Assembly (NCBI RefSeq): GCF_000176915.2
Contig: NC_014844.1
Location: forward strand, 1,116,001-1,180,000
Direction of reading: 5' to 3'
DNA length: 64,000 nucleotides
Source of the DNA: Pseudodesulfovibrio aespoeensis Aspo-2
GTDB lineage: Bacteria; Desulfobacterota; Desulfovibrionia; Desulfovibrionales; Desulfovibrionaceae
The notes beneath the pieces are model-generated. The model was not told the origin of the DNA. It worked only from the letters and a program-made list of their open reading frames with translations, and did not search any database. Shown here piece by piece: positions 1 through 64,000 of this stretch. Numbering within the stretch: position 1 is the stretch's first letter; the number at the start of each line of letters is the position of its first letter. A program made the position numbers and the translations under genes.

Positions 1-1
1 T

Positions 2-1567
2 CTGGCGGTGGCGGTGTTCGCCGTGGGCTGCGGCGGGCTGTTCTCCATCCTGCCGTCGAGCTTCGTGCCCGACGAGGACCAGGGGTATCTCATCGTCAAT
101 GCCCTGTTGCCCGAGGGGGCGTCGCTCGAGCGGTCCAACGAGGTGGCCGAGCGCATCGAGCAATACCTCAAGACCGCCCCTGGCGTGCACGACTACGTCA
201 CCCTGGGCGGTTTCAGCATGCTGACCGGGGCCTATTCTTCGTATTCGACCGCCGTGTTCGTCATGCTTGACGACTGGTCGGAGAGGACCACGCCGGAGCT
301 CTCGTTCGACGCCATCATGGGCCGGGCGCAACAGGAGTTCAGGACCATCCAGGAGGCCATCGTGCTCGGCTTCCAGCCCCCGTCCATCCCCGGCCTCAGC
401 TCCACGGGCGGGTTGCAGTTCGAGTTGCAGGACCGCACCGGCGGCTCCATCGCCGACCTCTCCGCCGTGGCCACGGCCTACATGGAGGCGGCGGGCAAGC
501 GGCCCGAGGTGGCCAACCTGTTCACCTCCTTCAGTTCCCAGGTGCCGCAGTACCTGGTCGAGATCGACCGTGACAAGGTCAAGAAGCTCGGCGTGCCCCT
601 GAACGAGGTGTTCCAGACCCTCCAGACCTACCTGGGCGGCTACTACATCAACGATTTCAACAAGTACGGACGCACCTACCGGGTCATGGCCCAGGCAGAG
701 TCCCAGTACCGCACCCGGCTTGAGGACCTGAACAAGTTCTACATGCGCTCGGCAGCGGGGCAGATGGTGCCGCTGAACACCCTGAGCACCGCCGACCGGA
801 CCATGGGGCCGGAGTATATCCAGCGCTACAACATCTTCCGTACCGTGGAGATCAACGCGGCCACGCCGCCGGGCTACAGCTCCGGCCAGACCATCAGTGC
901 CATGGAGGAGGTGGCGGCCTCGTCCCTGCCCGAGGGCTACGGCTTTGACTGGACGGCCATCGCCTACCAGGAGAAGCACTCGGGCGGCCAGACCGGCCTC
1001 ATCTTCGGGCTGGCCATCGTCATGGTCTTTCTGGTGCTGGCCGCCCAGTACGAGAGCTGGGCCACGCCGTTCGCGGTCATCCTGTGCGTGCCGCTGGGCA
1101 TCTTCGGGGCCATGGCCTCGCAGTGGATTCGCGGGCTCGACGACAACGTCTATGCCCAGATCGGCCTGGTCATGCTCATCGGGCTGGCGGCCAAGAACGC
1201 CATCCTCATCGTCGAATTTGCCAAGGAGAAGCACGAGAAGGGCATGTCCCTGACCGAGGCGGCCTTGTCTGCGGCCCATTTGCGCTTCCGGCCCATCCTC
1301 ATGACCTCGTTTGCCTTCATCCTTGGCGTCATCCCCCTGGTCACGGCCTCGGGCGCGGGCTCGTCGAGCCGCCACGCGCTCGGCACCTCGGTCTTTGGCG
1401 GCATGATCGCGGCCACCTGCCTGGGCGTGCTGGTGGTGCCCGCCCTCTACACCTTTGTGCAGGGCATCGCCCTCAAGTACGGGAGCGGCAAGGACGGCAG
1501 TGACGGCAGGCCTGAAGACAAACCAGAAGGCAAATCTGAAGAGAGACGGGAAGAAGGCACGCTATAG
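2..1567 (+). CDS. RND (HAE1) efflux pump inner-membrane permease, C-terminal half
   Basis: The reading frame is open at the left edge, so the start lies upstream; about 521 residues remain of a family that is usually 1030-1050 long. The protein is a proton-driven inner-membrane drug or solute exporter that works as a trimer with a periplasmic adaptor and an outer-membrane channel. The visible part holds the second periplasmic (porter/docking) half, then the last membrane bundle: TM segments near residues 335-355 and 360-380, the hallmark [13 protein letters not shown] near 397, and two final TMs. The tail is short, charged and rich in Lys/Glu. The adaptor would be expected upstream. The pump substrate cannot be told from sequence. 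Confidence 0.93.
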
Positions 1568-1598
1568 CCGGGCAATCGGGCCGGACACGAAATCAAAC

Positions 1599-1626
1599 AG
1601 GAAGGCGCTCGAGGGGGCGCCTTCCT
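1599..1626 (+). terminator. Hairpin after RND gene
   Basis: A perfect 10-bp inverted repeat (AGGAAGGCGC / GCGCCTTCCT, 8-base loop) lies 31 bases after the pump stop codon. No T run follows, so it may be a weak or Rho-assisted terminator. Confidence 0.45.
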
Positions 1627-1730
1627 GCGTGGAGACGCACGGGCAGGCTGGTCGCGGCCCGTGCATCCCGGTTGCGGCCCTGCCCCTGGCATGATACCCC
1701 ACCCCCAGATCACAAGGGGGGCGCACAGCC

Positions 1731-2321
1731 ATGTCGTATCTCAAGGAATTTCAGGCAGCGGCGAACCGCACGGCCAAATGGAAGCTGGGCCGGTATGACG
1801 TGTCCAAGGCGGCGTCGCCGCCGGATCAGGCCATCCTCAACGCGCTTGAGACTTCAAGCCATATCCCTTTTGCCGAGCGGGCGGGCAAGGGCATGGCCGT
1901 CAACTTCGGCATGTTCCACATGCTGGTGAAGCGATTCGGCCAGACCGGCTGCGTCATTACCATGGGGTCCGTGTCGCTGCACGGAATAATGCTCGTGGAC
2001 GCGCCGCCTGCGCACTTCAAGGGGATGCTGGCCGACCAGAGCGGCGAAGACAAGCTCTCCACCTATCATTTGTGGACCACCTTGCCCGGCGGTGTGATCC
2101 TCGATCACGTCATCCTCCCGATCCTGCACCGCGACGGCGTGATCGAAGTCAACGCGGCGATCCCCTCGGAGCGGTATGTCTGCGCCCCGGCGGACGCGCT
2201 GCCCCACGGGCTGGCCTATCATCCGGCAGTGGTGGGCGAGGCGTTTTTCGTGGCTTCCGGCACCATTGACCGCGAGGCCATGAGCTATCTCATGGGCGAC
2301 CGGTTTCCCAGGCAGTATTGA
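1731..2321 (+). CDS. Conserved-looking hypothetical protein, 196 aa
   Basis: I do not recognise the family. The start ATG is preceded by a strong GGGGGG purine tract. The protein is soluble, has no signal peptide and no membrane segment, and has a balanced composition with a central stretch rich in His, Gly and hydrophobic residues (around residues 60-130). Its codon use matches the neighbours, which supports a real gene. It stands alone: the pump ends 163 bases upstream and the K+ channel gene converges on it 9 bases downstream. No function is proposed. Confidence 0.7.
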   Translation: MSYLKEFQAAANRTAKWKLGRYDVSKAASPPDQAILNALETSSHIPFAERAGKGMAVNFGMFHMLVKRFGQTGCVITMGSVSLHGIMLVDAPPAHFKGMLADQSGEDKLSTYHLWTTLPGGVILDHVILPILHRDGVIEVNAAIPSERYVCAPADALPHGLAYHPAVVGEAFFVASGTIDREAMSYLMGDRFPRQY

Positions 2322-2330
2322 AGCGGGCGC

Positions 2331-3137
2331 TCAGTCCGTATTGCACGGCCCCAGGGGGTTCCCGCAGTGGGGGCAGACGCGCGTGCGCTCCTTGTCCCTG
2401 GCATACTCGACAAACCCGGCGCTGAGGATGCCCGCAGGCACGGCGAACATGCCGATGCCGAGCAGGGCGATGACCGAGGCCAGCACGCGGCCCATGCCCG
2501 TGATCGGGTACACGTCGCCGTAGCCCACGGTGGTCAGGGTGACGATGGCCCACCACATGGATTGGGGGATGGAGCTGAAGGCGTCGGGCTGGGCCTCGTT
2601 CTCGAAATAGTACATCAGGCTTGAGGCGATGATGAGCAGGATGCCCACCATGAAACCGGCCACCACCAGCTGCTCCTTCTTGCGTACCACCACCCGGTAG
2701 AATACCTGGATGGCGTCGGAGTAGCGGCCAAGCTTGAGCACGCGCAGCAGGCGCATGAGCCGGACCGCGCGCAGGAAGATGAGATCCGCAGGCAGCAGGA
2801 AGGGCAGGTAGAAGGGGAGAATGGCCAGCAGATCGACCAGCATCAGCGGGGAGAGGGCGTGCCGGGCGCGTCCGGCAAGCCCCTGGGCGCGGTTTGGTCC
2901 GCCCACCCAGAGCCGGGCCGCATACTCTGCGGTGAAGATGCCAACGGAAAGCCACTCGAAGGTCCTGAGCCAGAACCCGAACTGCAGGGAGACCTCGCGC
3001 ACGGTTTCAAGGATCACCGCAGCCACGTTGAGGACGATGAGCGCAATGAGGAACGTCCTGATCTTCCTGGCGCGGCGATCGCGTCCTTCCGGGTCCTCGA
3101 GCAGCAGGTAGAGTGTCTCTTTCAGCGGTTCGCCCAT
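2331..3137 (-). CDS. Voltage-gated-type potassium channel (six-TM)
   Basis: Inner-membrane tetrameric K+ channel subunit, 268 aa. I chose the ATG at 3137 because a GGGGGAG ribosome site precedes it; the frame stays open further upstream without support. The layout is a short cytosolic N-terminus, S1 near residue 28, S2-S3, an S4-like helix with spaced arginines (RAVRLMRLLRVLKLGR), S5, a pore loop with selectivity filter TVGYGD, and S6. The C-terminus carries CPHCGNPLGPC, a possible zinc-binding knuckle instead of the large RCK domain found in many bacterial channels. It is monocistronic. Direction of gating and physiological role are unknown. Confidence 0.92.
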   Translation of the reverse strand: MGEPLKETLYLLLEDPEGRDRRARKIRTFLIALIVLNVAAVILETVREVSLQFGFWLRTFEWLSVGIFTAEYAARLWVGGPNRAQGLAGRARHALSPLMLVDLLAILPFYLPFLLPADLIFLRAVRLMRLLRVLKLGRYSDAIQVFYRVVVRKKEQLVVAGFMVGILLIIASSLMYYFENEAQPDAFSSIPQSMWWAIVTLTTVGYGDVYPITGMGRVLASVIALLGIGMFAVPAGILSAGFVEYARDKERTRVCPHCGNPLGPCNTD

Positions 3138-3286
3138 GGTGTCTCCCCCCTTATCCCTCTGCCGCAATAGACGCTTTTGACCGCCTTCTGTCAACGGGGG
3201 CGATGCGGACCGCCTTGCGTCCTCGCTTTTGCAAATTCCGGGCATCGGGTGTACACCACTGACGAAACGACCCCTATATCAAATGG

Positions 3287-3505
3287 ATGATTGTGACGAT
3301 GAGGTTTGTCGACAGGATTCGCAAGCAAGGGTACACTCGCTATCGCGGCGCGGTGGACGCCTCGGTGTACGAGTATTTCAATTGCGACTGCTCGTGGAAG
3401 GCCGTCTGGTATCTCAAGGACGGCCACTACCAGTGCTGTGGTTGCAAGGAACGGTGCGAAACCTCTGACCCGGACGGATTCCAGCTCTTTCTCGACACAC
3501 GCTAG
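3287..3505 (+). CDS. Small cysteine-rich protein, 72 aa
   Basis: A short basic protein with five cysteines in CDC, CCGC and C spacing around residues 33-57, resembling a metal-binding knuckle. A second in-frame ATG at 3299 is also possible; no strong ribosome site separates the two. It precedes an exported protein by 15 bases and could share its transcript. Family not recognised; the compact Cys cluster and good codon use argue that it is coding. Confidence 0.5.
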   Translation: MIVTMRFVDRIRKQGYTRYRGAVDASVYEYFNCDCSWKAVWYLKDGHYQCCGCKERCETSDPDGFQLFLDTR

Positions 3506-3520
3506 CCAACAGGATCGAGC

Positions 3521-4054
3521 ATGCGCCATATCACACGCCTGACACTGAGCCTTGCCGTGGCGGTCCTCATCGCCGTTCCGGCCCTTTTTGCCGCCCCGGC
3601 GACCGCGACGGAGTTTACGGACATGGATGTCTGCCTTGGCAGGCAGGTGCTGGCGCGCATGCTCTGCAAGCCGGTGGAGGAGATCAACTATGTCTCCAAG
3701 CTGCGCGAGGACATGTATTTGTTCTCGGTCTTCTACGCCAACCGCGAGACCCATTTCTTCGTGGGCGTCGGCAACGACATCATCCGGGTGCAGGGCAAGG
3801 AGTTCAAGACCGTGACCCGGACCATCTCCTACAAGTTCGATTCCGCGTCCAGGTGCGGCGTGGTGGAGTATGTCGCGCCCGGCTGTCCGGCCTCGGGCCG
3901 CATCGTTTGCTGCGCCCAGAAGAGCGCCGAGGAGACCCTGGAGGACACCTTCTGGGACCGGCCCATTCCGGAGCTGTTGGAGGAGGATCTGCGTAAGGCG
4001 TTGCAGGGTGCCAACGCCACCGAGCCGGAAGACGGCGGGCAGCAGGGTCAATAG
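3521..4054 (+). CDS. Exported hypothetical protein, 177 aa
   Basis: The N-terminus is a clear Sec signal peptide: positive start (MRHITR), a hydrophobic stretch, and an AxA-type cleavage site near residue 29. The mature part (about 148 aa) contains five cysteines (CLGRQ, MLCKPV, SRCGVVE, APGCPA, RIVCC), suggesting disulfides in the periplasm. The C-terminus is acidic and Gln-rich. An AGGA ribosome site lies ahead of the ATG. No family recognised. A hairpin follows. Confidence 0.75.
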   Translation: MRHITRLTLSLAVAVLIAVPALFAAPATATEFTDMDVCLGRQVLARMLCKPVEEINYVSKLREDMYLFSVFYANRETHFFVGVGNDIIRVQGKEFKTVTRTISYKFDSASRCGVVEYVAPGCPASGRIVCCAQKSAEETLEDTFWDRPIPELLEEDLRKALQGANATEPEDGGQQGQ

Positions 4055-4074
4055 GGAGCCGACAGTCGGATCAG

Positions 4075-4110
4075 CAACGCCCCCCTTGCTCACAGGCGAG
4101 GAGGGCGTTG
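4075..4110. terminator. Hairpin between convergent genes
   Basis: An 8-bp perfect inverted repeat (CAACGCCC / GGGCGTTG) lies between the exported protein and a convergent zinc-ribbon gene. It could end both, but no T run is present. Confidence 0.35.
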
Positions 4111-4136
4111 TCGCGTCTGCCGGGCCGGGCAGGCCG

Positions 4137-4448
4137 TCAGATGCGGCGCAGCCAGACAGCCAGGCCAAGGGCCCCGACCGCCGGATACAGGGGCCACCAC
4201 ACTTCATAGACGAGGCAGGTGATGCCCACGCCGCCGAGCACGGCCACATAGGCCCAGGCCTCGATCATGCGTTGCAGCGAGACCCGCGCCCTGGGATCGA
4301 TTCCCCCGTGCCGGAACGACGAGAGCAGCCAGTTGGAGGAATCCTCCACAGGGGCCGGTCGGTGCGACGACTGGAGCTTCCTGCCGCATGATTCGCAGGA
4401 GCGGGCGACTTCGTCATTTTTCTTGCCGCAGCGGTTACAGACAATCAC
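4137..4448 (-). CDS. Zinc-ribbon membrane protein, 103 aa
   Basis: The N-terminus has two CxxC knuckles (CNRCGKKNDEVARSCESCG), the usual zinc-ribbon pattern. Two hydrophobic segments near residues 65-81 and 83-99 follow, ending in a basic WLRRI. This is the common 'zinc ribbon plus two TM' architecture of uncharacterised bacterial membrane proteins; the ribbon would face the cytosol. It is divergent from the HD hydrolase. Function unknown. Confidence 0.7.
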   Translation of the reverse strand: MIVCNRCGKKNDEVARSCESCGRKLQSSHRPAPVEDSSNWLLSSFRHGGIDPRARVSLQRMIEAWAYVAVLGGVGITCLVYEVWWPLYPAVGALGLAVWLRRI

Positions 4449-4565
4449 GGTGTTTTATTGCCTTTTCATTCAAGGCGGTCAAGCGCAACGCGACCGGGGT
4501 GTTGACTCGGCGCGTGTTCTGTGGATACAGCTTCAGAAAATCCCGCCTGAGGTGCCGTCCAGATT

Positions 4566-5468
4566 ATGACCCGAACCGTCCGCCTGCTCATCAAGAATCC
4601 CGTCGAGGTGGATCGCGAGGTCCGCACCATCATAGCCTCCATGTTCCCGGCCTTCGACTTTGCCGACTACCAGACGGCCTTTGCCGACGTGGACCGCCTC
4701 TTTCACGGCAGGATGGAAGGGTTTCACCCCTGCGATACTGGCTACCACGACTGGAGCCACACCTTGGGCGTGCTCCTGGCCACGGCCCGGCTGCTGCACG
4801 GCGTCCATCTCGACCGCCAGGAGCTTTCGCCGCGCATCGTGGGGCTGGCCCTTGCGGCAGCCCTGTTTCACGACACGGGCTACATCCGCCGCGAGGAGGA
4901 GCGCATCGGCACCGGCGCACGCTTCACCGCCACCCATGTGGCCCGGTCCATCGACCGGCTTGAGGAGTATGCGGACAGGCGCGGCTGGCCAGTGGCCGAC
5001 ATGCTGGACATGGAGTGCATGATCCAGTGCACTGATCCCGGCTGCTCGCCCAGGGCCGTGGTCCACACCAACCTCGAAGCCATGCTTGCGGCCCACATCC
5101 TGGCCACCGCGGACATCATCGCCCAGATGGCCGACGACATCTACCTCGAAAAACTTGATCTCCTGTACGGCGAATTTGCCGAGGCAGGCATCACGGACTT
5201 CACCTCCGAATACGACCTGGCCGCCAGGACGCGCGGTTTTCACTCCTTTATGCGGACCCGGATGGAGAACTCGCTCTCCAATGTCATCGGGTGCATGGGC
5301 TCCCACTTCAGGCAGCGCCACGGCGTGGAGCGCGACGCCTACTCCGAGGCGGCCCGGCGCAACATGAACTACCTCGGCCTGATCCTCGACCAGTACGGCC
5401 CGGAGTTCCGCAAGGGGCTTCGCCGTCGCCTGGACCGCAAGGAACATCCGTTCCAGATGGCCGCCTGA
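4566..5468 (+). CDS. HD-domain phosphohydrolase-like protein
   Basis: 300-aa soluble protein with an HD superfamily metal site: GYHDWSHT near residue 61 supplies the first His, FHDTGY near 103 the HD pair, and later His/Asp residues (CTDPG near 159; HILATADIIAQ near 178) complete the set. Such proteins hydrolyse phosphoester bonds, often in nucleotides or cyclic nucleotides. There is no receiver, GAF or HD-GYP signature (no GYP), so a cyclic-di-GMP role is not supported. It is monocistronic. The substrate is unknown. Confidence 0.8.
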   Translation: MTRTVRLLIKNPVEVDREVRTIIASMFPAFDFADYQTAFADVDRLFHGRMEGFHPCDTGYHDWSHTLGVLLATARLLHGVHLDRQELSPRIVGLALAAALFHDTGYIRREEERIGTGARFTATHVARSIDRLEEYADRRGWPVADMLDMECMIQCTDPGCSPRAVVHTNLEAMLAAHILATADIIAQMADDIYLEKLDLLYGEFAEAGITDFTSEYDLAARTRGFHSFMRTRMENSLSNVIGCMGSHFRQRHGVERDAYSEAARRNMNYLGLILDQYGPEFRKGLRRRLDRKEHPFQMAA

Positions 5469-5626
5469 CCGCCCTGGTCCGGGAGGCGTTTGCACAGCCC
5501 GCGTGTAGGGGGGCCGGACCAAGCCAGGGGGGATGTCGGGAAAATCATATTTATTTTGCAAAAAAATGAGAGTTCGCCTAGGGTTCGATACAAATCAACC
5601 CTGTGAATGCATGGCGTCGGGAGAGC

Positions 5627-7309
5627 ATGAGCGCACCACCACCGGAAGCCGGCGGCCCCCAACTGGACAAGGCCCAGCGGCTCACCGCCTACCAGCACAA
5701 GCTGCGCGCCCTCAAGGAGCGCTCCTCCCTGCGCGAGGTCATGGAGCGCGAGCTGCTGCTGGAATTCATCAGGGTCAACCACGCCAACATCAGCGAATAC
5801 CCGCTGCTCAAGGCCCAGCAGAGTAGCGTCATCGAGTTGCTCTGCGGCCGCACAGGGCATCCGGGCTACGAATACATCCACAAGCACGTCGCGGGATTCA
5901 TCGTCCAGCTTGGTCACTACGAGAAGGCGGTCAAGACCGGGGACACGGTTCGCGCCGACGAATTGCAGGCCGGGTTGCTGAACACCGAGTCCATGCTCAT
6001 CAAGTGCGTCCAGGGCATTGTCTATGCCATGGCCCTGATCACCGACAATTTCGAGGAGATCGTCCTCCATTACTTTGGCCAGGGCGCTCTCAAGGAATAC
6101 AGCGACCTGATCGAGAAGCATGAACTGAACGAGCGGTTCTGGAAGGCCTTTGTCCAGCAGTTCATCGCCATGCGCGTGGCTGGAGCCCATCGCGAAATCC
6201 TCGCCGGGGAGCGGTTTACCGTGACCAAGGAGAAGAACTTCCTGGTCATCCGGTTCCTGTTTGACGACATCCTGGCCCGGCTCAATCCCACGGACCAGAA
6301 AATCGAGAAGACGCGCATCCAGAAAAGCTATGTTGCCAGCCGCACCGAGTTCGACGGACGCAGGCGGGCCAAGCTCATCCAGACCGTGCTGACCAAGGGG
6401 CTGGCCGGGCTCTCCCAGGCCAGGGACATGACGGCTGGCGAACTGCTTCAGGCGGCCCGCATCGCCTGCATCGATCCGGTGGGGACCATTTTTGAAACCA
6501 CGTATGAAAAGCGCGCCCTGGACAGGGCCGCGTCAGGCGGACCGGGCGACCCGGAGCAGGCCAGACGGGAGCAGATCGAGTTCAAGTTCCTGATGGATCA
6601 GGTGGTGGCTGTCGGGCTTGGCGCAGCCATCGCCATTGGCCGGACCAGTGACCATTTCTACAACGCCCTCGAAGAGTTCGTGCCCGACCAGATCGAGGCC
6701 ATCCGCCCTCTGGCGCGGGATTTCAGCATCCCCACCCTGGAGAAGCTGCTTTTCTTTCTGCTCGAAAACCACACCATCCACATCCTCACGGAAACAGGCC
6801 GGGAAGAGGGCGGCAAGATCCAGGTGCGCAGCGGGCGCGCCCGGCGCGTGTCCAGCGCCACGGTGGACGGGCTGCCCGGCATGAGCAAGATCCGCAAGAC
6901 CCAGCTCTTTGCCAACGACACCACCCGCGAGGGCATGCTCCTGTTCAAGTCCAAGACCGGCAAGCAGCTGGCCGCGGCCACGGACATGCTCAGTCTCGAA
7001 CCCGACCTCAAGGAGCAGTTGTCCGCCCAGTGGAACGAGGCCATCTTCCGGGTGGACATCATGGTCCTGATCAATCTGGAGCAGGTGGTCAGGACGACCA
7101 CGAACCTCAAGGTGAAGCTGGGAGAGATCCTACAGAAATACGGCGTGGGCAGACGGGATGTCCAGCCCCAGGCCGCTGCCGTCGAACCAGGGTCGCCCGC
7201 GCCAGGGGGCGGGCCTGAAATCGAGCCAAAAATCGAACCAAAAATCGAGCCAGCGCCCGAGCCAGCATCCGAACCGAACACGCCCGACCCGGCTCCAGAC
7301 CCCGCCTGA
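5627..7309 (+). CDS. Large hypothetical protein with Pro/Glu-rich tail, 560 aa
   Basis: Not recognised. The ATG at 5627 has a GGGAG ribosome site five bases upstream; an in-frame GTG at 5603 has none. The protein is soluble, mostly helical in composition, and carries many charged residues. The last 40 or so residues are low-complexity, with repeated EPKI/EPAP units, and probably form a disordered extension. No catalytic motif was found. It lies alone between the HD gene and the convergent purU gene. Good codon use and length make it a confident gene of unknown role. Confidence 0.75.
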   Translation: MSAPPPEAGGPQLDKAQRLTAYQHKLRALKERSSLREVMERELLLEFIRVNHANISEYPLLKAQQSSVIELLCGRTGHPGYEYIHKHVAGFIVQLGHYEKAVKTGDTVRADELQAGLLNTESMLIKCVQGIVYAMALITDNFEEIVLHYFGQGALKEYSDLIEKHELNERFWKAFVQQFIAMRVAGAHREILAGERFTVTKEKNFLVIRFLFDDILARLNPTDQKIEKTRIQKSYVASRTEFDGRRRAKLIQTVLTKGLAGLSQARDMTAGELLQAARIACIDPVGTIFETTYEKRALDRAASGGPGDPEQARREQIEFKFLMDQVVAVGLGAAIAIGRTSDHFYNALEEFVPDQIEAIRPLARDFSIPTLEKLLFFLLENHTIHILTETGREEGGKIQVRSGRARRVSSATVDGLPGMSKIRKTQLFANDTTREGMLLFKSKTGKQLAAATDMLSLEPDLKEQLSAQWNEAIFRVDIMVLINLEQVVRTTTNLKVKLGEILQKYGVGRRDVQPQAAAVEPGSPAPGGGPEIEPKIEPKIEPAPEPASEPNTPDPAPDPA

Positions 7310-7352
7310 GCAGAATCCGTTCCGCTTGCCAGCGCATTTGTCTTCGATCCAG

Positions 7353-7378
7353 GCCACCGGTCTGGGCCACCGGTCTGG
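7353..7378. repeat. 13-bp tandem duplication
   Basis: The 13-mer GCCACCGGTCTGG occurs twice back to back in the gap between two convergent stop codons. Each copy is partly palindromic (ACCGGT). It is probably a simple slippage duplication. Confidence 0.6.
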
Positions 7379-7382
7379 GCCG

Positions 7383-8264
7383 CTATCTGGGAAAAACGAT
7401 GGTCTTGTTGCCGTCCACGATGACCCGGTCCTCCAGGTGCCACTTGACCGCCCTGGCCAGGACATGGCGCTCGATGTCTGCGCCCAGCCGCTTGAGGTCG
7501 TCGAGGTCGTGGCTATGCGTGACCCGGATGACGTCCTGCTCGATGATCGGCCCCTCGTCCAGCTCCTGGGTGACGTAGTGGGCTGTGGCCCCGATGAGCT
7601 TGACCCCGCGCTGGTGCGCCTTGCGGTAGGGGTCGGCCCCGACAAAGGCGGGCAGGAACGAGTGGTGGATGTTGATGATCTGGCGGTTGAAGCGGGCCAC
7701 GAAGTCCTGGGTCAGGATCTGCATGTACCGGGCCAGGACGATCAGGTCCGCCTGCCCCTCCATGAGGTCCATCATGGTGTCCTCGGCGCCGACCTTGTCG
7801 CGCAGGGTCGGCCCCACCGGAACGTGGTGAAAGGGCACGCCAAAATGCTCCACCGAGCCGCGCAGGTGCGGATGGTTGCTGATGACCATGGACACATCGG
7901 TCTCCAGGTCGCCCCGTTTCCACCGCCACAAGAGCTCCATCAGGGCGTGGTCCACCCTGGAGCAGAGGATGACCATCTTCTTCGGCTCCCAGACCGGGTT
8001 GAGGCTCCAGTCCATGATGAACCCGTTGCTGACCTGCCCGGCGAATTCCGCGCGCAACTGCTTGAGCCCGTCGAGATCAAGCCCCGGCAGGTAGAACTCG
8101 TTGCGCATGAAGAAGCGGCCCCCCTCGGGGTCGGTCGAGTGCTGGTTGGAGTGGATGATGTTGGCGTTCTTCCTGTGCAGGAATCCGCTGACAGCGGCCA
8201 CGATGCCGGGCTGGTCCGGGCAGGTGATGAGCAGCCGGACGGTGCTTTCCTTGGAGTCTGTCAT
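7383..8264 (-). CDS. purU: Formyltetrahydrofolate deformylase
   Basis: Cytosolic enzyme that hydrolyses 10-formyl-THF to formate and THF, balancing one-carbon pools and supplying formate for purine synthesis. 293 aa, normal family length. An N-terminal ACT domain ([19 protein letters not shown], residues 10-28) precedes the formyltransferase fold with [10 protein letters not shown] (catalytic Asn/His) near 205 and the conserved Asp in [14 protein letters not shown] chose the ATG at 8264 because alignment of the ACT domain begins there; the longer frame to 8342 adds atypical residues. It is divergent from gmhA, monocistronic. Confidence 0.95.
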
Positions 8265-8493
8265 GGTCGTGTGTCGCCTGCTTGCTGATGGACGCTCCCC
8301 GGCCTTGCGGGCAGCGCGAATGACTGGGCCTGACCGAGCCATCTACCCCAAAAAACGGACGAATAAAAGTCTTTTGCGCCAGCCGGTTCCGGGCGCGCTC
8401 CGGGCAAAAGCCGGGGGGCACCGATTGCGCGCCGCGCCGATTTGCTATAGGGTCGTGATTCCACGAAAACGCGAACCCTTGAAGGAAACATAT

Positions 8494-9114
8494 ATGTCCG
8501 AAGCTGCTCTCAAGAAGGTCATGGATCATGCTGCCGCCGGGCTGACCGCGCGCAAGGCGTTTTTCGACGCCAAGGCCGGGCTGGTGGTCGAGATTGCCAG
8601 GGCCATAGCCGTGTGCCTGGCCAGCGGGGGAAAGGTCATGTTCTGCGGCAACGGCGGCAGCGCAGCCGACAGCCAGCATCTGGCCGCCGAGTTCACCAAT
8701 CGCTTCAGACTCGAACGTCCGCCCCTGCCCGGGCTGGCCCTGACCACCGACACCTCGGCCTTGACCGCCATCGGCAATGACTACAGCTTTGACGAGGTCT
8801 TTTCCAAGCAACTCCAGGCCCTGGGCCGCCCCGGCGACATCCTGGTGGGCCTTTCCACCTCGGGCACCAGCGCCAACGTCATCCGGGCCATGCGCGAGGC
8901 TCGGCGCGCCAGCATTGTCACCGTGGGGCTGTCAGGCCAGAGCGGCGGCGAGATGACAGCGGTTTCCGACTTCCTGGTGACCGTGCCGTCCACCGACACT
9001 GCCGTGATCCAGGAAATCCACATCGCCGCCGGGCACATGCTGTGCCATCTGGTGGATCATTTCCTGTTCGAGGCCGTGTCCGAACTCACCCCGTTTCTCC
9101 CCCAGCAATCCTAG
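8494..9114 (+). CDS. gmhA: Phosphoheptose isomerase
   Basis: Cytosolic isomerase converting sedoheptulose 7-phosphate to heptose 7-phosphate, the first step toward the ADP-heptose of LPS inner core. 206 aa. SIS fold with the sugar-phosphate loop GNGGSAADSQHLAAE near residue 52, LSTSGTSANV near 118 and the C-terminal EIHIAAGHMLCHLVDH helix with metal-binding Glu/His. A GAAGGA ribosome site precedes the ATG; the frame extends upstream to 8101 without support. A receiver gene follows 12 bases later and is probably co-transcribed. Confidence 0.95.
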   Translation: MSEAALKKVMDHAAAGLTARKAFFDAKAGLVVEIARAIAVCLASGGKVMFCGNGGSAADSQHLAAEFTNRFRLERPPLPGLALTTDTSALTAIGNDYSFDEVFSKQLQALGRPGDILVGLSTSGTSANVIRAMREARRASIVTVGLSGQSGGEMTAVSDFLVTVPSTDTAVIQEIHIAAGHMLCHLVDHFLFEAVSELTPFLPQQS

Positions 9115-9126
9115 CAGCCAAACACC

Positions 9127-9522
9127 ATGCGCACCCTCATCGTCGAAGACACGCTCATCAATCAGGAATTCCTCAGGATGATCATGTCCGCCTGGGGGGA
9201 ATGCCACGTGGCTGACTGCGGCGAGCGGGCGGTCGATGTCTTTGCCGGAGCGCTGGAAGTCGCCCCGTTCGACATCGTGCTCATGGACGTCATGCTGCCC
9301 GGCATCGACGGGTTGCAGACCCTGGAACGCATCCGAGCCTTGGAGCAAAGCCGCGGCATCCTGCCCGGCGACGGGATCAAGGCGATCATCACCACGGCCC
9401 TGGACGAGGCGGACAGGGCGGCCCAGCTCCGTGACCATGGTTTCGCCGTGTCCTGCCTCGCCAAGCCCGTGCGTCAGGACGCCGTGGAACGGGAACTCAG
9501 GAAGTTCGGCCTCATCGGCTGA
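9127..9522 (+). CDS. Receiver-only response regulator (CheY-like), 131 aa
   Basis: A single REC domain with no output domain. The acidic pocket is in IVEDTLIN near residue 5, the phospho-acceptor Asp is in VLMDVMLPG near 57, the Thr of ITTALD near 87 and the Lys of LAKPV near 113 complete the site. It lies 12 bases after gmhA and converges with a hybrid kinase gene whose own receiver is similar in style. It may relay phosphate to or from such a kinase; the partner is inference. Confidence 0.9.
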   Translation: MRTLIVEDTLINQEFLRMIMSAWGECHVADCGERAVDVFAGALEVAPFDIVLMDVMLPGIDGLQTLERIRALEQSRGILPGDGIKAIITTALDEADRAAQLRDHGFAVSCLAKPVRQDAVERELRKFGLIG

Positions 9523-9541
9523 GTCCGGCCTCTGTCTGCCC

Positions 9542-12500
9542 TCATCTGTCTGCTTTGTCGTCGGTTGTCTCCTGGGTGCGGGCATGCACCACGCGGATGA
9601 TTTCTCCGGTCAGGGCGGTCGCCTCCACGGGCTTGGCGACGTAGCCGTCCATGCCCGCCTCCAGGAGTTTTCTGCGGTCGCCGGACATGGCAAAGGCGGT
9701 CAGGGCGATGATGGGGATGTCTTTATTGGCTTCGCCCGCCCCCCCCTGCCTGATGGCCCTGGTGGCGGTCACCCCGTCCATGACGGGCATATGCACGTCC
9801 ATGAGCACCACGTCGAATTCGTTTTGGCGCAGGGCGGTCAGAACCTGCCCGCCGTTGTCGCAGACCGTGACCTGACACCCCGCCTTTTCCAGGTGCCGCC
9901 TGGCGGCGATGGCGCTGACCCGGTCGTCTTCGGCCAGGAGCACGGCAAGGGAAATCGCCGTGTCTGCCGGGCCGGTTTTTTCCATATGGGTGGCGGGTTC
10001 CGCTCCCTGCGCCGTGCCGAAATTGATGCTCAGGTGGACCGTGGTGCCCACCCCGACCCGGCTTTCGATGCACAGGGTGCCGCCCATGAGGGCGACAAGC
10101 CGCTTGGTGATGGACAGGCCGAGCCCGGCACCCTGGTATTGCCGGTTCCAGCTGTCGTCCACCTGGGTGAAGGGCTGGAACAGCTGGCCCAGGCGGTCGT
10201 CCGGGATGCCGCATCCCGTGTCCTTGATTGAGAAGAGCATCCGGCACGAGCCCGGCTTCAGGGGCGACAGGGTGGTTGCCTCCACGGTGACAGTCCCGGA
10301 ACTCGTGAATTTGAGGGCGTTGCCCACCAGATTGCTGATCACCTGCTGCAGGCGTATGGCGTCGCCCAGCAGTGTTGTCGGTATTTTAGGCGAGACGCGG
10401 AACTCGAAGTCTATGCCCGACTGGTTGGCCACGGGCAGGAAGAGATCCCGGACCGTGTTCAGGGATTCGTGCAGGTTGAACGGTTCGGCCATGATGATCA
10501 GTTTCTCGGCCTCGATCCGCGAGATGTCCAGGATGTCGGAGAGCAGGCGGGTCAGCCGCCTCGACGCCTGGATGGCGTTGCCCACATAGTCGTCCTGTTC
10601 ATGGTCGAGCCGGGTCTGCTGCATCAGCTGGAGCATGCCGAGGATGCCGTTCAGGGGAGTGCGGACCTCGTGGCTCATGTTGGCCAGGAACTGGGACTTG
10701 GCCCTGGTGGCGGATTCAGCCGTCTCCTTGGCCGCGATCAGTTCGGCCTCGTACTTCTTGCGGTCGGTGACATCCCTGGCGATGGCGTAGGTCAGCCCTT
10801 TGTCCGCCATGGGGCGCGCCACCCAGTTGAGCCAGATGTACTCGCCGGACTTGCACCGGTACCGGTTCTCGAAATTCACGACTTCATCACCGGCCATCAG
10901 CTTGTCCCGGATGATATCGGCGGTCATCTGCACGTCGTCCGGATGGACCAGGGCCGTGTATGGCTGGCGCAACAGTTCCTCCTCGGAATAGCCAAGGGTG
11001 GACATGAAGGCGGGATTGATCCGGAGAAACCGCGCGCTCCGGTTGTCGGATATGCTGATCATGTCCTTTGACAGCTCGAAGATGCGCCGCAAGTCCTCCT
11101 GCGCCTGCATCCGCTCCGTGACATCGGCGAAGATGCAGGCAAAGCGGCCCGGCGCGGGGCGGAACGCCGTCACCTCGAAGTGCTTCCTCAGCATGTGGGA
11201 GTAGCTTTCGAAGTGCAGCGGCTCCCCGGTGAGGGCCACATGGCCGTATTTTTCCACCCAGGCAGACTCTGTGTCGGGCAGGATTTCGAGCACCGTGTGG
11301 CCGAGGACCTCCTCGGCCTTCATGCCCGTGTGCGACTCAAAGGCGGGGTTGACCGCAAGGAAGCGGTAGTCGATTGGTCTTCCGCTCTCGTCGCAGATGA
11401 TCTCGTGGACGGCGAACCCGTCGAGCATCTTCATGAACAGGCTCTCGTAATCCTGTTCCGCCTGCCGCTGCTCGGTGATGTCCCGGCTGATGGACAGGGC
11501 GGATTGGATTTGCCCATTGGCGTCGAACTCCGGGATGAGCCGCCAGTTGAAAATCACCGGCCCCTTGCGGCTCTCAAAAGGAAACTCCGTTTCTACGGGC
11601 TCTCCGGTCTCGAAGACTGTTTTGATGACCTTGCCCCAGAACAGGCAATCCTGCTCCGGGAATCCAAGCTCCGCATGGGTCTTGCCGAGGAACGCCTCGG
11701 ACGTTGGCTCCACATAGGCCTGGACGCTGTCCGAGACAAAGAGGTGGCGGCCCTCCCTGTCAAAGCGCATGACGATGTCCGGCATGCCTGCGAGCAGGGC
11801 GCGATAGCTCTCCCGGCTCTGAAACAGCGCCTGCTCGAAACGTTTGTGTTCCGTGACATCCTGGTTGGCGCCGATGGTCTTGACGGGGTTGCCGTGGGTG
11901 TCGCGCAGGAGCAGGTAGGTGACCACGATGTGTCTGACCTCGCCGTCGCGGCGCACGATGCGATGTTCCAGCCGGGCGGTGTAGTTTGGCTTCTGAGTGA
12001 CCAGGACCCGGGCCACTTCCCTGGATACCATCGTGGCGTCGTCGGGATGCAGGAATTCGCGCTCATAGGTTTCGCTGGTCATGTGATAGCCGCCCTCGCG
12101 CTGCGCCGTGGTCCCGTACAAGGAGTAGAACTGGTCGTTGAACAGGAACGTGCGGGTCGCAATATCCATTTCCCATGGGGCGATATCGGCCATATCCATG
12201 GCCAGCCGCAGTCGGGTCTGGCTCTCCTCCAGCTCGCTGCGCTGTCGATTCAGGGCCTCCTGCACCTGCTTGCGTTCGGTGATGTCCTGGCAGGTGCCCT
12301 GCATGACCGTGGCTTGTCCTGTGCCGTCATCTTTGCGCATCCCGCGCATGGCCACAGTTCGGGTGGTTCCGTCAGGCCTTTTGATGCGAAAATCGAGAGA
12401 GAACGCGCCCGACTCCCGTGTTCGCGACAGGATGTTCTTCACGGCCTGCACGTCGTCGGGATGGATGCTTTGGATGAACGTGTCGCGGTTTGGCGGTCCC

Positions 12501-13228
12501 TGCTCACTGTCGAGATCCCACAGGCGGAACATCTCGTCCGACCAAGTGGCCGTGCCGGTCGCGGAGTCATAGGTCCACGAGCCGATCAGGGCCAGCTTCT
12601 GCGCCTCGACGAGGTGGAGGCGGTTCTCGGCCAGTATCTGTTCGGCCAGCCCGCGCCGCAGCCGATTGATCAGTAGTAGGCCCATCAGGCAGGTGCCCAC
12701 CGGGAACAGGAGCAGGACCGGGGCCGTGATCCTGGCCAGCACGACTTTTGCCGTTTCCCAGGGCAGGGTGAGCATCAGGGCCAGCATGGTCAGGTGGAGC
12801 GTCAGGCCGAACAGGAACATCTCCCCCCAGGATGCGTCTGCCAGGGGTTTTTTCTTCATGTGCCGCCAGATGACGCCGATGGCCCCGGTGGCCACGATCA
12901 CGGTCACCCCGGTCCAGGCTCCCTGGCCGCCCAGGGTCAGCCTGAAGGCCGCGGTGGCGATCACGGCCACAACGGTCGCCACGGTGCCGAAGAACAGACC
13001 CGAGATGCCGAGCAGCACCGAGCGGGCGTCGAAGACCACGCCGGGCAGAAGTGTCCAGGGCGTGGACATGATGACCATGCCGATGGCTCCGAGCACGAGG
13101 CCCGCAAAGACCTGCCTGAGCGAAGCCTTCCCCGCCGTCCACCGGGCGGCAAAGACATCGTAGAAGATGGCGGCAGCCAGCAGGAGCGACACGTTCTGGG
13201 CCAGGGAGATAAAGGAGGCGGTCATCAT
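9542..13228 (-). CDS. Hybrid sensor histidine kinase, 5TM-Lyt N-terminus, multiple PAS, REC
   Basis: 1228-aa inner-membrane kinase. In order: LytS-like multi-TM sensor region (about residues 5-195), five PAS/PAC modules (about 210-320, 335-460, 475-590, 595-710, 715-830), the HisKA motif SHEVRTPLNG near 862, an HATPase_c domain with DTGCGIPDDRLGQLFQPF and GAGLGLSI boxes (about 960-1085), and a C-terminal receiver with VLMDVHMPVMDG near 1150. The ligand is unknown. LytS-type regions can bind small ligands, but this cannot be read from sequence. It is monocistronic and convergent with the receiver gene at 9127. Confidence 0.95.
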   Translation of the reverse strand: MMTASFISLAQNVSLLLAAAIFYDVFAARWTAGKASLRQVFAGLVLGAIGMVIMSTPWTLLPGVVFDARSVLLGISGLFFGTVATVVAVIATAAFRLTLGGQGAWTGVTVIVATGAIGVIWRHMKKKPLADASWGEMFLFGLTLHLTMLALMLTLPWETAKVVLARITAPVLLLFPVGTCLMGLLLINRLRRGLAEQILAENRLHLVEAQKLALIGSWTYDSATGTATWSDEMFRLWDLDSEQGPPNRDTFIQSIHPDDVQAVKNILSRTRESGAFSLDFRIKRPDGTTRTVAMRGMRKDDGTGQATVMQGTCQDITERKQVQEALNRQRSELEESQTRLRLAMDMADIAPWEMDIATRTFLFNDQFYSLYGTTAQREGGYHMTSETYEREFLHPDDATMVSREVARVLVTQKPNYTARLEHRIVRRDGEVRHIVVTYLLLRDTHGNPVKTIGANQDVTEHKRFEQALFQSRESYRALLAGMPDIVMRFDREGRHLFVSDSVQAYVEPTSEAFLGKTHAELGFPEQDCLFWGKVIKTVFETGEPVETEFPFESRKGPVIFNWRLIPEFDANGQIQSALSISRDITEQRQAEQDYESLFMKMLDGFAVHEIICDESGRPIDYRFLAVNPAFESHTGMKAEEVLGHTVLEILPDTESAWVEKYGHVALTGEPLHFESYSHMLRKHFEVTAFRPAPGRFACIFADVTERMQAQEDLRRIFELSKDMISISDNRSARFLRINPAFMSTLGYSEEELLRQPYTALVHPDDVQMTADIIRDKLMAGDEVVNFENRYRCKSGEYIWLNWVARPMADKGLTYAIARDVTDRKKYEAELIAAKETAESATRAKSQFLANMSHEVRTPLNGILGMLQLMQQTRLDHEQDDYVGNAIQASRRLTRLLSDILDISRIEAEKLIIMAEPFNLHESLNTVRDLFLPVANQSGIDFEFRVSPKIPTTLLGDAIRLQQVISNLVGNALKFTSSGTVTVEATTLSPLKPGSCRMLFSIKDTGCGIPDDRLGQLFQPFTQVDDSWNRQYQGAGLGLSITKRLVALMGGTLCIESRVGVGTTVHLSINFGTAQGAEPATHMEKTGPADTAISLAVLLAEDDRVSAIAARRHLEKAGCQVTVCDNGGQVLTALRQNEFDVVLMDVHMPVMDGVTATRAIRQGGAGEANKDIPIIALTAFAMSGDRRKLLEAGMDGYVAKPVEATALTGEIIRVVHARTQETTDDKADR

Positions 13229-13617
13229 CGACGCACCATGGGAGCGTGCCTCCTGGCGTTGGCCCTGGGTTTATGCCGCATGCGATTCCCCTTTCCCCTG
13301 GTTTGCCGCCTGCCCTGGCGCAGCCAGACTCGGTGCGCTTTGGTGCGCAAGGCTGTGGCCTGATCAGGCACCTTGGGCGCGTACATGGGTACAAGGCCCA
13401 GTTATTGATTCTGCACTATATCTTGGCATGCCCAGCGGGTTGCCGCAATGATAATTCTCGAAACAGCAGCCCCTTGGCCGGGCAGGAATCCCAGTCGCGG
13501 CAGTTTGTTGGGCGGAAGTCTGGGGCGATCCCGCTCCCGGCCCCACCGGCCTGGCCGGGCTTGCCACCGGGTGGGGGTTCCCGTAATGCATGATGAAGCG
13601 CAAGGAGGAGGCCGGGC
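13229..13617. other. Intergenic region between divergent kinases
   Basis: 389 bases separate two divergently transcribed kinase genes, so promoters for both must lie here. I searched for GG-N10-GC sigma-54 elements on both strands and found none with correct spacing. A perfect AAGGAGGAG ribosome site precedes the ATG at 13618. No convincing dyad or terminator was seen. Confidence 0.5.
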
Positions 13618-15123
13618 ATGGGCGACTTTGATTACGACCACTTGGGCGTGTGCTACTGGAACGGCACCATGAAGCCTCTGGTTGTCGGAATAATCGGCAC
13701 CGGACCGGGGCTCAGGGCCCTGTTGGACATCATCTACGACGAGGCCTTCAGGGAGTTCCTGCCCGATATCCACCTCGCCGCAGTCAGCGACATCCCCAAA
13801 GAGACCGACACTTCGCGCTTCACCGACATCAACGTGCCGGTGTACGACTCCTTCGAACGCATGCTCGACCGCCATCCGGACATCAACCTGATCGTCGAGA
13901 TGACCGGCAGGCCCGGCATGCTCGCCCGGCTTCGGCAGCGCACCCATGAGGACATATCCATCCTCGACCACCGGGAGGTCGTCTTCTTCTGCGGGCTGCA
14001 CGACATGGCCCTGGTCAAGAAACACTACATGGACAGCCTGGCGCAGCAGCGCAGCCTGCTCCAGTCCATCCTCGACGGCATCCGCGAGGACATATTCCTC
14101 CTGGACAAGCAGGGGATGGTCGTCGATATCAACCGCATTGTCTGGGAGCGGGCCGGGGTGCCGAGAAAGGAGCTGCTTGGCAGGCCGTGCTGGCATGCGG
14201 CCCGTCTCAGGGACGGTTCCCAGTTCTGCAGCCAGTTGGACCCGGTCTGTCCCTTTCACAAGACCCTGGCCAGCGGGCAGAAGGAGGAGACCCTGGTGAC
14301 CAGGGTCAACAGCGAGGGGTTGCTCCAGTACTATCGGCTCTATGCCTACCCCATCCTGGGGGCTCGCGGAGAGATGACCCACGTCATGGTCATGCACCGG
14401 GACATCACCAAGCGCACCCTGCAGGAGAAGCATCAAAACCAGCGCGACAGGCTGGCCATCGTTGGCGAGATGTCCACTTATCTGGCGCACGAGATCCGCA
14501 ATCCCCTCTTTGCCATCGGCGGATTCGCCAACGCGCTGGTCCGTTCGCCGAGCCTGACCGAATCGGACAGGGAAAAGGCCAAAATCCTGGTGGAGGAAAC
14601 CAGACGGCTCGATGTCATGCTCACGAGCATGCTCAATTTCGTGCGCGCTTCGGAGCTGAAGATTCACGAGATGGACATCCTGGCCGTGAGCCGGAGCGCA
14701 GCGGAGCTGATGACCATCGGGTACGGCAGCCAGGGATACTCGATAGAGGTGCGCGGGTCCGGGCCGCTGCCCGCCGTGCTCGGAGACGAGGACACTCTCA
14801 AGCAGTGCATCGCCAACGTCATCAAGAACAGCATCGAGGCCATGCCCGGCGGCGGCGTGGTCCACCTGGACATCGAGTTGGCCGGGGACAGCGTGGCCCT
14901 GCATGTGCGCGACAGCGGCACCGGCATGGACAAGAACGGGCTGGAGCGCGCCTTCAACCCGTTTCATTCCACCAAGGAGGGCGGATACGGACTCGGCCTG
15001 GCCATGATCAAGAAGAAGATCGAGGAACTGGGGGGCAGGGTGGAGATAGCCAGCCGCTTGGGCGAGGGGACGACCGTGACCCTGTTCCTGCCCGCGGCCC
15101 TGGACGTGGGCAGCCCGTTGTGA
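13618..15123 (+). CDS. Soluble histidine kinase with Rossmann-like N-terminal domain and PAS
   Basis: 501 aa, no membrane segment. Residues 20-140 look like a dinucleotide-binding fold: the strand and glycine loop VVGIIGTGPG near 22-31, then AAVSDIPKETD near 58 and NLIVEMTGRP near 93, the order seen in NAD(P)-dependent dehydrogenases. A PAS domain follows (about 150-265) with CPFHK and DPVC cysteines, then the HisKA motif YLAHEIRNPLFAIGG near 287 and HATPase_c with DSGTGMDKNG and GYGLGLAM boxes. It ends 24 bases before a convergent NtrC-type regulator. Reading of the fold is by eye; cofactor binding is inferred. Confidence 0.9.
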   Translation: MGDFDYDHLGVCYWNGTMKPLVVGIIGTGPGLRALLDIIYDEAFREFLPDIHLAAVSDIPKETDTSRFTDINVPVYDSFERMLDRHPDINLIVEMTGRPGMLARLRQRTHEDISILDHREVVFFCGLHDMALVKKHYMDSLAQQRSLLQSILDGIREDIFLLDKQGMVVDINRIVWERAGVPRKELLGRPCWHAARLRDGSQFCSQLDPVCPFHKTLASGQKEETLVTRVNSEGLLQYYRLYAYPILGARGEMTHVMVMHRDITKRTLQEKHQNQRDRLAIVGEMSTYLAHEIRNPLFAIGGFANALVRSPSLTESDREKAKILVEETRRLDVMLTSMLNFVRASELKIHEMDILAVSRSAAELMTIGYGSQGYSIEVRGSGPLPAVLGDEDTLKQCIANVIKNSIEAMPGGGVVHLDIELAGDSVALHVRDSGTGMDKNGLERAFNPFHSTKEGGYGLGLAMIKKKIEELGGRVEIASRLGEGTTVTLFLPAALDVGSPL

Positions 15124-15147
15124 CCGCCATCCGGTCCTGGTTCCTGG

Positions 15148-16479
<1,332 letters not shown>

Positions 16480-16481
16480 GG

Positions 16482-17975
16482 TCACTGCTCTCCATTGGTT
16501 CGGCTGCAGGGAAAGGCTACCTCAAATCGCGTGCCCTTGCCAGGAGTGCTGTCGACCTGGATGAACCCCTCGTGCGCCTTGACGATGCCATGCACCACAG
16601 AGAGCCCGAGCCCGGTGCCCTTGTCCACGTCCTTGGTGGTGTAGAAGGGGTTGAATATTTGTTTGAGCTCCTCGGGGGGGATGCCGGGGCCGGTGTCCTC
16701 GATGACGATGTAGGCGTCGTCGTTGTAGTTGATGGTCTTGACCGTCAGCACCCCGCCTTTTTCCATGGCCTGGATGGCGTTGGCCACGAGGTTGACCACC
16801 ACCTGGGTGATGTGCTGGGGGTCGGCCATGACGCGCGGCAGGTTTTCGTCCAGCTCGCAGACGACCTCGATGTTGTTGCGCTTGGCCCCGACCTCGGTGA
16901 TGCGCAGGGCCTGCCGGATGGTCTGGTTCAGGTCGGTCAGGACGAACTGGGGCGGCATCTGGCGGCTGAAGAACATGACCTTGCGGATGATCTCGCGCGC
17001 GTGCAGCGAGGAATCAACGATGTTTTTCAGGTCGTTGACCACCTGATCGGAAAGGCTTTTGGCCTGGAGTGCCAGCTGGGCAAAGCCGAGGATGTTGGCC
17101 AGGGGTTCGTTGATCTCGTGGGCCAGCCCAGCGGAAAACTGGCCGATCTTGGCCAGCCGGTCGGCCTGGCGGAGCTGCTGTTCCAGGGATTGTCTGGCCT
17201 TGCGCTCCTCCCGCTTGGCCACGATCAGCGCGATCTGCTGCGCCACGGTTGCCAGCAGGTCGGTCTCGTCCTCGATAAATTCCGTGCTCCTGGCCCTTCT
17301 GGCGTGGTCGTCCTCCATGGAGACGGTCAGCGTGCCCCGCCTGTCCTTGTTGACCATGATCGGCTCGGAGAGGGAGTTGCCGGTGTCGCGGTATCCCGGT
17401 GTCTCCAGCCTGAGGTCGTCCACGGTCAGGGCCACATGCGTCTTTTTGGGCTGCTGGAACCCAAGGGGGAGCAGGGTGACGACCCTGCTCAGGATGACAT
17501 CGAGCTCCTGGTGCATGTCCACCATGAGCAGGCTGATGTGGTACAGGCAGCTCAGCTCCTTGTTGCGCTCAAGCAGGGTGGTGCGCTCATGGAGCAGCCC
17601 CTTCTGGCGCACCATGTGGTCTGTCACGTCCTGGCCCACGCACAGGATGCTGATGACCTCGCCGGTCGAATCGGACAGGGACTTGAGGTGCCAGTCGATG
17701 TAGACCTTGGCTCCGCTTCTGGTGCGGATGGTGCCTGCCGTGGTGGAAATGGCCTGGTTGCGCAGGGAGTTTGCGACTGCCTTCCTTGCTGCGGCCCGCT
17801 TGTCCTCGGCGATGAAGGTCTCGAACCAGTCCCGGCCCGCCAGCTCCTTGATGGAATAGCCGGTCAGCTTTTCCAGTTCGGCATTGCCATGGATAACGCT
17901 TCCGTCAAGGTCAAAGGTCACCACGATGCCGTGGCTCAGCTGCATGACCGTGTCGTAGTAGTTCTGAAGGTTCAT
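16482..17975 (-). CDS. Sensor histidine kinase (PAS-GAF), partner of NtrC-type regulator
   Basis: 497-aa soluble kinase. PAS domain (about residues 8-120), coiled linker, GAF-like segment (about 150-275), HisKA with GLAHEINEPLANILG near 300, and HATPase_c with DTGPGIPPEELKQIFNPFYTT and GTGLGLSV boxes. The start is the ATG at 17975 after a GGAGCG site; the frame stays open far upstream but into non-coding sequence with a terminator. It is translationally close-coupled to the sigma-54 activator downstream. No membrane segments, so the signal is cytosolic. The phospho-His motif is complete. Confidence 0.93.
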   Translation of the reverse strand: MNLQNYYDTVMQLSHGIVVTFDLDGSVIHGNAELEKLTGYSIKELAGRDWFETFIAEDKRAAARKAVANSLRNQAISTTAGTIRTRSGAKVYIDWHLKSLSDSTGEVISILCVGQDVTDHMVRQKGLLHERTTLLERNKELSCLYHISLLMVDMHQELDVILSRVVTLLPLGFQQPKKTHVALTVDDLRLETPGYRDTGNSLSEPIMVNKDRRGTLTVSMEDDHARRARSTEFIEDETDLLATVAQQIALIVAKREERKARQSLEQQLRQADRLAKIGQFSAGLAHEINEPLANILGFAQLALQAKSLSDQVVNDLKNIVDSSLHAREIIRKVMFFSRQMPPQFVLTDLNQTIRQALRITEVGAKRNNIEVVCELDENLPRVMADPQHITQVVVNLVANAIQAMEKGGVLTVKTINYNDDAYIVIEDTGPGIPPEELKQIFNPFYTTKDVDKGTGLGLSVVHGIVKAHEGFIQVDSTPGKGTRFEVAFPCSRTNGEQ

Positions 17976-18002
17976 CGCTCCATTCCTGTTGGTGGGAAAA
18001 TA

Positions 18003-18015
18003 GTGTGTATCACAC
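18003..18015. promoter_or_regulatory. Small palindrome upstream of kinase/regulator operon
   Basis: GTGTG-TAT-CACAC, a perfect 5-3-5 dyad 28 bases ahead of the kinase start codon. It could be an operator; short dyads also arise by chance. Confidence 0.3.
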
Positions 18016-18079
18016 GGCGAGTAAACTCTTTCCATCCAATTTCGTCGTGCCGCCATCGGGCAGGGTATCCCCAAAGGGA

Positions 18080-18113
18080 GCACGGCCCGGCTTCCTGGGA
18101 TGCCGGGCCGTGC
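18080..18113 (-). terminator. Terminator of TauE operon
   Basis: Perfect 12-bp stem (GCACGGCCCGGC / GCCGGGCCGTGC, 10-base loop) located 27 bases past the stop of the last gene of the TauE unit and upstream of the kinase operon on the same strand. No marked T run. Confidence 0.6.
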
Positions 18114-18139
18114 GATGAGCAGGGTGTCAAGTCCTGTGG

Positions 18140-18826
18140 CTAATGACTCAGGCGCAGGCCCCATCCCTCGAAGACGAAGAGGATGGCGAACCCATACCAG
18201 AGGGTATAGAACACATAGAACGCAAGCGAGAAGATGACCGTGCCGATCCGCTCGCTGATGTGGACGGGCTCGATGGTGAAGTAGTTGTACGCGGTCTCGA
18301 CCGCGCGCGTCTTCACCGTGGAGACCACCTTGGCAGCGGCGAACTCTTCCTGGTGGGAGAGTTCCTTGTCCAGCAGGCCGAGGGACACCCACCAGTTGTA
18401 GGTCGCCCGCTTGGGCAGGAGGCCGTACTTGCCGGTTACCGAGTCGCCGTCGTTGTGGTACATGAAGTCCGCATCGGCGATGCTGGCGTCGAGGATGGTC
18501 TTCAGGGAGCCGGTGACTGCCACGTCGTTGCCGTTCACGGTGGCGCTGATGCCTGCCGCAGTCATCTGGGCCGCAGACTGCGCAGCCACGTTCTCGTCCT
18601 TGTAGTGCAGGTTGAGGTTGATCTCCTTGTCCGCGACCTTCTCGGCCTCGGTGCTGGCCATGGGGATGTAGTAGACCGATCCCTTGGAGATCGAGTTGTA
18701 GAGCGCGTCAAGGTAGGCCATGGAATTCAGGCCGTTGAACATCGGTTGGAACATGTAGAAGAGGACCACGAAGAACAGTACGAGCAGGACCATTCCTCCG
18801 GTGAATTCTTTCTTGTTGTGGATCAT
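18140..18826 (-). CDS. Two-TM membrane protein, partner of TauE/SafE exporter
   Basis: 228 aa. One TM near residues 10-30, an extracytoplasmic domain of about 160 residues with no cysteines, and a C-terminal TM near 195-222. The gene starts one base after the exporter stop, so the two are almost surely translated together. The domain is likely periplasmic and may be an accessory subunit or sensor for the exporter. Family not recognised by name. Confidence 0.8.
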   Translation of the reverse strand: MIHNKKEFTGGMVLLVLFFVVLFYMFQPMFNGLNSMAYLDALYNSISKGSVYYIPMASTEAEKVADKEINLNLHYKDENVAAQSAAQMTAAGISATVNGNDVAVTGSLKTILDASIADADFMYHNDGDSVTGKYGLLPKRATYNWWVSLGLLDKELSHQEEFAAAKVVSTVKTRAVETAYNYFTIEPVHISERIGTVIFSLAFYVFYTLWYGFAILFVFEGWGLRLSH

Positions 18827-18827
18827 G

Positions 18828-20111
18828 TTACCGCGCCTCCTCGCCCTTCAGGGCCTTGATGTTAAGCAGGAACGTTCCGATAACCCAGACCGAGAAACCG
18901 CCGATGACGATGAAGAAGGCCCAGATTCCGATCTCGTTGAGTATTGATCCCAAGGCCGGAGAGATTGGGAGTATGTCCATCTCGCCAAGCTTGCCCGGCA
19001 GGGCGAAGATGCGGTTGATAAAACCGGAAAGCACGGCCATGGCGTAGAAGCCGCGGATGGTGATGCCGGGGACGACCTTGGTGACCAGGGCGCCGATCTG
19101 GATGCCCAGCAGCGAGCCGAGCAGCATGCCCATGGCCAGGGTGTAGAAGATGAAGCCGTAGATGGCGTACTGGCTGATGGACGCGAAACCGGCGGTGAAG
19201 ACGATCTGGAAGATGTCGGTGCCGACAGTGGTCATGGACGACACGCCGAGCACGTATACGAAGATCGGGAAGGTCAGGAAGCCGCCGCCCACGCCCATGA
19301 TGCCCGCGGCCAGGCCGACCAGGATGCCGGACAGGACCAGGAAGACCCAGGATATCTGCCTGCCGCCGGGGGTCAGGTCATGGTCAAACGAGACCATGGG
19401 GGGGAACTTGACGTTCTGGAGGCTCTTGGCCATGCCGCCGAGCTCCGCGCCTTCGGTCTTGCCGCCGTGGGAGCAACTGCTGTTGCCCGCCTTGCGGCAG
19501 CGCAGGAAGTCGATCAGGGAGTAGAAACCCAGGAAGCCGAGCATGAAGGAATACACGGTGGTGATGAAGGCGTCGCTCAAGATCGGGTTGATCTCGTAGA
19601 GGACGCGGTTGATGATGCCGCCAGCCGACGCGCCGATGATCGCTCCGATGAGGAAGACGGCCGCCAGCGGGACCGAGACGTTGCCGAGCTTGCGGTGGAT
19701 GACGCTGCCCATGATCGCCTTGGCGAAGATGTGGAACAGGTCGGTGCCGACCGCCAGGATGCCCTTGATGCCCGCGCTCATGAGCGCCGGGGCGATGATG
19801 AAGCCGCCGCCCGCGCCGATGCAGCCGGTGATCAGGCCCGCGCCCATGCCGATGCCGATGGAGACCAGGAAGATGCCCAGGCTGTAGAAGGCCGGGCTGT
19901 ATGCCTTTTTGCCGCCCAGAATGTCCGGCAGCATCGGTCCGATGTCGTCGGCCAGGGCGATGCCGCCGATGATGATCGGGATGAGCATCAGGCCTAGCAC
20001 GATCCTGAGCTTTTTGCTGCCCATAATGTGCCGGGCGTTGTCGATTTCCCACCTGGCGAGAGCGCCGGCCCCCGCCATCATGAACTGACCCCATTGGTTG
20101 AAGAATCTCAT
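18828..20111 (-). CDS. TauE/SafE-family anion (sulfite/organosulfur) exporter
   Basis: 427-aa inner-membrane protein with about ten TM segments and the family's two glycine-rich repeats: GCIGAGGGFIIAPAL near residue 95 and GIMGVGGGFLTFPIF near 265. Family members export sulfite, sulfonates or related anions. This one has an extra N-terminal TM (about residues 35-55) and a Cys/His loop (RCRKAGNSSCSHGG near 206-218) between halves. It is fifth in a unit of kinase, three receivers and exporter, 38 bases after the last receiver, suggesting signal-controlled export. In a sulfate reducer sulfite is a plausible cargo, but this is inference. Confidence 0.88.
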   Translation of the reverse strand: MRFFNQWGQFMMAGAGALARWEIDNARHIMGSKKLRIVLGLMLIPIIIGGIALADDIGPMLPDILGGKKAYSPAFYSLGIFLVSIGIGMGAGLITGCIGAGGGFIIAPALMSAGIKGILAVGTDLFHIFAKAIMGSVIHRKLGNVSVPLAAVFLIGAIIGASAGGIINRVLYEINPILSDAFITTVYSFMLGFLGFYSLIDFLRCRKAGNSSCSHGGKTEGAELGGMAKSLQNVKFPPMVSFDHDLTPGGRQISWVFLVLSGILVGLAAGIMGVGGGFLTFPIFVYVLGVSSMTTVGTDIFQIVFTAGFASISQYAIYGFIFYTLAMGMLLGSLLGIQIGALVTKVVPGITIRGFYAMAVLSGFINRIFALPGKLGEMDILPISPALGSILNEIGIWAFFIVIGGFSVWVIGTFLLNIKALKGEEAR

Positions 20112-20149
20112 TGTTGTCCTCGCTTCCTCTTGAGTTGATTTTTTGCAGC

Positions 20150-20563
20150 CTACTCCACTGCCGCCCCCTGGCGGTCATCCTGCCCCAAATTCCGTTTCCT
20201 GCGTTGCGCCGCATCCTCGATCTTGTTTATGAGCTCGTCCACGTCAGCCGGTTTCATGACATAGTCATACGCGCCCATTGCCAGGCAGGAGATGACCATG
20301 TCCGAATTCGAATGCGCCGTGAGCATCAAGACCTCCACGCATGGATGCAGCCGTTTGATCTCCCCGAGCGTCTTGATCCCGTCCATGCCGGGCATCATGA
20401 TGTCGAGAAGGGTGACGTCCACCTCTTCATCAGCCAGGACCGCGAGTGCCTCGCGTCCGTTTGTGGCCAGACGCGTCCTGATGCCCCGCTTCATGAGCCG
20501 TTTCGACAGGGGGGCGATGAAGTCCGCTTCGTCGTCCACCATGAGCACCGTGATCGTCTTCAT
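20150..20563 (-). CDS. Receiver-only response regulator C
   Basis: 137 aa, one REC domain: MVDDEAD near residue 8, phospho-acceptor Asp in LLDIMMPGMDG near 54, Thr in MLTAHS and Lys in MKPADV. The ATG overlaps the stop of the preceding receiver by four bases (ATGA), with a GGGGAG site. The C-terminal tail of about 15 residues is charged and disordered-looking. Third of three consecutive receivers in the unit; likely a phosphorelay intermediate, since none of the three has an output domain. Confidence 0.92.
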   Translation of the reverse strand: MKTITVLMVDDEADFIAPLSKRLMKRGIRTRLATNGREALAVLADEEVDVTLLDIMMPGMDGIKTLGEIKRLHPCVEVLMLTAHSNSDMVISCLAMGAYDYVMKPADVDELINKIEDAAQRRKRNLGQDDRQGAAVE

Positions 20564-20952
20564 GACTGGCTCCCCCCGGATCTGGCGAACCGTAACACCT
20601 TGGCCATCAGCACCTCGAAGTCTATCGGCTTGGAAAGGTAGTCCGCCGCTCCGAGCCGCATGCTTGCCTTCACCGCCGACTCGCTGCCATGCCCTGTGAG
20701 CATGAGCACCGGCAGTTCAGGGTCAAGCAACCTGAATATCTTCAGGATTTCGACGCCATCCATGCCTTCGAGCTTGAGGTCCAGGATGGCGATGTCGAAG
20801 TCCTCCCCGCGCAGCAGGCGAACGGCTTCCTCCCCGCTCGACGCGGTGGTCGCGGCGATGCCCCGTCTGGTCATCCGCTTGGCCAGCACTTCGGTGAAGC
20901 CTTTCTCATCGTCCACGATGAGGAGCCTGATGTTCCTCGGGGTGTCGCTCAT
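20560..20952 (-). CDS. Receiver-only response regulator B
   Basis: 130 aa, one REC domain: IVDDEKG near 12, phospho-acceptor in ILDLKLEGMDG near 57 (Leu replaces the usual Pro after the Asp region), Thr in MLTGHG and Lys in SKPIDF. It lies 32 bases after receiver A and is coupled to receiver C by an ATGA overlap. It shares the 'xSKRLxRRGxxxxTASxGEEA' style with the other receivers in this locus, suggesting they arose by duplication. Confidence 0.92.
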   Translation of the reverse strand: MSDTPRNIRLLIVDDEKGFTEVLAKRMTRRGIAATTASSGEEAVRLLRGEDFDIAILDLKLEGMDGVEILKIFRLLDPELPVLMLTGHGSESAVKASMRLGAADYLSKPIDFEVLMAKVLRFARSGGSQS

Positions 20953-20984
20953 GTCGTTCCCATTCGCGGGTTGCGTGTTGGTGG

Positions 20985-21416
20985 TCAGGCCTGGCGCTTG
21001 TATATCGCCGTGGCCCTGGCCTCGGCAGCCTCCATCTCGTGCGTGCGCTTGAGTTCCACCGCTTCCTTGATCTTTTCGGTAAGCACGTCAAAGCTGCACG
21101 GCTTCATCAGGTAGTCGTAGGCGCCAAGCTGGATGCCCTCGATGGCCGAGGGGACGGTGGCATGCCCGGTGAGCATGATCACCTCGACCAGCGGGAACGC
21201 CTGCTTCACTTCCTGGAGCACGGTCAGCCCGTCCTTGCCCGGCATTTTCACGTCCAGAACCATGACCTCGATGCCCGGATTCTTTTCAAGTTGCTGGATC
21301 GCCTCGTCGCCGTTGAACGCCGTGAAAACGGTCATGTTCCTCTTGGTCAGACGCTTTTCCATGGTTTCGACAAAACCGGATTCATCGTCCACAATGAGGA
21401 TGGTCGCATCAATCAT
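20985..21416 (-). CDS. Receiver-only response regulator A
   Basis: 143 aa. REC domain: IVDDESG near 8, phospho-acceptor in VLDVKMPGKDG near 54, Thr in MLTGHA, Lys in MKPCSF. A C-terminal helix of about 25 residues rich in Ala/Glu follows. The ATG overlaps the kinase stop by four bases (21413-21416) after a GGGAGGA site, so it is translationally coupled to the Cache kinase, its likely phosphodonor. Confidence 0.93.
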   Translation of the reverse strand: MIDATILIVDDESGFVETMEKRLTKRNMTVFTAFNGDEAIQQLEKNPGIEVMVLDVKMPGKDGLTVLQEVKQAFPLVEVIMLTGHATVPSAIEGIQLGAYDYLMKPCSFDVLTEKIKEAVELKRTHEMEAAEARATAIYKRQA

Positions 21417-23110
21417 GGGTTTCCTCCCTGGGTTGTTTGGGATGGCTGCAAGGGCAGCCGGATGTTGAAGCGGGTGCCGTGTCCCACGGCGCTCTCGACC
21501 TCTATGGTTCCGCCCATCTGGTGGATGATGCCGAAACAGATGGACAGTCCGAGGCCGCTGCCCTTGCCCACCGGCTTGGTGGTGAAGAACGGATCGAATA
21601 TTCTGCTCAGATAGGCTTCGGGGATGCCCGGCCCGGTGTCGGCCACCGAGATGAGCACCTCGTTTTCGGTCTGGTGGCACGATATGGCCAGGGTGCCGCC
21701 ATCCTGTTCCATGGCCTGGATGGAGTTGTTGATGAGATTGAGAAAGACCTGCTGCAACTCGGTCGGGGACGCCTCAATGGGCGGCATGTCGGCGTCGATG
21801 TCCAGCGAGAAGTCGATCTGGGCGTAGCGCGCCTGCTGCATGGAGAGGCTGACGACCTCCTCGATGAGCTCTGGCAGGACGACGGTGGTCACGCGGGAGT
21901 CGGTCTGCCGGGCGAAACTGAGCAGCTTGTGGGTGATGTCCTTGCAGCGCACGCCCTGGGTGCGGACCTGGGCCAGGGCCCTCTGGATCTCCTGACGGCA
22001 CGACATCTCGGTTCCCTCGTCCTCCAGCAGGTCGCCTATCCACCCGGCCTCCTCCATCATGATGGCCACCGGGTTGTTGATCTCGTGGGCGATCCCCGCG
22101 GCCAGCTCGCCGATGGAGGCCAGCTTGCCCGCCTCGATCATCTGCTTGCTCATCATCTCGGTCTTCTGGTCGATGAGCCTGAAGCGGGCCACCAGCTTGC
22201 GCGACATGAACAGGGCCATGACCACGATGCCCAGGCCGCCGAGCAGGAAGACGACGATGGCGATCCGCTCGCTGCGGATAAGATCGGAGAAGGCGTCGGA
22301 GAGAGTCTGCTGGTAGACGAGCCTCCAGTCTGCCCCCTTGAGGCTGGCGGAGACCACGATGTATTCTTCGCCGTCGCTCCCCTGCGACTTCTGGATCAGC
22401 ACCCCGCGCTGCTCGGCAGGATGCGAGAGCGTCTCCGAGGAGACCATGGTCAGATCCTGCTTGCCGATGGCCGGGGGTCTTGTCTGGAAGGTGCCGTCGC
22501 GGTTCAGGATGTAGGCATATCCAGTGTCGCCGATGCGGATGTTCTCCACCAGGTTGCTGAAGGCGAGAAAGTCTATGGTGGCCCTGAGCGTCCACTGGAC
22601 TCCGGACGCTTCGTTGTTGACGGCGATGATGAAGTGGGGGGAGCGCCGAAGCCCCAGGAAGACATCGCTGATGGCCGCAGGCGTGTTGCGGGAGTTCCTG
22701 TACCACTCGGCGTGGGAGTAGTCGGCCCCCAGAAGGTCGAACGGCCCGGCATAGGCCACCTGCCTGCCGTTGCTGTCGATGACGCCGAGGTCCACAAAGA
22801 TGCGGCCATACTGCTGCTGCATGTCCTTGAGGGTCAGTTCGAGGAATTCGGGTGTGATCAGCTGTTCGTAGGTGAACGCCTTGTTCAGATACTGGACCTC
22901 GTACTGCTTCTCGGTCAGGAAGGTGTCGATGGATTCCTTGTGCTTGTCCACCACCACGCTCAGGTGGGCGTAGACCTTCTCCGTGTATATGGATGCGAAC
23001 TGGTCGAAGATGAGCCCGCCGACCAGGATGAGCGGCGCAAAGGAAACCGCAATGACCATCAGGGTCAGGTTGCGGGATAGCTTGCCGTAGGGCTGCGTCT
23101 CGATGGGCAT
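21413..23110 (-). CDS. Membrane sensor kinase with Cache-type periplasmic domain
   Basis: 565-aa inner-membrane kinase: TM1 near residues 15-35, a periplasmic dCache-like domain (about 40-270, with the GDTGYAYILNRDGTF strand typical of the membrane-proximal module), TM2 near 280-300, HisKA with GIAHEINNPVAIMMEEAG near 348, and HATPase_c with DTGPGIPEAYLSRIFDPFFTTK and GSGLGLSI boxes. I chose the ATG at 23110, after AGGAAAGAGAG; longer frames enter the promoter. Such domains sense small extracellular ligands such as organic acids or amino acids. First gene of a sigma-54-driven unit with three receivers and an exporter. Confidence 0.94.
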   Translation of the reverse strand: MPIETQPYGKLSRNLTLMVIAVSFAPLILVGGLIFDQFASIYTEKVYAHLSVVVDKHKESIDTFLTEKQYEVQYLNKAFTYEQLITPEFLELTLKDMQQQYGRIFVDLGVIDSNGRQVAYAGPFDLLGADYSHAEWYRNSRNTPAAISDVFLGLRRSPHFIIAVNNEASGVQWTLRATIDFLAFSNLVENIRIGDTGYAYILNRDGTFQTRPPAIGKQDLTMVSSETLSHPAEQRGVLIQKSQGSDGEEYIVVSASLKGADWRLVYQQTLSDAFSDLIRSERIAIVVFLLGGLGIVVMALFMSRKLVARFRLIDQKTEMMSKQMIEAGKLASIGELAAGIAHEINNPVAIMMEEAGWIGDLLEDEGTEMSCRQEIQRALAQVRTQGVRCKDITHKLLSFARQTDSRVTTVVLPELIEEVVSLSMQQARYAQIDFSLDIDADMPPIEASPTELQQVFLNLINNSIQAMEQDGGTLAISCHQTENEVLISVADTGPGIPEAYLSRIFDPFFTTKPVGKGSGLGLSICFGIIHQMGGTIEVESAVGHGTRFNIRLPLQPSQTTQGGNP

Positions 23111-23178
23111 GTCGTCGCTCTCTTTCCTACTAGGAATTGGATCATCTTTGGCCCGGATCAGTGCTCTGCTGTCGCTTG

Positions 23179-23194
23179 AGCAATCGACGTGCCA
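23179..23194 (-). promoter_or_regulatory. Sigma-54 promoter of kinase-receiver-TauE operon
   Basis: Reading the minus strand, TGGCAC-GTCGA-TTGCT matches the -24/-12 consensus in every key base with correct spacing. It would start transcription near 23167, about 57 bases before the kinase ATG. Confidence 0.85.
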
Positions 23195-23350
23195 ATGCGG
23201 ATGGCCGGGATATTCTGCTCTTTTTTCCATGTGTTTTTCAACACCTTTAAAACATTGATCTTTTCCGATTGCGTGATGGGTTGAACTCCACATCTGGGCC
23301 GGCGCTGGCGGTTGGTCGTGCCCCTTTCGGGCGGCATTTGGTGCTTTGAT

Positions 23351-23383
23351 GGGGTGTTTCGCCCCAGTGGGGCGAAACACCCC
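23351..23383. promoter_or_regulatory. 15-3-15 perfect palindrome, candidate activator site
   Basis: Two 15-base arms (GGGGTGTTTCGCCCC and its exact complement) flank AGT. A degenerate echo (GGCGAAACGCCCC at about 23398-23410) follows. It lies in the 558-base gap (23111-23668) between two divergent transcription units, 173 bases upstream of one -24 element and 257 from the other, the range used by enhancer-binding proteins. A hairpin role is less likely because no gene ends near it. A second, smaller dyad (GTATCA-GG-TGATAC) lies near 23439. Confidence 0.75.
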
Positions 23384-23623
23384 ACTGGGGCAAAAGCGGC
23401 GAAACGCCCCGCTTGGCAGCGCAAAGCCCTTTGTCTCTGGTATCAGGTGATACAAATCGCCCCACCCGGAGCCGGCGCTGGTGCGCGCCGTGGTACCCGC
23501 GGGCGCGTTCAGGCGGGTCTGCGGCCTGGATTCATTGAATCAACCACATGCAATTCCGAAATATTTGTATTAATTTCGCGGATGGGGTAGTTTTCTGCAT
23601 GGGCTGCGTTCCCACTGGCATTT

Positions 23624-23639
23624 TGGCATGGTCATTGTA
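23624..23639 (+). promoter_or_regulatory. Near-consensus sigma-54 promoter of receiver/PEP-synthase-like unit
   Basis: TGGCAT-GGTCA-TTGTA has correct spacing but T instead of C in the -12 GC. The start would be near 23650, leaving a short leader before the GTG at 23669. Confidence 0.55.
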
Positions 23640-23668
23640 GGATGGGCGCATGCGCCTGGAGGCTTGCC

Positions 23669-24085
23669 GTGAGTGATATCATACGCGTTCTGCTTGTCGA
23701 TGACGAAGACGGCTTCATTGCGGCCCTGTCCAAGCGGCTGGACCGCCGGGGCATGTCCGTGTCCACCGCCTCGGGCGGCGAGGAGGCCATGGCCCTGCTG
23801 GAAACCGAGTCCTATGATGTCATGGTCCTGGACGTGAAGATGCCCAGGATGGACGGAATGCAGGTGCTCTCCATGGTCAAGAGCCGCCACCCGGCGCTGG
23901 AGGTCATCCTGCTCACCGGGCATGCGGACATGAATTGCGCCCTGGAGGCCCTGTCTGCCGGGGCGTTCGATTTTCTGATCAAGCCCGTGGGCATAGAACT
24001 GCTGGCATGCCGGATCATGGCGGCGGCAAAGGGCAAGTCCCTGCGGGGCGGATGCGCTGTCGGCGACGGCGGCGTGGACGGCTGA
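23669..24085 (+). CDS. Receiver-only response regulator D
   Basis: 138 aa. The GTG start follows CTGGAGG by seven bases; a longer frame from 23642 lacks support and would overlap the promoter start. REC signature: LVDDEDG near 8, phospho-acceptor in VLDVKMPRMDG near 53, Thr in LLTGHA and Lys in IKPVGI. It resembles receivers A-C across the divergent gap and precedes the PEP-synthase-like gene by 76 bases, so it may tie that protein into the same signalling circuit. Confidence 0.9.
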   Translation: MSDIIRVLLVDDEDGFIAALSKRLDRRGMSVSTASGGEEAMALLETESYDVMVLDVKMPRMDGMQVLSMVKSRHPALEVILLTGHADMNCALEALSAGAFDFLIKPVGIELLACRIMAAAKGKSLRGGCAVGDGGVDG

Positions 24086-24161
24086 GTGATTGCGCGGGGA
24101 TCGGGTGCCGCGGGTCGGGGTCTGAGACATGGGGTCGCGTCAGACCCGCTGCAAGGGGGCC

Positions 24162-26765
24162 ATGATGGTTGAGGGGATCAGGCGGATTTTCAGAAAGCTG
24201 GAGCTGTTCTTTGCCGATGGCGAATCGCCCGGCCCCGAGGAGTTGCGCGAGTCGTTCCAGGTGCGCTACCACACCTTCAAGCAGCTGATCAACGCCAACA
24301 CCCAGGCCCTTGAGGCCATGGCCGAGATCGAGGAGGCCATGCAGGGGCGGATTTCGTTCGGCTTTGGGTTTGTCCGCGCCCGGACCGCGCGCGTGACCGC
24401 GTTGGTCTATTCCATCATTCGCAATCTCGAAGCCCTGGCTCCGGGCCGGTATGCCGCGCTCTTCGACAGTTTCGAGATCATCCGGGGCAATATCCAGGCC
24501 GCTATGCCCCCGGTGGAAAAGCATGTCGAGGGGCGGCGGGTCGTGTCCCTGGCCGAGATCGACCGCAACGATTCAGGCGAGTGCGGCACCAAGATGGCCC
24601 ATCTCGGAGAGCTGAAGAACCGCATGGGATTGCGCGTGCCAGACGGGTTCGTGGTCACAGCCGATGCCTGCCGCCAGTTCATGGAATCGGGCGGACTCAG
24701 AGAGGAGATCGACCGGATCATCCAGTCTGCGGCGGCCACGGAGCCAGCCCAGATGCAGATGCTCGCCGCCTCGGTGGCGCAGTTGGTCATGGATGCGGAA
24801 ATGCCGCCCGAGATCGGCTCGGCCATCACCCGCGAGTATGAGGCCCTGGCAACGCGGCTCGGCCACAGGCCCAATGTGGCGGTCCGCTCGTCGGCTCTGG
24901 GCGAGGACGAGTCCGGCTCGTCCTACGCGGGCCAGTACCGGTCCCTGCTCAACATCCACTCCGACAACCTGCTCTCCTCCTACAAGGAGGTCGTGGCCGC
25001 CCTCTACGGGGTCCAGGCCATGGGCTACCGGCTCAAGCGGGGGCTTGACACGCCGTCCATGTGCGTGGGTTTCATCGAGATGGTGGGAGCCCAGGCGGGC
25101 GGGGTCGTCTATACCCGCGACCCCATGTCGGAACACGCCGAGGCTGTGCTCATCAGCTCCACCTGGGGCCGCCCCAAGTCTGTCGTGGACGGGGCCGGGC
25201 TGGCCGACAGCTTCGTGGTGGACCGGCGGACGCTGGCCCTGCGCGAGCGCAACATCGCCGTCAAGAGCACCTGCCTGCGCTCCAGCGCCCAGGAGGGTGT
25301 GTCGTCGGACTGCGTGCCGCCGGACAAGGTCTCGGCCCAGTCCCTGACCGACGGACAGGTGGAGGAGCTGGCCCGCACCTGCCTGCGCATCGAGAGGCAG
25401 TTCGGCTATCCTCAGGACATTGAATTCGCCATCGACGGGCAGGGAGAGGTCGTCTACCTCCAGGCCCGTGCGGTCATGCTCACGGCAGAGCCGGTCCTCC
25501 GCCCGTTGCCCGACTCGGCGGCGGTGCTCATGGCTGGCGGGGTCAGGGTCAGCGGGGGGATTGCCGCGGGCAAGGTCCACCATGTGCTCAAGAGCGCCAG
25601 CGCCCTGGTCTTTGAGCCGGGCGGCGTGCTCGTGGCCCGGCAGCCGAGCCCGGATCTGGCCGTGCTGCTCCCCAGCGCCTCGGCCCTGATCACCGAGCTT
25701 GGCGGCGTGGCCGGGCATCTGGCCACGGTGGCCCGCGAATTCCAGGTGCCCGCCCTGTTCGGGCTTCAGGACGCACTGGACCAGATCCCGGACGGCGCGA
25801 TGGTCACGGTTGACGCCGACGGGCGGCGCGTACTCAAGGGAGTGGTGGAGTCGCTGCTCGAACCCGATGTCGGGCAGGCCAACCTCATGGAGGGGAGCCC
25901 GGTCTTCCAAACCCTGGCGGCCATCGCCGAGCATGTTACCCCGCTGCACCTGCTGGACCCCGAAGGGCTGCGCTTCCGCCCCGAAAACTGCACCACCCTG
26001 CACGACATCACCCGGTTCTGCCATGAGAAGGCCGTGGCCGAGATGTTTTCCTTTGGCCGGTCCCACAAGTTCAGCCGGTACGAGGCCAAGCAGCTCCATG
26101 TGGACGGCAGCCCCAAGCAGTTCTGGGTGGTCAATCTCCAGGACGGGTTTGTTGCCGAGCCGGAAGACAAGTGGGTGGAGCTCGGAAACATCGCCTCAAT
26201 CCCCATGCTCGCCATGTGGAAGGGGATGAACGCCTTTTCCTGGGACGGCCCGCCAGCCGTGGACGGGCGGGGATTCCTCTCGGTCATGTTCGAGGCGTCC
26301 ATGAACCCCAAGCTGAACGTCACCGGAGGCGGGTCACTGGCCTTCAAGAATTATTTCATGATTTCCAGAGAGTTCTGCTCGCTCCAGTCCCGTTTTGGGT
26401 TCCACTTCTGCAATGTGGAGGCGTTGGTCGGCGAGTACGCGGTGGAGAACTACGTGGGATTCCGCTTTTTCGGCGGGGCTGCCGATCCGGGCCGGCGTCG
26501 GCTGCGGGTGCTCCTGGTGGCCGAGGTCCTCGAAGGGTTCGGATTCCGGACCATGGTCAGGGAGGACAGCCTCGCGGCCAGGGTGGAGGGCAGGGACAAG
26601 GATTTCATGATTTCGCGGCTCGCCGTCCTCGGCCACATGATCATGCACACCCGCCAGCTCGACATGATCATGCGCGACTTGGGCCAGGCCAGGGCGTACA
26701 AGGCCAAGCTGTGCAGCCAGCTCTCCGAGCTCCTGAACAACGGCGAGTACGCCTGCCGAACGTGA
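24162..26765 (+). CDS. PEP synthase/PPDK-like protein with non-canonical C-terminus
   Basis: 867 aa. An N-terminal helical region (about residues 1-140) precedes an ATP-grasp domain of the PPDK/PEP-synthase N-terminal type (GTKMAHLGEL near 142, RSSALGEDESGSSYAGQ near 247, TRDPMSE near 313). A mobile phosphohistidine domain follows with ITELGGVAGHLATVAREFQVPA near 505-525, keeping the His. The expected C-terminal PEP/pyruvate TIM barrel was not recognised; instead about 330 residues of unknown type follow. ATP-dependent phosphotransfer via His is likely; the acceptor is unknown. The ATG has AAGGGGG upstream; the next codon is also ATG. Confidence 0.85.
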   Translation: MMVEGIRRIFRKLELFFADGESPGPEELRESFQVRYHTFKQLINANTQALEAMAEIEEAMQGRISFGFGFVRARTARVTALVYSIIRNLEALAPGRYAALFDSFEIIRGNIQAAMPPVEKHVEGRRVVSLAEIDRNDSGECGTKMAHLGELKNRMGLRVPDGFVVTADACRQFMESGGLREEIDRIIQSAAATEPAQMQMLAASVAQLVMDAEMPPEIGSAITREYEALATRLGHRPNVAVRSSALGEDESGSSYAGQYRSLLNIHSDNLLSSYKEVVAALYGVQAMGYRLKRGLDTPSMCVGFIEMVGAQAGGVVYTRDPMSEHAEAVLISSTWGRPKSVVDGAGLADSFVVDRRTLALRERNIAVKSTCLRSSAQEGVSSDCVPPDKVSAQSLTDGQVEELARTCLRIERQFGYPQDIEFAIDGQGEVVYLQARAVMLTAEPVLRPLPDSAAVLMAGGVRVSGGIAAGKVHHVLKSASALVFEPGGVLVARQPSPDLAVLLPSASALITELGGVAGHLATVAREFQVPALFGLQDALDQIPDGAMVTVDADGRRVLKGVVESLLEPDVGQANLMEGSPVFQTLAAIAEHVTPLHLLDPEGLRFRPENCTTLHDITRFCHEKAVAEMFSFGRSHKFSRYEAKQLHVDGSPKQFWVVNLQDGFVAEPEDKWVELGNIASIPMLAMWKGMNAFSWDGPPAVDGRGFLSVMFEASMNPKLNVTGGGSLAFKNYFMISREFCSLQSRFGFHFCNVEALVGEYAVENYVGFRFFGGAADPGRRRLRVLLVAEVLEGFGFRTMVREDSLAARVEGRDKDFMISRLAVLGHMIMHTRQLDMIMRDLGQARAYKAKLCSQLSELLNNGEYACRT

Positions 26766-26923
26766 TCCGCTTTGGGTTCCACTTTCCGGCGGGCAGGCCC
26801 CGCGCCCCTTCAATTTCGCACGGGATTCCTGTATAGGGACGGTCGGCATCGGCGGCCAGCCGGGCCGCAATGGTCTGGGGCCGTCGCTTTTCGACAGCGG
26901 CCCGGAGCGCGCGAGGAGTATCC

Positions 26924-27877
26924 GTGATCGAAAGTCTTGTCCTGATGGCCACGGCAGCCACCGCCATCGTGCTGGAGGCCGCCCCCTTTCTGCTGCTCGG
27001 ATCGCTCATAGGGTCTCTCATCGAGGTGCTCGTGCCGGAGCGCACCTTATTGCGCGTGATCCCGCGCAGCGGGGTCGGGCAGGTGGCCACCGGAATTTTT
27101 GCCGGGATGCTCCTGCCCACCTGCGAGTGCGGCATCGTCCCGGTGGTCCGGCGGCTGCTGCTCAAGAACGTGCCGCCGCGCGTCGCCATCCCCTACATGA
27201 TGGCTGCCCCGGTGGTGAACCCCGTGGTTCTCGGCTCCACCCTCTTCGCCTTTCAGGGCGACCTGACCGTGGTCGGGCTGCGGGTGCTGCTGGTGATCAT
27301 TCCGGCGGCGGCCCTGGGGTTTGCCCTGGGCAATGCGGGTCCGCGCTCGGTCCTGCGCCAGCGCCCCATAGACCTCAAGCGGTTCGGCGAGGCCGAGGCG
27401 GAACTGGTCGCCAGCCATGACGCCCATGAGTGGGGGGGGGGCTGCGGCTGCGATCACGGCGCGCAGGGCGCGGGCGGAAAAGCCCGGGCGGTCTTGTTCC
27501 ACACCGCTGCCGAGTTCATATCCATGGGCAGGTTCCTGGTCTTCGGCGCGGTGGTGGCCGCCGGATTCAAGGCTTTCCTGCCGCCCTCGGTGCTCGGCCT
27601 GTTTGCCGACAACCCCCTGCTGGCCGTGGGCGGCCTGATGCTCCTGGCCATCGCCCTGTCCATCTGCTCCGAGGCGGACGCCTTTGTGGCCGCGTCTTTC
27701 GCCTCGTTCCCGGTATCGGCCAAGGTGGCCTTCATGGCCATCGGCCCCATGGTCGATCTCAAGCTTATTCCGCTGTTCCTGACCGTGTTCAACCGGCGCG
27801 TGGCCCTGGCCCTGATCGTGGTGCCCGTGGTCACGGTTTATGTCATGGCCGCGGTGCTGGCCGTGGGAGGGGGGTAG
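26924..27877 (+). CDS. COG0701/DUF318 (UPF0718) permease
   Basis: 317-aa inner-membrane protein with eight or so TMs. The GTG start is preceded by GAGGAG. Family hallmarks are the CECGIVPVVRRLL loop near residue 66, APVVNPVVLGST near 93 and SICSEADAFVAASF near 245. The central hydrophilic loop (about 165-185) is His/Gly/Cys-rich (HDAHEWGGGCGCDHG), suggesting metal contact. Relatives include ArsP; family members found next to TIGR03943 proteins and Zur regulators are candidates for zinc or other metal handling. It is coupled to the next gene with a two-base gap. Confidence 0.85.
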   Translation: MIESLVLMATAATAIVLEAAPFLLLGSLIGSLIEVLVPERTLLRVIPRSGVGQVATGIFAGMLLPTCECGIVPVVRRLLLKNVPPRVAIPYMMAAPVVNPVVLGSTLFAFQGDLTVVGLRVLLVIIPAAALGFALGNAGPRSVLRQRPIDLKRFGEAEAELVASHDAHEWGGGCGCDHGAQGAGGKARAVLFHTAAEFISMGRFLVFGAVVAAGFKAFLPPSVLGLFADNPLLAVGGLMLLAIALSICSEADAFVAASFASFPVSAKVAFMAIGPMVDLKLIPLFLTVFNRRVALALIVVPVVTVYVMAAVLAVGGG

Positions 27878-27879
27878 AC

Positions 27880-28662
27880 ATGGTCTGGCTGTTCCGTTTC
27901 ACCGAGGCCTGCCTGCTTGCGGCCATGGGCGCGTTCATGGTCGCCCTGGCCCTGTCGTCCGGGTACTGGCAGTATCTCAACCCCAAGTATTCCTGGCTGA
28001 CCCTGGCCGCCGGGGCCTGCGTGATCGCGCTCGGTTTTGGCGCACTCTTCGACCTGCACCGGCGGCGCAAGGCGACCGAGTTGGGGGCCGTGATCGTGTT
28101 TCTCTTCCTGGCCGGGGCCAGCCAGACACTGCCCGACCTGCTCTTCGAACCTGTTGCGGCCATCCCGCAGCGGGGCGGTCTGACATTTTCGGACGAGTAT
28201 GCGGACGGCTTTGATGTGGAGCCGACCGTGTCCTTTGGCGGTCAGGAGTATGTCAGGATCAACGCCGCGGAACTGATCGCGGGCGAGTCCGGGGGCTGGA
28301 CGCAGGAGGGCGGGCGGTACGCGGTCCAGGGGAGCCTGGCCAGGACGCCGGAGTTGGACAGGGCCGGACTGGTGGCCGTGACCCGGCTCTTCATTTCCTG
28401 CTGCTTTGCCGATGCGGCGGGCGTGGTCGCCCTGGTCCGGGTGGATGATCCCGCGTCGCTTACGCCCGGCACCTGGGTCAGCGTCATGGGGCGGCTTGTC
28501 CCGGCCCCGCCCCTGCCCGAGACCGAGATAGCCATCTATGGCGCGCTGACGGCCATCCGCAGCGACCGTTTCATCCTGGACGCCGAAAACGTCGAAACCC
28601 CGGCATTCACCGGGGTTCCCTACCTGTTCGAGATCAATTCACAACAGCCTTTCGCCTATTGA
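27880..28662 (+). CDS. TIGR03943/YcgQ-family membrane protein
   Basis: 260 aa. Three to four TM helices in the first 95 residues (near 5-25, 36-55 and 66-90), then an extracytoplasmic domain with FISCCFADAAGVVALVR (residues 170-187), the paired-Cys signature of this family, and a C-terminal VPYLFEIN. These proteins almost always sit beside a COG0701 permease, as here, and presumably act with it. Its gene ends seven bases from the convergent Zur-like gene. Confidence 0.82.
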   Translation: MVWLFRFTEACLLAAMGAFMVALALSSGYWQYLNPKYSWLTLAAGACVIALGFGALFDLHRRRKATELGAVIVFLFLAGASQTLPDLLFEPVAAIPQRGGLTFSDEYADGFDVEPTVSFGGQEYVRINAAELIAGESGGWTQEGGRYAVQGSLARTPELDRAGLVAVTRLFISCCFADAAGVVALVRVDDPASLTPGTWVSVMGRLVPAPPLPETEIAIYGALTAIRSDRFILDAENVETPAFTGVPYLFEINSQQPFAY

Positions 28663-28682
28663 AGAGTGGTCAGCCGCTCTTG
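28663..28682. terminator. Hairpin at convergent gene ends
   Basis: AAGAGTGG-TCAG-CCGCTCTT forms an eight-pair stem with one G-U. It lies across the end of the Zur-like gene and next to the TIGR03943 stop, so it may serve both strands. Confidence 0.45.
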
Positions 28683-29125
28683 GCCGCTTTGCCGCTGCAC
28701 ACCGAGCAGACGCCATCCAGCCGCAGATCGACGCTGCTGATGCGCATGGGCAGGGCATTGCCCAACGCCTTCTGGTCAAAGTGCAGGGTGTCGTTGTCCA
28801 CGCACTGCACCTCGCCGCACTGCGTACAGTGGAAATGGCTGTGGCCGTTGGGCCAGCGCCCGCCTCGGGCGCAGTAGCGCACGGCTCGTTCCGTGGAGTT
28901 GATCCGGTTGACTGCGCCGTTTTCGGCCAGCAGGTCGAGTATCCGGTAGACCGTGACCCGGTTGAGCCGATGCTCGGCCAGGACACGCTCATAGACTTCA
29001 CGGGCGGTGAGCGGGTGATGGCTCCCGGCCACGGTCGAGAGCACCAGGATGCGGTTGAGGGTCGGCTCAAGGCCGGTCTGGGCCAGAAAGGAACGCGCTG
29101 CGGCGTGGGCGTCCGGGGTGTGCAT
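28670..29125 (-). CDS. Fur-family metalloregulator, Zur-like
   Basis: 151-aa cytosolic repressor. N-terminal winged helix (about residues 15-80: LTAREVYERVLAEHRLNRVTVYRILDLL), then the metal domain with HSHFHCTQCGEVQCVD near 94-109 and a second CxxC (VCSVC) near the C-terminus: the two structural-zinc pairs. The zinc assignment rests on neighbours (ZnuA, COG0701/TIGR03943), not on sequence alone, so Fur or PerR cannot be excluded. AGGAG lies ten bases before the ATG. Confidence 0.85.
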   Translation of the reverse strand: MHTPDAHAAARSFLAQTGLEPTLNRILVLSTVAGSHHPLTAREVYERVLAEHRLNRVTVYRILDLLAENGAVNRINSTERAVRYCARGGRWPNGHSHFHCTQCGEVQCVDNDTLHFDQKALGNALPMRISSVDLRLDGVCSVCSGKAAKSG

Positions 29126-29244
29126 TGCTCATGTTCTCCTGAGACAGTGTCGGGGTCGGGACAGTGTAGAGGAACTCCGCGCGATTATCCAGTCCCTGGC
29201 AAGGCTGTCGGCGTTTGCCGCGCATTGTCGGTGGTTGGCGGCGG

Positions 29245-29268
29245 CGCGGGAGGCGCGTTCCTCCCGCG
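29245..29268 (-). terminator. Terminator after znuA
   Basis: Perfect nine-base stem CGCGGGAGG / CCTCCCGCG with a six-base loop, 16 bases past the znuA stop on the minus strand. Confidence 0.6.
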
Positions 29269-29284
29269 TCGCCGTTGTCTTGTG

Positions 29285-30283
29285 CTAGCGCGCGGCCTGG
29301 CTGATGGCCTGTGCGGCGTGGAGCATGGTGGCGGCCCAGTCCTCGGCCAGGGGGTCGAGTTCGGCGGTTTTTGCCCCGATCTCGGCGGCGATGACCGCCG
29401 CGCTTTTTTCCGAGAACTGGGGCTGGACAAAGATCACCCTGATGCCCAGGTCGCGGCCCTGTTTGATGATCTGCGAAAGACCCTTGGGGCTTGGCTCCTT
29501 GCCCTGGGATTCGATGGGGATCTGGGTCAGGCCGTATTGGTGGGCGAAATAGCCCCAGGAGGGATGAAAGACCATGAACGAGCGGCGGTTTTCGGGCAGG
29601 GTGTCGAGTCGGGTGCGGATTTCAGCGTCCACCCGGTCGATTTCGAGCAGCAGGGCGTCCGCATTGGCCCGGTAGACGGCCTCGTTGGCCGGGTCCATCT
29701 TGATCAGTCCTGCGCAGGTGTTCCGGGCCAGCACGCGCGCGCCGTCCGGTGAAAGCCAGACATGGGGATCAAGGGTGCCATGGTCATGGTCATGGTCGTG
29801 ATGAGCGGCGGCCTGGTCGTGTTCGTGGTCTTTTTGGGCCGCGCCAGCCGTGTCGTGCGCGTGGTCTTCATGGCCGCCGTCCTCGTCGTGACCACCGTCC
29901 TCGGCGTGGTGGGCATGGGCGGCCATGGGGATCTTTTCGATGCCCCGGTCCGTGGCCACTATGCGCATGGTCGGGTTGGCGCTGTTGATGCGCGGCAGCC
30001 AGACCTCCTCGAAGTTCACGCCGATGGAAAAGTACGCCTTGGCCCCGGCCAGCGCGGTCATCTGCCGCGGGGTCGGCTCGTAGGTGTGCGGGCTGGCTCC
30101 GGGCATGACCAGCACCGAGACCTCGGCCAGATCGCCCGCGATCTTCTCGACAAAATATTTCTGGGGCAGGATGCTGACAAAGACCGGGCTGCCCGCCAGG
30201 GCGTTGCCCGCGCCAAGGACGACGCCCAGGCAGAGGGCCAGCGTGGCCAGCAGGGCGTGTGTTTTTCCTGATTTCAGAGGCAT
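29285..30283 (-). CDS. znuA: Zinc ABC transporter substrate-binding protein
   Basis: 332-aa periplasmic protein. Signal peptide at residues 1-30 (basic start, hydrophobic core, ALAG), then the cluster-9 binding fold: PHTYEPTPRQM near 62 and VWLSPDG near 175 supply metal-binding His/Asp, and MVFHPSWGYFAHQYGL near 232 a third ligand. A long His/Asp loop (about residues 122-170, more than fifteen His) is typical of zinc rather than manganese members. The ATG at 30283 follows GAGGGA. No znuB or znuC is in the window, so the pump's membrane and ATPase parts must be elsewhere. Confidence 0.92.
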   Translation of the reverse strand: MPLKSGKTHALLATLALCLGVVLGAGNALAGSPVFVSILPQKYFVEKIAGDLAEVSVLVMPGASPHTYEPTPRQMTALAGAKAYFSIGVNFEEVWLPRINSANPTMRIVATDRGIEKIPMAAHAHHAEDGGHDEDGGHEDHAHDTAGAAQKDHEHDQAAAHHDHDHDHGTLDPHVWLSPDGARVLARNTCAGLIKMDPANEAVYRANADALLLEIDRVDAEIRTRLDTLPENRRSFMVFHPSWGYFAHQYGLTQIPIESQGKEPSPKGLSQIIKQGRDLGIRVIFVQPQFSEKSAAVIAAEIGAKTAELDPLAEDWAATMLHAAQAISQAAR

Positions 30284-30365
30284 GGTTCCCTCGGTGCGAA
30301 CCCAGAACAGGCCGGGTCGCTGTTTGCAAAGTTTCGGATGCACGGCAAGAGCAATTCAAGTGCAA

Positions 30366-30384
30366 AATGAAACACAGTTGCATT
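30366..30384. promoter_or_regulatory. Candidate Zur/Fur-family operator upstream of znuA
   Basis: AATGAAAC-ACA-GTTGCATT is a dyad with seven of eight pairs matching, about 83 bases ahead of the znuA start codon in an AT-rich island. The shape fits a Fur-family operator. Confidence 0.5.
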
Positions 30385-30435
30385 TGGTTGTCAACCGTCC
30401 GGGCGCGAATGGGGGAGGCGAAGGGGACCGGGTCG

Positions 30436-30470
30436 AACCGGGCCTTGGCAGGTCGAGCCAAGGCCCGGTT
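30436..30470 (-). terminator. Strong hairpin after ATPase gene
   Basis: Perfect 14-base stem AACCGGGCCTTGGC / GCCAAGGCCCGGTT with a seven-base loop, directly after the stop of the reductase-activator gene and before the znuA promoter region. Confidence 0.75.
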
Positions 30471-30472
30471 CA

Positions 30473-31306
30473 TCAGGAATTCACGCGCGGGGCGAGGGAG
30501 GAGTGTCGCGGCAGGTCGGTCCCGGTCAGTCCGACCAGCCCGGCCAGGGCCGCGCCGAGTGCGCCCGCCATGTCCGGCTGGTCCGGGATGAGGATGTCGG
30601 TGCCGATTTCCGCCTTGAGCTCGCGGGCGAGCAGGGTGAGCACGCAGGGGTTGTTGGCCACGCCGCCGGTAAAGACCAGGGGCAGGGCAAAGCCCACCCG
30701 GCCAAGCATGTTCACCGTGCGTTTGACGATGGCCTTGTGCAGCCCCAGGGCGATGCTCTCCGGCGGCGTGCCGCGCGCCATGAGCGAGGTGGCCTCGGTC
30801 TCGGCAAAGACCGTGCACATGGAGCTGATCTCCGGCGGGTCCGAGCCCTTGAGGGCATAGGCTCCGAACATTTCCACCGGAATCTGGAAGACCCCGGCTG
30901 TGTACTCCAGGAACTTGCCGGTCCCGGCGGCGCACCGGTCGTTCATCTCGAACTTGACGACCCTGCCCGGCTGGCCCTCGTGGCCGGGAGCCAGGGCGAT
31001 GGCCTTGGTGTCCTGGCCCCCGATGTCGAGGACCGAGCGCGCCTGGGCAAAGAGGTGGGTCGCGCCCATGGCGTGGGCCTTGATCTCGGTGATGGACGAG
31101 AGCGGGCATCCCAGGCCCAGGCACTGGATGAGGTTGCGGCCATAGCCGGTCCCGACCAAGGAAGCGGGGCGCAACCCCTCCAGCAGCCCGGCGCACTGGG
31201 AAACGGGATCAAACGTGGTGGGAGCGCGCAGGGCACGGACCACCTCGCCGTTCTGGACGGCCACCAGCTCGATGGAGCGGGAGCCGATATCGAGGCCGAC
31301 GATCAC
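30473..31306 (-). CDS. ATPase activator of double-cubane/dehydratase type (BadF/HgdC family)
   Basis: 277 aa; ASKHA-fold ATPase. GLDIGSRSIEL at residue 4 is the phosphate-1 loop, LDIGGQDTKA near 93 phosphate-2, with MNDRCAAGTGKFLE near 121 and SSMCTVFAETE near 156 carrying the two cysteines that hold one 4Fe-4S cluster between subunits of the dimer. It transfers single low-potential electrons to a partner on ATP hydrolysis. The GTG start overlaps the partner's stop by four bases, so the two form one module. Homologues include HgdC, BcrD and YjiL. Confidence 0.92.
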   Translation of the reverse strand: MIVGLDIGSRSIELVAVQNGEVVRALRAPTTFDPVSQCAGLLEGLRPASLVGTGYGRNLIQCLGLGCPLSSITEIKAHAMGATHLFAQARSVLDIGGQDTKAIALAPGHEGQPGRVVKFEMNDRCAAGTGKFLEYTAGVFQIPVEMFGAYALKGSDPPEISSMCTVFAETEATSLMARGTPPESIALGLHKAIVKRTVNMLGRVGFALPLVFTGGVANNPCVLTLLARELKAEIGTDILIPDQPDMAGALGAALAGLVGLTGTDLPRHSSLAPRVNS

Positions 31307-32580
31307 GCCAGGGTCTCCACGAACGCCTCGATGCGCGTCTTGAGCTGCTCCACGTCCTCCATGGAATAGTCTGTCTCTATGGAGAGCATGGGGATGCCTG
31401 CCCCGGCCAGGGCCTTGTCCACCTTGAGAGCCTCGTGTGAGTATGGCTGGCAGAAGAGCAGGCTGTAGTGGATGACGCCGTCCGCCTTGACCATTTTGGC
31501 CAGGCTTGTGACGTTGTCCAGCCGCTCGGTGTTGGGCGTGAAGCAGGCACAGTCGATCTTCATGTACCGGTCCGCGATGGCGTCGATCATGGCCTCCAGG
31601 GTGGTGCCGGATTCGTCCGTCAGATCGCGGCTGTTGCGGGTGCCGATGCAGGACTCCTCGCCCACGATGACCGCGCCCGCGCTCTCGACCACATAGGGGA
31701 GCTTCCAGTTGGGCACGGCCATGGGACAGCCGGAGAGCATCAGCCTTGGCGTGTTGGCCGGGGCCACGCCCTGGCCCGCCGCGATGCGGGCCTCAAGCTC
31801 GTCGCACAATTCATTGATCTTGGCCGTGAAGCGGACCGGCTCGTCGTAGAAGCTGATCTGGTTGATGAGCAGGGCATCGCGGCCCGAAATGGGCGCGGGC
31901 GAGGCGGCGCGCAGCTTGGTCAGCCGTTGCAGGGCGCGCCGCTTGGCATTGGCTGTCCTGATGCCCTGGGCGAGTTTTTCTGCGGTGATGGTCCGGCCCG
32001 TGACCTTCTCCAACTCGGCCATGTAGCGCACGATCTCGGACCGCCACAGGGCGCGGGCCGCCGGGGTCTTGGTCTGCGGCACTTCCATGACATAGGTGGG
32101 GGCGATCTCGTTGAAGGCCTCGTAGGCCTTCTTCTTGCCGTCGCAGGTGGTCTCGCCCACGATCAGGTCGCACGATTCGGTGAAGGGACACAGCCGGGCC
32201 ATCTTGAAGCCGATGAAGGACTTGATCAGGGCGCAGGTGTTGCGCGGCACCAGCTGCTCGGCCAGGTTCGTGCCCGCCTCGGCCCCGGCGCACAGGCCGA
32301 CGTGGACGGCGTCGGCGGCCAGCGTCATCTCCTCGGGTACGAAGACACAGAACGATCCCACCACCTTGCGCCCCTCGGCCTTGGCGTCCTGCAACTCCTT
32401 GATGCGCAGGCCGTGGACTTCGGAGAGCACGAAGTCGAGATATTCCGCGCCCCGCAGCCGGTTCTCCTGCGAGAGGTAGATGTCGCCGTAGAATTTGCCC
32501 AGCACCCCCAACAGCGCGTCGTGCGCGGGCAGGTCGAGGTTCAGTTTTTCCCACATCTGCGTGTGCGTCGAATCGGACAT
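31303..32580 (-). CDS. Double-cubane-cluster-type reductase (HgdB/YjiM family)
   Basis: 425 aa, single large subunit of the 2-hydroxyacyl-CoA dehydratase/benzoyl-CoA reductase superfamily. Conserved cysteines lie in GSFCVF, VGLCAGAE, PRNTCALI, LCPFTESCD, ETTCDGKKK, LSGCPMA, ESCIGTRN and DCACFTPN. With only one such subunit plus an activator it fits the double-cubane [8Fe-9S] protein of Carboxydothermus, which reduces acetylene, azide and hydrazine in vitro, better than two-subunit dehydratases. AGGAGG precedes the ATG. The physiological substrate is unknown; lying 1.2 kb from nifV suggests a link to nitrogen or low-potential metabolism. Confidence 0.85.
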   Translation of the reverse strand: MSDSTHTQMWEKLNLDLPAHDALLGVLGKFYGDIYLSQENRLRGAEYLDFVLSEVHGLRIKELQDAKAEGRKVVGSFCVFVPEEMTLAADAVHVGLCAGAEAGTNLAEQLVPRNTCALIKSFIGFKMARLCPFTESCDLIVGETTCDGKKKAYEAFNEIAPTYVMEVPQTKTPAARALWRSEIVRYMAELEKVTGRTITAEKLAQGIRTANAKRRALQRLTKLRAASPAPISGRDALLINQISFYDEPVRFTAKINELCDELEARIAAGQGVAPANTPRLMLSGCPMAVPNWKLPYVVESAGAVIVGEESCIGTRNSRDLTDESGTTLEAMIDAIADRYMKIDCACFTPNTERLDNVTSLAKMVKADGVIHYSLLFCQPYSHEALKVDKALAGAGIPMLSIETDYSMEDVEQLKTRIEAFVETLA

Positions 32581-32634
32581 GCGGCCTCCTGGCTGATCGT
32601 AGATCGAAATGTTTCAGGGTGTTCACCCATTTTG

Positions 32635-32649
32635 ATAGATAATATCTAT
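32635..32649. promoter_or_regulatory. Perfect palindrome upstream of double-cubane operon
   Basis: ATAGATA-A-TATCTAT, an exact 7-1-7 dyad, lies 55 bases before the start codon in an AT-rich stretch. It also contains a TATTAT that could be a -10 element. No correctly spaced sigma-54 promoter was found here. Confidence 0.55.
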
Positions 32650-32762
32650 TTGGTGATGCGATATGTCTCTATAGCATCAGAGGCGGCGGGCGGGGAAGCA
32701 ATTCTGATTGGCCCAAGGTTCGGCACCGGACGAGAGGGGGACGTTTGAGGGCAGGGGGCGAG

Positions 32763-32790
32763 CGACGGGCGCGAAGTGTCGCGCCCGTCG
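32763..32790 (-). terminator. Terminator of nifV operon
   Basis: Perfect 12-base stem CGACGGGCGCGA / TCGCGCCCGTCG with a four-base loop, just after the stop of the repeat protein on the minus strand. Confidence 0.7.
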
Positions 32791-32818
32791 GTTTCTGGAG
32801 GGAGGCGTGTTCAGGGGA

Positions 32819-33769
32819 TCAGATGGAGCAGCGCAGTTGACCGAAGGGGTTGGCGAGCCGCGGTAGCCAGGGCGCGCTGAAGAAGGCGTGTCCGGCCCGT
32901 GGAATCCGCGTGGCCGGGGTGTCGGGATCAACGCGCACGGTCACGGCTTCCGGGGTGAACTCGACGACCATGGGCACCATCTCTCGCTCGGTGTCGCCGC
33001 ACAGGCTCTCCCGTTCCTTGGGCGTAAAGAGGGCGGTGCGCCCGTCAGGGGCGGCCACGGTCAGCCGTGTCAGGATGGTGGCGATCCTGGCCACTGAGCC
33101 GTCGCGGTGAAAGACCAGGGAATTGGTGTCGCCATTGACTCCCACCGCGTCGGGATCAAAGGCCGCGATCTCTCCGGCAGGGGTCTCCACCGGGGTGAAC
33201 CTGGCCGGTTCGACAGAGCGGATTGTGCCGTTGGGCAGGAAGGCCACGCCCATACGCGTCTCGATCACGCCCGCCGGGGTGGGGATGGAGACCGTGTGGC
33301 CGGGCCAGAGAGTCAGACTGCGCATGGCCCCGGAGGGATGGAAGCCGACGCCGATGACCATGGCCGTCAGCACGCCCACCGGGGTGAGCAGGGTCAGGGG
33401 CGCGGCCAGTCCGGCCTCGTCGTCCTGGCCCCAGTAGCCCGAGAGCTTGCCATTGAGCGGAAAGACCCGGCTCAGGGAGCCGTCCGGATGAAAGGTGAGC
33501 ATCTCCGCCGGGATGTCGCCCGCCGGGGTGGAGACGATGGTCTGCGTCTCCAGCGGCAGGGATTTCAACCGGCCCGATTCGTGGAAGACCACGGGCTGGA
33601 CTTCCTTTTTGCGCAAATCGTCGGTGGTGTGCTGCGGGATCAGTTTCCCCAGCGGGGTTTCAAGGGCGCAGGCGACTCCCGGACGGCAGGAGAGCAGTGC
33701 GCCGCTGGCGTAGAGTTCCTGTCTGCCGGTCGCCTCAATGACGCCGTATGCGGTGGTGATGGGCTGCAT
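32819..33769 (-). CDS. Repeat protein of unknown function in nifV operon, 316 aa
   Basis: Not recognised. At least five copies of a short unit resembling FHPDGSLSRV occur at residues 61-71, 92-102, 142-152, 176-186 and 219-229, each followed by a beta-like strand and often a TPAG-I turn (residues 81, 129, 164, 196). A weaker copy begins near 19. The pattern recalls MORN or YwqK-type beta-strand repeats. No signal peptide or TM; few cysteines, so not an obvious cluster protein. It starts 28 bases after nifV and shares its promoter, so a role linked to nitrogen fixation or homocitrate is inferred. Confidence 0.75.
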   Translation of the reverse strand: MQPITTAYGVIEATGRQELYASGALLSCRPGVACALETPLGKLIPQHTTDDLRKKEVQPVVFHESGRLKSLPLETQTIVSTPAGDIPAEMLTFHPDGSLSRVFPLNGKLSGYWGQDDEAGLAAPLTLLTPVGVLTAMVIGVGFHPSGAMRSLTLWPGHTVSIPTPAGVIETRMGVAFLPNGTIRSVEPARFTPVETPAGEIAAFDPDAVGVNGDTNSLVFHRDGSVARIATILTRLTVAAPDGRTALFTPKERESLCGDTEREMVPMVVEFTPEAVTVRVDPDTPATRIPRAGHAFFSAPWLPRLANPFGQLRCSI

Positions 33770-33797
33770 GGTCGCTCCTTGATTGAAGTGGGGGGGG

Positions 33798-34931
33798 TCA
33801 TGATTGGCGGTTCTTTTCAGAGTCGCGGCATCCTTCGGTCAGCCGGGCGAATTCCGTCCTGGTCAAGGGCCGCCTGAGTTCCCAGGCCCGCTGGCGGACG
33901 GTGTTTACAAGATTCGGGATGGCTGTGTCCGGGCAGTGCAGGTTGAAATCGGCCAGGGCGTTGACCACGGCCCCGCGTCCGCTCTTGCCGCCCACGGCGA
34001 TGCGCCGACCTGCGCCGATGCGAGCCGGATCGTAGGGCTCGAAGAGGTCCGGCGACTTGCTCAGGGCGTGGGCATGCAGCCCGGACTCGCAGGCAAAGAT
34101 GTCATCGCCCGCAATGGATTTGGTCCTGGGGATCGGCACTCCGGCTGCCTTTGACACGAAGCGGCACAGGGCGCGCAGGCCGTCGGTTCGATAGGGGCGG
34201 CAGGGGCTGTTGTTTCCGTTGAGGCAAAGATGGGCGGCCAGCTCCTCGGTGGCCGCTATGCCTGACCGCTCGCCGATGCCAAGCACGCTGGCGTCGGCAT
34301 AGTCCGCGCCCGCGTCCAGGGCCGTGACCGCGTTGGCCGTGGCCATGCCGAAGTCGTCGTGGCAGTGCACGGCCAGATCAATGTCCAGGGCGGGCCGGAA
34401 CAGGTCGATGAGCGCCTGCATCCGCACCGGGGTCAGGATGCCCAGCGAGTCCGAGAGGCGCACCCGCGAGGCTCCGGCCTCGGCAGCGGTCAGGGCGGCG
34501 GTCAGGGCGAAACCCAGGTCGCTGCGCGAAACATCCTCCAGGCCGACGGACACGGCGCTGACGTCCATGAGCCGGGCAGCCAGCACGGTGGAGGTGATCC
34601 GCTCCAGCACTGCCTGCCGGTCCATGCCCAGCCGTTTCTCCATGTGCGCGTCAGACACCGGCACCCCGATGTTGACGCAGTCCACCGGCAGTCCGGCGGC
34701 GGCGCGCACGTCCGCCTCGCGGCAGGGCGACCAGACGCTCAGGCGCGTTGCGCCCGCCCGCTTGCGCATGGTTCGGACCAGGGTTTCGAGTCCCTCCTGC
34801 CCCACCCAGCCCAGTTCAATCTCCTCCACGCCGAGGTCGAGCAGACCGGCGATGATGGCTTCCCGCGTGTCCAGGGTGAAATAGGCTCCGAAGAGCTGGG
34901 CACCTTCCCTGAGTGTCGTGTCGATGAGCAT
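33798..34931 (-). CDS. nifV: Homocitrate synthase
   Basis: 377 aa, normal length. Condenses acetyl-CoA with 2-oxoglutarate to homocitrate, the organic ligand of FeMo-cofactor. DRE-TIM-type barrel: IDTTLREGAQ at residue 3 holds the metal-binding Asp, HCHDDFGMATANA near 189 the metal-binding His pair, and GIGERSGIAATEELA near 216 is typical of the NifV/LeuA group. The C-terminal half includes FACESGLHAH near 275 seen in NifV. A sigma-54 promoter lies about 60 bases upstream and a repeat protein follows. Context with nifHDK makes NifV preferred over lysine-pathway homocitrate synthase. Confidence 0.92.
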   Translation of the reverse strand: MLIDTTLREGAQLFGAYFTLDTREAIIAGLLDLGVEEIELGWVGQEGLETLVRTMRKRAGATRLSVWSPCREADVRAAAGLPVDCVNIGVPVSDAHMEKRLGMDRQAVLERITSTVLAARLMDVSAVSVGLEDVSRSDLGFALTAALTAAEAGASRVRLSDSLGILTPVRMQALIDLFRPALDIDLAVHCHDDFGMATANAVTALDAGADYADASVLGIGERSGIAATEELAAHLCLNGNNSPCRPYRTDGLRALCRFVSKAAGVPIPRTKSIAGDDIFACESGLHAHALSKSPDLFEPYDPARIGAGRRIAVGGKSGRGAVVNALADFNLHCPDTAIPNLVNTVRQRAWELRRPLTRTEFARLTEGCRDSEKNRQS

Positions 34932-34989
34932 GATCGTGTCCCCTGGTTCCAGGCTGTCTCTTGGTTACAGGCTTTCCCTGCACCACCTG

Positions 34990-35005
34990 AGCATGAAGGG
35001 TGCCA
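34990..35005 (-). promoter_or_regulatory. Sigma-54 promoter of nifV
   Basis: On the minus strand TGGCAC-CCTTC-ATGCT has the essential GG and GC at correct spacing, with one deviation (A for T) in the -12 box. It would start transcription about 48 bases before the nifV ATG. Confidence 0.8.
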
Positions 35006-35083
35006 AACAATCGGATTCTTGCAACATCCAGGAATAAAAGCGTTTTCATTGAATTTCCTCCTGCGGCGGTTCGCCTACGTTTT

Positions 35084-35129
35084 TGTAGGAAGCAACACTC
35101 TTGGTAGGTCAGCCGTGTCGCAACCTACA
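35084..35129. promoter_or_regulatory. Paired TGT-N8-ACA dyads between nifV and nifH
   Basis: TGTAGGAAGCAACA (35084-35097) and TGTCGCAACCTACA (35116-35129) are inverted copies of each other (11 of 14 bases). Their centres are 32 bases apart, and each lies 85 bases from the -24 element of the nearer gene. Additional CCTAC/GTAGG half-sites flank them (35074, 35085, 35104, 35124). This is probably the activator (NifA) binding region, though the usual NifA site has N10 rather than N8. The whole 34932-35266 gap holds only these signals and the two promoters. Confidence 0.6.
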
Positions 35130-35167
35130 TTTGTGTGGGGTGCCTGTCAGCGATAGATAAGTAATAA

Positions 35168-36094
<927 letters not shown>

Positions 36095-36138
36095 TTAATC
36101 AAAATCAATTAAAATCAAAATGATAGGAGATATGTAAA

Positions 36139-36486
36139 ATGATGATCATGGTCAGAGCCATTGTGCGCCCCGAAAAATCCGACGACGTGTTGGCAGCCCT
36201 GATGGACAACGGGTTTCCGGCTGTCACCAAATACTCCGTGGCCGGGCGCGGCAAGCAGCGCGGCATCAAGATAGGCGAAGTCACCTACGACGAGATCCCC
36301 AAGACCATGCTCATGAGCGTGGTCAAGGAGGCGGACAAGGACTTCGTCATCTCCACCATCATGGAAGCGGCGCGCTCCGGCGTGAAGGGCGCGTTCGGCG
36401 ACGGCAAGATATTCGTCTCCCCGGTGGAGGATGTCTACACCATCAGTTCCGGCGTGCATGACACAGCCGCTGCCGAGGAGGCGTAG
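36139..36486 (+). CDS. nifI1: PII-like nitrogenase regulator NifI1
   Basis: 115-aa GlnB-family protein placed between nifH and nifD, the arrangement of clostridia, methanogens and Desulfovibrio. MIMVRAIVRPEKSDDV starts the PII fold; GRGKQRGIK replaces the T-loop region of GlnB and lacks the uridylylated Tyr context; FGDGKIFVSPVEDVYTISSG is the conserved C-loop. With NifI2 it inhibits NifDK after ammonium addition, sensing 2-oxoglutarate and ATP. The 44-base spacer after nifH is AT-rich with repeated AATCAAAA. Confidence 0.94.
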   Translation: MMIMVRAIVRPEKSDDVLAALMDNGFPAVTKYSVAGRGKQRGIKIGEVTYDEIPKTMLMSVVKEADKDFVISTIMEAARSGVKGAFGDGKIFVSPVEDVYTISSGVHDTAAAEEA

Positions 36487-36487
36487 C

Positions 36488-36862
36488 ATGAAGGAAGTGA
36501 TCGCAGTGGTGCGCATGGACATGATGAACCGGACCAAGGCCGCGCTGACCGCTGCCGGGGTCGATGCCTTCTTCGCCCACGAGGCGCAGGGACGGGGCAA
36601 GGGGTTTGTCAATTCCGGCGTGCTTCAGGGCGCAGAGAGCGGCTACGAGGAAGCCGCCGCCGTGCTCGGGGAAAAGGGCAAGCTCTATCCCAAGCGCATG
36701 GTCACGGTGGTGGTCAAGGACGACATGGTCGAGGACGTGATCGAGGCCATCGCCAAGGTCAACCGCACCGGCAAGCCCGGCGACGGCAAGATATTCGTCC
36801 TGCCCATCAGCGACGCAGTCCGTGTGCGCACCGGTGAAAAGGGCGCGAAGTCCATAGCCTAA
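36488..36862 (+). CDS. nifI2: PII-like nitrogenase regulator NifI2
   Basis: 124 aa, one base after the nifI1 stop codon. MKEVIAVVRMDMMNRTKAAL begins the PII fold, GRGKGFVN and the longer T-loop region (residues 40-68, containing GAESGYEEAA) distinguish NifI2 from NifI1, and GDGKIFVLPISDAVRVRTGE ends the core. NifI1 and NifI2 work as a hetero-oligomer that blocks NifH binding to NifDK. No DraT/DraG genes accompany them, so this is the likely switch-off route here. Confidence 0.94.
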   Translation: MKEVIAVVRMDMMNRTKAALTAAGVDAFFAHEAQGRGKGFVNSGVLQGAESGYEEAAAVLGEKGKLYPKRMVTVVVKDDMVEDVIEAIAKVNRTGKPGDGKIFVLPISDAVRVRTGEKGAKSIA

Positions 36863-36883
36863 GCCCTGCAAGGAGAATGTGAA

Positions 36884-38521
36884 ATGGCAAAGACCAAGAA
36901 GGCGGTACAGTTCAACCCCGCCGACATCAAGGAAGAGCTTCTCAAGAAGTATCCTCCCAAGGTGGCGAGAAAGCGCGCCACGCAGATAATGATCAACGAG
37001 GCCCAGGAAAGCGAGACACCGTCCGAGATCGTGGCCAACGTCCGCACCATTCCCGGCATCATCACCATGCGCGGCTGCACCTACGCGGGCTGCAAGGGCG
37101 TCATCATGGGCCCCACCCGCGACATCCTGAACATCACTCACGGCCCCATCGGCTGCGGCTTTTACTCCTGGCTCACACGGCGCAACCAGACCGACGCGGG
37201 CGAGACCGGCGAAAACTACATGCCCTACTGCTTCTCCACCGACATGCAGGACCAGGACATCATCTTCGGCGGAGAGAAGAAGCTGGCGGCGGCCATTGAG
37301 GAGGCCTACGACCTGTTCCACCCCAAGGGCATCTGTGTCTTCGCCACCTGCCCGGTGGGGCTCATCGGCGACGACATCCACGCCGTGGCCAGGAAGATGA
37401 AGGCGAAATTCGGCGACTGCAACGTCTTTGCCTTCTCCTGCGAAGGGTACAAGGGCGTGTCCCAGTCCGCCGGTCACCACATCGCCAACAACCAGGTCTT
37501 CACCCATCTCGTGGGCGAGAACCAGACCCCGCCCGCAGGCGAGTACAAGATCAACCTCCTTGGCGAGTACAACATCGGCGGCGACGGCTTCGAGATCGAC
37601 CGCGTGCTCAAGAAGTGCGGCATCACCAACATCGCCACCTTCTCGGGCAATTCGTCCTACGAGCAGTTTGCCTCGGCCCAGCATGCCGACCTGAGCGCGG
37701 TCATGTGCCACCGCTCCATCAACTATGTGGCTGACATGCTGGAGACCAAATACGGCATCCCGTGGATCAAGGTGAACTTCATCGGGGCCGGGGCCACGGC
37801 CAAGTCCCTGCGCAAGATCGGGCAGTACTTCGGCGACAAGGCCCTTGTCGATCGCATCGAGGCCGTCATTGCCGAGGAGCTGCCCGTTGTCGAGGCAGTG
37901 GCCGCGGACGTCAAGACCCGCACCACCGGCAAGACCGCCATGCTCTTTGTGGGCGGTTCCCGTGCCCATCACTACAACGAACTGTTCCAGGAAATGGGCA
38001 TGAAGACCCTGTCCGCCGGGTACGAGTTTGGTCACCGCGACGACTACGAGGGCCGCGAGGTTATTCCGAGCCTGACCGTGGACGCCGACTCGCGCAACAT
38101 CGAGGAGATCGAGGTCGAGGCCGACGAAAAGCTCTACCGGGCGCGCAAGACCCCGGAAGAGATCAAGGCCCTGGAGGACGCCGGGTACAAGTTCAAGCAT
38201 TACGACGGCCTGAACAGGGACATGGACAAGGGTTCCATCATCATCGACGACCTCAACCAGTACGAGGCCGAAAAGTTGGTGGAGCTCCTCAAGCCGGACA
38301 TCTTCTGTGCGGGCATCAAGGAGAAGTTCTCCATCCAGAAGCTGGGCGTGCCCATGAAGCAGCTCCACAGCTACGACTCCGGCGGCCCCTATGCGGGGTT
38401 CAAGGGCGCGGTCAATTTCTACAAGGAAATCGACAGGCTCGTGAGCAGCAAGGTCTGGAGCTACATGAAGGCGCCCTGGCAGCAGAACCCCGAACTGACG
38501 GCCACGTTCGTCTGGGAATAG
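36884..38521 (+). CDS. nifD: Nitrogenase molybdenum-iron protein alpha chain
   Basis: 545 aa. P-cluster ligands are Cys65 (RGCTYAG), Cys91 (GPIGCGFYS) and Cys156 (FATCPVGLIGDD). FeMo-cofactor ligands are Cys275 (VMCHRSINY) and His495 (QLHSYDSGGPY). A roughly 50-residue insertion before the His (about residues 385-440) is the mark of clostridial-type (group II/III) NifD. All catalytic residues are present, so the subunit should be active. No anfG/vnfG-type delta subunit is nearby, which supports a molybdenum enzyme. Confidence 0.97.
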   Translation: MAKTKKAVQFNPADIKEELLKKYPPKVARKRATQIMINEAQESETPSEIVANVRTIPGIITMRGCTYAGCKGVIMGPTRDILNITHGPIGCGFYSWLTRRNQTDAGETGENYMPYCFSTDMQDQDIIFGGEKKLAAAIEEAYDLFHPKGICVFATCPVGLIGDDIHAVARKMKAKFGDCNVFAFSCEGYKGVSQSAGHHIANNQVFTHLVGENQTPPAGEYKINLLGEYNIGGDGFEIDRVLKKCGITNIATFSGNSSYEQFASAQHADLSAVMCHRSINYVADMLETKYGIPWIKVNFIGAGATAKSLRKIGQYFGDKALVDRIEAVIAEELPVVEAVAADVKTRTTGKTAMLFVGGSRAHHYNELFQEMGMKTLSAGYEFGHRDDYEGREVIPSLTVDADSRNIEEIEVEADEKLYRARKTPEEIKALEDAGYKFKHYDGLNRDMDKGSIIIDDLNQYEAEKLVELLKPDIFCAGIKEKFSIQKLGVPMKQLHSYDSGGPYAGFKGAVNFYKEIDRLVSSKVWSYMKAPWQQNPELTATFVWE

Positions 38522-38533
38522 GAGACAAGAGAC

Positions 38534-39907
38534 ATGCTACTCAGACACACACCAACGGAAGTCGCTGACCGCAAGGCCCTGACCATCAATCCGGCCAAGA
38601 CCTGTCAGCCCATCGGAGCCATGTACGCCGCGCTCGGCATACACGGGTGCCTGCCGCACAGCCACGGCTCGCAGGGATGCTGCGCCTACCACCGCTCGGC
38701 CCTGACCCGGCACTACAAGGAGCCGGTCTCGGCAGCCACCAGCTCGTTCACCGAGGGCGCGTCGGTGTTCGGCGGCCAGGCCAACCTGCTTCAGGCCATC
38801 AACAACATCTTCACGGTCTATGAGCCGGAAGTCATCGCCGTGCACACCACCTGCCTCTCCGAGACCATCGGCGACGATCTCAACCAGATATTCGACAAGG
38901 CCCGCAGGGAGGGCAAGGTGCCCGAAGGGTGTACCCTGGTGGGTGCGCCCACGCCCAGCTACGTCGGCTCCCATGTGACCGGCTTCTCCAACATGGTCAA
39001 GGCCATGGCCCAGCTGGCCGAGCCTTCGGGCAAAAAGAGCGGCAAGGTCAACATCATTCCCGGCTGGGTCGAGCCCTCGGACATGGCCGAGATCAAGCGG
39101 CTGGCCGCCCTGGTCGGTGTGCCCGTGACCGTGTTCCCCGACACCTCCGGCGTGCTCGATGCCCCGCTCACTGGCGAGTACAAGATGTTCCCGGACGGCG
39201 GCGTGACCATCAAGGAACTCAAGGCCAGCGGCGATGCCACGGCCACCCTGGCCATGGGCGAGTGGTGCTCGGCAGATGCGGCGCGCTGGCTTGACGCCAA
39301 GTGCAAGGTGCCGTGCACCGTGCTCGACATGCCCTTTGGCCTGGCTGCCACCGACCGCTTCATCGATGTGCTGCGCACCGTGGCCGGGGTGACCGTGCCC
39401 GACGCCGTGGCAGTGGAGCGCGGTCAGCTCGTGGACCTCATCTCCGACATGCACCAGTACTTCTACGGCAAGCGCGTGGCCCTGTGGGGCGACCCGGACC
39501 AGCTCATCTCCATGTGCGAGTTCCTGGTCAGCCTCGACATGCAGCCCGCCTACGTGGTCACCGGCACGCCGGGCAAGAAGTTCGAGGAGCGCATCCGGGA
39601 TATCTGCGCTGGCAGGCCGTTCGAGGTCAAGGTCAAGGCCAAGGGCGACATGTTCCTGATGCACCAGTGGATCAAGAACGAGCCCGTGGACCTGCTTATC
39701 GGCAACTCCTACGGCAAGTACATCGCCCGCGACGAGGACATCCCGCTCTTGCGCTGGGGCTTCCCCATCCTGGACCGCCAGGGGCACCAGTACTTCCCCA
39801 CGGTCGGCTACAGGGGTGGCCTGCGTCTGCTCGAAAAGATGCTCGACCTGTTCCTCGACCGCAAGGACCGCGACGATCCGGAAACCTCCTTCGAACTCGT
39901 CCTCTAA
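38534..39907 (+). CDS. nifK: Nitrogenase molybdenum-iron protein beta chain
   Basis: 457 aa, shorter than proteobacterial NifK because the first 45-50 residues that wrap the alpha subunit are missing, as in Clostridium. P-cluster ligands are Cys24 (KTCQPIG), Cys49 (GSQGCCAYHR) and Cys107 (HTTCLSETIGDD). TPSYVGSH near residue 138 corresponds to the Ser region near the P-cluster. It starts 12 bases after nifD. Together with NifD it forms the alpha2beta2 nitrogenase component. Confidence 0.97.
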   Translation: MLLRHTPTEVADRKALTINPAKTCQPIGAMYAALGIHGCLPHSHGSQGCCAYHRSALTRHYKEPVSAATSSFTEGASVFGGQANLLQAINNIFTVYEPEVIAVHTTCLSETIGDDLNQIFDKARREGKVPEGCTLVGAPTPSYVGSHVTGFSNMVKAMAQLAEPSGKKSGKVNIIPGWVEPSDMAEIKRLAALVGVPVTVFPDTSGVLDAPLTGEYKMFPDGGVTIKELKASGDATATLAMGEWCSADAARWLDAKCKVPCTVLDMPFGLAATDRFIDVLRTVAGVTVPDAVAVERGQLVDLISDMHQYFYGKRVALWGDPDQLISMCEFLVSLDMQPAYVVTGTPGKKFEERIRDICAGRPFEVKVKAKGDMFLMHQWIKNEPVDLLIGNSYGKYIARDEDIPLLRWGFPILDRQGHQYFPTVGYRGGLRLLEKMLDLFLDRKDRDDPETSFELVL

Positions 39908-39922
39908 CAATACCGTGCGCCC

Positions 39923-39950
39923 GCGGCGGGGGTCACCTCCCCTCCGCCGC
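39923..39950 (+). terminator. Hairpin inside the nif operon
   Basis: A ten-pair GC-rich stem with one bulge and a seven-base loop lies just after nifK. No T run follows. It may protect the nifHDK message or partly attenuate transcription into the assembly genes. Confidence 0.4.
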
Positions 39951-39993
39951 AGGCCGAATTTCAGATCGCAAGGCGACCAGACAAGGCGGACAC

Positions 39994-41199
39994 ATGGCGA
40001 CCACTTCTTCCTTCAGCTCTCTGCATCCCTGTTTCGGGAACGGCTCGCGCCGGATTGTTGGCCGGTTGCACCTGCCCGTGGCCCCGCGCGCCAACACCCG
40101 CATCCGTTTTGCCCCGGCCCCGGCGGCAACACCGGCCATGACACCTGAAGAAGGGCTGGCCCTGGTCGACCGCACGCTGGAGCACGGCGTGGCCGTGGAC
40201 ATGGTGGGCATCACCGGCCCCGGCGACCCGCTGGCCACGCCCGAGACGACTCTGCGCACCCTGCGGCTGGTCCGGGACAAGTACCCGGACATGGGGCTGT
40301 GCCTGACCACCGTGGGCATGGGCGGCGCGCCCGTGGCCGGGGAGCTGGCCGCGCTGGGCCTGTCCCACGTCACCGTGTTGTCGGACGCCGTGTCCGCCGG
40401 GGTGGCCGAGGGTTTGTACGCCTGGATTCGTCCCTCCACCCGGACCGTGCCGCTGCCCCAGGCTGCCCGGACCCTCGTGGACGAGCAGCGTCAGGCCGTG
40501 GCCGCGTTCGTCGAGGCCGGACTGACCGTCAAGATCAACACCACGCTCTATCCCGGCCACAACGCGGATCACGTGGAAACCATCGCCCGGACCATGGCCG
40601 GGCTGGGCGCGTCGATCATGGCCGTGGTTCCCTTCTGGCCCGGCGGAGAAGAGGGCGGGAAAAGGGCCGAGGCCGTGTCCGGACCGGACATGGACCTGCT
40701 CGATTCGGTCCGCGAGAGGGTGGCCGGCCACATCAGCCTCATGCCCTCCTGGGGCGAGTGTGGGCGGGATCTGGTCGGCCTGGAAAAGGGGGATGCCTCC
40801 ATGATGGCATTGGCGGTGGCGTCGGTGGTGGCGTCGGCGACGCTGCCCCGGCCCGTTGCCGGGCGGCCCAACGTGGCCGTGGCCAGCGCAAGCGGCATGG
40901 ACGTGGACCTGCACCTGGGCCACGCGGTCAAGCTGCTCATCTACGGCCCGCGCGAGGACGGGCTGGCCTGTCTGCTCGAAACCCGCGACGCCCCGGAGCC
41001 GGGGGGCGGGACCAGCCGGTGGGAGACCCTGGCCGACACGCTGGGCGACTGTTTCGCCCTGCTCGCGGCCAGCGCCGGGGAAAGCCCCAGGGAGATTTTG
41101 AGCCGTCGCGGCGTGGCCGTCCTGATCACCGAAGGCGAGATCGAGGGGACCGTGGACGCGCTCTACGGCGGCGGCAGAAAGGGAAGGGGCCGCAAGTAG
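39994..41199 (+). CDS. NifB paralogue lacking radical-SAM cysteines
   Basis: 401 aa, aligned by eye over its full length with the NifB encoded at 44472. Kept: HPC at residues 11-13, GRLHLPVAP, ITGPGDP (SAM-binding loop in NifB), LGLSHVT, TVKINTTLYPG, and a C-terminal NifX-like domain (from RPNVAVASASGMDVDLHLG). Lost: the three Cys that bind the SAM cluster (NifB Cys31, 35, 38 align with Ala33, Ile37, Ala40), Cys20 (Val22), and the late CKRC (WGEC). It cannot make NifB-cofactor by radical chemistry. The frame is intact and AAGGCGG precedes the ATG, so it is probably a carrier or scaffold rather than a decaying gene. Confidence 0.85.
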   Translation: MATTSSFSSLHPCFGNGSRRIVGRLHLPVAPRANTRIRFAPAPAATPAMTPEEGLALVDRTLEHGVAVDMVGITGPGDPLATPETTLRTLRLVRDKYPDMGLCLTTVGMGGAPVAGELAALGLSHVTVLSDAVSAGVAEGLYAWIRPSTRTVPLPQAARTLVDEQRQAVAAFVEAGLTVKINTTLYPGHNADHVETIARTMAGLGASIMAVVPFWPGGEEGGKRAEAVSGPDMDLLDSVRERVAGHISLMPSWGECGRDLVGLEKGDASMMALAVASVVASATLPRPVAGRPNVAVASASGMDVDLHLGHAVKLLIYGPREDGLACLLETRDAPEPGGGTSRWETLADTLGDCFALLAASAGESPREILSRRGVAVLITEGEIEGTVDALYGGGRKGRGRK

Positions 41200-41230
41200 C
41201 GGCGCAACATATATAAGGAGAACGAGAAAA

Positions 41231-41530
41231 ATGGCTACCCCCGCAAAAATGATCATCTGTTGTCAGAGCTTCCGCGCCCAGGGCGATCCCAAGGGTATCT
41301 GTCACAAGCAGACCGATGGTTTTCTCCAGTACATCGAAGAGGAGATTCTCGACCGGGGCATCGACGCCCAGGTGGTGGCCTCCACCTGCCTCAAGCAGTG
41401 CGAGTCCGGCCCCATCATGGTCGTTCAGCCTGAGAACTGGTGGTTCAAGGGCGTTGCCAGCGAGGAGGCCATCGACGCTATCCTCGACGGCCTGGAAGCC
41501 GGCGAGCAGTGCGCAGAGTTCGCGCTGTAG
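41231..41530 (+). CDS. Thioredoxin-like [2Fe-2S] ferredoxin, nif-associated
   Basis: 99 aa. The cluster motif is spread as in this fold: Cys10-11 and Cys24 (GICHKQ), then TCLKQCESGP with Cys53 and Cys57, and a late Cys95. The PENWWFKGV segment near 67 is typical of the nif-linked Shethna-type ferredoxin family. It lies between the NifB paralogue and nifE and may feed electrons to cofactor assembly or interact with nitrogenase. Strong AAGGAG ribosome site before the ATG. Confidence 0.88.
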   Translation: MATPAKMIICCQSFRAQGDPKGICHKQTDGFLQYIEEEILDRGIDAQVVASTCLKQCESGPIMVVQPENWWFKGVASEEAIDAILDGLEAGEQCAEFAL

Positions 41531-41649
41531 GGAATTGAGAGAGTCCCTGGCTCGGCCCGCGCCGTCCGGCCCGAACGATGGGGCAGGACGGCGGGGCCGG
41601 GCACCCCGCAAGGCAGGAAACAACAAGCGTTCAGCCAGCAGAGGAAGCC

Positions 41650-43035
41650 ATGAAGACGAGCATACTGGAAGAAAGGAAGAATCAGATCCACAGGACTGGC
41701 GAGGGCGCCATCGACATCGCCTGCAACCGCGAATCCCTGGCCGGGGCCGTCAGCCAGCGGGCCTGCGTCTTCTGCGGTTCGCGCGTGGTGCTCTATCCCA
41801 TTGCCGACGCCCTGCACCTGGTCCACGGCCCCATCGGCTGCGCGGTCTACACCTGGGACATCCGGGGCGCGCTCTCCAGCGGGCCGGAACTGCACCGCCT
41901 CTCGTTCTCCACCGACCTTCAGGAGACTGATGTCATCTTCGGCGGCGAGAAGAAGCTCGAAGCCGCGCTCGACGAACTCATCGACCGTCACGGCCCCAAG
42001 GCCGCGTTCGTCTACTCCACCTGCATCGTGGGCATCATCGGCGACGACCTGGAGGCCGTGTGCCGCAAGATGAGCCAGAAGAAGGGCATCCCGGTGCTGC
42101 CGGTCCAGTCCGAAGGGTTCAAGGGCAGCAAGCGGGAAGGGTATCTGGCCGCCTGCAAGGCCATGTTCAAGCTCGTCGGCACTGGCGACACGGCTGGGAT
42201 ATCGAAGGTTTCACTCAATATTTTCGGCGATTTCAACCTGGCCGGGGAGATATGGATCATCCGTGATTACTTCCGGCGCATGGGGGTCGAGGTGGTGGCC
42301 AACGTCACTGGCGACGGGCGCGTGGCCGATATCGGGCGATGCCACGGCGCGGCCCTGAACCTGGTCCAGTGTTCGGGAGCCACCCTTGATCTCGCCAAGA
42401 TGATGCAGGAGGAATACGGCATCCCGTTCCTGCGCGTCTCCTACCTCGGCATCGAGGACATGGCCGACTCCCTCTATCAGGTGGCTGATTTCTTCAAAGA
42501 CACCGCCCCTGGCATAGTGGAGCGGACCCAGGAGCTGGTGCGCGACGAGCTGGCCCGGCTCATGCCCGAGCTGGCGTGCTATCGCCGCGACCTGGAGGGC
42601 AAGAAGGTGGCCATGTACGTGGGCGGTTCCTTCAAGGCGTTCTCCCTGGTCAAGGCGTTCCGCCACCTGGGCATGCAGGTGGTCATGGTCGGCTCCCAGA
42701 CCGGCACCAAGGAAGACTACGCCGAGCTGGAGCAGATCACCGACCCCGGCACCATCATCGTGGACGACGCCAACCCGCTGGAGCTCTCGGCCTTCATCAA
42801 GGAAAAGGACGTGGACCTCTTTGTGGGCGGGGTCAAGGAACGGCCCATCGCCCACAAGCTCGGCGTCGGATTCTGCGACCACAACCACGAGCGCAAGGAG
42901 GCCCTGGAAGGGTTCGTGGGCATGCTCAACTTTGCCCGCGAGGTCCACGCCTCGGCCATGAGCCCAGTCTGGAACTTTGTCCCGCGCCGCGCGGGCCGCG
43001 CCGTCAAGCGCGAACAGGAGGCCGTCAATGAGTAA
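41650..43035 (+). CDS. nifE: FeMo-cofactor scaffold subunit
   Basis: 461 aa, NifD paralogue. With NifN it forms the scaffold on which the NifB precursor is matured with molybdenum and homocitrate. Conserved cysteines occur in ACVFCGSR near 39-42, GPIGCAVYTW near 64 and YSTCIVGIIGDD near 123; NLVQCSGATLD near 237 matches the position of NifD Cys275. It lacks the clostridial insertion of NifD. It overlaps nifN by eight bases, so they are translated together. Confidence 0.95.
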   Translation: MKTSILEERKNQIHRTGEGAIDIACNRESLAGAVSQRACVFCGSRVVLYPIADALHLVHGPIGCAVYTWDIRGALSSGPELHRLSFSTDLQETDVIFGGEKKLEAALDELIDRHGPKAAFVYSTCIVGIIGDDLEAVCRKMSQKKGIPVLPVQSEGFKGSKREGYLAACKAMFKLVGTGDTAGISKVSLNIFGDFNLAGEIWIIRDYFRRMGVEVVANVTGDGRVADIGRCHGAALNLVQCSGATLDLAKMMQEEYGIPFLRVSYLGIEDMADSLYQVADFFKDTAPGIVERTQELVRDELARLMPELACYRRDLEGKKVAMYVGGSFKAFSLVKAFRHLGMQVVMVGSQTGTKEDYAELEQITDPGTIIVDDANPLELSAFIKEKDVDLFVGGVKERPIAHKLGVGFCDHNHERKEALEGFVGMLNFAREVHASAMSPVWNFVPRRAGRAVKREQEAVNE

Positions 43036-44416
43036 GTCCGCCGTCAAAACCGGGGCCAAGAGCGCAGCCAGGCCCAACTACGTTTCCACCACCAACGCCT
43101 GCAAGCTGTGCACGCCTCTGGGCGCGTCCATGGCCTTCCGGGGCGTGGAGGGGGCCATCCCCTTCCTGCACGGTTCTCAGGGGTGCGCCACCTACATGCG
43201 CCGCTACATCATCTCCCACTTTCGCGAGCCGGTGGACATCGCGTCCTCGGCGCTTGGCGAGAAGAACGCCATCTACGGCGGCGGGCCGAACCTCAAGAAG
43301 GGCGTGCTCAACGTCATGAAGAAGTACGAGCCGACCCTGGTGGGCGTGGCCACCACCTGTCTGACCGAGACCATCGGCGACGACGTGCCCAGGATTTTGC
43401 ACGAGTTCCGCAAGGAGTTCGGCGATCTCGACCTGCCGGATATCGTCCATGTCTCCACCCCCAGCTACAGCGGCACCCACACCGACGGCTGGCACGGAGC
43501 GGTGCGCTCCCTGGTTGAGCAGCTCTGTACGCAGAAGGCGGCGGATACGGGCCGGGTCAACATCCTGCCCAACATGGTCTCCTGCGAGGACATCCGGCAC
43601 TTGAAGGACATCTGCCGCGATTTTGGCGTCCATGCCACCATCCTGCCCGACATCTCCGAGACCCTGGATGGTCCGGCCCTGGAGGACTACGTCAAGATTC
43701 CCTCTGGCGGCACGCCCGTGGCCGAGATTCGGGAAATGTCCGGGGCGCGGGCCACCATCGAGTTTGGCCGCTGCCTGCCCGCCAAGACCGGCGGGGTCAG
43801 CCTGGAGAGTTCCTTCGGCGTCAAGAACCACCGCATCGGCCTGCCCATGGGCCTGCGCGAGTCCGATCGTTTTTTCGAGACGCTTGAGGCTGTCACCGGC
43901 ACGCCCATGCCGCGCCGCTATGAGCTGGAGCGCGGTCGGCTGGTGGACGCCTTTGTGGACGGCCACAAGTACGTCTTTGGCAAGCGGGCTGTGGTCTACG
44001 GCGAGGAGGATCTGGTGGTCGGCCTGTGCGCGCTGCTGGCCGAGATCGGCGTGGACGTGGTCCTGGCCGGGACCGGATCGCGGGGCAAGGGGCTTGAGCG
44101 GGCCGTGGCCGCTGTCACTGAAGGCGTGTCCCGGATCGCCCCGCAAGTGCGCGAGAGCGTGGATTTTCACGACATGGCTGAGGAGGCGGAGGCGCTGGCG
44201 CCCGATCTGCTCGTCGGTCATTCCAAGGGGTACACCTATGCCAGGGGGTGGAACGTCCCGCTGGTGCGCGTGGGCTTTCCCATCCACGACCGGTTCGGCG
44301 GCCAGCGCAGGCTCCACCTCGGCTACCGGGGCGCGCTCGAACTCTTCGACCGCATCGTCAACACCCTGCTTGAGAAGAAGCAGACCGACAGCGACGTGGG
44401 CTACGGCTACCTTTAA
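43028..44416 (+). CDS. nifN: FeMo-cofactor scaffold subunit
   Basis: 462 aa, NifK paralogue and partner of NifE. Cys21 and Cys24 region (NACKLCTPLGA), HGSQGCATYMRR near 49-57, and TTCLTETIGDDVPR near 116 correspond to NifK P-cluster-region cysteines; STPSYSGTHTDGWHGAVR follows. The ATG lies within the last codons of nifE. The 55-base spacer to nifB holds no clear signal. Confidence 0.94.
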   Translation: MSKSAVKTGAKSAARPNYVSTTNACKLCTPLGASMAFRGVEGAIPFLHGSQGCATYMRRYIISHFREPVDIASSALGEKNAIYGGGPNLKKGVLNVMKKYEPTLVGVATTCLTETIGDDVPRILHEFRKEFGDLDLPDIVHVSTPSYSGTHTDGWHGAVRSLVEQLCTQKAADTGRVNILPNMVSCEDIRHLKDICRDFGVHATILPDISETLDGPALEDYVKIPSGGTPVAEIREMSGARATIEFGRCLPAKTGGVSLESSFGVKNHRIGLPMGLRESDRFFETLEAVTGTPMPRRYELERGRLVDAFVDGHKYVFGKRAVVYGEEDLVVGLCALLAEIGVDVVLAGTGSRGKGLERAVAAVTEGVSRIAPQVRESVDFHDMAEEAEALAPDLLVGHSKGYTYARGWNVPLVRVGFPIHDRFGGQRRLHLGYRGALELFDRIVNTLLEKKQTDSDVGYGYL

Positions 44417-44471
44417 CAGCTTGGTTTTCATTCACTTTCCGACATGGATTCACGAATACAGGAGCAATATC

Positions 44472-45743
44472 ATGGCCGCCAAGGACATCACCAGGCATCC
44501 CTGTTTCAACAAGGAAACCGCTGGCACCTGTGGCCGGGTCCACCTGCCCGTGGCCCCCAAGTGCAATATCCAGTGCAACTACTGCAACCGCAAGTACGAC
44601 TGCGTCAACGAGTCGCGCCCTGGCGTGACCAGCGGCATACTCAAGCCGTTCCAGGCCGCGCAGTACATGGACAAGGTGCTTGAGAAGGAGCCGCGTATCA
44701 CCGTGGCCGGCATCGCCGGACCGGGCGATCCCTTTGCCAATCCCGCCGAGGTCATCGAGACCATGCGGCTGCTCAACGAGCGCCACCCGGAGCTGCTCTT
44801 TTGTCTGTCCACCAACGGCATGGGCATTCTTCCATATCTGGACGACATCGCGGCCCTGGGCGTGTCCCACGTGACCATCACCATCTCTGCCGTGGACCCG
44901 GCCATCGGGGCCAGGATCTATGCCTGGGTCAAGGACGGCAACGTGGTCTACCGGGGCGAGCAGGGTGCGGCCCTGCTGCTTGAGCGTCAGCTGGCCGCCA
45001 TCAGGGGGCTCAAGGAGCGCGGCATCGTGGTCAAGATCAACTCCATCATCATCCCCGGCGTCAACGAGGGCCATCTTGTGGAGGTGGCCCGCGTCACCGC
45101 CGCGCTGGGGGCGGACATCCAGAACATGATTCCCCTCAAGCCCACCCAGGACACGCCCTTTGCCGAACTGCCCGAGCCGGGCCGCGACGTGGTCCTGCCC
45201 CTGCGCAAGGAGGCGGGCGGGTTCATCAGCCAGATGACCCACTGCAAGCGGTGCCGGGCCGATGCTGTGGGGCTGCTCGGCAACGACCAGTCCGCAGCCC
45301 TGTGCGGCACGCTCCAGGCATGTGCCAAGCTCAAGCCCCTGGAGGCCGGGGCTGCGCGCCCCCATGTGGCTGTGGCCACCCGCGAGGGCATGCTGGTCAA
45401 CCAGCACCTGGGCGAGGCCAAGACCTTTCAGATATGGGGACCGGACGGGAGCGGCTACCGCCTGATCGAGGAGCGGCAGGCCCCGGCGGCAGGCTGCGGC
45501 CCGCAGCGCTGGGCCGATCTGGCCGCGCTGCTCAAGGACTGTCGCGCGGTCGTGGCTGCGGCCATGGGCGAGACGCCGAGGATGCTGCTGGAGGAACACG
45601 GCGTGGCCCCGCACAGCGTCACCGGGTTTATCGAGGACGCGCTCCGGGCGATCTATGAAACCGGCGACCTGAAGGCGCTCAAGGGACGGCGCGGCGGCAT
45701 CGCGGGCGGCTGCTGCACCGGCACGGGCGTCAGCTGCGGCTAA
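44472..45743 (+). CDS. nifB: Radical SAM NifB-cofactor synthase with NifX-like tail
   Basis: 423 aa. Radical SAM cluster Cys31-x3-Cys35-x2-Cys38 in APKCNIQCNYCNRKYDC; extra cluster ligands Cys11 (HPC), Cys20 (TCGRVH) and CKRC near 258. AGIAGPGDPFANP is the SAM contact. After residue 300 a NifX/NafY-like domain (HVAVATREGMLVNQHLGEA) follows, as in many NifB proteins, ending in a Cys/Gly-rich GGCCTGTGVSCG tail that may hold a metal. It builds the [8Fe-9S-C] precursor delivered to NifEN. This copy is complete, unlike the paralogue at 39994. Confidence 0.96.
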   Translation: MAAKDITRHPCFNKETAGTCGRVHLPVAPKCNIQCNYCNRKYDCVNESRPGVTSGILKPFQAAQYMDKVLEKEPRITVAGIAGPGDPFANPAEVIETMRLLNERHPELLFCLSTNGMGILPYLDDIAALGVSHVTITISAVDPAIGARIYAWVKDGNVVYRGEQGAALLLERQLAAIRGLKERGIVVKINSIIIPGVNEGHLVEVARVTAALGADIQNMIPLKPTQDTPFAELPEPGRDVVLPLRKEAGGFISQMTHCKRCRADAVGLLGNDQSAALCGTLQACAKLKPLEAGAARPHVAVATREGMLVNQHLGEAKTFQIWGPDGSGYRLIEERQAPAAGCGPQRWADLAALLKDCRAVVAAAMGETPRMLLEEHGVAPHSVTGFIEDALRAIYETGDLKALKGRRGGIAGGCCTGTGVSCG

Positions 45744-45829
45744 AATTTGTCAGGCAACGCCCGGTTTCGGCGCAATCCGCCGGATTCGTCACAGTAGGGG
45801 CATCGGCGGAGAGCATCGCGCCGGGCTAT

Positions 45830-45854
45830 CACCCCCGTGCGAGGCACGGGGGTG
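45830..45854. terminator. Hairpin after nifB
   Basis: Perfect 11-base stem CACCCCCGTGC / GCACGGGGGTG with a three-base loop, between nifB and a small gene. It may end or attenuate the nif message; no T run. Confidence 0.55.
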
Positions 45855-45882
45855 TGTCACCCACAACCACAGGAGTCAAGAC

Positions 45883-46128
45883 ATGAACAGGGCCACGCTT
45901 GAGAAGGTGTTCGAGTACGCGTCCAGGCCGGTGCAGGGGACCATGTCCCGCAAGCTGCGCAAGGATGTGAAGATTCAGGTCAATGAAGGCGAGGTGTACG
46001 AGGCTGCGACCCTCTTCCTGGGCGAGGAGTTCATCCGCGTCACCGCTGTCAGGGATGGCGTGGCCATGAACACCTATTACGACTGGGACAAGATCGCCTC
46101 GGTCCGCACCCTCGGTCCTGCGGAATAG
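45883..46128 (+). CDS. Small soluble protein at the end of the nif cluster, 81 aa
   Basis: Not recognised. Basic N-terminus with a helix (TLEKVFEYASRP), then beta-like strands (KIQVNEGEVYEAATLFLGEEFIRVTAV) and a C-terminal TYYDWDKIASVRTLG. No cysteine, so not a cluster carrier. An AGGAG site precedes the ATG. It lies between a hairpin and a strong terminator and may be a distal nif gene or a separate transcript. The folded, non-repetitive sequence and good codon use support translation. Confidence 0.7.
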   Translation: MNRATLEKVFEYASRPVQGTMSRKLRKDVKIQVNEGEVYEAATLFLGEEFIRVTAVRDGVAMNTYYDWDKIASVRTLGPAE

Positions 46129-46149
46129 CCTTTCCTGAACATGTGCCAT

Positions 46150-46186
46150 GACGCCCCCGCGCACGTGCGCGGGGGCGTCTTTTGGT
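46150..46186 (+). terminator. Strong intrinsic terminator of the nif cluster
   Basis: Perfect 13-base stem (GACGCCCCCGCGC and complement) around ACGT, followed by TTTTGGTTT. This is the clearest end signal for the nif transcripts. Confidence 0.9.
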
Positions 46187-46194
46187 TTCATGCG

Positions 46195-46231
46195 GATGCG
46201 CCCCGCCGGTCACGGACTGGCGGGGCGCATC
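46195..46231 (-). terminator. Terminator of nifA
   Basis: Perfect 13-base stem GATGCGCCCCGCC / GGCGGGGCGCATC with an 11-base loop, 50 bases past the nifA stop on the minus strand. No T run. Confidence 0.6.
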
Positions 46232-46280
46232 GCTGATGGGGGAGGTGTGTGGCGGGAAAATTGTTCAGGGCGCATCGGCC

Positions 46281-47852
46281 TCAGCGCATGCGGCGAAGGC
46301 GCGCCCTTCCTTCGGCGATCATGCTTTCCAGGTTGTATTTCTTGACCCGGTAGCCCATCTGGCGGGCGGACAGGCTCAGCGCCTCGGCGGCCTTGTACTG
46401 GACCCAGCCGCTGCGCTCCAGCGCGGCCATGACCTCGTTGCGCTCCACCTCCTTGAGCGAGGTGCAGTGCAGCCCCTCGCCGTTTGAATGGAGCGCCTCC
46501 TGGACCGTGGCGATCTGGCCTGGGGCAAGGTACGACTTGAGGAATTCCAGGCTGATGCGCTCGGTGTCGGCCATGATGACCAGCCGCTCGATGAGGTTTT
46601 GCATCTCGCGCACGTTGCCGGGCCAGTCGTAGCGGATCAGGGCGTCCAGGGCGGTTGGGGTGAAGTGGATGTGCCGCCCGTAGTTCTCGGCCACTTCGCT
46701 CAGGAAGTGGTTGAGCAGACCGGTGATGTCGTCTTTTCGCTCGCGCAGCGATGGCACCCGGATGGGAAAGACGTTGAGCCGGTAGTAGAGATCAAGCCGG
46801 AACTGGCCGTGCTCCACCAGATCGCCCAGGTCGCGGTTGGTGGCGGCCAGGATGCGAACGTCGATGTGGCGGGTGCGGTTGGAGCCGAGGCGTTCCAGTT
46901 CCTTGTCCTGGATCACGCGCAGCAGCTTGGCTTGCAGGCCCATGGGCAACTCGCCAATCTCGTCGAGGAAGATGGTGCCGTTGTCCGCCTCCTCGAAGCG
47001 GCCCGGACGGGTGTTCGTGGCTCCGGTGAACGCCCCCTTCTCGTGGCCGAACAGCTCGGATTCGAGGAGGTTGGCCGGGATGGAGGCGCAGTTGACCTTG
47101 ATGAAGGGGTGCCCCTTGCGGTCGGAAATCTCGTGGATGATGCGGGCGATGAGCGTCTTGCCCACCCCGGACTCGCCGAGCAGCAGCACCGTGGCCCTGG
47201 TGGGCGAGACCTTTTCGATCTGCCGCTGCACCTCGATCATGGGCGCGCTCTGGCCCACGATGTACGGCCCCTTGGTGTTCTTGGATATCTGGTATTTGAG
47301 CGAGGTGTTCTCGCGCTTGAGCACAGCCTCGCGCTCCATGATCTTCTCGTTGAGGCTGATGAACTGGGCGATGAGGGTGGCCACCACCTTGAGGAAATCC
47401 ACATCCTCCTCAAAGGCGATCTCGTCCTCGAACAACCGGTCCACATTGAGCACGCCGATGGGTTCGCCGTGCAGGACGATGGGCACCCCGATGAACGAGA
47501 TCATGCCCCGGCGGATCTTGCGCGAGCCGGTCTTGTCCAGAAACAGCGGCTCCTTGTCGATATCGGGCACGAAGTAGGGCTCGCCGGTCTGGAAGATGCG
47601 GCCCGTGACCCCCTCGTCAAGCCGGTAGACGCCGCGCTGCTTCTCCTCGCGGGTCAGGCCGTAGGAGGCATTGATGGACAGGTGTCCGGTTTCGGGATCG
47701 TAGAGCGTGACCGTGGCGCGTTGCATGCTCAGCAGTTCCGACAGGATGCCAAGCACGCCGTCCAGGGCCGACTCCAAATGCAGAGCCTGATCGATGACCT
47801 GACAGATGGCCAGCAGGGCCGAGAGTTTGAGTCCGTGGACAGTGGGAGCCAT
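46281..47852 (-). CDS. nifA: Nif-specific sigma-54 activator NifA
   Basis: 523 aa from the ATG at 47852. N-terminal GAF domain (about residues 20-165; [37 protein letters not shown]), AAA+ ATPase with Walker A GESGVGKT near 218, GAFTGA near 261 and [19 protein letters not shown], and a C-terminal Fis-type HTH ([22 protein letters not shown] near 495). It lacks a receiver domain and has no interdomain CxxxxC typical of oxygen-sensitive rhizobial NifA. An in-frame ATG at 47882 overlaps the promoter and cannot be used from it. Convergent with the nif genes. Confidence 0.95.
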
Positions 47853-47863
47853 GGCCTGTGGTA

Positions 47864-47879
47864 AGCAAAGGCAGTGCCA
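47864..47879 (-). promoter_or_regulatory. Sigma-54 promoter of nifA
   Basis: On the minus strand TGGCAC-TGCCT-TTGCT is a full -24/-12 match. The -12 GC lies only about 12 bases before the ATG at 47852, so the transcript would start at or next to the start codon. Confidence 0.85.
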
Positions 47880-47937
47880 CAATGGGTTTTGTGGAAAAAT
47901 ATTTAAAAAACAGATAGTTAGCTATTCAGGCGAGCAG

Positions 47938-47956
47938 CATTTTTGATACAAAAATG
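47938..47956. promoter_or_regulatory. Perfect palindrome upstream of nifA promoter
   Basis: CATTTTTG-ATA-CAAAAATG, an exact 8-3-8 dyad in an AT-rich island, about 68 bases from the -24 element. Its position fits an enhancer-binding site; its sequence differs from the dyads before nifH. Confidence 0.6.
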
Positions 47957-48063
47957 TAATATTCGCGCCGCGAGTATACATATCTGCAAATATGCGGGGA
48001 CGATAATAGCTGGTCGGTCGGCGGCAGCGGCTGGCAGGGGGGAGTCCTGTCGATCAAGGCGGA

Positions 48064-49239
48064 TCAGTGGCCGAGGCAGTGTCGGCGCATGGCCGTGACG
48101 CGGTCGATGTAGGCTGTCTGATAGAGGGGGCCGTTGGCGGTGAAGGCGCGGGCCGCCTCCAGGTGGGCGTCGCACCACAGGGCCAGGGCCGGGTTGCGGT
48201 GGATGCGCCCGTAGGCCTTGATCATGTGCAGGGTCATGTGGCAGACGGGCATGCGCTCGCGGGCGAGGACCAGCAGGTCGGTGTGGTCGCGGTCGAGATC
48301 GAGGAAGAACGCGCCCACGGCCTCGGCACTGTGGTAGTTGGCCCCGGAGGCGAGCCGTTTGAGCAGCGCATCGTCGTCCAGGCGCGTGAGACGACAGTGC
48401 GCCCGCCACTGGGCCGGCACGGTCTCGTTCTCCCGGTATTGTACCGCGCCGGTTTCGAGGAACCGGGTCACGGTGTCGGCCAGCCGGTCGGGCATGGAGG
48501 CGATGTGCTCGATGTCGCGCCGGGCGCGCAGGCCGGTGACCTGTCCGTCTTTTTCTTCCAGGGTGATCTTCAGGAACGGGCACTGGGTCTCGATGCGCTT
48601 GTCCGAGTCGGCCCAGATGCCGCCGAACACGCGGTCCATGTCGATGACATGGACGCCCGGCAGGCTGCGGCTCCAGCCGCGCAGGGTGTCTATGGCCCCG
48701 CGCGACACTTCGGTCCATCCCTTGAGATATGAGAACGGCTCCGGGCCGAACGCGGGATACGGGGTCAGCCGCGAGAGCACGAGGATGGGTGGCGACGGAA
48801 AATCGGCCCTGACGCGGGCCAGCATCTCTCCGTAGCGCTTGAGGTAGGTGGCCGGATTGGGCTCGAACATGCGGCACTCCGCCTGGGCCCAGGCCATCAA
48901 CTCCTGGTTGTCAGTCAGGGCGCGCGGGTCCATGTAAAAGACGTATTTCTCCTTGTCGTGGACAAAAAGCGGCGTATTCTCGTGGAAAAGGCTCATGACG
49001 ATGAGTGCGGGTTCCGGGTCGTCCGGGCCGATGGGTTGGAACTGGTGCTTGAGCTCCCGTCCGTGAAAGTAGTTGCCAAGGCCCATGGTCCGGTCGAGGC
49101 GGGCCAGGGATTCGGGAATGCCGTGGTGGCTGGGCAGAGTCAGGGGCGAGGCGAGCACGCGATAGATGGCCTCGAAGCCGCGTCCTGCCATGGCGCGGCT
49201 GAGGAAATCGGCCTGGCAGTTGCCAAGAAAGTAGAGCAT
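48064..49239 (-). CDS. GNCQ-motif (WcbI-like SGNH) hypothetical protein
   Basis: 391 aa from the ATG at 49239, which follows AGGGG by nine bases; a longer frame to 49317 adds a low-complexity lead. The N-terminus MLYFLGNCQAD resembles the GNCQ motif of WcbI-type capsule acyltransferase-like proteins in the SGNH group. HVIDMDRVFGGIWAD near residue 215 and YHSAEAVG near 325 could supply further active-site residues. No TM or signal peptide. It is the only surface-polysaccharide-like gene in this part of the window, so its pathway is not evident. Assignment is tentative. Confidence 0.65.
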   Translation of the reverse strand: MLYFLGNCQADFLSRAMAGRGFEAIYRVLASPLTLPSHHGIPESLARLDRTMGLGNYFHGRELKHQFQPIGPDDPEPALIVMSLFHENTPLFVHDKEKYVFYMDPRALTDNQELMAWAQAECRMFEPNPATYLKRYGEMLARVRADFPSPPILVLSRLTPYPAFGPEPFSYLKGWTEVSRGAIDTLRGWSRSLPGVHVIDMDRVFGGIWADSDKRIETQCPFLKITLEEKDGQVTGLRARRDIEHIASMPDRLADTVTRFLETGAVQYRENETVPAQWRAHCRLTRLDDDALLKRLASGANYHSAEAVGAFFLDLDRDHTDLLVLARERMPVCHMTLHMIKAYGRIHRNPALALWCDAHLEAARAFTANGPLYQTAYIDRVTAMRRHCLGH

Positions 49240-49356
49240 GGCGCGTGTCCCCTGGTTGGCGTTATCCTGTTTTTGACTGGAATCCATCGTCATATCGGCA
49301 GGTTTGGTCGAGGACATGAGGGGTGGCTGGCGGTGGTAGGGCTTTCGAACGGCCCG

Positions 49357-49403
49357 CGTAACATGTCACCAAAGCGTAACAGTGACCCCATTGTGCTGTA
49401 ACA
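49357..49403. promoter_or_regulatory. Candidate PHO box repeats upstream of pstS
   Basis: CGTAACA at 49357 and 49375 and TGTAACA at 49397 form direct repeats. Read on the other strand, CTGTTAC occurs twice at a 22-base interval, two PhoB half-site lengths. It lies about 77-120 bases before the pstS ATG. Confidence 0.45.
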
Positions 49404-49479
49404 GAGCCGGGCTAGTCTCTGCCCATGCCAACCACGGATTTCCACTTTCATAAATCTTATTTTCTGAGGAGACCCTTCA

Positions 49480-50520
49480 ATGCGTAAATTTGTCAAGCTG
49501 CTCGTCGCTGTCGCCGTCATCACCTTCGGTGCCGGCATGGCCCATGCCCGCGACCAGATCAAGGTCGTTGGCTCCAGCACTGTCTACCCGTTCTCCAGCT
49601 ATGTGGCCGAGGAACTGGGCGCCACCTCCAAGTTCAAGTCCCCGGTTGTCGAGTCCACCGGTTCCGGCGGTGGTTTCAAGCTCTTCATTCAGGGTGCCGG
49701 CATGGACACCCCGGACATCACCAACGCCTCCCGCCGCATGAAGTCCTCCGAGTTCGAGGCTGCCACCGCCGCTGGTGTCACTGAGATCACCGAGGCCCTG
49801 ATCGGCTACGACGGCATCGCCATCGCCCAGAACAAGGAGAATGGCGAGTTCTCCATCACCATGGACGAGCTGGCCCTGGCCACCATGGAAATGGTGCCTG
49901 TGAACGGCAAGCTCGAAAAGAACCCCTACACCACCTGGGACCAGATCAACCCGGCCCTGCCCAAGCGCAAGATCATCTTCTACGGCCCGCCGACCTCCTC
50001 GGGTACCCGTGACGCCTTTGCCGAGATGGTTCTCGGTCACTTCGGCAAGGCCAACGGTGCCCTGTACGACGCCATCGCCCCCAAGGGCAAGGGCGAGAAC
50101 TACAGTGCCGTGCGCCAGGACGGCATCTACGTGCCTGCCGGCGAGAACGACAACCTGATTGTTCAGAAGCTGACCAAGGACAAGGACGCCTTCGGCATCT
50201 TCGGCTACTCCTTCCTGGGTGAGAACTCCGACCGCATCGTCGGCGCCAAGATCAATGGCGTGTTCCCCGAGCCGGAAACCATTGCCAGCGGCAAGTACCC
50301 CATCTCCCGCTCCCTGTTCTTCTACATCAAGAAGGCCCACCTCGATAAGGTTCCCGGCATGAAGGAATACGTCGAGCTGTTCATGAGCGACAAGATGATC
50401 GGCCCCAAGGGGTTGCTCAAGCGCATCGGACTGGTGCCCCTGGCCGACGACATGCGCGCCAAGGTCCAGAAGGACGTGCTCTCTCTCAAGAACCTGACCC
50501 TGGACGACCTCAAGAAATAA
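49480..50520 (+). CDS. pstS: Phosphate ABC transporter substrate-binding protein
   Basis: 346-aa periplasmic protein. Signal peptide residues 1-23 (MAHA cleavage). Mature start IKVVGSSTVYPFSS and STGSGGGFKLF near residue 60 form the phosphate-binding loops; ASRRMKSSEF near 84 and SSGTRDAF near 172 complete the site. This is the PstS type often found in deltaproteobacteria. The ATG follows a TGAGGAG site. It is followed by pstC after 139 bases and probably leads the transporter operon under PhoB-like control. Confidence 0.95.
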   Translation: MRKFVKLLVAVAVITFGAGMAHARDQIKVVGSSTVYPFSSYVAEELGATSKFKSPVVESTGSGGGFKLFIQGAGMDTPDITNASRRMKSSEFEAATAAGVTEITEALIGYDGIAIAQNKENGEFSITMDELALATMEMVPVNGKLEKNPYTTWDQINPALPKRKIIFYGPPTSSGTRDAFAEMVLGHFGKANGALYDAIAPKGKGENYSAVRQDGIYVPAGENDNLIVQKLTKDKDAFGIFGYSFLGENSDRIVGAKINGVFPEPETIASGKYPISRSLFFYIKKAHLDKVPGMKEYVELFMSDKMIGPKGLLKRIGLVPLADDMRAKVQKDVLSLKNLTLDDLKK

Positions 50521-50659
50521 TTGCATCCTGACCCGAAGGAGACCGGCCCGGCAGCGGTCCGGTCTCCTTCGACGTTGTCGTGGAATCGAAGACAGACAAA
50601 AGGCAGGGTGTTCCGGGCGGCGGAAGCCGCGTGTCCGGGCAGCCTGAGCAGGGGCCACC

Positions 50660-51886
50660 GTGGAAACAGGAACCATTTTTCTCTATCTCGTTTGCGGGCT
50701 GATCCCACTCGCAGTGGTCGCCTACTTTCTGGCGACCAGGCGAACGTTCTCGGTCAAGTTCGAGGGCGAAAAATTTCATTCGACACCCGGCAGTTATGGT
50801 TGGTACGCCACCATCTGCACCCTCTCGCCAGCTCTGCTGGCCTCGTTCGTCGCCGCCGTGCTTCAGTTGACGGGTGTGGTGGAAGTGCCAGGAACCGCGC
50901 TGGTGTCCACGGTCATCGCCCTGGCCGCAGGCGGACTGTATGTGGGAGTGCTGACCGTCAAGCCCAGTCTGCGCGCCCGGGCCATCGTCGAGCAGATGGT
51001 GGTCAAGATGCTCTTCGTCGCGTCCCTGGTCTCCATCCTGACCACCATCGGCATTGTCCTGTCTGTGGTCTTTGAGGCCATCCGCTTTTTCGAGATCGTC
51101 AGCGTCTGGGACTTCATCACCGGCACCTCCTGGAGCCCGGACGGCGTCTCGGCGGGCGATTCCGATGTCAAGGGCATGTTCGGCTCCATCCCGCTCTTTG
51201 CGGGCACGTTCATGATCACGGCTATCGCCATGCTGGTGGCCATCCCCATCGGTCTCTTCGCTGCCATCTGCACGGCGGAGTATGCCTCGCCCACCTTCCG
51301 CAAGATCGCCAAGCCCGCTCTGGAGATCCTGGCTGGCATCCCCACTGTGGTCTACGGCTTTTTTGCGGCCATCACGGTCAGCCCCCTGGTGGTCCGGGCT
51401 GCGGAGTATGTCGGCCTGCAGGCGGATTTCACCAACGCCCTGGCCCCCGGTCTGGTCATGGGCGTGATGATCATTCCCTTTGTGTCGTCCCTGTCCGACG
51501 ATGTCATCACCTCGGTGCCCAACTCGTTGCGCGAAGGTTCGCTGGCCATGGGCGCGTACCATTCGGAAACCATCAAGACCGTGATCCTGCCCGCCGCGTT
51601 GCCCGGCATCATATCCGCCTTCCTGCTGGCCGTATCGCGGGCAGTTGGCGAAACCATGATCGTGGTCATGGCCGCCGGGTTGCGCGCCAACCTGACATGG
51701 AACCCGCTTGAAGGCATGACCACGGTCACGGTGCGCATCGTGGACGCCCTGACCGGGGACCAGGCATTCGACAGCCCGGAAACTCTTTCCGCTTACGGCC
51801 TGGGGCTGGTGCTGCTGGTGGTCACATTGGTCCTCAACGTCATCTCGCTGGTGGTCATCCGCCGGTTCAGACAACAGTACGAATAG
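50660..51886 (+). CDS. pstC: Phosphate ABC transporter permease PstC
   Basis: 408 aa, about 90 residues longer than E. coli PstC owing to an N-terminal extension with three extra hydrophobic segments (near 5-25, 50-70, 78-98). The permease core begins near 170; the ATPase-docking EAA-like loop is SVPNSLREGSLAMGAYHSETIKTV around residues 285-308. GTG start with AGGGG upstream. Eight bases separate it from pstA. Confidence 0.93.
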   Translation: METGTIFLYLVCGLIPLAVVAYFLATRRTFSVKFEGEKFHSTPGSYGWYATICTLSPALLASFVAAVLQLTGVVEVPGTALVSTVIALAAGGLYVGVLTVKPSLRARAIVEQMVVKMLFVASLVSILTTIGIVLSVVFEAIRFFEIVSVWDFITGTSWSPDGVSAGDSDVKGMFGSIPLFAGTFMITAIAMLVAIPIGLFAAICTAEYASPTFRKIAKPALEILAGIPTVVYGFFAAITVSPLVVRAAEYVGLQADFTNALAPGLVMGVMIIPFVSSLSDDVITSVPNSLREGSLAMGAYHSETIKTVILPAALPGIISAFLLAVSRAVGETMIVVMAAGLRANLTWNPLEGMTTVTVRIVDALTGDQAFDSPETLSAYGLGLVLLVVTLVLNVISLVVIRRFRQQYE

Positions 51887-51894
51887 GCGACAGT

Positions 51895-53055
51895 ATGAAA
51901 TACTCCATCGATCCCAAAGTATTGAAAAGAAGGGCCAGCCGCGACAAGCGGTTCAGGACCTATGCCTACACCGCCATCCTCATGGCCGCGGCGTTTCTCG
52001 TCTTCTTTTTCACCGACATCATCACCACGGCCCTGAGCGCCTTCAAACAGGCCGAGTTGCTGGTGGAGGTGCACTATGTGGACGAGGCCAGGAAGATGGG
52101 CGACTACGCCCTGGACGACGATGTGAGCCCTCTGGTCAGTCGGGGCTTCACCCGTCTGATACCAAACCAGATGCGCGAGGACCGCTCGCTGCTCGGAACC
52201 GCCGAGGAGAAATGGGTCCTGGCCGAGGCCGAGGTGGACCAGTACCTCAAGGGCAAGCCCAACCGCCTCAAGAAAGACGAGAGAAAGATCGTGGACACCA
52301 TGCGGGCCGAGGGCAGGGCCAGACTCGCCTTCAACATCGGCTTCTTCGAGAACGGCGATTCCAAGCTGCCGGAGATGGCGGGCATATGGGCCGCTGCCGT
52401 GGGCTCCATGTACGTGCTCATCATTACCTTCCTCTTCAGCTTTCCCACCGGGGTCATGACCGCCATCTATCTCGAGGAGTTCGCGCCCAACAACCGGATC
52501 ATGCAGGTCATCGAGGTCAACATCAACAATCTGGCCGCCATTCCGTCCATCCTTTTCGGACTGCTCGGCCTGTCCATCTTCATCAACTTCTTCGGGGTGC
52601 CTCGATCCTCGGCCCTGGCTGGCGGTCTGACGCTGGCGCTCATGACCCTGCCGGTGATCATCATCTCGACCCGTGCGGCCATCCGCGCCGTGCCCGATTC
52701 CATCCGCGAGGGCTCGCTGGCCCTGGGCGCGACCCGCTGGCAGATGGTGCTGACCAACGTGCTGCCCCTGTCGCTGCCCGGCATCCTGACCGGCACCATC
52801 ATCGGGCTGGCCCAGGCCATCGGCGAGACCGCGCCGCTGCTTATCGTTGGCATGATGGCCTACATTCCGGATGCCCCTACCAGTTTCACCTCCGCAGCCA
52901 CGGTTCTGCCCGCCCAGATATACACCTGGTCCTCGGATTCCCTGCGCGCCTTTACCGAGCGCACCTCGGCGGGCATCATCGTGCTGCTGGCGGTCATGCT
53001 CTCCATGAACGCTGTCGCCATCTACCTGCGCAACAAGTACGAGACCAAATGGTAG
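51895..53055 (+). CDS. pstA: Phosphate ABC transporter permease PstA, DUF3333-type
   Basis: 386 aa. TM near residues 22-42, then a hydrophilic insertion of about 110 residues (DUF3333-like, extracytoplasmic), and the permease core from about 165. EAA-like loop: AVPDSIREGSLALGATRWQMVLTNV near 265. The extended form matches the extended PstC. No pstB or phoU follows: a strong terminator lies 17 bases downstream. Confidence 0.93.
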   Translation: MKYSIDPKVLKRRASRDKRFRTYAYTAILMAAAFLVFFFTDIITTALSAFKQAELLVEVHYVDEARKMGDYALDDDVSPLVSRGFTRLIPNQMREDRSLLGTAEEKWVLAEAEVDQYLKGKPNRLKKDERKIVDTMRAEGRARLAFNIGFFENGDSKLPEMAGIWAAAVGSMYVLIITFLFSFPTGVMTAIYLEEFAPNNRIMQVIEVNINNLAAIPSILFGLLGLSIFINFFGVPRSSALAGGLTLALMTLPVIIISTRAAIRAVPDSIREGSLALGATRWQMVLTNVLPLSLPGILTGTIIGLAQAIGETAPLLIVGMMAYIPDAPTSFTSAATVLPAQIYTWSSDSLRAFTERTSAGIIVLLAVMLSMNAVAIYLRNKYETKW

Positions 53056-53072
53056 CCTGAATCCAGATCGTC

Positions 53073-53116
53073 AAAAAGAGGGGGCATGCCGCATCGCGGC
53101 ATGCCCCCTCTTTTTT
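53073..53116. terminator. Bidirectional intrinsic terminator
   Basis: Nearly perfect 20-base stem with A run on the left and T run on the right, loop ATC. It serves pstA on the plus strand and the chemoreceptor on the minus strand. Confidence 0.95.
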
Positions 53117-53134
53117 GGCGGATGAACCCGGCGG

Positions 53135-55627
<2,493 letters not shown>

Positions 55628-55682
55628 TCACAAAGGGATGTTACAATCTGGTGAATTTGTTTCCGGCTGGAACAGGCTGAAA

Positions 55683-57542
55683 TCAGGAGTGTTTTTTTTG
55701 GCCTGGCCGGGATTTCCCGCCTGATTTCCCTGGGCCGGGCCTGCCAGTGGTCGGCATGAGCAGCCCATGCTGGCGCAGCCGCTCGGCATCGGTTTTTGCC
55801 ACCGGGATGGGGTTGCCCTTGAGGTCTGTCCCGGCATGGTACATGGCCGCCGCTGCGGTGCCGGGCAGGGGGATGAAGCACTGCACCTGCTCCGGTTTCC
55901 AGCCCCTGTCGCGCAGCCATTGGCCCAGGGCGCGCATGTCGTCGTCCGTGCAGCCGGGAAAGGCGCTCATCAGGTAGGGGATGACATACTGCCGCTTGCC
56001 CGCAATTTTCGATTCCCGCTCAAAGACGTCGAGGAACCGCTCAAAGGTGTCAAAGGTCGGCTTGCGCATGAGTTTCAAGACATGCTCGGCCATGTTTTCG
56101 GGCGCGACCTTGGCCTGACCGCCCACGTAGGTGCGGATGAGCCGGGCCAGGGGTGGCATGTCGGTCAGGGCCAGATCCATGCGCCAGCCGCTGGCCACGC
56201 GCACGTGTTTGACCGAGGGCACGGCGGCCACGCCGTCGAGCAGGTCGAGGAAGTCGGACTGGCTGACCGTGAAATGCTTGCACACGGCGGGGGTGAGGCA
56301 GCTCGCCCGGACGCAGGCGGACTGGTCCGAGGCGCAGCGTCCGCCCCACATGTTGGCGCTGGGGCCGCCCACGTCGCTGATGCTGCCGCCGAATCCGCGC
56401 ACTCTGGTCACGGCCTCGGCCTCGCGCAGGAGCGATGCCCGGCTGCGCGAGCGGATCTGCCGCCCCTGGTGCAGGGCCAGGGTGCAGAAGGAGCAGCCGC
56501 CCGCGCACCCGCGATGGGTGGTGATGGAGGTCATGATCATGTCCGCCGCCGGGATGCGCTCCGCATAGGCAGGGTGGGGCAGCCGGGTGAAGGGCAGCCC
56601 GGCCAGCTTGTCCAGGCCGCGCGTATCCAGCGGCGGGCCGGGCGGGGTCAGGATGACCAGCCTGTCGCCGCTCTGCTGGACCGCGATCTCGCGGTTCTGG
56701 TGCACTTGCCGCTCCAGGAGCAGGGTGGCCCGGATCAGGGCCTGGGGATCGGCCAGGATATCCTCGTGGGAGGGCAGCTCCATGACCGGGGCGAAGTCCG
56801 GCACATCGCCGCTGGCCCCGGCGGTGACCACGCCCGGAATGCGCGCCAGGAGCGGGCGCAGGGTTTTTAAGTCCATGTCTTCCGCATTGTCAAAGGCGTC
56901 GGCAATGGCGTCGGCCAGGGCCACGATGGAGTTTTCGGCCATGCCGTAGGTGATGGCTGTGGCCTTGCTGTCCAGCAGGATGGAGCGGCGCACGGAGTCG
57001 GCCCAGAAGTCGTAGTGGGAGATGCGGCGCAGGGACGCCTCGATGCCGCCCAGGATCACTGGCAGGGAGCGGAAGGCGCGCTGGACCACGTTGGCGTAGG
57101 CGATGCAGGCCCGGTTGGGGCGGCTGCCAGCCATGCCGCCGGGGGTGTAGGCGTCGTCGCTGCGCTTTTTGCGAAAGGCCGTGTAGTGGGCGAGCATGGA
57201 GTCGAGCGAGCCTGCGGTGACCCCGGCAAAGAGGCGGGGTCTGCCCATGCGCACCACGTCGTCGGGCGTGTCCCATCGGGGCTGGGCCACCACGCCCACG
57301 CGGTAGCCGTGATGGATCAGCCAGCGGCCCAGGAGTGCCGCGCCAAAGGACGGGTGGTCCACGTAGCCGTCGCCGGTAATCAGGAGGATATCCAGTTCGT
57401 CCCAGCCCAGGCGGTCCATCTCCTGACGGGTCATGGGCAGGACCAGGGGCTGGGCAATGGCGGTGCGGGGGCGGCGGAGCGGGTCGGCGGGCGTCATGGC
57501 ACGATGATGGCCCAAGGGCGGTGTTTGGTCCATACAATTCAT
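55683..57542 (-). CDS. YgiQ-family radical SAM protein
   Basis: 619 aa, full family length. N-terminal YgiQ domain (about residues 30-330) includes DAYTPGGMAGSRPNRACIAYAN and LGGIEASLRRISHYDFW. The radical SAM cluster motif is GCAGGCSFC near 346 and is followed by GFGGSISDVGGPSANMWG. The C-terminal extension ends in a basic Gly/Pro/Lys tail. Its reaction is not known. The ATG at 57542 overlaps the previous gene's stop by four bases; other in-frame ATGs (57533, 57497) lack better ribosome sites. Co-transcribed with the glycosyltransferase-like gene. Confidence 0.9.
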   Translation of the reverse strand: MNCMDQTPPLGHHRAMTPADPLRRPRTAIAQPLVLPMTRQEMDRLGWDELDILLITGDGYVDHPSFGAALLGRWLIHHGYRVGVVAQPRWDTPDDVVRMGRPRLFAGVTAGSLDSMLAHYTAFRKKRSDDAYTPGGMAGSRPNRACIAYANVVQRAFRSLPVILGGIEASLRRISHYDFWADSVRRSILLDSKATAITYGMAENSIVALADAIADAFDNAEDMDLKTLRPLLARIPGVVTAGASGDVPDFAPVMELPSHEDILADPQALIRATLLLERQVHQNREIAVQQSGDRLVILTPPGPPLDTRGLDKLAGLPFTRLPHPAYAERIPAADMIMTSITTHRGCAGGCSFCTLALHQGRQIRSRSRASLLREAEAVTRVRGFGGSISDVGGPSANMWGGRCASDQSACVRASCLTPAVCKHFTVSQSDFLDLLDGVAAVPSVKHVRVASGWRMDLALTDMPPLARLIRTYVGGQAKVAPENMAEHVLKLMRKPTFDTFERFLDVFERESKIAGKRQYVIPYLMSAFPGCTDDDMRALGQWLRDRGWKPEQVQCFIPLPGTAAAAMYHAGTDLKGNPIPVAKTDAERLRQHGLLMPTTGRPGPGKSGGKSRPGQKKHS

Positions 57543-58336
57543 GGGCGCGGGGGCGCGTGACGCGCCCGGATGCGGGCGAACAGGGAGGGTTTGCGGTCAT
57601 ACTGGTGGACCATGGCCGGGATCTGGCCGCGCGCGTTGCGCACACGGCCCTGCGCGTCCACCGCGGGTTCGCCCGCCGTGGACGCCAGGGTCAGGACCGG
57701 GCCGTCATTGTCGTGCAGGGTCAGGCTCGGCAACGCGCCCGTGTGTACCAGGACGTTGTGGACGCCCTGGTCGTATCCGGCCATGCGCTCGCCGGGCGTG
57801 AACGGGATCAGCCGCCGGATCATGGCGTCGAGATAGCCGAGCATGGCGTCGTGGTCGGCCACCACGGTGCCGGAGCAGGATACGGGGCTGTCCGCTACCG
57901 AGGCCAGCGCACCTTCGCCTTGGTGCTGGCGCACCCAGCGGCTGTTGTGCGGGCATTGGCTGATGGTGGTGCGCGGGTCTTCGAGCACGCAGTTGAGGCC
58001 GTCGGCCCAGCCTGCGTCAAAGGGGTCGGCCTGGAAGATCACGTCGCGCACGTCGGTGAGCAGGATGCGGCGGTAGCGGATGGCCGAGCCAAGCAGGAAA
58101 TCGCGATAGAGAAAATAGCGCAGGGCGTTGGCGGGCAGGGTGTCTGGTCCGGCTGGCAGAGGCATGGGCAGAACCGTGACCCCGTGCGCCCCCACGCGAT
58201 CCAGATCGCGGGTGGTGGGCGAGACAAAGAGCACGCATACGCCCCTGAAGCCCGACTCACCGAGGGAGGCCAGGAAGGGGCGCATGTCGCCGTAGTGATA
58301 GCCTGCGGCCAGGCCGAGGATCAGGTTTGCGTCCAT
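57539..58336 (-). CDS. Glycosyltransferase-like protein (GT-A fold), 265 aa
   Basis: Soluble. N-terminal strand LILGLAAGYHYGDMRPFLASL, then RRILLTDVRDVIFQADPF near residue 93: a DVRD motif like the DxD metal site of nucleotide-sugar transferases. SCSGTVVADHDAMLGYLDAMIR near 153 and AGYDQGVHNVLVH near 185 fit this fold. The acceptor is unknown. It overlaps the YgiQ gene by four bases. Found 33 bases after the helicase stop codon, on the same strand. Confidence 0.75.
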   Translation of the reverse strand: MDANLILGLAAGYHYGDMRPFLASLGESGFRGVCVLFVSPTTRDLDRVGAHGVTVLPMPLPAGPDTLPANALRYFLYRDFLLGSAIRYRRILLTDVRDVIFQADPFDAGWADGLNCVLEDPRTTISQCPHNSRWVRQHQGEGALASVADSPVSCSGTVVADHDAMLGYLDAMIRRLIPFTPGERMAGYDQGVHNVLVHTGALPSLTLHDNDGPVLTLASTAGEPAVDAQGRVRNARGQIPAMVHQYDRKPSLFARIRARHAPPRP

Positions 58337-58369
58337 GACTGCCGGCCCGGTGTGCGGGCTGCCTGTCGG

Positions 58370-60415
58370 CTACGCGCCGGACGAGGGTTTCTTGCGCCTG
58401 CGCCGTCTGGGCCGGGGCCTGGATATGGGGCTGTCGTTGTCCGAGTTTACGGGCTGCGCGGGTCTGTCATCCCGTTCAGGCCTGTCGTCTTGTTCGGGCC
58501 GGTCGTCCTGTTCGGACCTTTCATCCCGCTCGGGCCTGTCCTGCTGCTCGGACCTTTCCCGGCGTTCAGGCCTTTCGGGGCGTTCGGATTTTCCCTGACG
58601 TTCGGACCTTTCGGGACGCTCGGACTTTTCCGGACTATCGGATTGTCCGGGCCGCTCTGCGCGGGGTTCGTCGCGTCTGGGGCGGCGTGGTCTGCGCGGC
58701 CCGTCACGCTCCGGTTTCTCGGCATCGCGTTCCGGTGCCGGGCGCTGTTTGTCGGGCGCTTCCTGGCTTCTGGGGCGTTCCTGGCGTTCCGGCTGCTCCT
58801 GGCGCATCGTGTCCGAACGTTCCCGTTGCTCGTCGCGTTGTTCATCACGACTCTCACTGGGGCGGGCATCAGGCCGGTCGTCACGCTGTGCGGGCCGGCT
58901 CTGAGCGCGTCCAGCGTCGCCTTCCTCGTCCCGTCTTGAGCCGCGTCCCTGGCGGCGACCGCCCTTGGGCGAGCGTTCTTCGTCGCGGCTCACGGAGCGT
59001 TCGCGGGCCGGTGCGGGCTGCGTGCGTGGTGCGGGCTCGGCGGCGGGCTTGCCGTGCAGGGTGTGCTGGTAGAGCTCGTCGAGCTGCATGGCCAGCAGGC
59101 CCAGGGATTCCTCGTTGTCCGCATACTTGCGGGCCAGGGAGAGAAAACGGGAGGCGCGCTCGCGCTCCAGGTTGGTCAGCTTGCGGAATTTCTTTTCGAG
59201 CAGGGCGGTCAGCCGCTCCTCGATGATGGCCGCCACGTCCTGCTCGGTGGGATCCTTGATTTCCTCGAACTGGATGGAGAAGCGGGTGGCGATGCGCTCA
59301 AGCTCCATGCGCTGGATGACGTCCACCAGGGTGATGGCCGTGCCCGTGGCTCCGGCCCGGCCCGTGCGGCCTGCGCGGTGGACGTAGGACTCCGGGTCTT
59401 CGGGCGGCTCCAGCATGAAGACATGGGACAGCTCCGGGATGTCGATGCCGCGCGCGGCCACGTCGGTGGCCACCAGGAAGCGCAGCTTGCCCTCCTTGAT
59501 CCGGGCCATGAGGGATTCGCGCTTGCCCTGGGTCAGGTCCGAGGTCAGCCCCTCGGCGTCAAAGCCGAACTGGGAGAGCAGGGCGGCGGTGAATTCCACG
59601 TTGCGCTTGGTGTTGGAGAAGATCAGGGCCGAGGTGGGGTTTTCAAGCTCGATGAGCTTGATGAGCTTGCGCTCCTTGCCCATGGCCGCCACCTCCACGA
59701 ACTGGTGGGCGATGGAAGAAATATTGGCTTCGTCGCTGGACAGGCTGAGGAACTCCGGCTTGTCCATGAATTCCTCGGCCAGACGCAGCACGCTCTGGGG
59801 GAAGGTGGCCGAGAACATGTAGGCCCCGCGCAGGGTGCGCGGCAGGTAGCGCTTGACCTCGACCATGTCGGGGTAGAAGCCCACGGAGAGCATCCGGTCC
59901 GCCTCGTCGAAGATGAGCGTCTTGAGGTGGTCCAGCGTCAGGTTGCGGCGCACCAGATGGTCGAGGATGCGGCCCGGGGTGCCGACCACGAGCTGCGCGC
60001 CGTCGCGGAAGGCGTCGAGCTGTTCCTTGTAGCCCACGCCGCCGTAGACCGCGACCACGCCGATGCCCTCCTCGCCCGAGAGCATCAATGCCTCATCCGC
60101 CACCTGGCGGGCCAGCTCGCGGGTGGGGACCATGACCAGGGCCTGGCACTGGGGCAGGTTGGCGTCGAGCTTCTGGAGCAGCGGCAGCACGAATGCGCCG
60201 GTCTTGCCAGAGCCTGTCCGGGCCTGGACCATCACGTCACGGTCTTCGAGCAGGAAGGGCATGGCCTTCTGCTGCACGGGCATGAGCTTGGTCCATCCGG
60301 CGCGGTCGCACGCCTTGCGCAGTTTGTCGGGCAGGGCTTCAAATGTCAGTATTCCGGAGTCCGCGTCGGCCCCGGTGTCCTCGTTCATCGATTGGTTCGT
60401 GATGTCGTTTTCCAT
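58370..60415 (-). CDS. DEAD-box RNA helicase with long Arg/Glu/Asp repeat tail
   Basis: 681 aa. Core helicase at residues 23-370: Q motif with PVQQKAMP, Walker A ARTGSGKT, DEAD (FDEADRML), FSATFP, and HRAGRTGRAG. A DbpA/CsdA-type helical extension follows to about 440. The last 230 residues are low complexity, composed of short units such as RPERDE and RSEQDD, and are probably disordered and RNA-binding. It unwinds RNA, likely in ribosome assembly or mRNA decay. AGGATACC precedes the ATG. A cold-shock role is plausible but not shown. Confidence 0.93.
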   Translation of the reverse strand: MENDITNQSMNEDTGADADSGILTFEALPDKLRKACDRAGWTKLMPVQQKAMPFLLEDRDVMVQARTGSGKTGAFVLPLLQKLDANLPQCQALVMVPTRELARQVADEALMLSGEEGIGVVAVYGGVGYKEQLDAFRDGAQLVVGTPGRILDHLVRRNLTLDHLKTLIFDEADRMLSVGFYPDMVEVKRYLPRTLRGAYMFSATFPQSVLRLAEEFMDKPEFLSLSSDEANISSIAHQFVEVAAMGKERKLIKLIELENPTSALIFSNTKRNVEFTAALLSQFGFDAEGLTSDLTQGKRESLMARIKEGKLRFLVATDVAARGIDIPELSHVFMLEPPEDPESYVHRAGRTGRAGATGTAITLVDVIQRMELERIATRFSIQFEEIKDPTEQDVAAIIEERLTALLEKKFRKLTNLERERASRFLSLARKYADNEESLGLLAMQLDELYQHTLHGKPAAEPAPRTQPAPARERSVSRDEERSPKGGRRQGRGSRRDEEGDAGRAQSRPAQRDDRPDARPSESRDEQRDEQRERSDTMRQEQPERQERPRSQEAPDKQRPAPERDAEKPERDGPRRPRRPRRDEPRAERPGQSDSPEKSERPERSERQGKSERPERPERRERSEQQDRPERDERSEQDDRPEQDDRPERDDRPAQPVNSDNDSPISRPRPRRRRRKKPSSGA
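58456..58640 (-). repeat. 15-base tandem repeat encoding the helicase tail
   Basis: About a dozen degenerate copies of a 15-base unit like CGTTCGGACCTTTCG (plus-strand reading) encode RPERx/RSEQx pentapeptides. Such arrays change length by slippage; unit count may vary among strains. Confidence 0.75.
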
Positions 60416-60591
60416 GGTATCCTGAAGTGTATGGTGTGTACCCCGGTCAATGGATTAGCGTGGCGGGACCGGGGTGTGAAATCGCGTTTGGCGGAAACAG
60501 CATACACCTTTCTGCCACGTTTGTACAACACCGTGGACAGAGGGGTGCCGAGGGGCCGGGCAAGGGGCGGGCCGGGGCCGTGCCGAGGGCG

Positions 60592-61359
60592 CTAATGCAC
60601 GAACTGCTCGCTGAAGATGCGTTCTTCGAGGGAGTGGTCCGGGTCGAAGAGGACGCAGGCGTGGATCGTGGAATCCTCGAACACCGCCACATGGGTCACC
60701 TTGCGCACTTCAAGGGAGTCCGCCGAGACGCCGACCGGCCTTTTGTCAGGGTCGAGGATTTCGAATTCGACCGTGGCCGTGTGGGGCAGGAGCGCGCCGT
60801 TCCACCGCCGGGGCCGGAACGGGCTGACCGGGGTCAGGGCCAGGACATTGGAGCCCAGCGGGATGATGGGGCCGCGGGCCGAGAGGTTGTAGGCCGTGCT
60901 GCCTGCCGGAGTGGCCACCATGATGCCGTCGCAGATGAGGTTGTCGAGCCGCTGGCGGCCATTGATCAGCACCCGGACATGGGCCGACTGCTGGGAGTAG
61001 CGCAGCAGGGCCACCTCGTTGAAGGCCAGGGCCTTGTGCCGCTCGCCCGACAGGGTGGTGGCGGTCATGCGCAGGGGGTGGAGCAGGTGCGGCTGGGCGT
61101 TGTTGAGCCGTTCAAGCACGTTCCCGCAGTGGAACTCGTTGAGCAGGAAGCCCACGGTGCCCCGGTTCATTCCGTAGATGGGCAGCCCGCAGTGGAGGTA
61201 TTCGTGCAAGGTTCTGAGCAGGAACCCGTCGCCGCCCAGGGCGACGATGATGTCCGCCTCCCCTACCGGCACCAGGGGGAGCGCGTCGGAGAGCTGCTTC
61301 AGCCCCTCCTGGGCCTCTGGCGAGGCCGAAGCAACGCAGGCGATTTTTTCAAATGACAT
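60592..61359 (-). CDS. nadK: NAD kinase
   Basis: 255-aa cytosolic enzyme phosphorylating NAD to NADP. GGDGFLLR near residue 42 is the diphosphate loop, NRGTVGFL near 69 and the AFNEVALLR and ATPAGSTAYNLSARGP segments (near 120 and 155) build the NAD site. The ATG at 61359 follows AGGAC; the upstream frame to 61422 is less likely. Monocistronic, between the helicase and citrate synthase. Confidence 0.93.
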   Translation of the reverse strand: MSFEKIACVASASPEAQEGLKQLSDALPLVPVGEADIIVALGGDGFLLRTLHEYLHCGLPIYGMNRGTVGFLLNEFHCGNVLERLNNAQPHLLHPLRMTATTLSGERHKALAFNEVALLRYSQQSAHVRVLINGRQRLDNLICDGIMVATPAGSTAYNLSARGPIIPLGSNVLALTPVSPFRPRRWNGALLPHTATVEFEILDPDKRPVGVSADSLEVRKVTHVAVFEDSTIHACVLFDPDHSLEERIFSEQFVH

Positions 61360-61472
61360 GGCTGTCCTGTTTCGATGTTTTGCAAGGCATGCAAACTCCC
61401 TGACAAAAGCCCTACACCGCATGATCTATGAGGTAAAGCCCGGCACGCCGGATGGTCGGGAGAAAAAACCCC

Positions 61473-61500
61473 GGCCCGTCAGGGCCGGGGCGTGATGTCG
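61473..61500 (-). terminator. Terminator of citrate synthase gene
   Basis: Perfect nine-base stem CCCCGGCCC / GGGCCGGGG with a four-base loop followed by six T on the minus strand. It lies 12 bases past the citrate synthase stop. Confidence 0.93.
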
Positions 61501-61511
61501 CGAAGGGGCCG

Positions 61512-62816
61512 CTACCGCTTGTCGATGGGAATGTACGGGCGCGGGGTGTCGCCGATATATATCTGGCGCGGGCGGTGGATGCGCGTGGTGGAGTCGGCGT
61601 GGGCCTCGTGCCAGTGGGCGATCCAGCCGGGCATCCGGCCGATTGCGAACATGACAGGGAACATGTTCACCGGGATGCCCAGGGCGCGCAGGATGATGCC
61701 GGAGTAGAAGTCCACGTTGGGGTAGAGCTTGCGCTCGGTGAAATATTCGTCGTTCATGGCCACATCGGCCAGCTCAAGGGCGATGTCGAGCATGGGGTCT
61801 TGGTAGCCCGTGGATTCGAGCATCTCGTGGGCGGCCTTGCGCAGGATTTTGGCCCTGGGGTCAAAGCTCTTGTAGATGCGGTGGCCAAAGCCCATGAGTT
61901 TCAATTCCTTCTTTTTCACCCGCTCGATGTATTCGGATATGGAGGCTTCGCCGTCGCGGATCTGTTCGAGCATGGTGACCACGCCCGCGTTGGCCCCGCC
62001 GTGCAGACGCCCCCACAGGGCGCAGATGCCTGCCGAGACCGAGGCAAAGAGGTTGGCCTCGGTGGACTGGACCATGCGCACCGTGGAGCAGGAGCAGTTC
62101 TGCTCGTGGTCGGCGTGGAGCAGGAAGAAGAGCGAGAGGGCGCGCTCCTGTTCGTCGGTGGGGTCGAACTGCTTGTAGGGGATGGAGTGCATCATGTGCA
62201 GGAAGTTGCGGCAGTACGACAGCTTGGGGTCGGGATACATGAAGGGCAGTCCCTGGCCCTTGCGAAAGGACCAGGTCGCGATGGTGCGCACCTTGGAGAT
62301 GATCTTGGCCGTGGCGCGCAGGAATTCCTCGTCCGTTTCGATCTCCAGCAGGTCGGGATGGTAGCAGCCCATGGCGTTGATGACCGCCGAGAGGATGGCC
62401 ATGGGATGCCCGGCGGAAGGGAACCCGTCGAAATGATGGCGCAACCCCTCGTGCAGCAACTCCTGGTCACTGAGCAGGTCGCGGAACTGCTGGCGCTCCT
62501 CGCGGGTAGGCAGGGCTCCAAAGATGAGCATGTAGGCGGTTTCGATGAAGGAGCTGTTGGCGGCAAGTTCCTCGATGGAGTATCCGCGATAGCGCAGGAT
62601 GCCGTTTTCGCCGTCCACAAAGGTGATGGCGCTGGAGCAGGCTCCGGTGTTGCCAAAGCCGGGGTCGTAGGTGATGTGGCCCGTGTCTTTTCGCAGGGCG
62701 CGGATGTCGATGGCGTGCTCGTTTTCAGTGCCCACGATGACGGGCAGCTCGTAGGTGGTGCCGTCCAGTATGAGATAGGCGGTTTTGCCCTTGGCGTCCT
62801 TGGTCTCTTTCAGCAT
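61512..62816 (-). CDS. gltA: Citrate synthase
   Basis: 434-aa type II (hexameric-type) enzyme condensing acetyl-CoA and oxaloacetate. Catalytic residues are in RLHGGANAGV near residue 258 (His), FGHRIYKSFDPR near 300 (His) and LYPNVDFYSGI near 355 (Asp). The N-terminal beta region of about 50 residues matches the gram-negative large form. The ATG at 62816 follows AGAGG; the upstream ATG at 62837 is weak. In sulfate reducers it usually supplies 2-oxoglutarate, which is also the NifV substrate. Monocistronic with its own terminator. Confidence 0.95.
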   Translation of the reverse strand: MLKETKDAKGKTAYLILDGTTYELPVIVGTENEHAIDIRALRKDTGHITYDPGFGNTGACSSAITFVDGENGILRYRGYSIEELAANSSFIETAYMLIFGALPTREERQQFRDLLSDQELLHEGLRHHFDGFPSAGHPMAILSAVINAMGCYHPDLLEIETDEEFLRATAKIISKVRTIATWSFRKGQGLPFMYPDPKLSYCRNFLHMMHSIPYKQFDPTDEQERALSLFFLLHADHEQNCSCSTVRMVQSTEANLFASVSAGICALWGRLHGGANAGVVTMLEQIRDGEASISEYIERVKKKELKLMGFGHRIYKSFDPRAKILRKAAHEMLESTGYQDPMLDIALELADVAMNDEYFTERKLYPNVDFYSGIILRALGIPVNMFPVMFAIGRMPGWIAHWHEAHADSTTRIHRPRQIYIGDTPRPYIPIDKR

Positions 62817-63168
62817 GGTGTTACCTCTGGGAATCATGGGTGAAGCCCCCCTTCAGGCATCGGGTGCAAATAAAAGTTCTGGTGATCGGACCTGATGTCG
62901 AAGGGTTTCTTCGTCGTCCGCCGCTCGGGCGGGGTGGAAGCGATCCTGGCAATGCGGACTCAGAGTCGTAGCTTGTCTTTGGATAGTCGAGTGCGCCCGC
63001 CATGTCAAACTCCGCTGCGGTGGCATGTTCTATGGGAGATGGTATCATCCTGCGCCCGTGCCCGGGCGTCCGATGCGCAAGGCACGACCCTACTCCAGAG
63101 TTTCGCGCTTCTCAATCCCCGCAAAGGGGGATAATTGTGCAGACAGCAATGAATTGCGGGAAGGGAGG

Positions 63169-63200
63169 TTGACAACCGGAAATATACCCCTATAGGGTAT
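63169..63200 (+). promoter_or_regulatory. Sigma-70 promoter overlapped by a CsoR-like palindrome
   Basis: TTGACA (63169-63174), 16-base spacer, TATAGG (63191-63196). The -10 lies inside ATACCC-CTATA-GGGTAT (63184-63200), a dyad of the shape bound by CsoR-family repressors. It precedes the iron-sulfur gene by 49 bases. Of the rest of the 62817-63249 gap I see only the citrate synthase upstream region. Confidence 0.6.
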
Positions 63201-63249
63201 GTTGCGAAGGGATGGCGGGACAAAGACCAAGCCGGGAGTTTGGACTATC

Positions 63250-64000
63250 ATGAAGAAGGACAGCAGAAGATCATTCGGCGTGAGTCGGCGCGGGTTTCTC
63301 AAGGCCCTGGTCGTGGCCGGGGCCGGGGCCCTTGTGCCGTCGGTCGGCCTGGCCGGTGCCGGAGCGGACGCGGTGCCGTCGGGAGAAGAGCTGGTCACCC
63401 TGCTCGACCTGTCGAAATGCATCGGCTGTGGCGCATGTGTCGAGGCGTGTCGCGAGGCCAATGCGCCCAAGTTTCCCGAGCCGGAGAAGCCCTTTCCGGC
63501 CATGTCCCCGGCCAGCCGGGCCAAGCCCGAGGACTGGTCCGGGCGGCGCGACGTGGACGACCGGCTTACGCCATACAACTGGCTCTCCATCCAGACCGCG
63601 CAGGTGCGCTACCAGGGCGTGGACCATGTCATCAACATCCCGCGCCGCTGCATGCACTGCGTCAACCCGCCGTGCGCCAACATGTGCCCCTTTGGCGCGG
63701 CCAACAAGCAGGCCAACGGGCTGACCCGCATCAACGATTCCCTCTGCCTTGGCGGGGCCAAGTGCCGCACGGTCTGCCCGTGGCACATCCCCCAGCGCCA
63801 GTCCGGGGTGGGGCTGTATCTTGACCTCATGCCGCGTTTCGCGGGCAACGGCGTCATGTACAAGTGCGACCGCTGCTATCAGCGCATCGACCAGGGTGAG
63901 CTGCCCGCCTGCATCGTCGAGTGTCCCGAGGGCGTGCAAACTATCGGCCCGCGCCGCGAGATGATTGCCAGGGCGCGCACCCTGGCCGACGAGATGAACG
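63250..64000 (+). CDS. Tat-exported ferredoxin-like iron-sulfur subunit (partial)
   Basis: The gene runs off the right edge; 250 residues are visible. A twin-arginine signal (SRRGFLKALVV, residues 12-22) sends it to the periplasm. Cluster motifs follow: CIGCGACVEAC near 58, CMHCVNPPCANMCP near 137, CLGGAKCRTVCP near 165 and CDRCYQRIDQGELPACIVEC near 205, the four-cluster layout of HybA/DmsB-type subunits that wire molybdopterin enzymes or hydrogenases. In the third motif the second Cys is Gly. A catalytic subunit should lie nearby beyond the edge. It is preceded by a regulated-looking promoter. Confidence 0.92.
   Translation, partial: MKKDSRRSFGVSRRGFLKALVVAGAGALVPSVGLAGAGADAVPSGEELVTLLDLSKCIGCGACVEACREANAPKFPEPEKPFPAMSPASRAKPEDWSGRRDVDDRLTPYNWLSIQTAQVRYQGVDHVINIPRRCMHCVNPPCANMCPFGAANKQANGLTRINDSLCLGGAKCRTVCPWHIPQRQSGVGLYLDLMPRFAGNGVMYKCDRCYQRIDQGELPACIVECPEGVQTIGPRREMIARARTLADEMN

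Follow-up and report, generated by a model that had tools for sequence, protein, structure and literature searches.

A conserved NifB paralogue without the radical-SAM motif, a candidate cofactor escort in the nif operon of Pseudodesulfovibrio aespoeensis Aspo-2

Introduction

Why would a nif operon that encodes a genuine NifB also carry, directly after nifK, a second full-length NifB-like gene whose product lacks the radical-SAM motif? The question is raised by a gene in a 64,000-nucleotide window (the whole stretch of DNA that was analysed) from the genome of P. aespoeensis Aspo-2, which consists of a single contig of 3.63 Mb. We refer to the gene product, a NifB paralogue that lacks the radical-SAM motif, as PSB. 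Efforts to engineer nitrogen fixation target the assembly of FeMo-co, and the transfer of NifB-co from one protein to the next is being actively studied (PMC13128457, 2026).

In a 2017 survey of NifB, 28% of the sequences annotated as NifB were excluded, most of them lacking Cx3Cx2C; the excluded sequences without the motif each had a NifX domain and were thought by its authors to be NifX (PMC5715403). The PSB family fits this description of the excluded set, yet it is a full-length NifB paralogue with a slot of its own. No published description of the family was found in a literature search conducted mainly at the title and abstract level, with most subscription journals outside its scope.

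Materials and Methods

Orthologues were sought in a family sample of 199 genomes of the Desulfovibrionaceae, of which 113 encode nifE above the cut-off, and in 395 genomes drawn from across the phylum. The alignment comprised 81 distinct PSB orthologues and 117 NifB-side sequences, the latter including three unusual slot paralogues. Open reading frames (ORFs) shorter than 330 amino acids and matches spanning fewer than 300 residues were dropped, and sequences sharing the same last 250 residues were counted as one. The numbering of the K-cluster ligands Cys30, His43, Cys63, Cys129, Cys274, and Cys277 was carried over from M. acetivorans NifB by motif spacing.

Results

The gene had been described, from the sequence alone, as an intact and well-placed frame whose product aligns end to end with the NifB of the same operon, and both points hold. 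The frame runs uninterrupted from its ATG to its stop (Table 1) between nifK and a 2Fe-2S ferredoxin-like gene (Fdx), in the order nifH, two glnB-like genes, nifD, nifK, the PSB gene, Fdx, nifE, nifN, and nifB, and PSB is 37% identical to the operon's NifB across residues 9-394. Against the NCBI NifB model TIGR01290, PSB scores 166.9 bits, which is below the curated cut-off of 343.65. A Pfam scan returned Nitro_FeMo-Co (PF02579) at 33 bits, above its cut-off of 26.3, and Radical_SAM (PF04055) at 24.5 bits, below its cut-off of 29.5, and nothing else; a small N-terminal NafY domain was not among the matches. GPGDP is present, and residues 3-262 are predicted to adopt the NifB barrel fold, with VIA-align rows on the PSB fold covering mainly residues 13-274 rather than the NifX domain. 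GPGDP, the barrel, and the NifX-like tail thus remain, as had been noticed.

Table 1. Positions of the PSB gene, its neighbours, and its mapped residues in the window, and of the slot paralogues that retain the radical-SAM motif at other loci.
Feature	Position	Strand	Remarks
PSB gene	39994..41199	+	401 aa
nifK, upstream neighbour of the PSB gene	38543..39907	+	Frame open from 38534
Fdx, 2Fe-2S ferredoxin-like gene, downstream neighbour	41231..41530	+	Best NCBIfam match NF041612, 46.4 bits, below the cut-off of 150
nifB, the operon's genuine copy	44472..45743	+	TIGR01290 386 bits, cut-off 343.65
Cys13 codon, K1 Cys30 equivalent	40030..40032	+	Cys in 56/81 orthologues
His26 codon, K1 His43 equivalent	40069..40071	+	His in 43/81 orthologues
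Place of the lost Cx3Cx2C (Ala33, Ile37, Ala40)	40090..40113	+	By alignment
Cys103 codon, K1 Cys129 equivalent	40300..40302	+	Cys in 37/81 orthologues
Cys256 codon, K2 Cys277 equivalent	40759..40761	+	Cys in 40/81 orthologues
NifX-type (Nitro_FeMo-Co) domain of PSB	40858..41166	+	Approximately residues 289-391
His307 codon (His-Leu-Gly)	40912..40914	+	81/81; aligned with NifX H35 and NafY H121
SAM-retaining slot paralogue, G051	L047 7933-9120	+	
SAM-retaining slot paralogue, G015	L051 9026-10234	-	
SAM-retaining slot paralogue, G010	L069 about 6498-7860	-	

Scanning of the + strand from nifK to nifE revealed no terminator-like site, with scan counts equal to those of shuffles. A strong-looking site on the + strand lies at 46150-46179, the counts of the promoter and terminator scans being no different from shuffles. 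Two further features were observed at this end of the operon. An 81-aa ORF 3' of nifB (45883-46128) matches nothing in Pfam or NCBIfam; relatives with 50-84% identity adjoin a number of other nif clusters. The operon's NifB ends in a Cys/Gly-rich tail (45670-45743), and at least two Cys are found in the last 16 residues of 105 of the 117 NifB-side sequences.

The three radical-SAM cysteines of NifB align with Ala33, Ile37, and Ala40 of PSB, in agreement with the preliminary description. No orthologue has Cys at the first of these positions, and in seven of 81 either the second or the third, but not both, is Cys; all three cysteines are kept in 117/117 NifB-side sequences. As judged from this alignment, the radical-SAM function of PSB is gone. 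We also considered whether PSB might be a NifB with a displaced SAM motif, and this was ruled out, given that Cx3Cx2C occurs in 0/81 orthologues, anywhere in the sequence.

The ligands of the K clusters have fared differently. For M. acetivorans NifB, Cys30, Cys63, Cys129, and His43 are reported as ligands of K1 and Cys264, Cys274, and Cys277 as ligands of K2 (PMC6053413, PMC7145814). PSB had been called 'cysteine-less', a label that has to be withdrawn since Cys13, Cys103, and Cys256 (together with His26) are aligned with K-cluster ligands. The accompanying statement that further cluster ligands, Cys20 and CKRC, have changed too does not hold for PSB in general: these four residues are kept, Cys256 being the second Cys of CKRC. 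The first Cys of the NifB CKRC (Trp253 in PSB) and the Cys63 equivalent are lost. PSB is without equivalents of Cys63 and Cys274, and therefore has neither the full K1 nor the full K2 ligand set. The position of NifB Cys20 is Val22 in PSB; among the 117 NifB-side sequences it is Cys in just 48 and Phe in 41, which indicates that Cys20 is no general ligand.

Across the orthologues, Cys13, His26, Cys103, and Cys256 are all kept in 30/81, at least one is missing in 51/81, and none is kept in 16/81. The same four residues are 97-100% conserved, against an average of 62% for residues 1-50, in a core set of 29 sequences that was picked by similarity to the window's PSB and in which Leu27 and Val29-Pro31, neighbours of the K-site residues, are equally conserved. 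GPG is retained in the barrel of 77/77 orthologues in a comparison that left out four divergent orthologues and the three SAM-retaining paralogues.

Invariant residues were identified in the C-terminal part of PSB, where His307 and Cys353 are each found in 81/81 orthologues. A profile of 14 PSB-family tails matched the NafY core (1p90; E 5.7e-6, 29.5 bits) and NifX (9ian; E 8.4e-5, 25.7 bits) in the PDB, and in this alignment His307 falls on the HFG histidine of both structures. NifX (9ian_F) was also among the Foldseek matches of the predicted PSB model. These histidines are reported to be cofactor ligands, A. vinelandii NifX H35 ligating NifB-co (PMC13128457) and NafY H121 ligating FeMo-co (PMC8496260). 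PSB shares with the NifX/NafY escorts a Nitro_FeMo-Co domain that carries the ligand His, with the motif being His-Leu-Gly and not HFG. However, the equivalent of His307 is present in 116/117 NifB-side sequences too, and the invariant His is therefore a hallmark of the domain, not of a new function. The NifX model TIGR02663 had no match in PSB at E 0.001 and matched 2/14 orthologues at this threshold. The C-terminal tail of the family is basic (mean of 5.1 K/R in the last 16 residues); a phmmer search of the PDB with the isolated PSB tail returned 0 matches, and for the tail of NifB itself the only matches were weak ones to a polyketide synthase.

PSB is under purifying selection, which is weaker than that on NifB. 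Nei-Gojobori dN/dS ranged from 0.072 to 0.273 among the 16 closest PSB pairs and from 0.054 to 0.145 among nine NifB pairs. At loci where both genes are visible (26 genomes, 325 pairs that are not independent), the mean identity of PSB was 0.363 in residues 1-50, 0.468 in the barrel, 0.268 in the linker, and 0.580 in the NifX domain; the corresponding values for NifB were 0.743, 0.646, 0.546, and 0.587. The NifX domain exceeded the barrel in identity in 306/325 PSB pairs versus 52/325 NifB pairs. In PSB, it is the NifX domain and no longer the barrel that bears the greater constraint.

PSB homologs were detected in at least 54 of the 113 nifE-bearing family genomes, 47 of these from inspected sequences and seven from the match list alone (G066, G085, G096, G112, G153, G159, G182). 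Outside of the family, at least 14 genomes of the phylum-wide draw encode PSB (G213, G250, G284, G339, G365, G388, G450, G470, G488, G507, G524, G541, G549, G559). Holders include P. pelocollis SB368 and the same-genus genome G004, Desulforhopalus sp. IMCC35007, Desulfogranum japonicum, Candidatus Electrothrix aarhusensis, and Humidesulfovibrio MAGs. Occurrence in this strain only, under relaxed selection, was the outcome that the preliminary description had set against its own reading. A single-strain relic is ruled out by the 81 distinct orthologues and by dN/dS values of 0.07-0.27 in the 16 closest pairs.

The survey of nif clusters for the same gene order that had been proposed recovered nifK-PSB-Fdx in 18/18, 34/35, and 17/17 loci (three overlapping sets), and L048, which was scored as NifB in the 18-locus set, fits this slot too. 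Only Ca. Electrothrix (L110) deviates: Fdx lies downstream of PSB there, but nifK was not found upstream. PSB is absent from eight family loci in which both nifK and Fdx are visible (L053, L056, L060, L064-L066, L070, L071), two of which (L070 and L071) belong to genus g21, whose genomes G021 and G132 do have PSB. It is also absent from N. vulgaris RCH1 and DP4. Separately, we noted that four of the loci without PSB (L064, L065, L070, L071) carry an ORF of ~150-170 aa between Fdx and nifE that by eye is GNAT acetyltransferase-like, and that the plasmid nifB of RCH1 (L220 9001-10527) is annotated as a short NifX-type piece and matched in two pieces, unlike nifB of DP4 (L221), which is annotated whole.

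NifX above the NCBI cut-off was detected in none of the 199 family genomes, PSB carriers and non-carriers alike; NifX-like proteins in G106 and G174 came close, with 93.6 and 95.8 of the 112 bits required. Because genomes without PSB also lack an above-cut-off NifX, PSB is not a simple filler of a NifX gap, and the idea that it replaces NifX wherever the latter is lost is ruled out. The host genome encodes six PF02579 matches beyond NifB and PSB, and may thus have another carrier.

A quick tree of 97 of the 198 rows grouped 43 NifB as one clade (support 100) and placed 51 PSB orthologues on one side of a branch with a support of only 77. The divergent L048-L050 and L063 and the three SAM-retaining slot paralogues fell nearer to NifB, a position in which long branches may mislead. 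An origin of PSB inside the clade to which the NifB of these bacteria belongs was not rejected by an AU test (p 0.646); a tree constrained to this origin outscored the unconstrained quick tree by 11 log units. The paralogues of G010, G015, and G051 occupy the slot between nifK and Fdx as PSB does, but unlike PSB they keep Cx3Cx2C and have lost the Cys30 and Cys129 equivalents; the quick tree unites them in a clade (99) distinct from that of NifB. They may represent a stage of the slot paralogue at which the SAM motif was still present, or they may stem from a duplication of their own.

Other arrangements of nifB were observed during the survey. In L082-L089 (groups g40, g19, g26), the end of NifN is followed by NifB in single open frames, and these are NifN-NifB fusions in Desulfovibrionaceae; such fusions were reported to be confined to Firmicutes (PMC5715403). 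In two Nitrospirota MAGs (L158, L166), a weakly NifB/NifX-like frame adjoins nifB, with 47 and 55 bits to NifB and no SAM motif, and is perhaps a separate NifX.

Discussion

PSB differs from the two-domain bacterial NifB represented by TIGR01290 in lacking Cx3Cx2C and the Cys63 equivalent, in reaching half of the bits needed, in its slot, and in the shift of constraint to its tail. With NifX it shares a NifX-type domain carrying the ligand His, but NifX has ~158 residues whereas PSB has ~400 with an inactive NifB barrel, a basic tail, and no match to TIGR02663. NafY and NifY are, like PSB, two-part proteins with a Nitro_FeMo-Co domain and a ligand His; their N-terminal part is a small NafY N domain, whereas that of PSB is a NifB barrel.

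The part of PSB under the strongest selection is its NifX-type domain, and the enzymatic part of NifB is gone. On these grounds, we suggest that PSB is probably, although with modest confidence, a catalytically dead NifB that was turned into a cofactor escort of the NifX/NafY type. In this reading, His307 of the NifX-type domain would bind the [8Fe-9S-C] NifB-co, or FeMo-co in its finished state, and the inactivated barrel would remain as a docking body. In the Desulfovibrionaceae clade, the barrel also keeps part of the NifB K-cluster pocket (Cys13, His26, Cys103, Cys256). We infer cofactor binding, partners, and the direction of transfer from sequence. The earlier proposal that the gene has been retained for a non-catalytic role is well supported, in that PSB is widespread and under purifying selection. 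Among the three roles that had been listed, carrying NifB-cofactor, chaperoning NifDK, and regulating NifB, the first is best supported because constraint and the invariant His sit in the NifX-type domain, and the last gained no specific support.

The likelier leg of transfer, which we put forward tentatively, would be from NifB to NifEN, favoured by the NifB ancestry of PSB and by the lack of an above-cut-off NifX in the family genomes. Delivery to apo-NifDK, favoured by the slot directly after nifK and by the slightly better NafY score, appears somewhat unlikely. Escorts can matter, given that nitrogenase activity is reported as <10% in a cyanobacterium without NifX and NafY (PMC6428710). 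The loci without PSB, namely the eight in the family and those of N. vulgaris RCH1 and DP4, argue against an essential role. The retention of GPG in every orthologue compared would count against the escort reading, as a pure carrier need not explain it. The acidic NifE tether of NifX (PMC13128457) has no visible counterpart in the PSB family, in which the tail is basic.

Overlapping with the escort reading, although rather unlikely in itself, is a NafY/NifY-like chaperone that would bind apo-NifDK by way of the dead barrel and aid FeMo-co insertion. The PSB gene directly follows nifK in all loci examined but one, a place that recalls that of nifY in A. vinelandii. The tail profile also scores higher on NafY than on NifX, but the difference is small. 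NafY and NifY are reported to bind the cofactor-free MoFe protein ahead of FeMo-co insertion (PMC6016461); however, the barrel of PSB is of NifB descent, and Pfam finds no NafY-type N-terminal domain in it.

Less probable still is that PSB acts as a partner or regulator of NifB, pairing with it or competing for its docking sites and thereby tuning NifB-co synthesis while carrying no cofactor itself. It is common for an inactive paralogue to pair with its active counterpart, and PSB is a full-length paralogue within the same operon. Nothing specific speaks against such a role, but the strongest constraint in PSB lies in the NifX domain and not in the barrel, and M. acetivorans NifB, which is without the NifX domain, is reported as a monomer (PMC7145814).

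The retained K-site residues bear on two further readings. The first extends the escort reading to a two-site carrier, which we regard as doubtful, in which Cys13, His26, Cys103, and Cys256 would also grasp the [8Fe-9S-C] cluster once it is complete. In the form found in Desulfovibrionaceae, the inactive barrel would accept the product of its sister NifB in the old active-site pocket, and the cluster would then pass via the NifX domain of PSB to NifEN or NifDK. In the second, the pocket does the work and the NifX tail is secondary, with the four residues storing or relaying a [4Fe-4S] or 8Fe cluster. Their joint presence in 30 orthologues and their conservation in the core set favour this reading, but that set was chosen by similarity and neighbouring residues are just as conserved within it, and the residues are lost, in part or altogether, from many orthologues that all keep His307. 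A working pocket of this kind is improbable and could hold only for the clade of the window protein.

Finally, that PSB is a decaying, functionless duplicate is highly improbable: the N-terminal part and the linker evolve fast, dN/dS lies above that of the NifB pairs, and some relatives have lost the gene, but the dN/dS values remain low, all 81 frames are open, constraint on the NifX domain equals that in NifB, His307 and Cys353 are invariant, and PSB occurs well outside the family.

If PSB is indeed a catalytically dead NifB that escorts cofactor, it would be a conserved extra component of FeMo-co assembly in the Desulfobacterota, built from a cofactor-making enzyme, that gene lists may miss. 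Within such lists, the carrier would be open to mislabelling as NifB or NifX. It would also be a clear example of how an enzyme can become the escort of what it once made.
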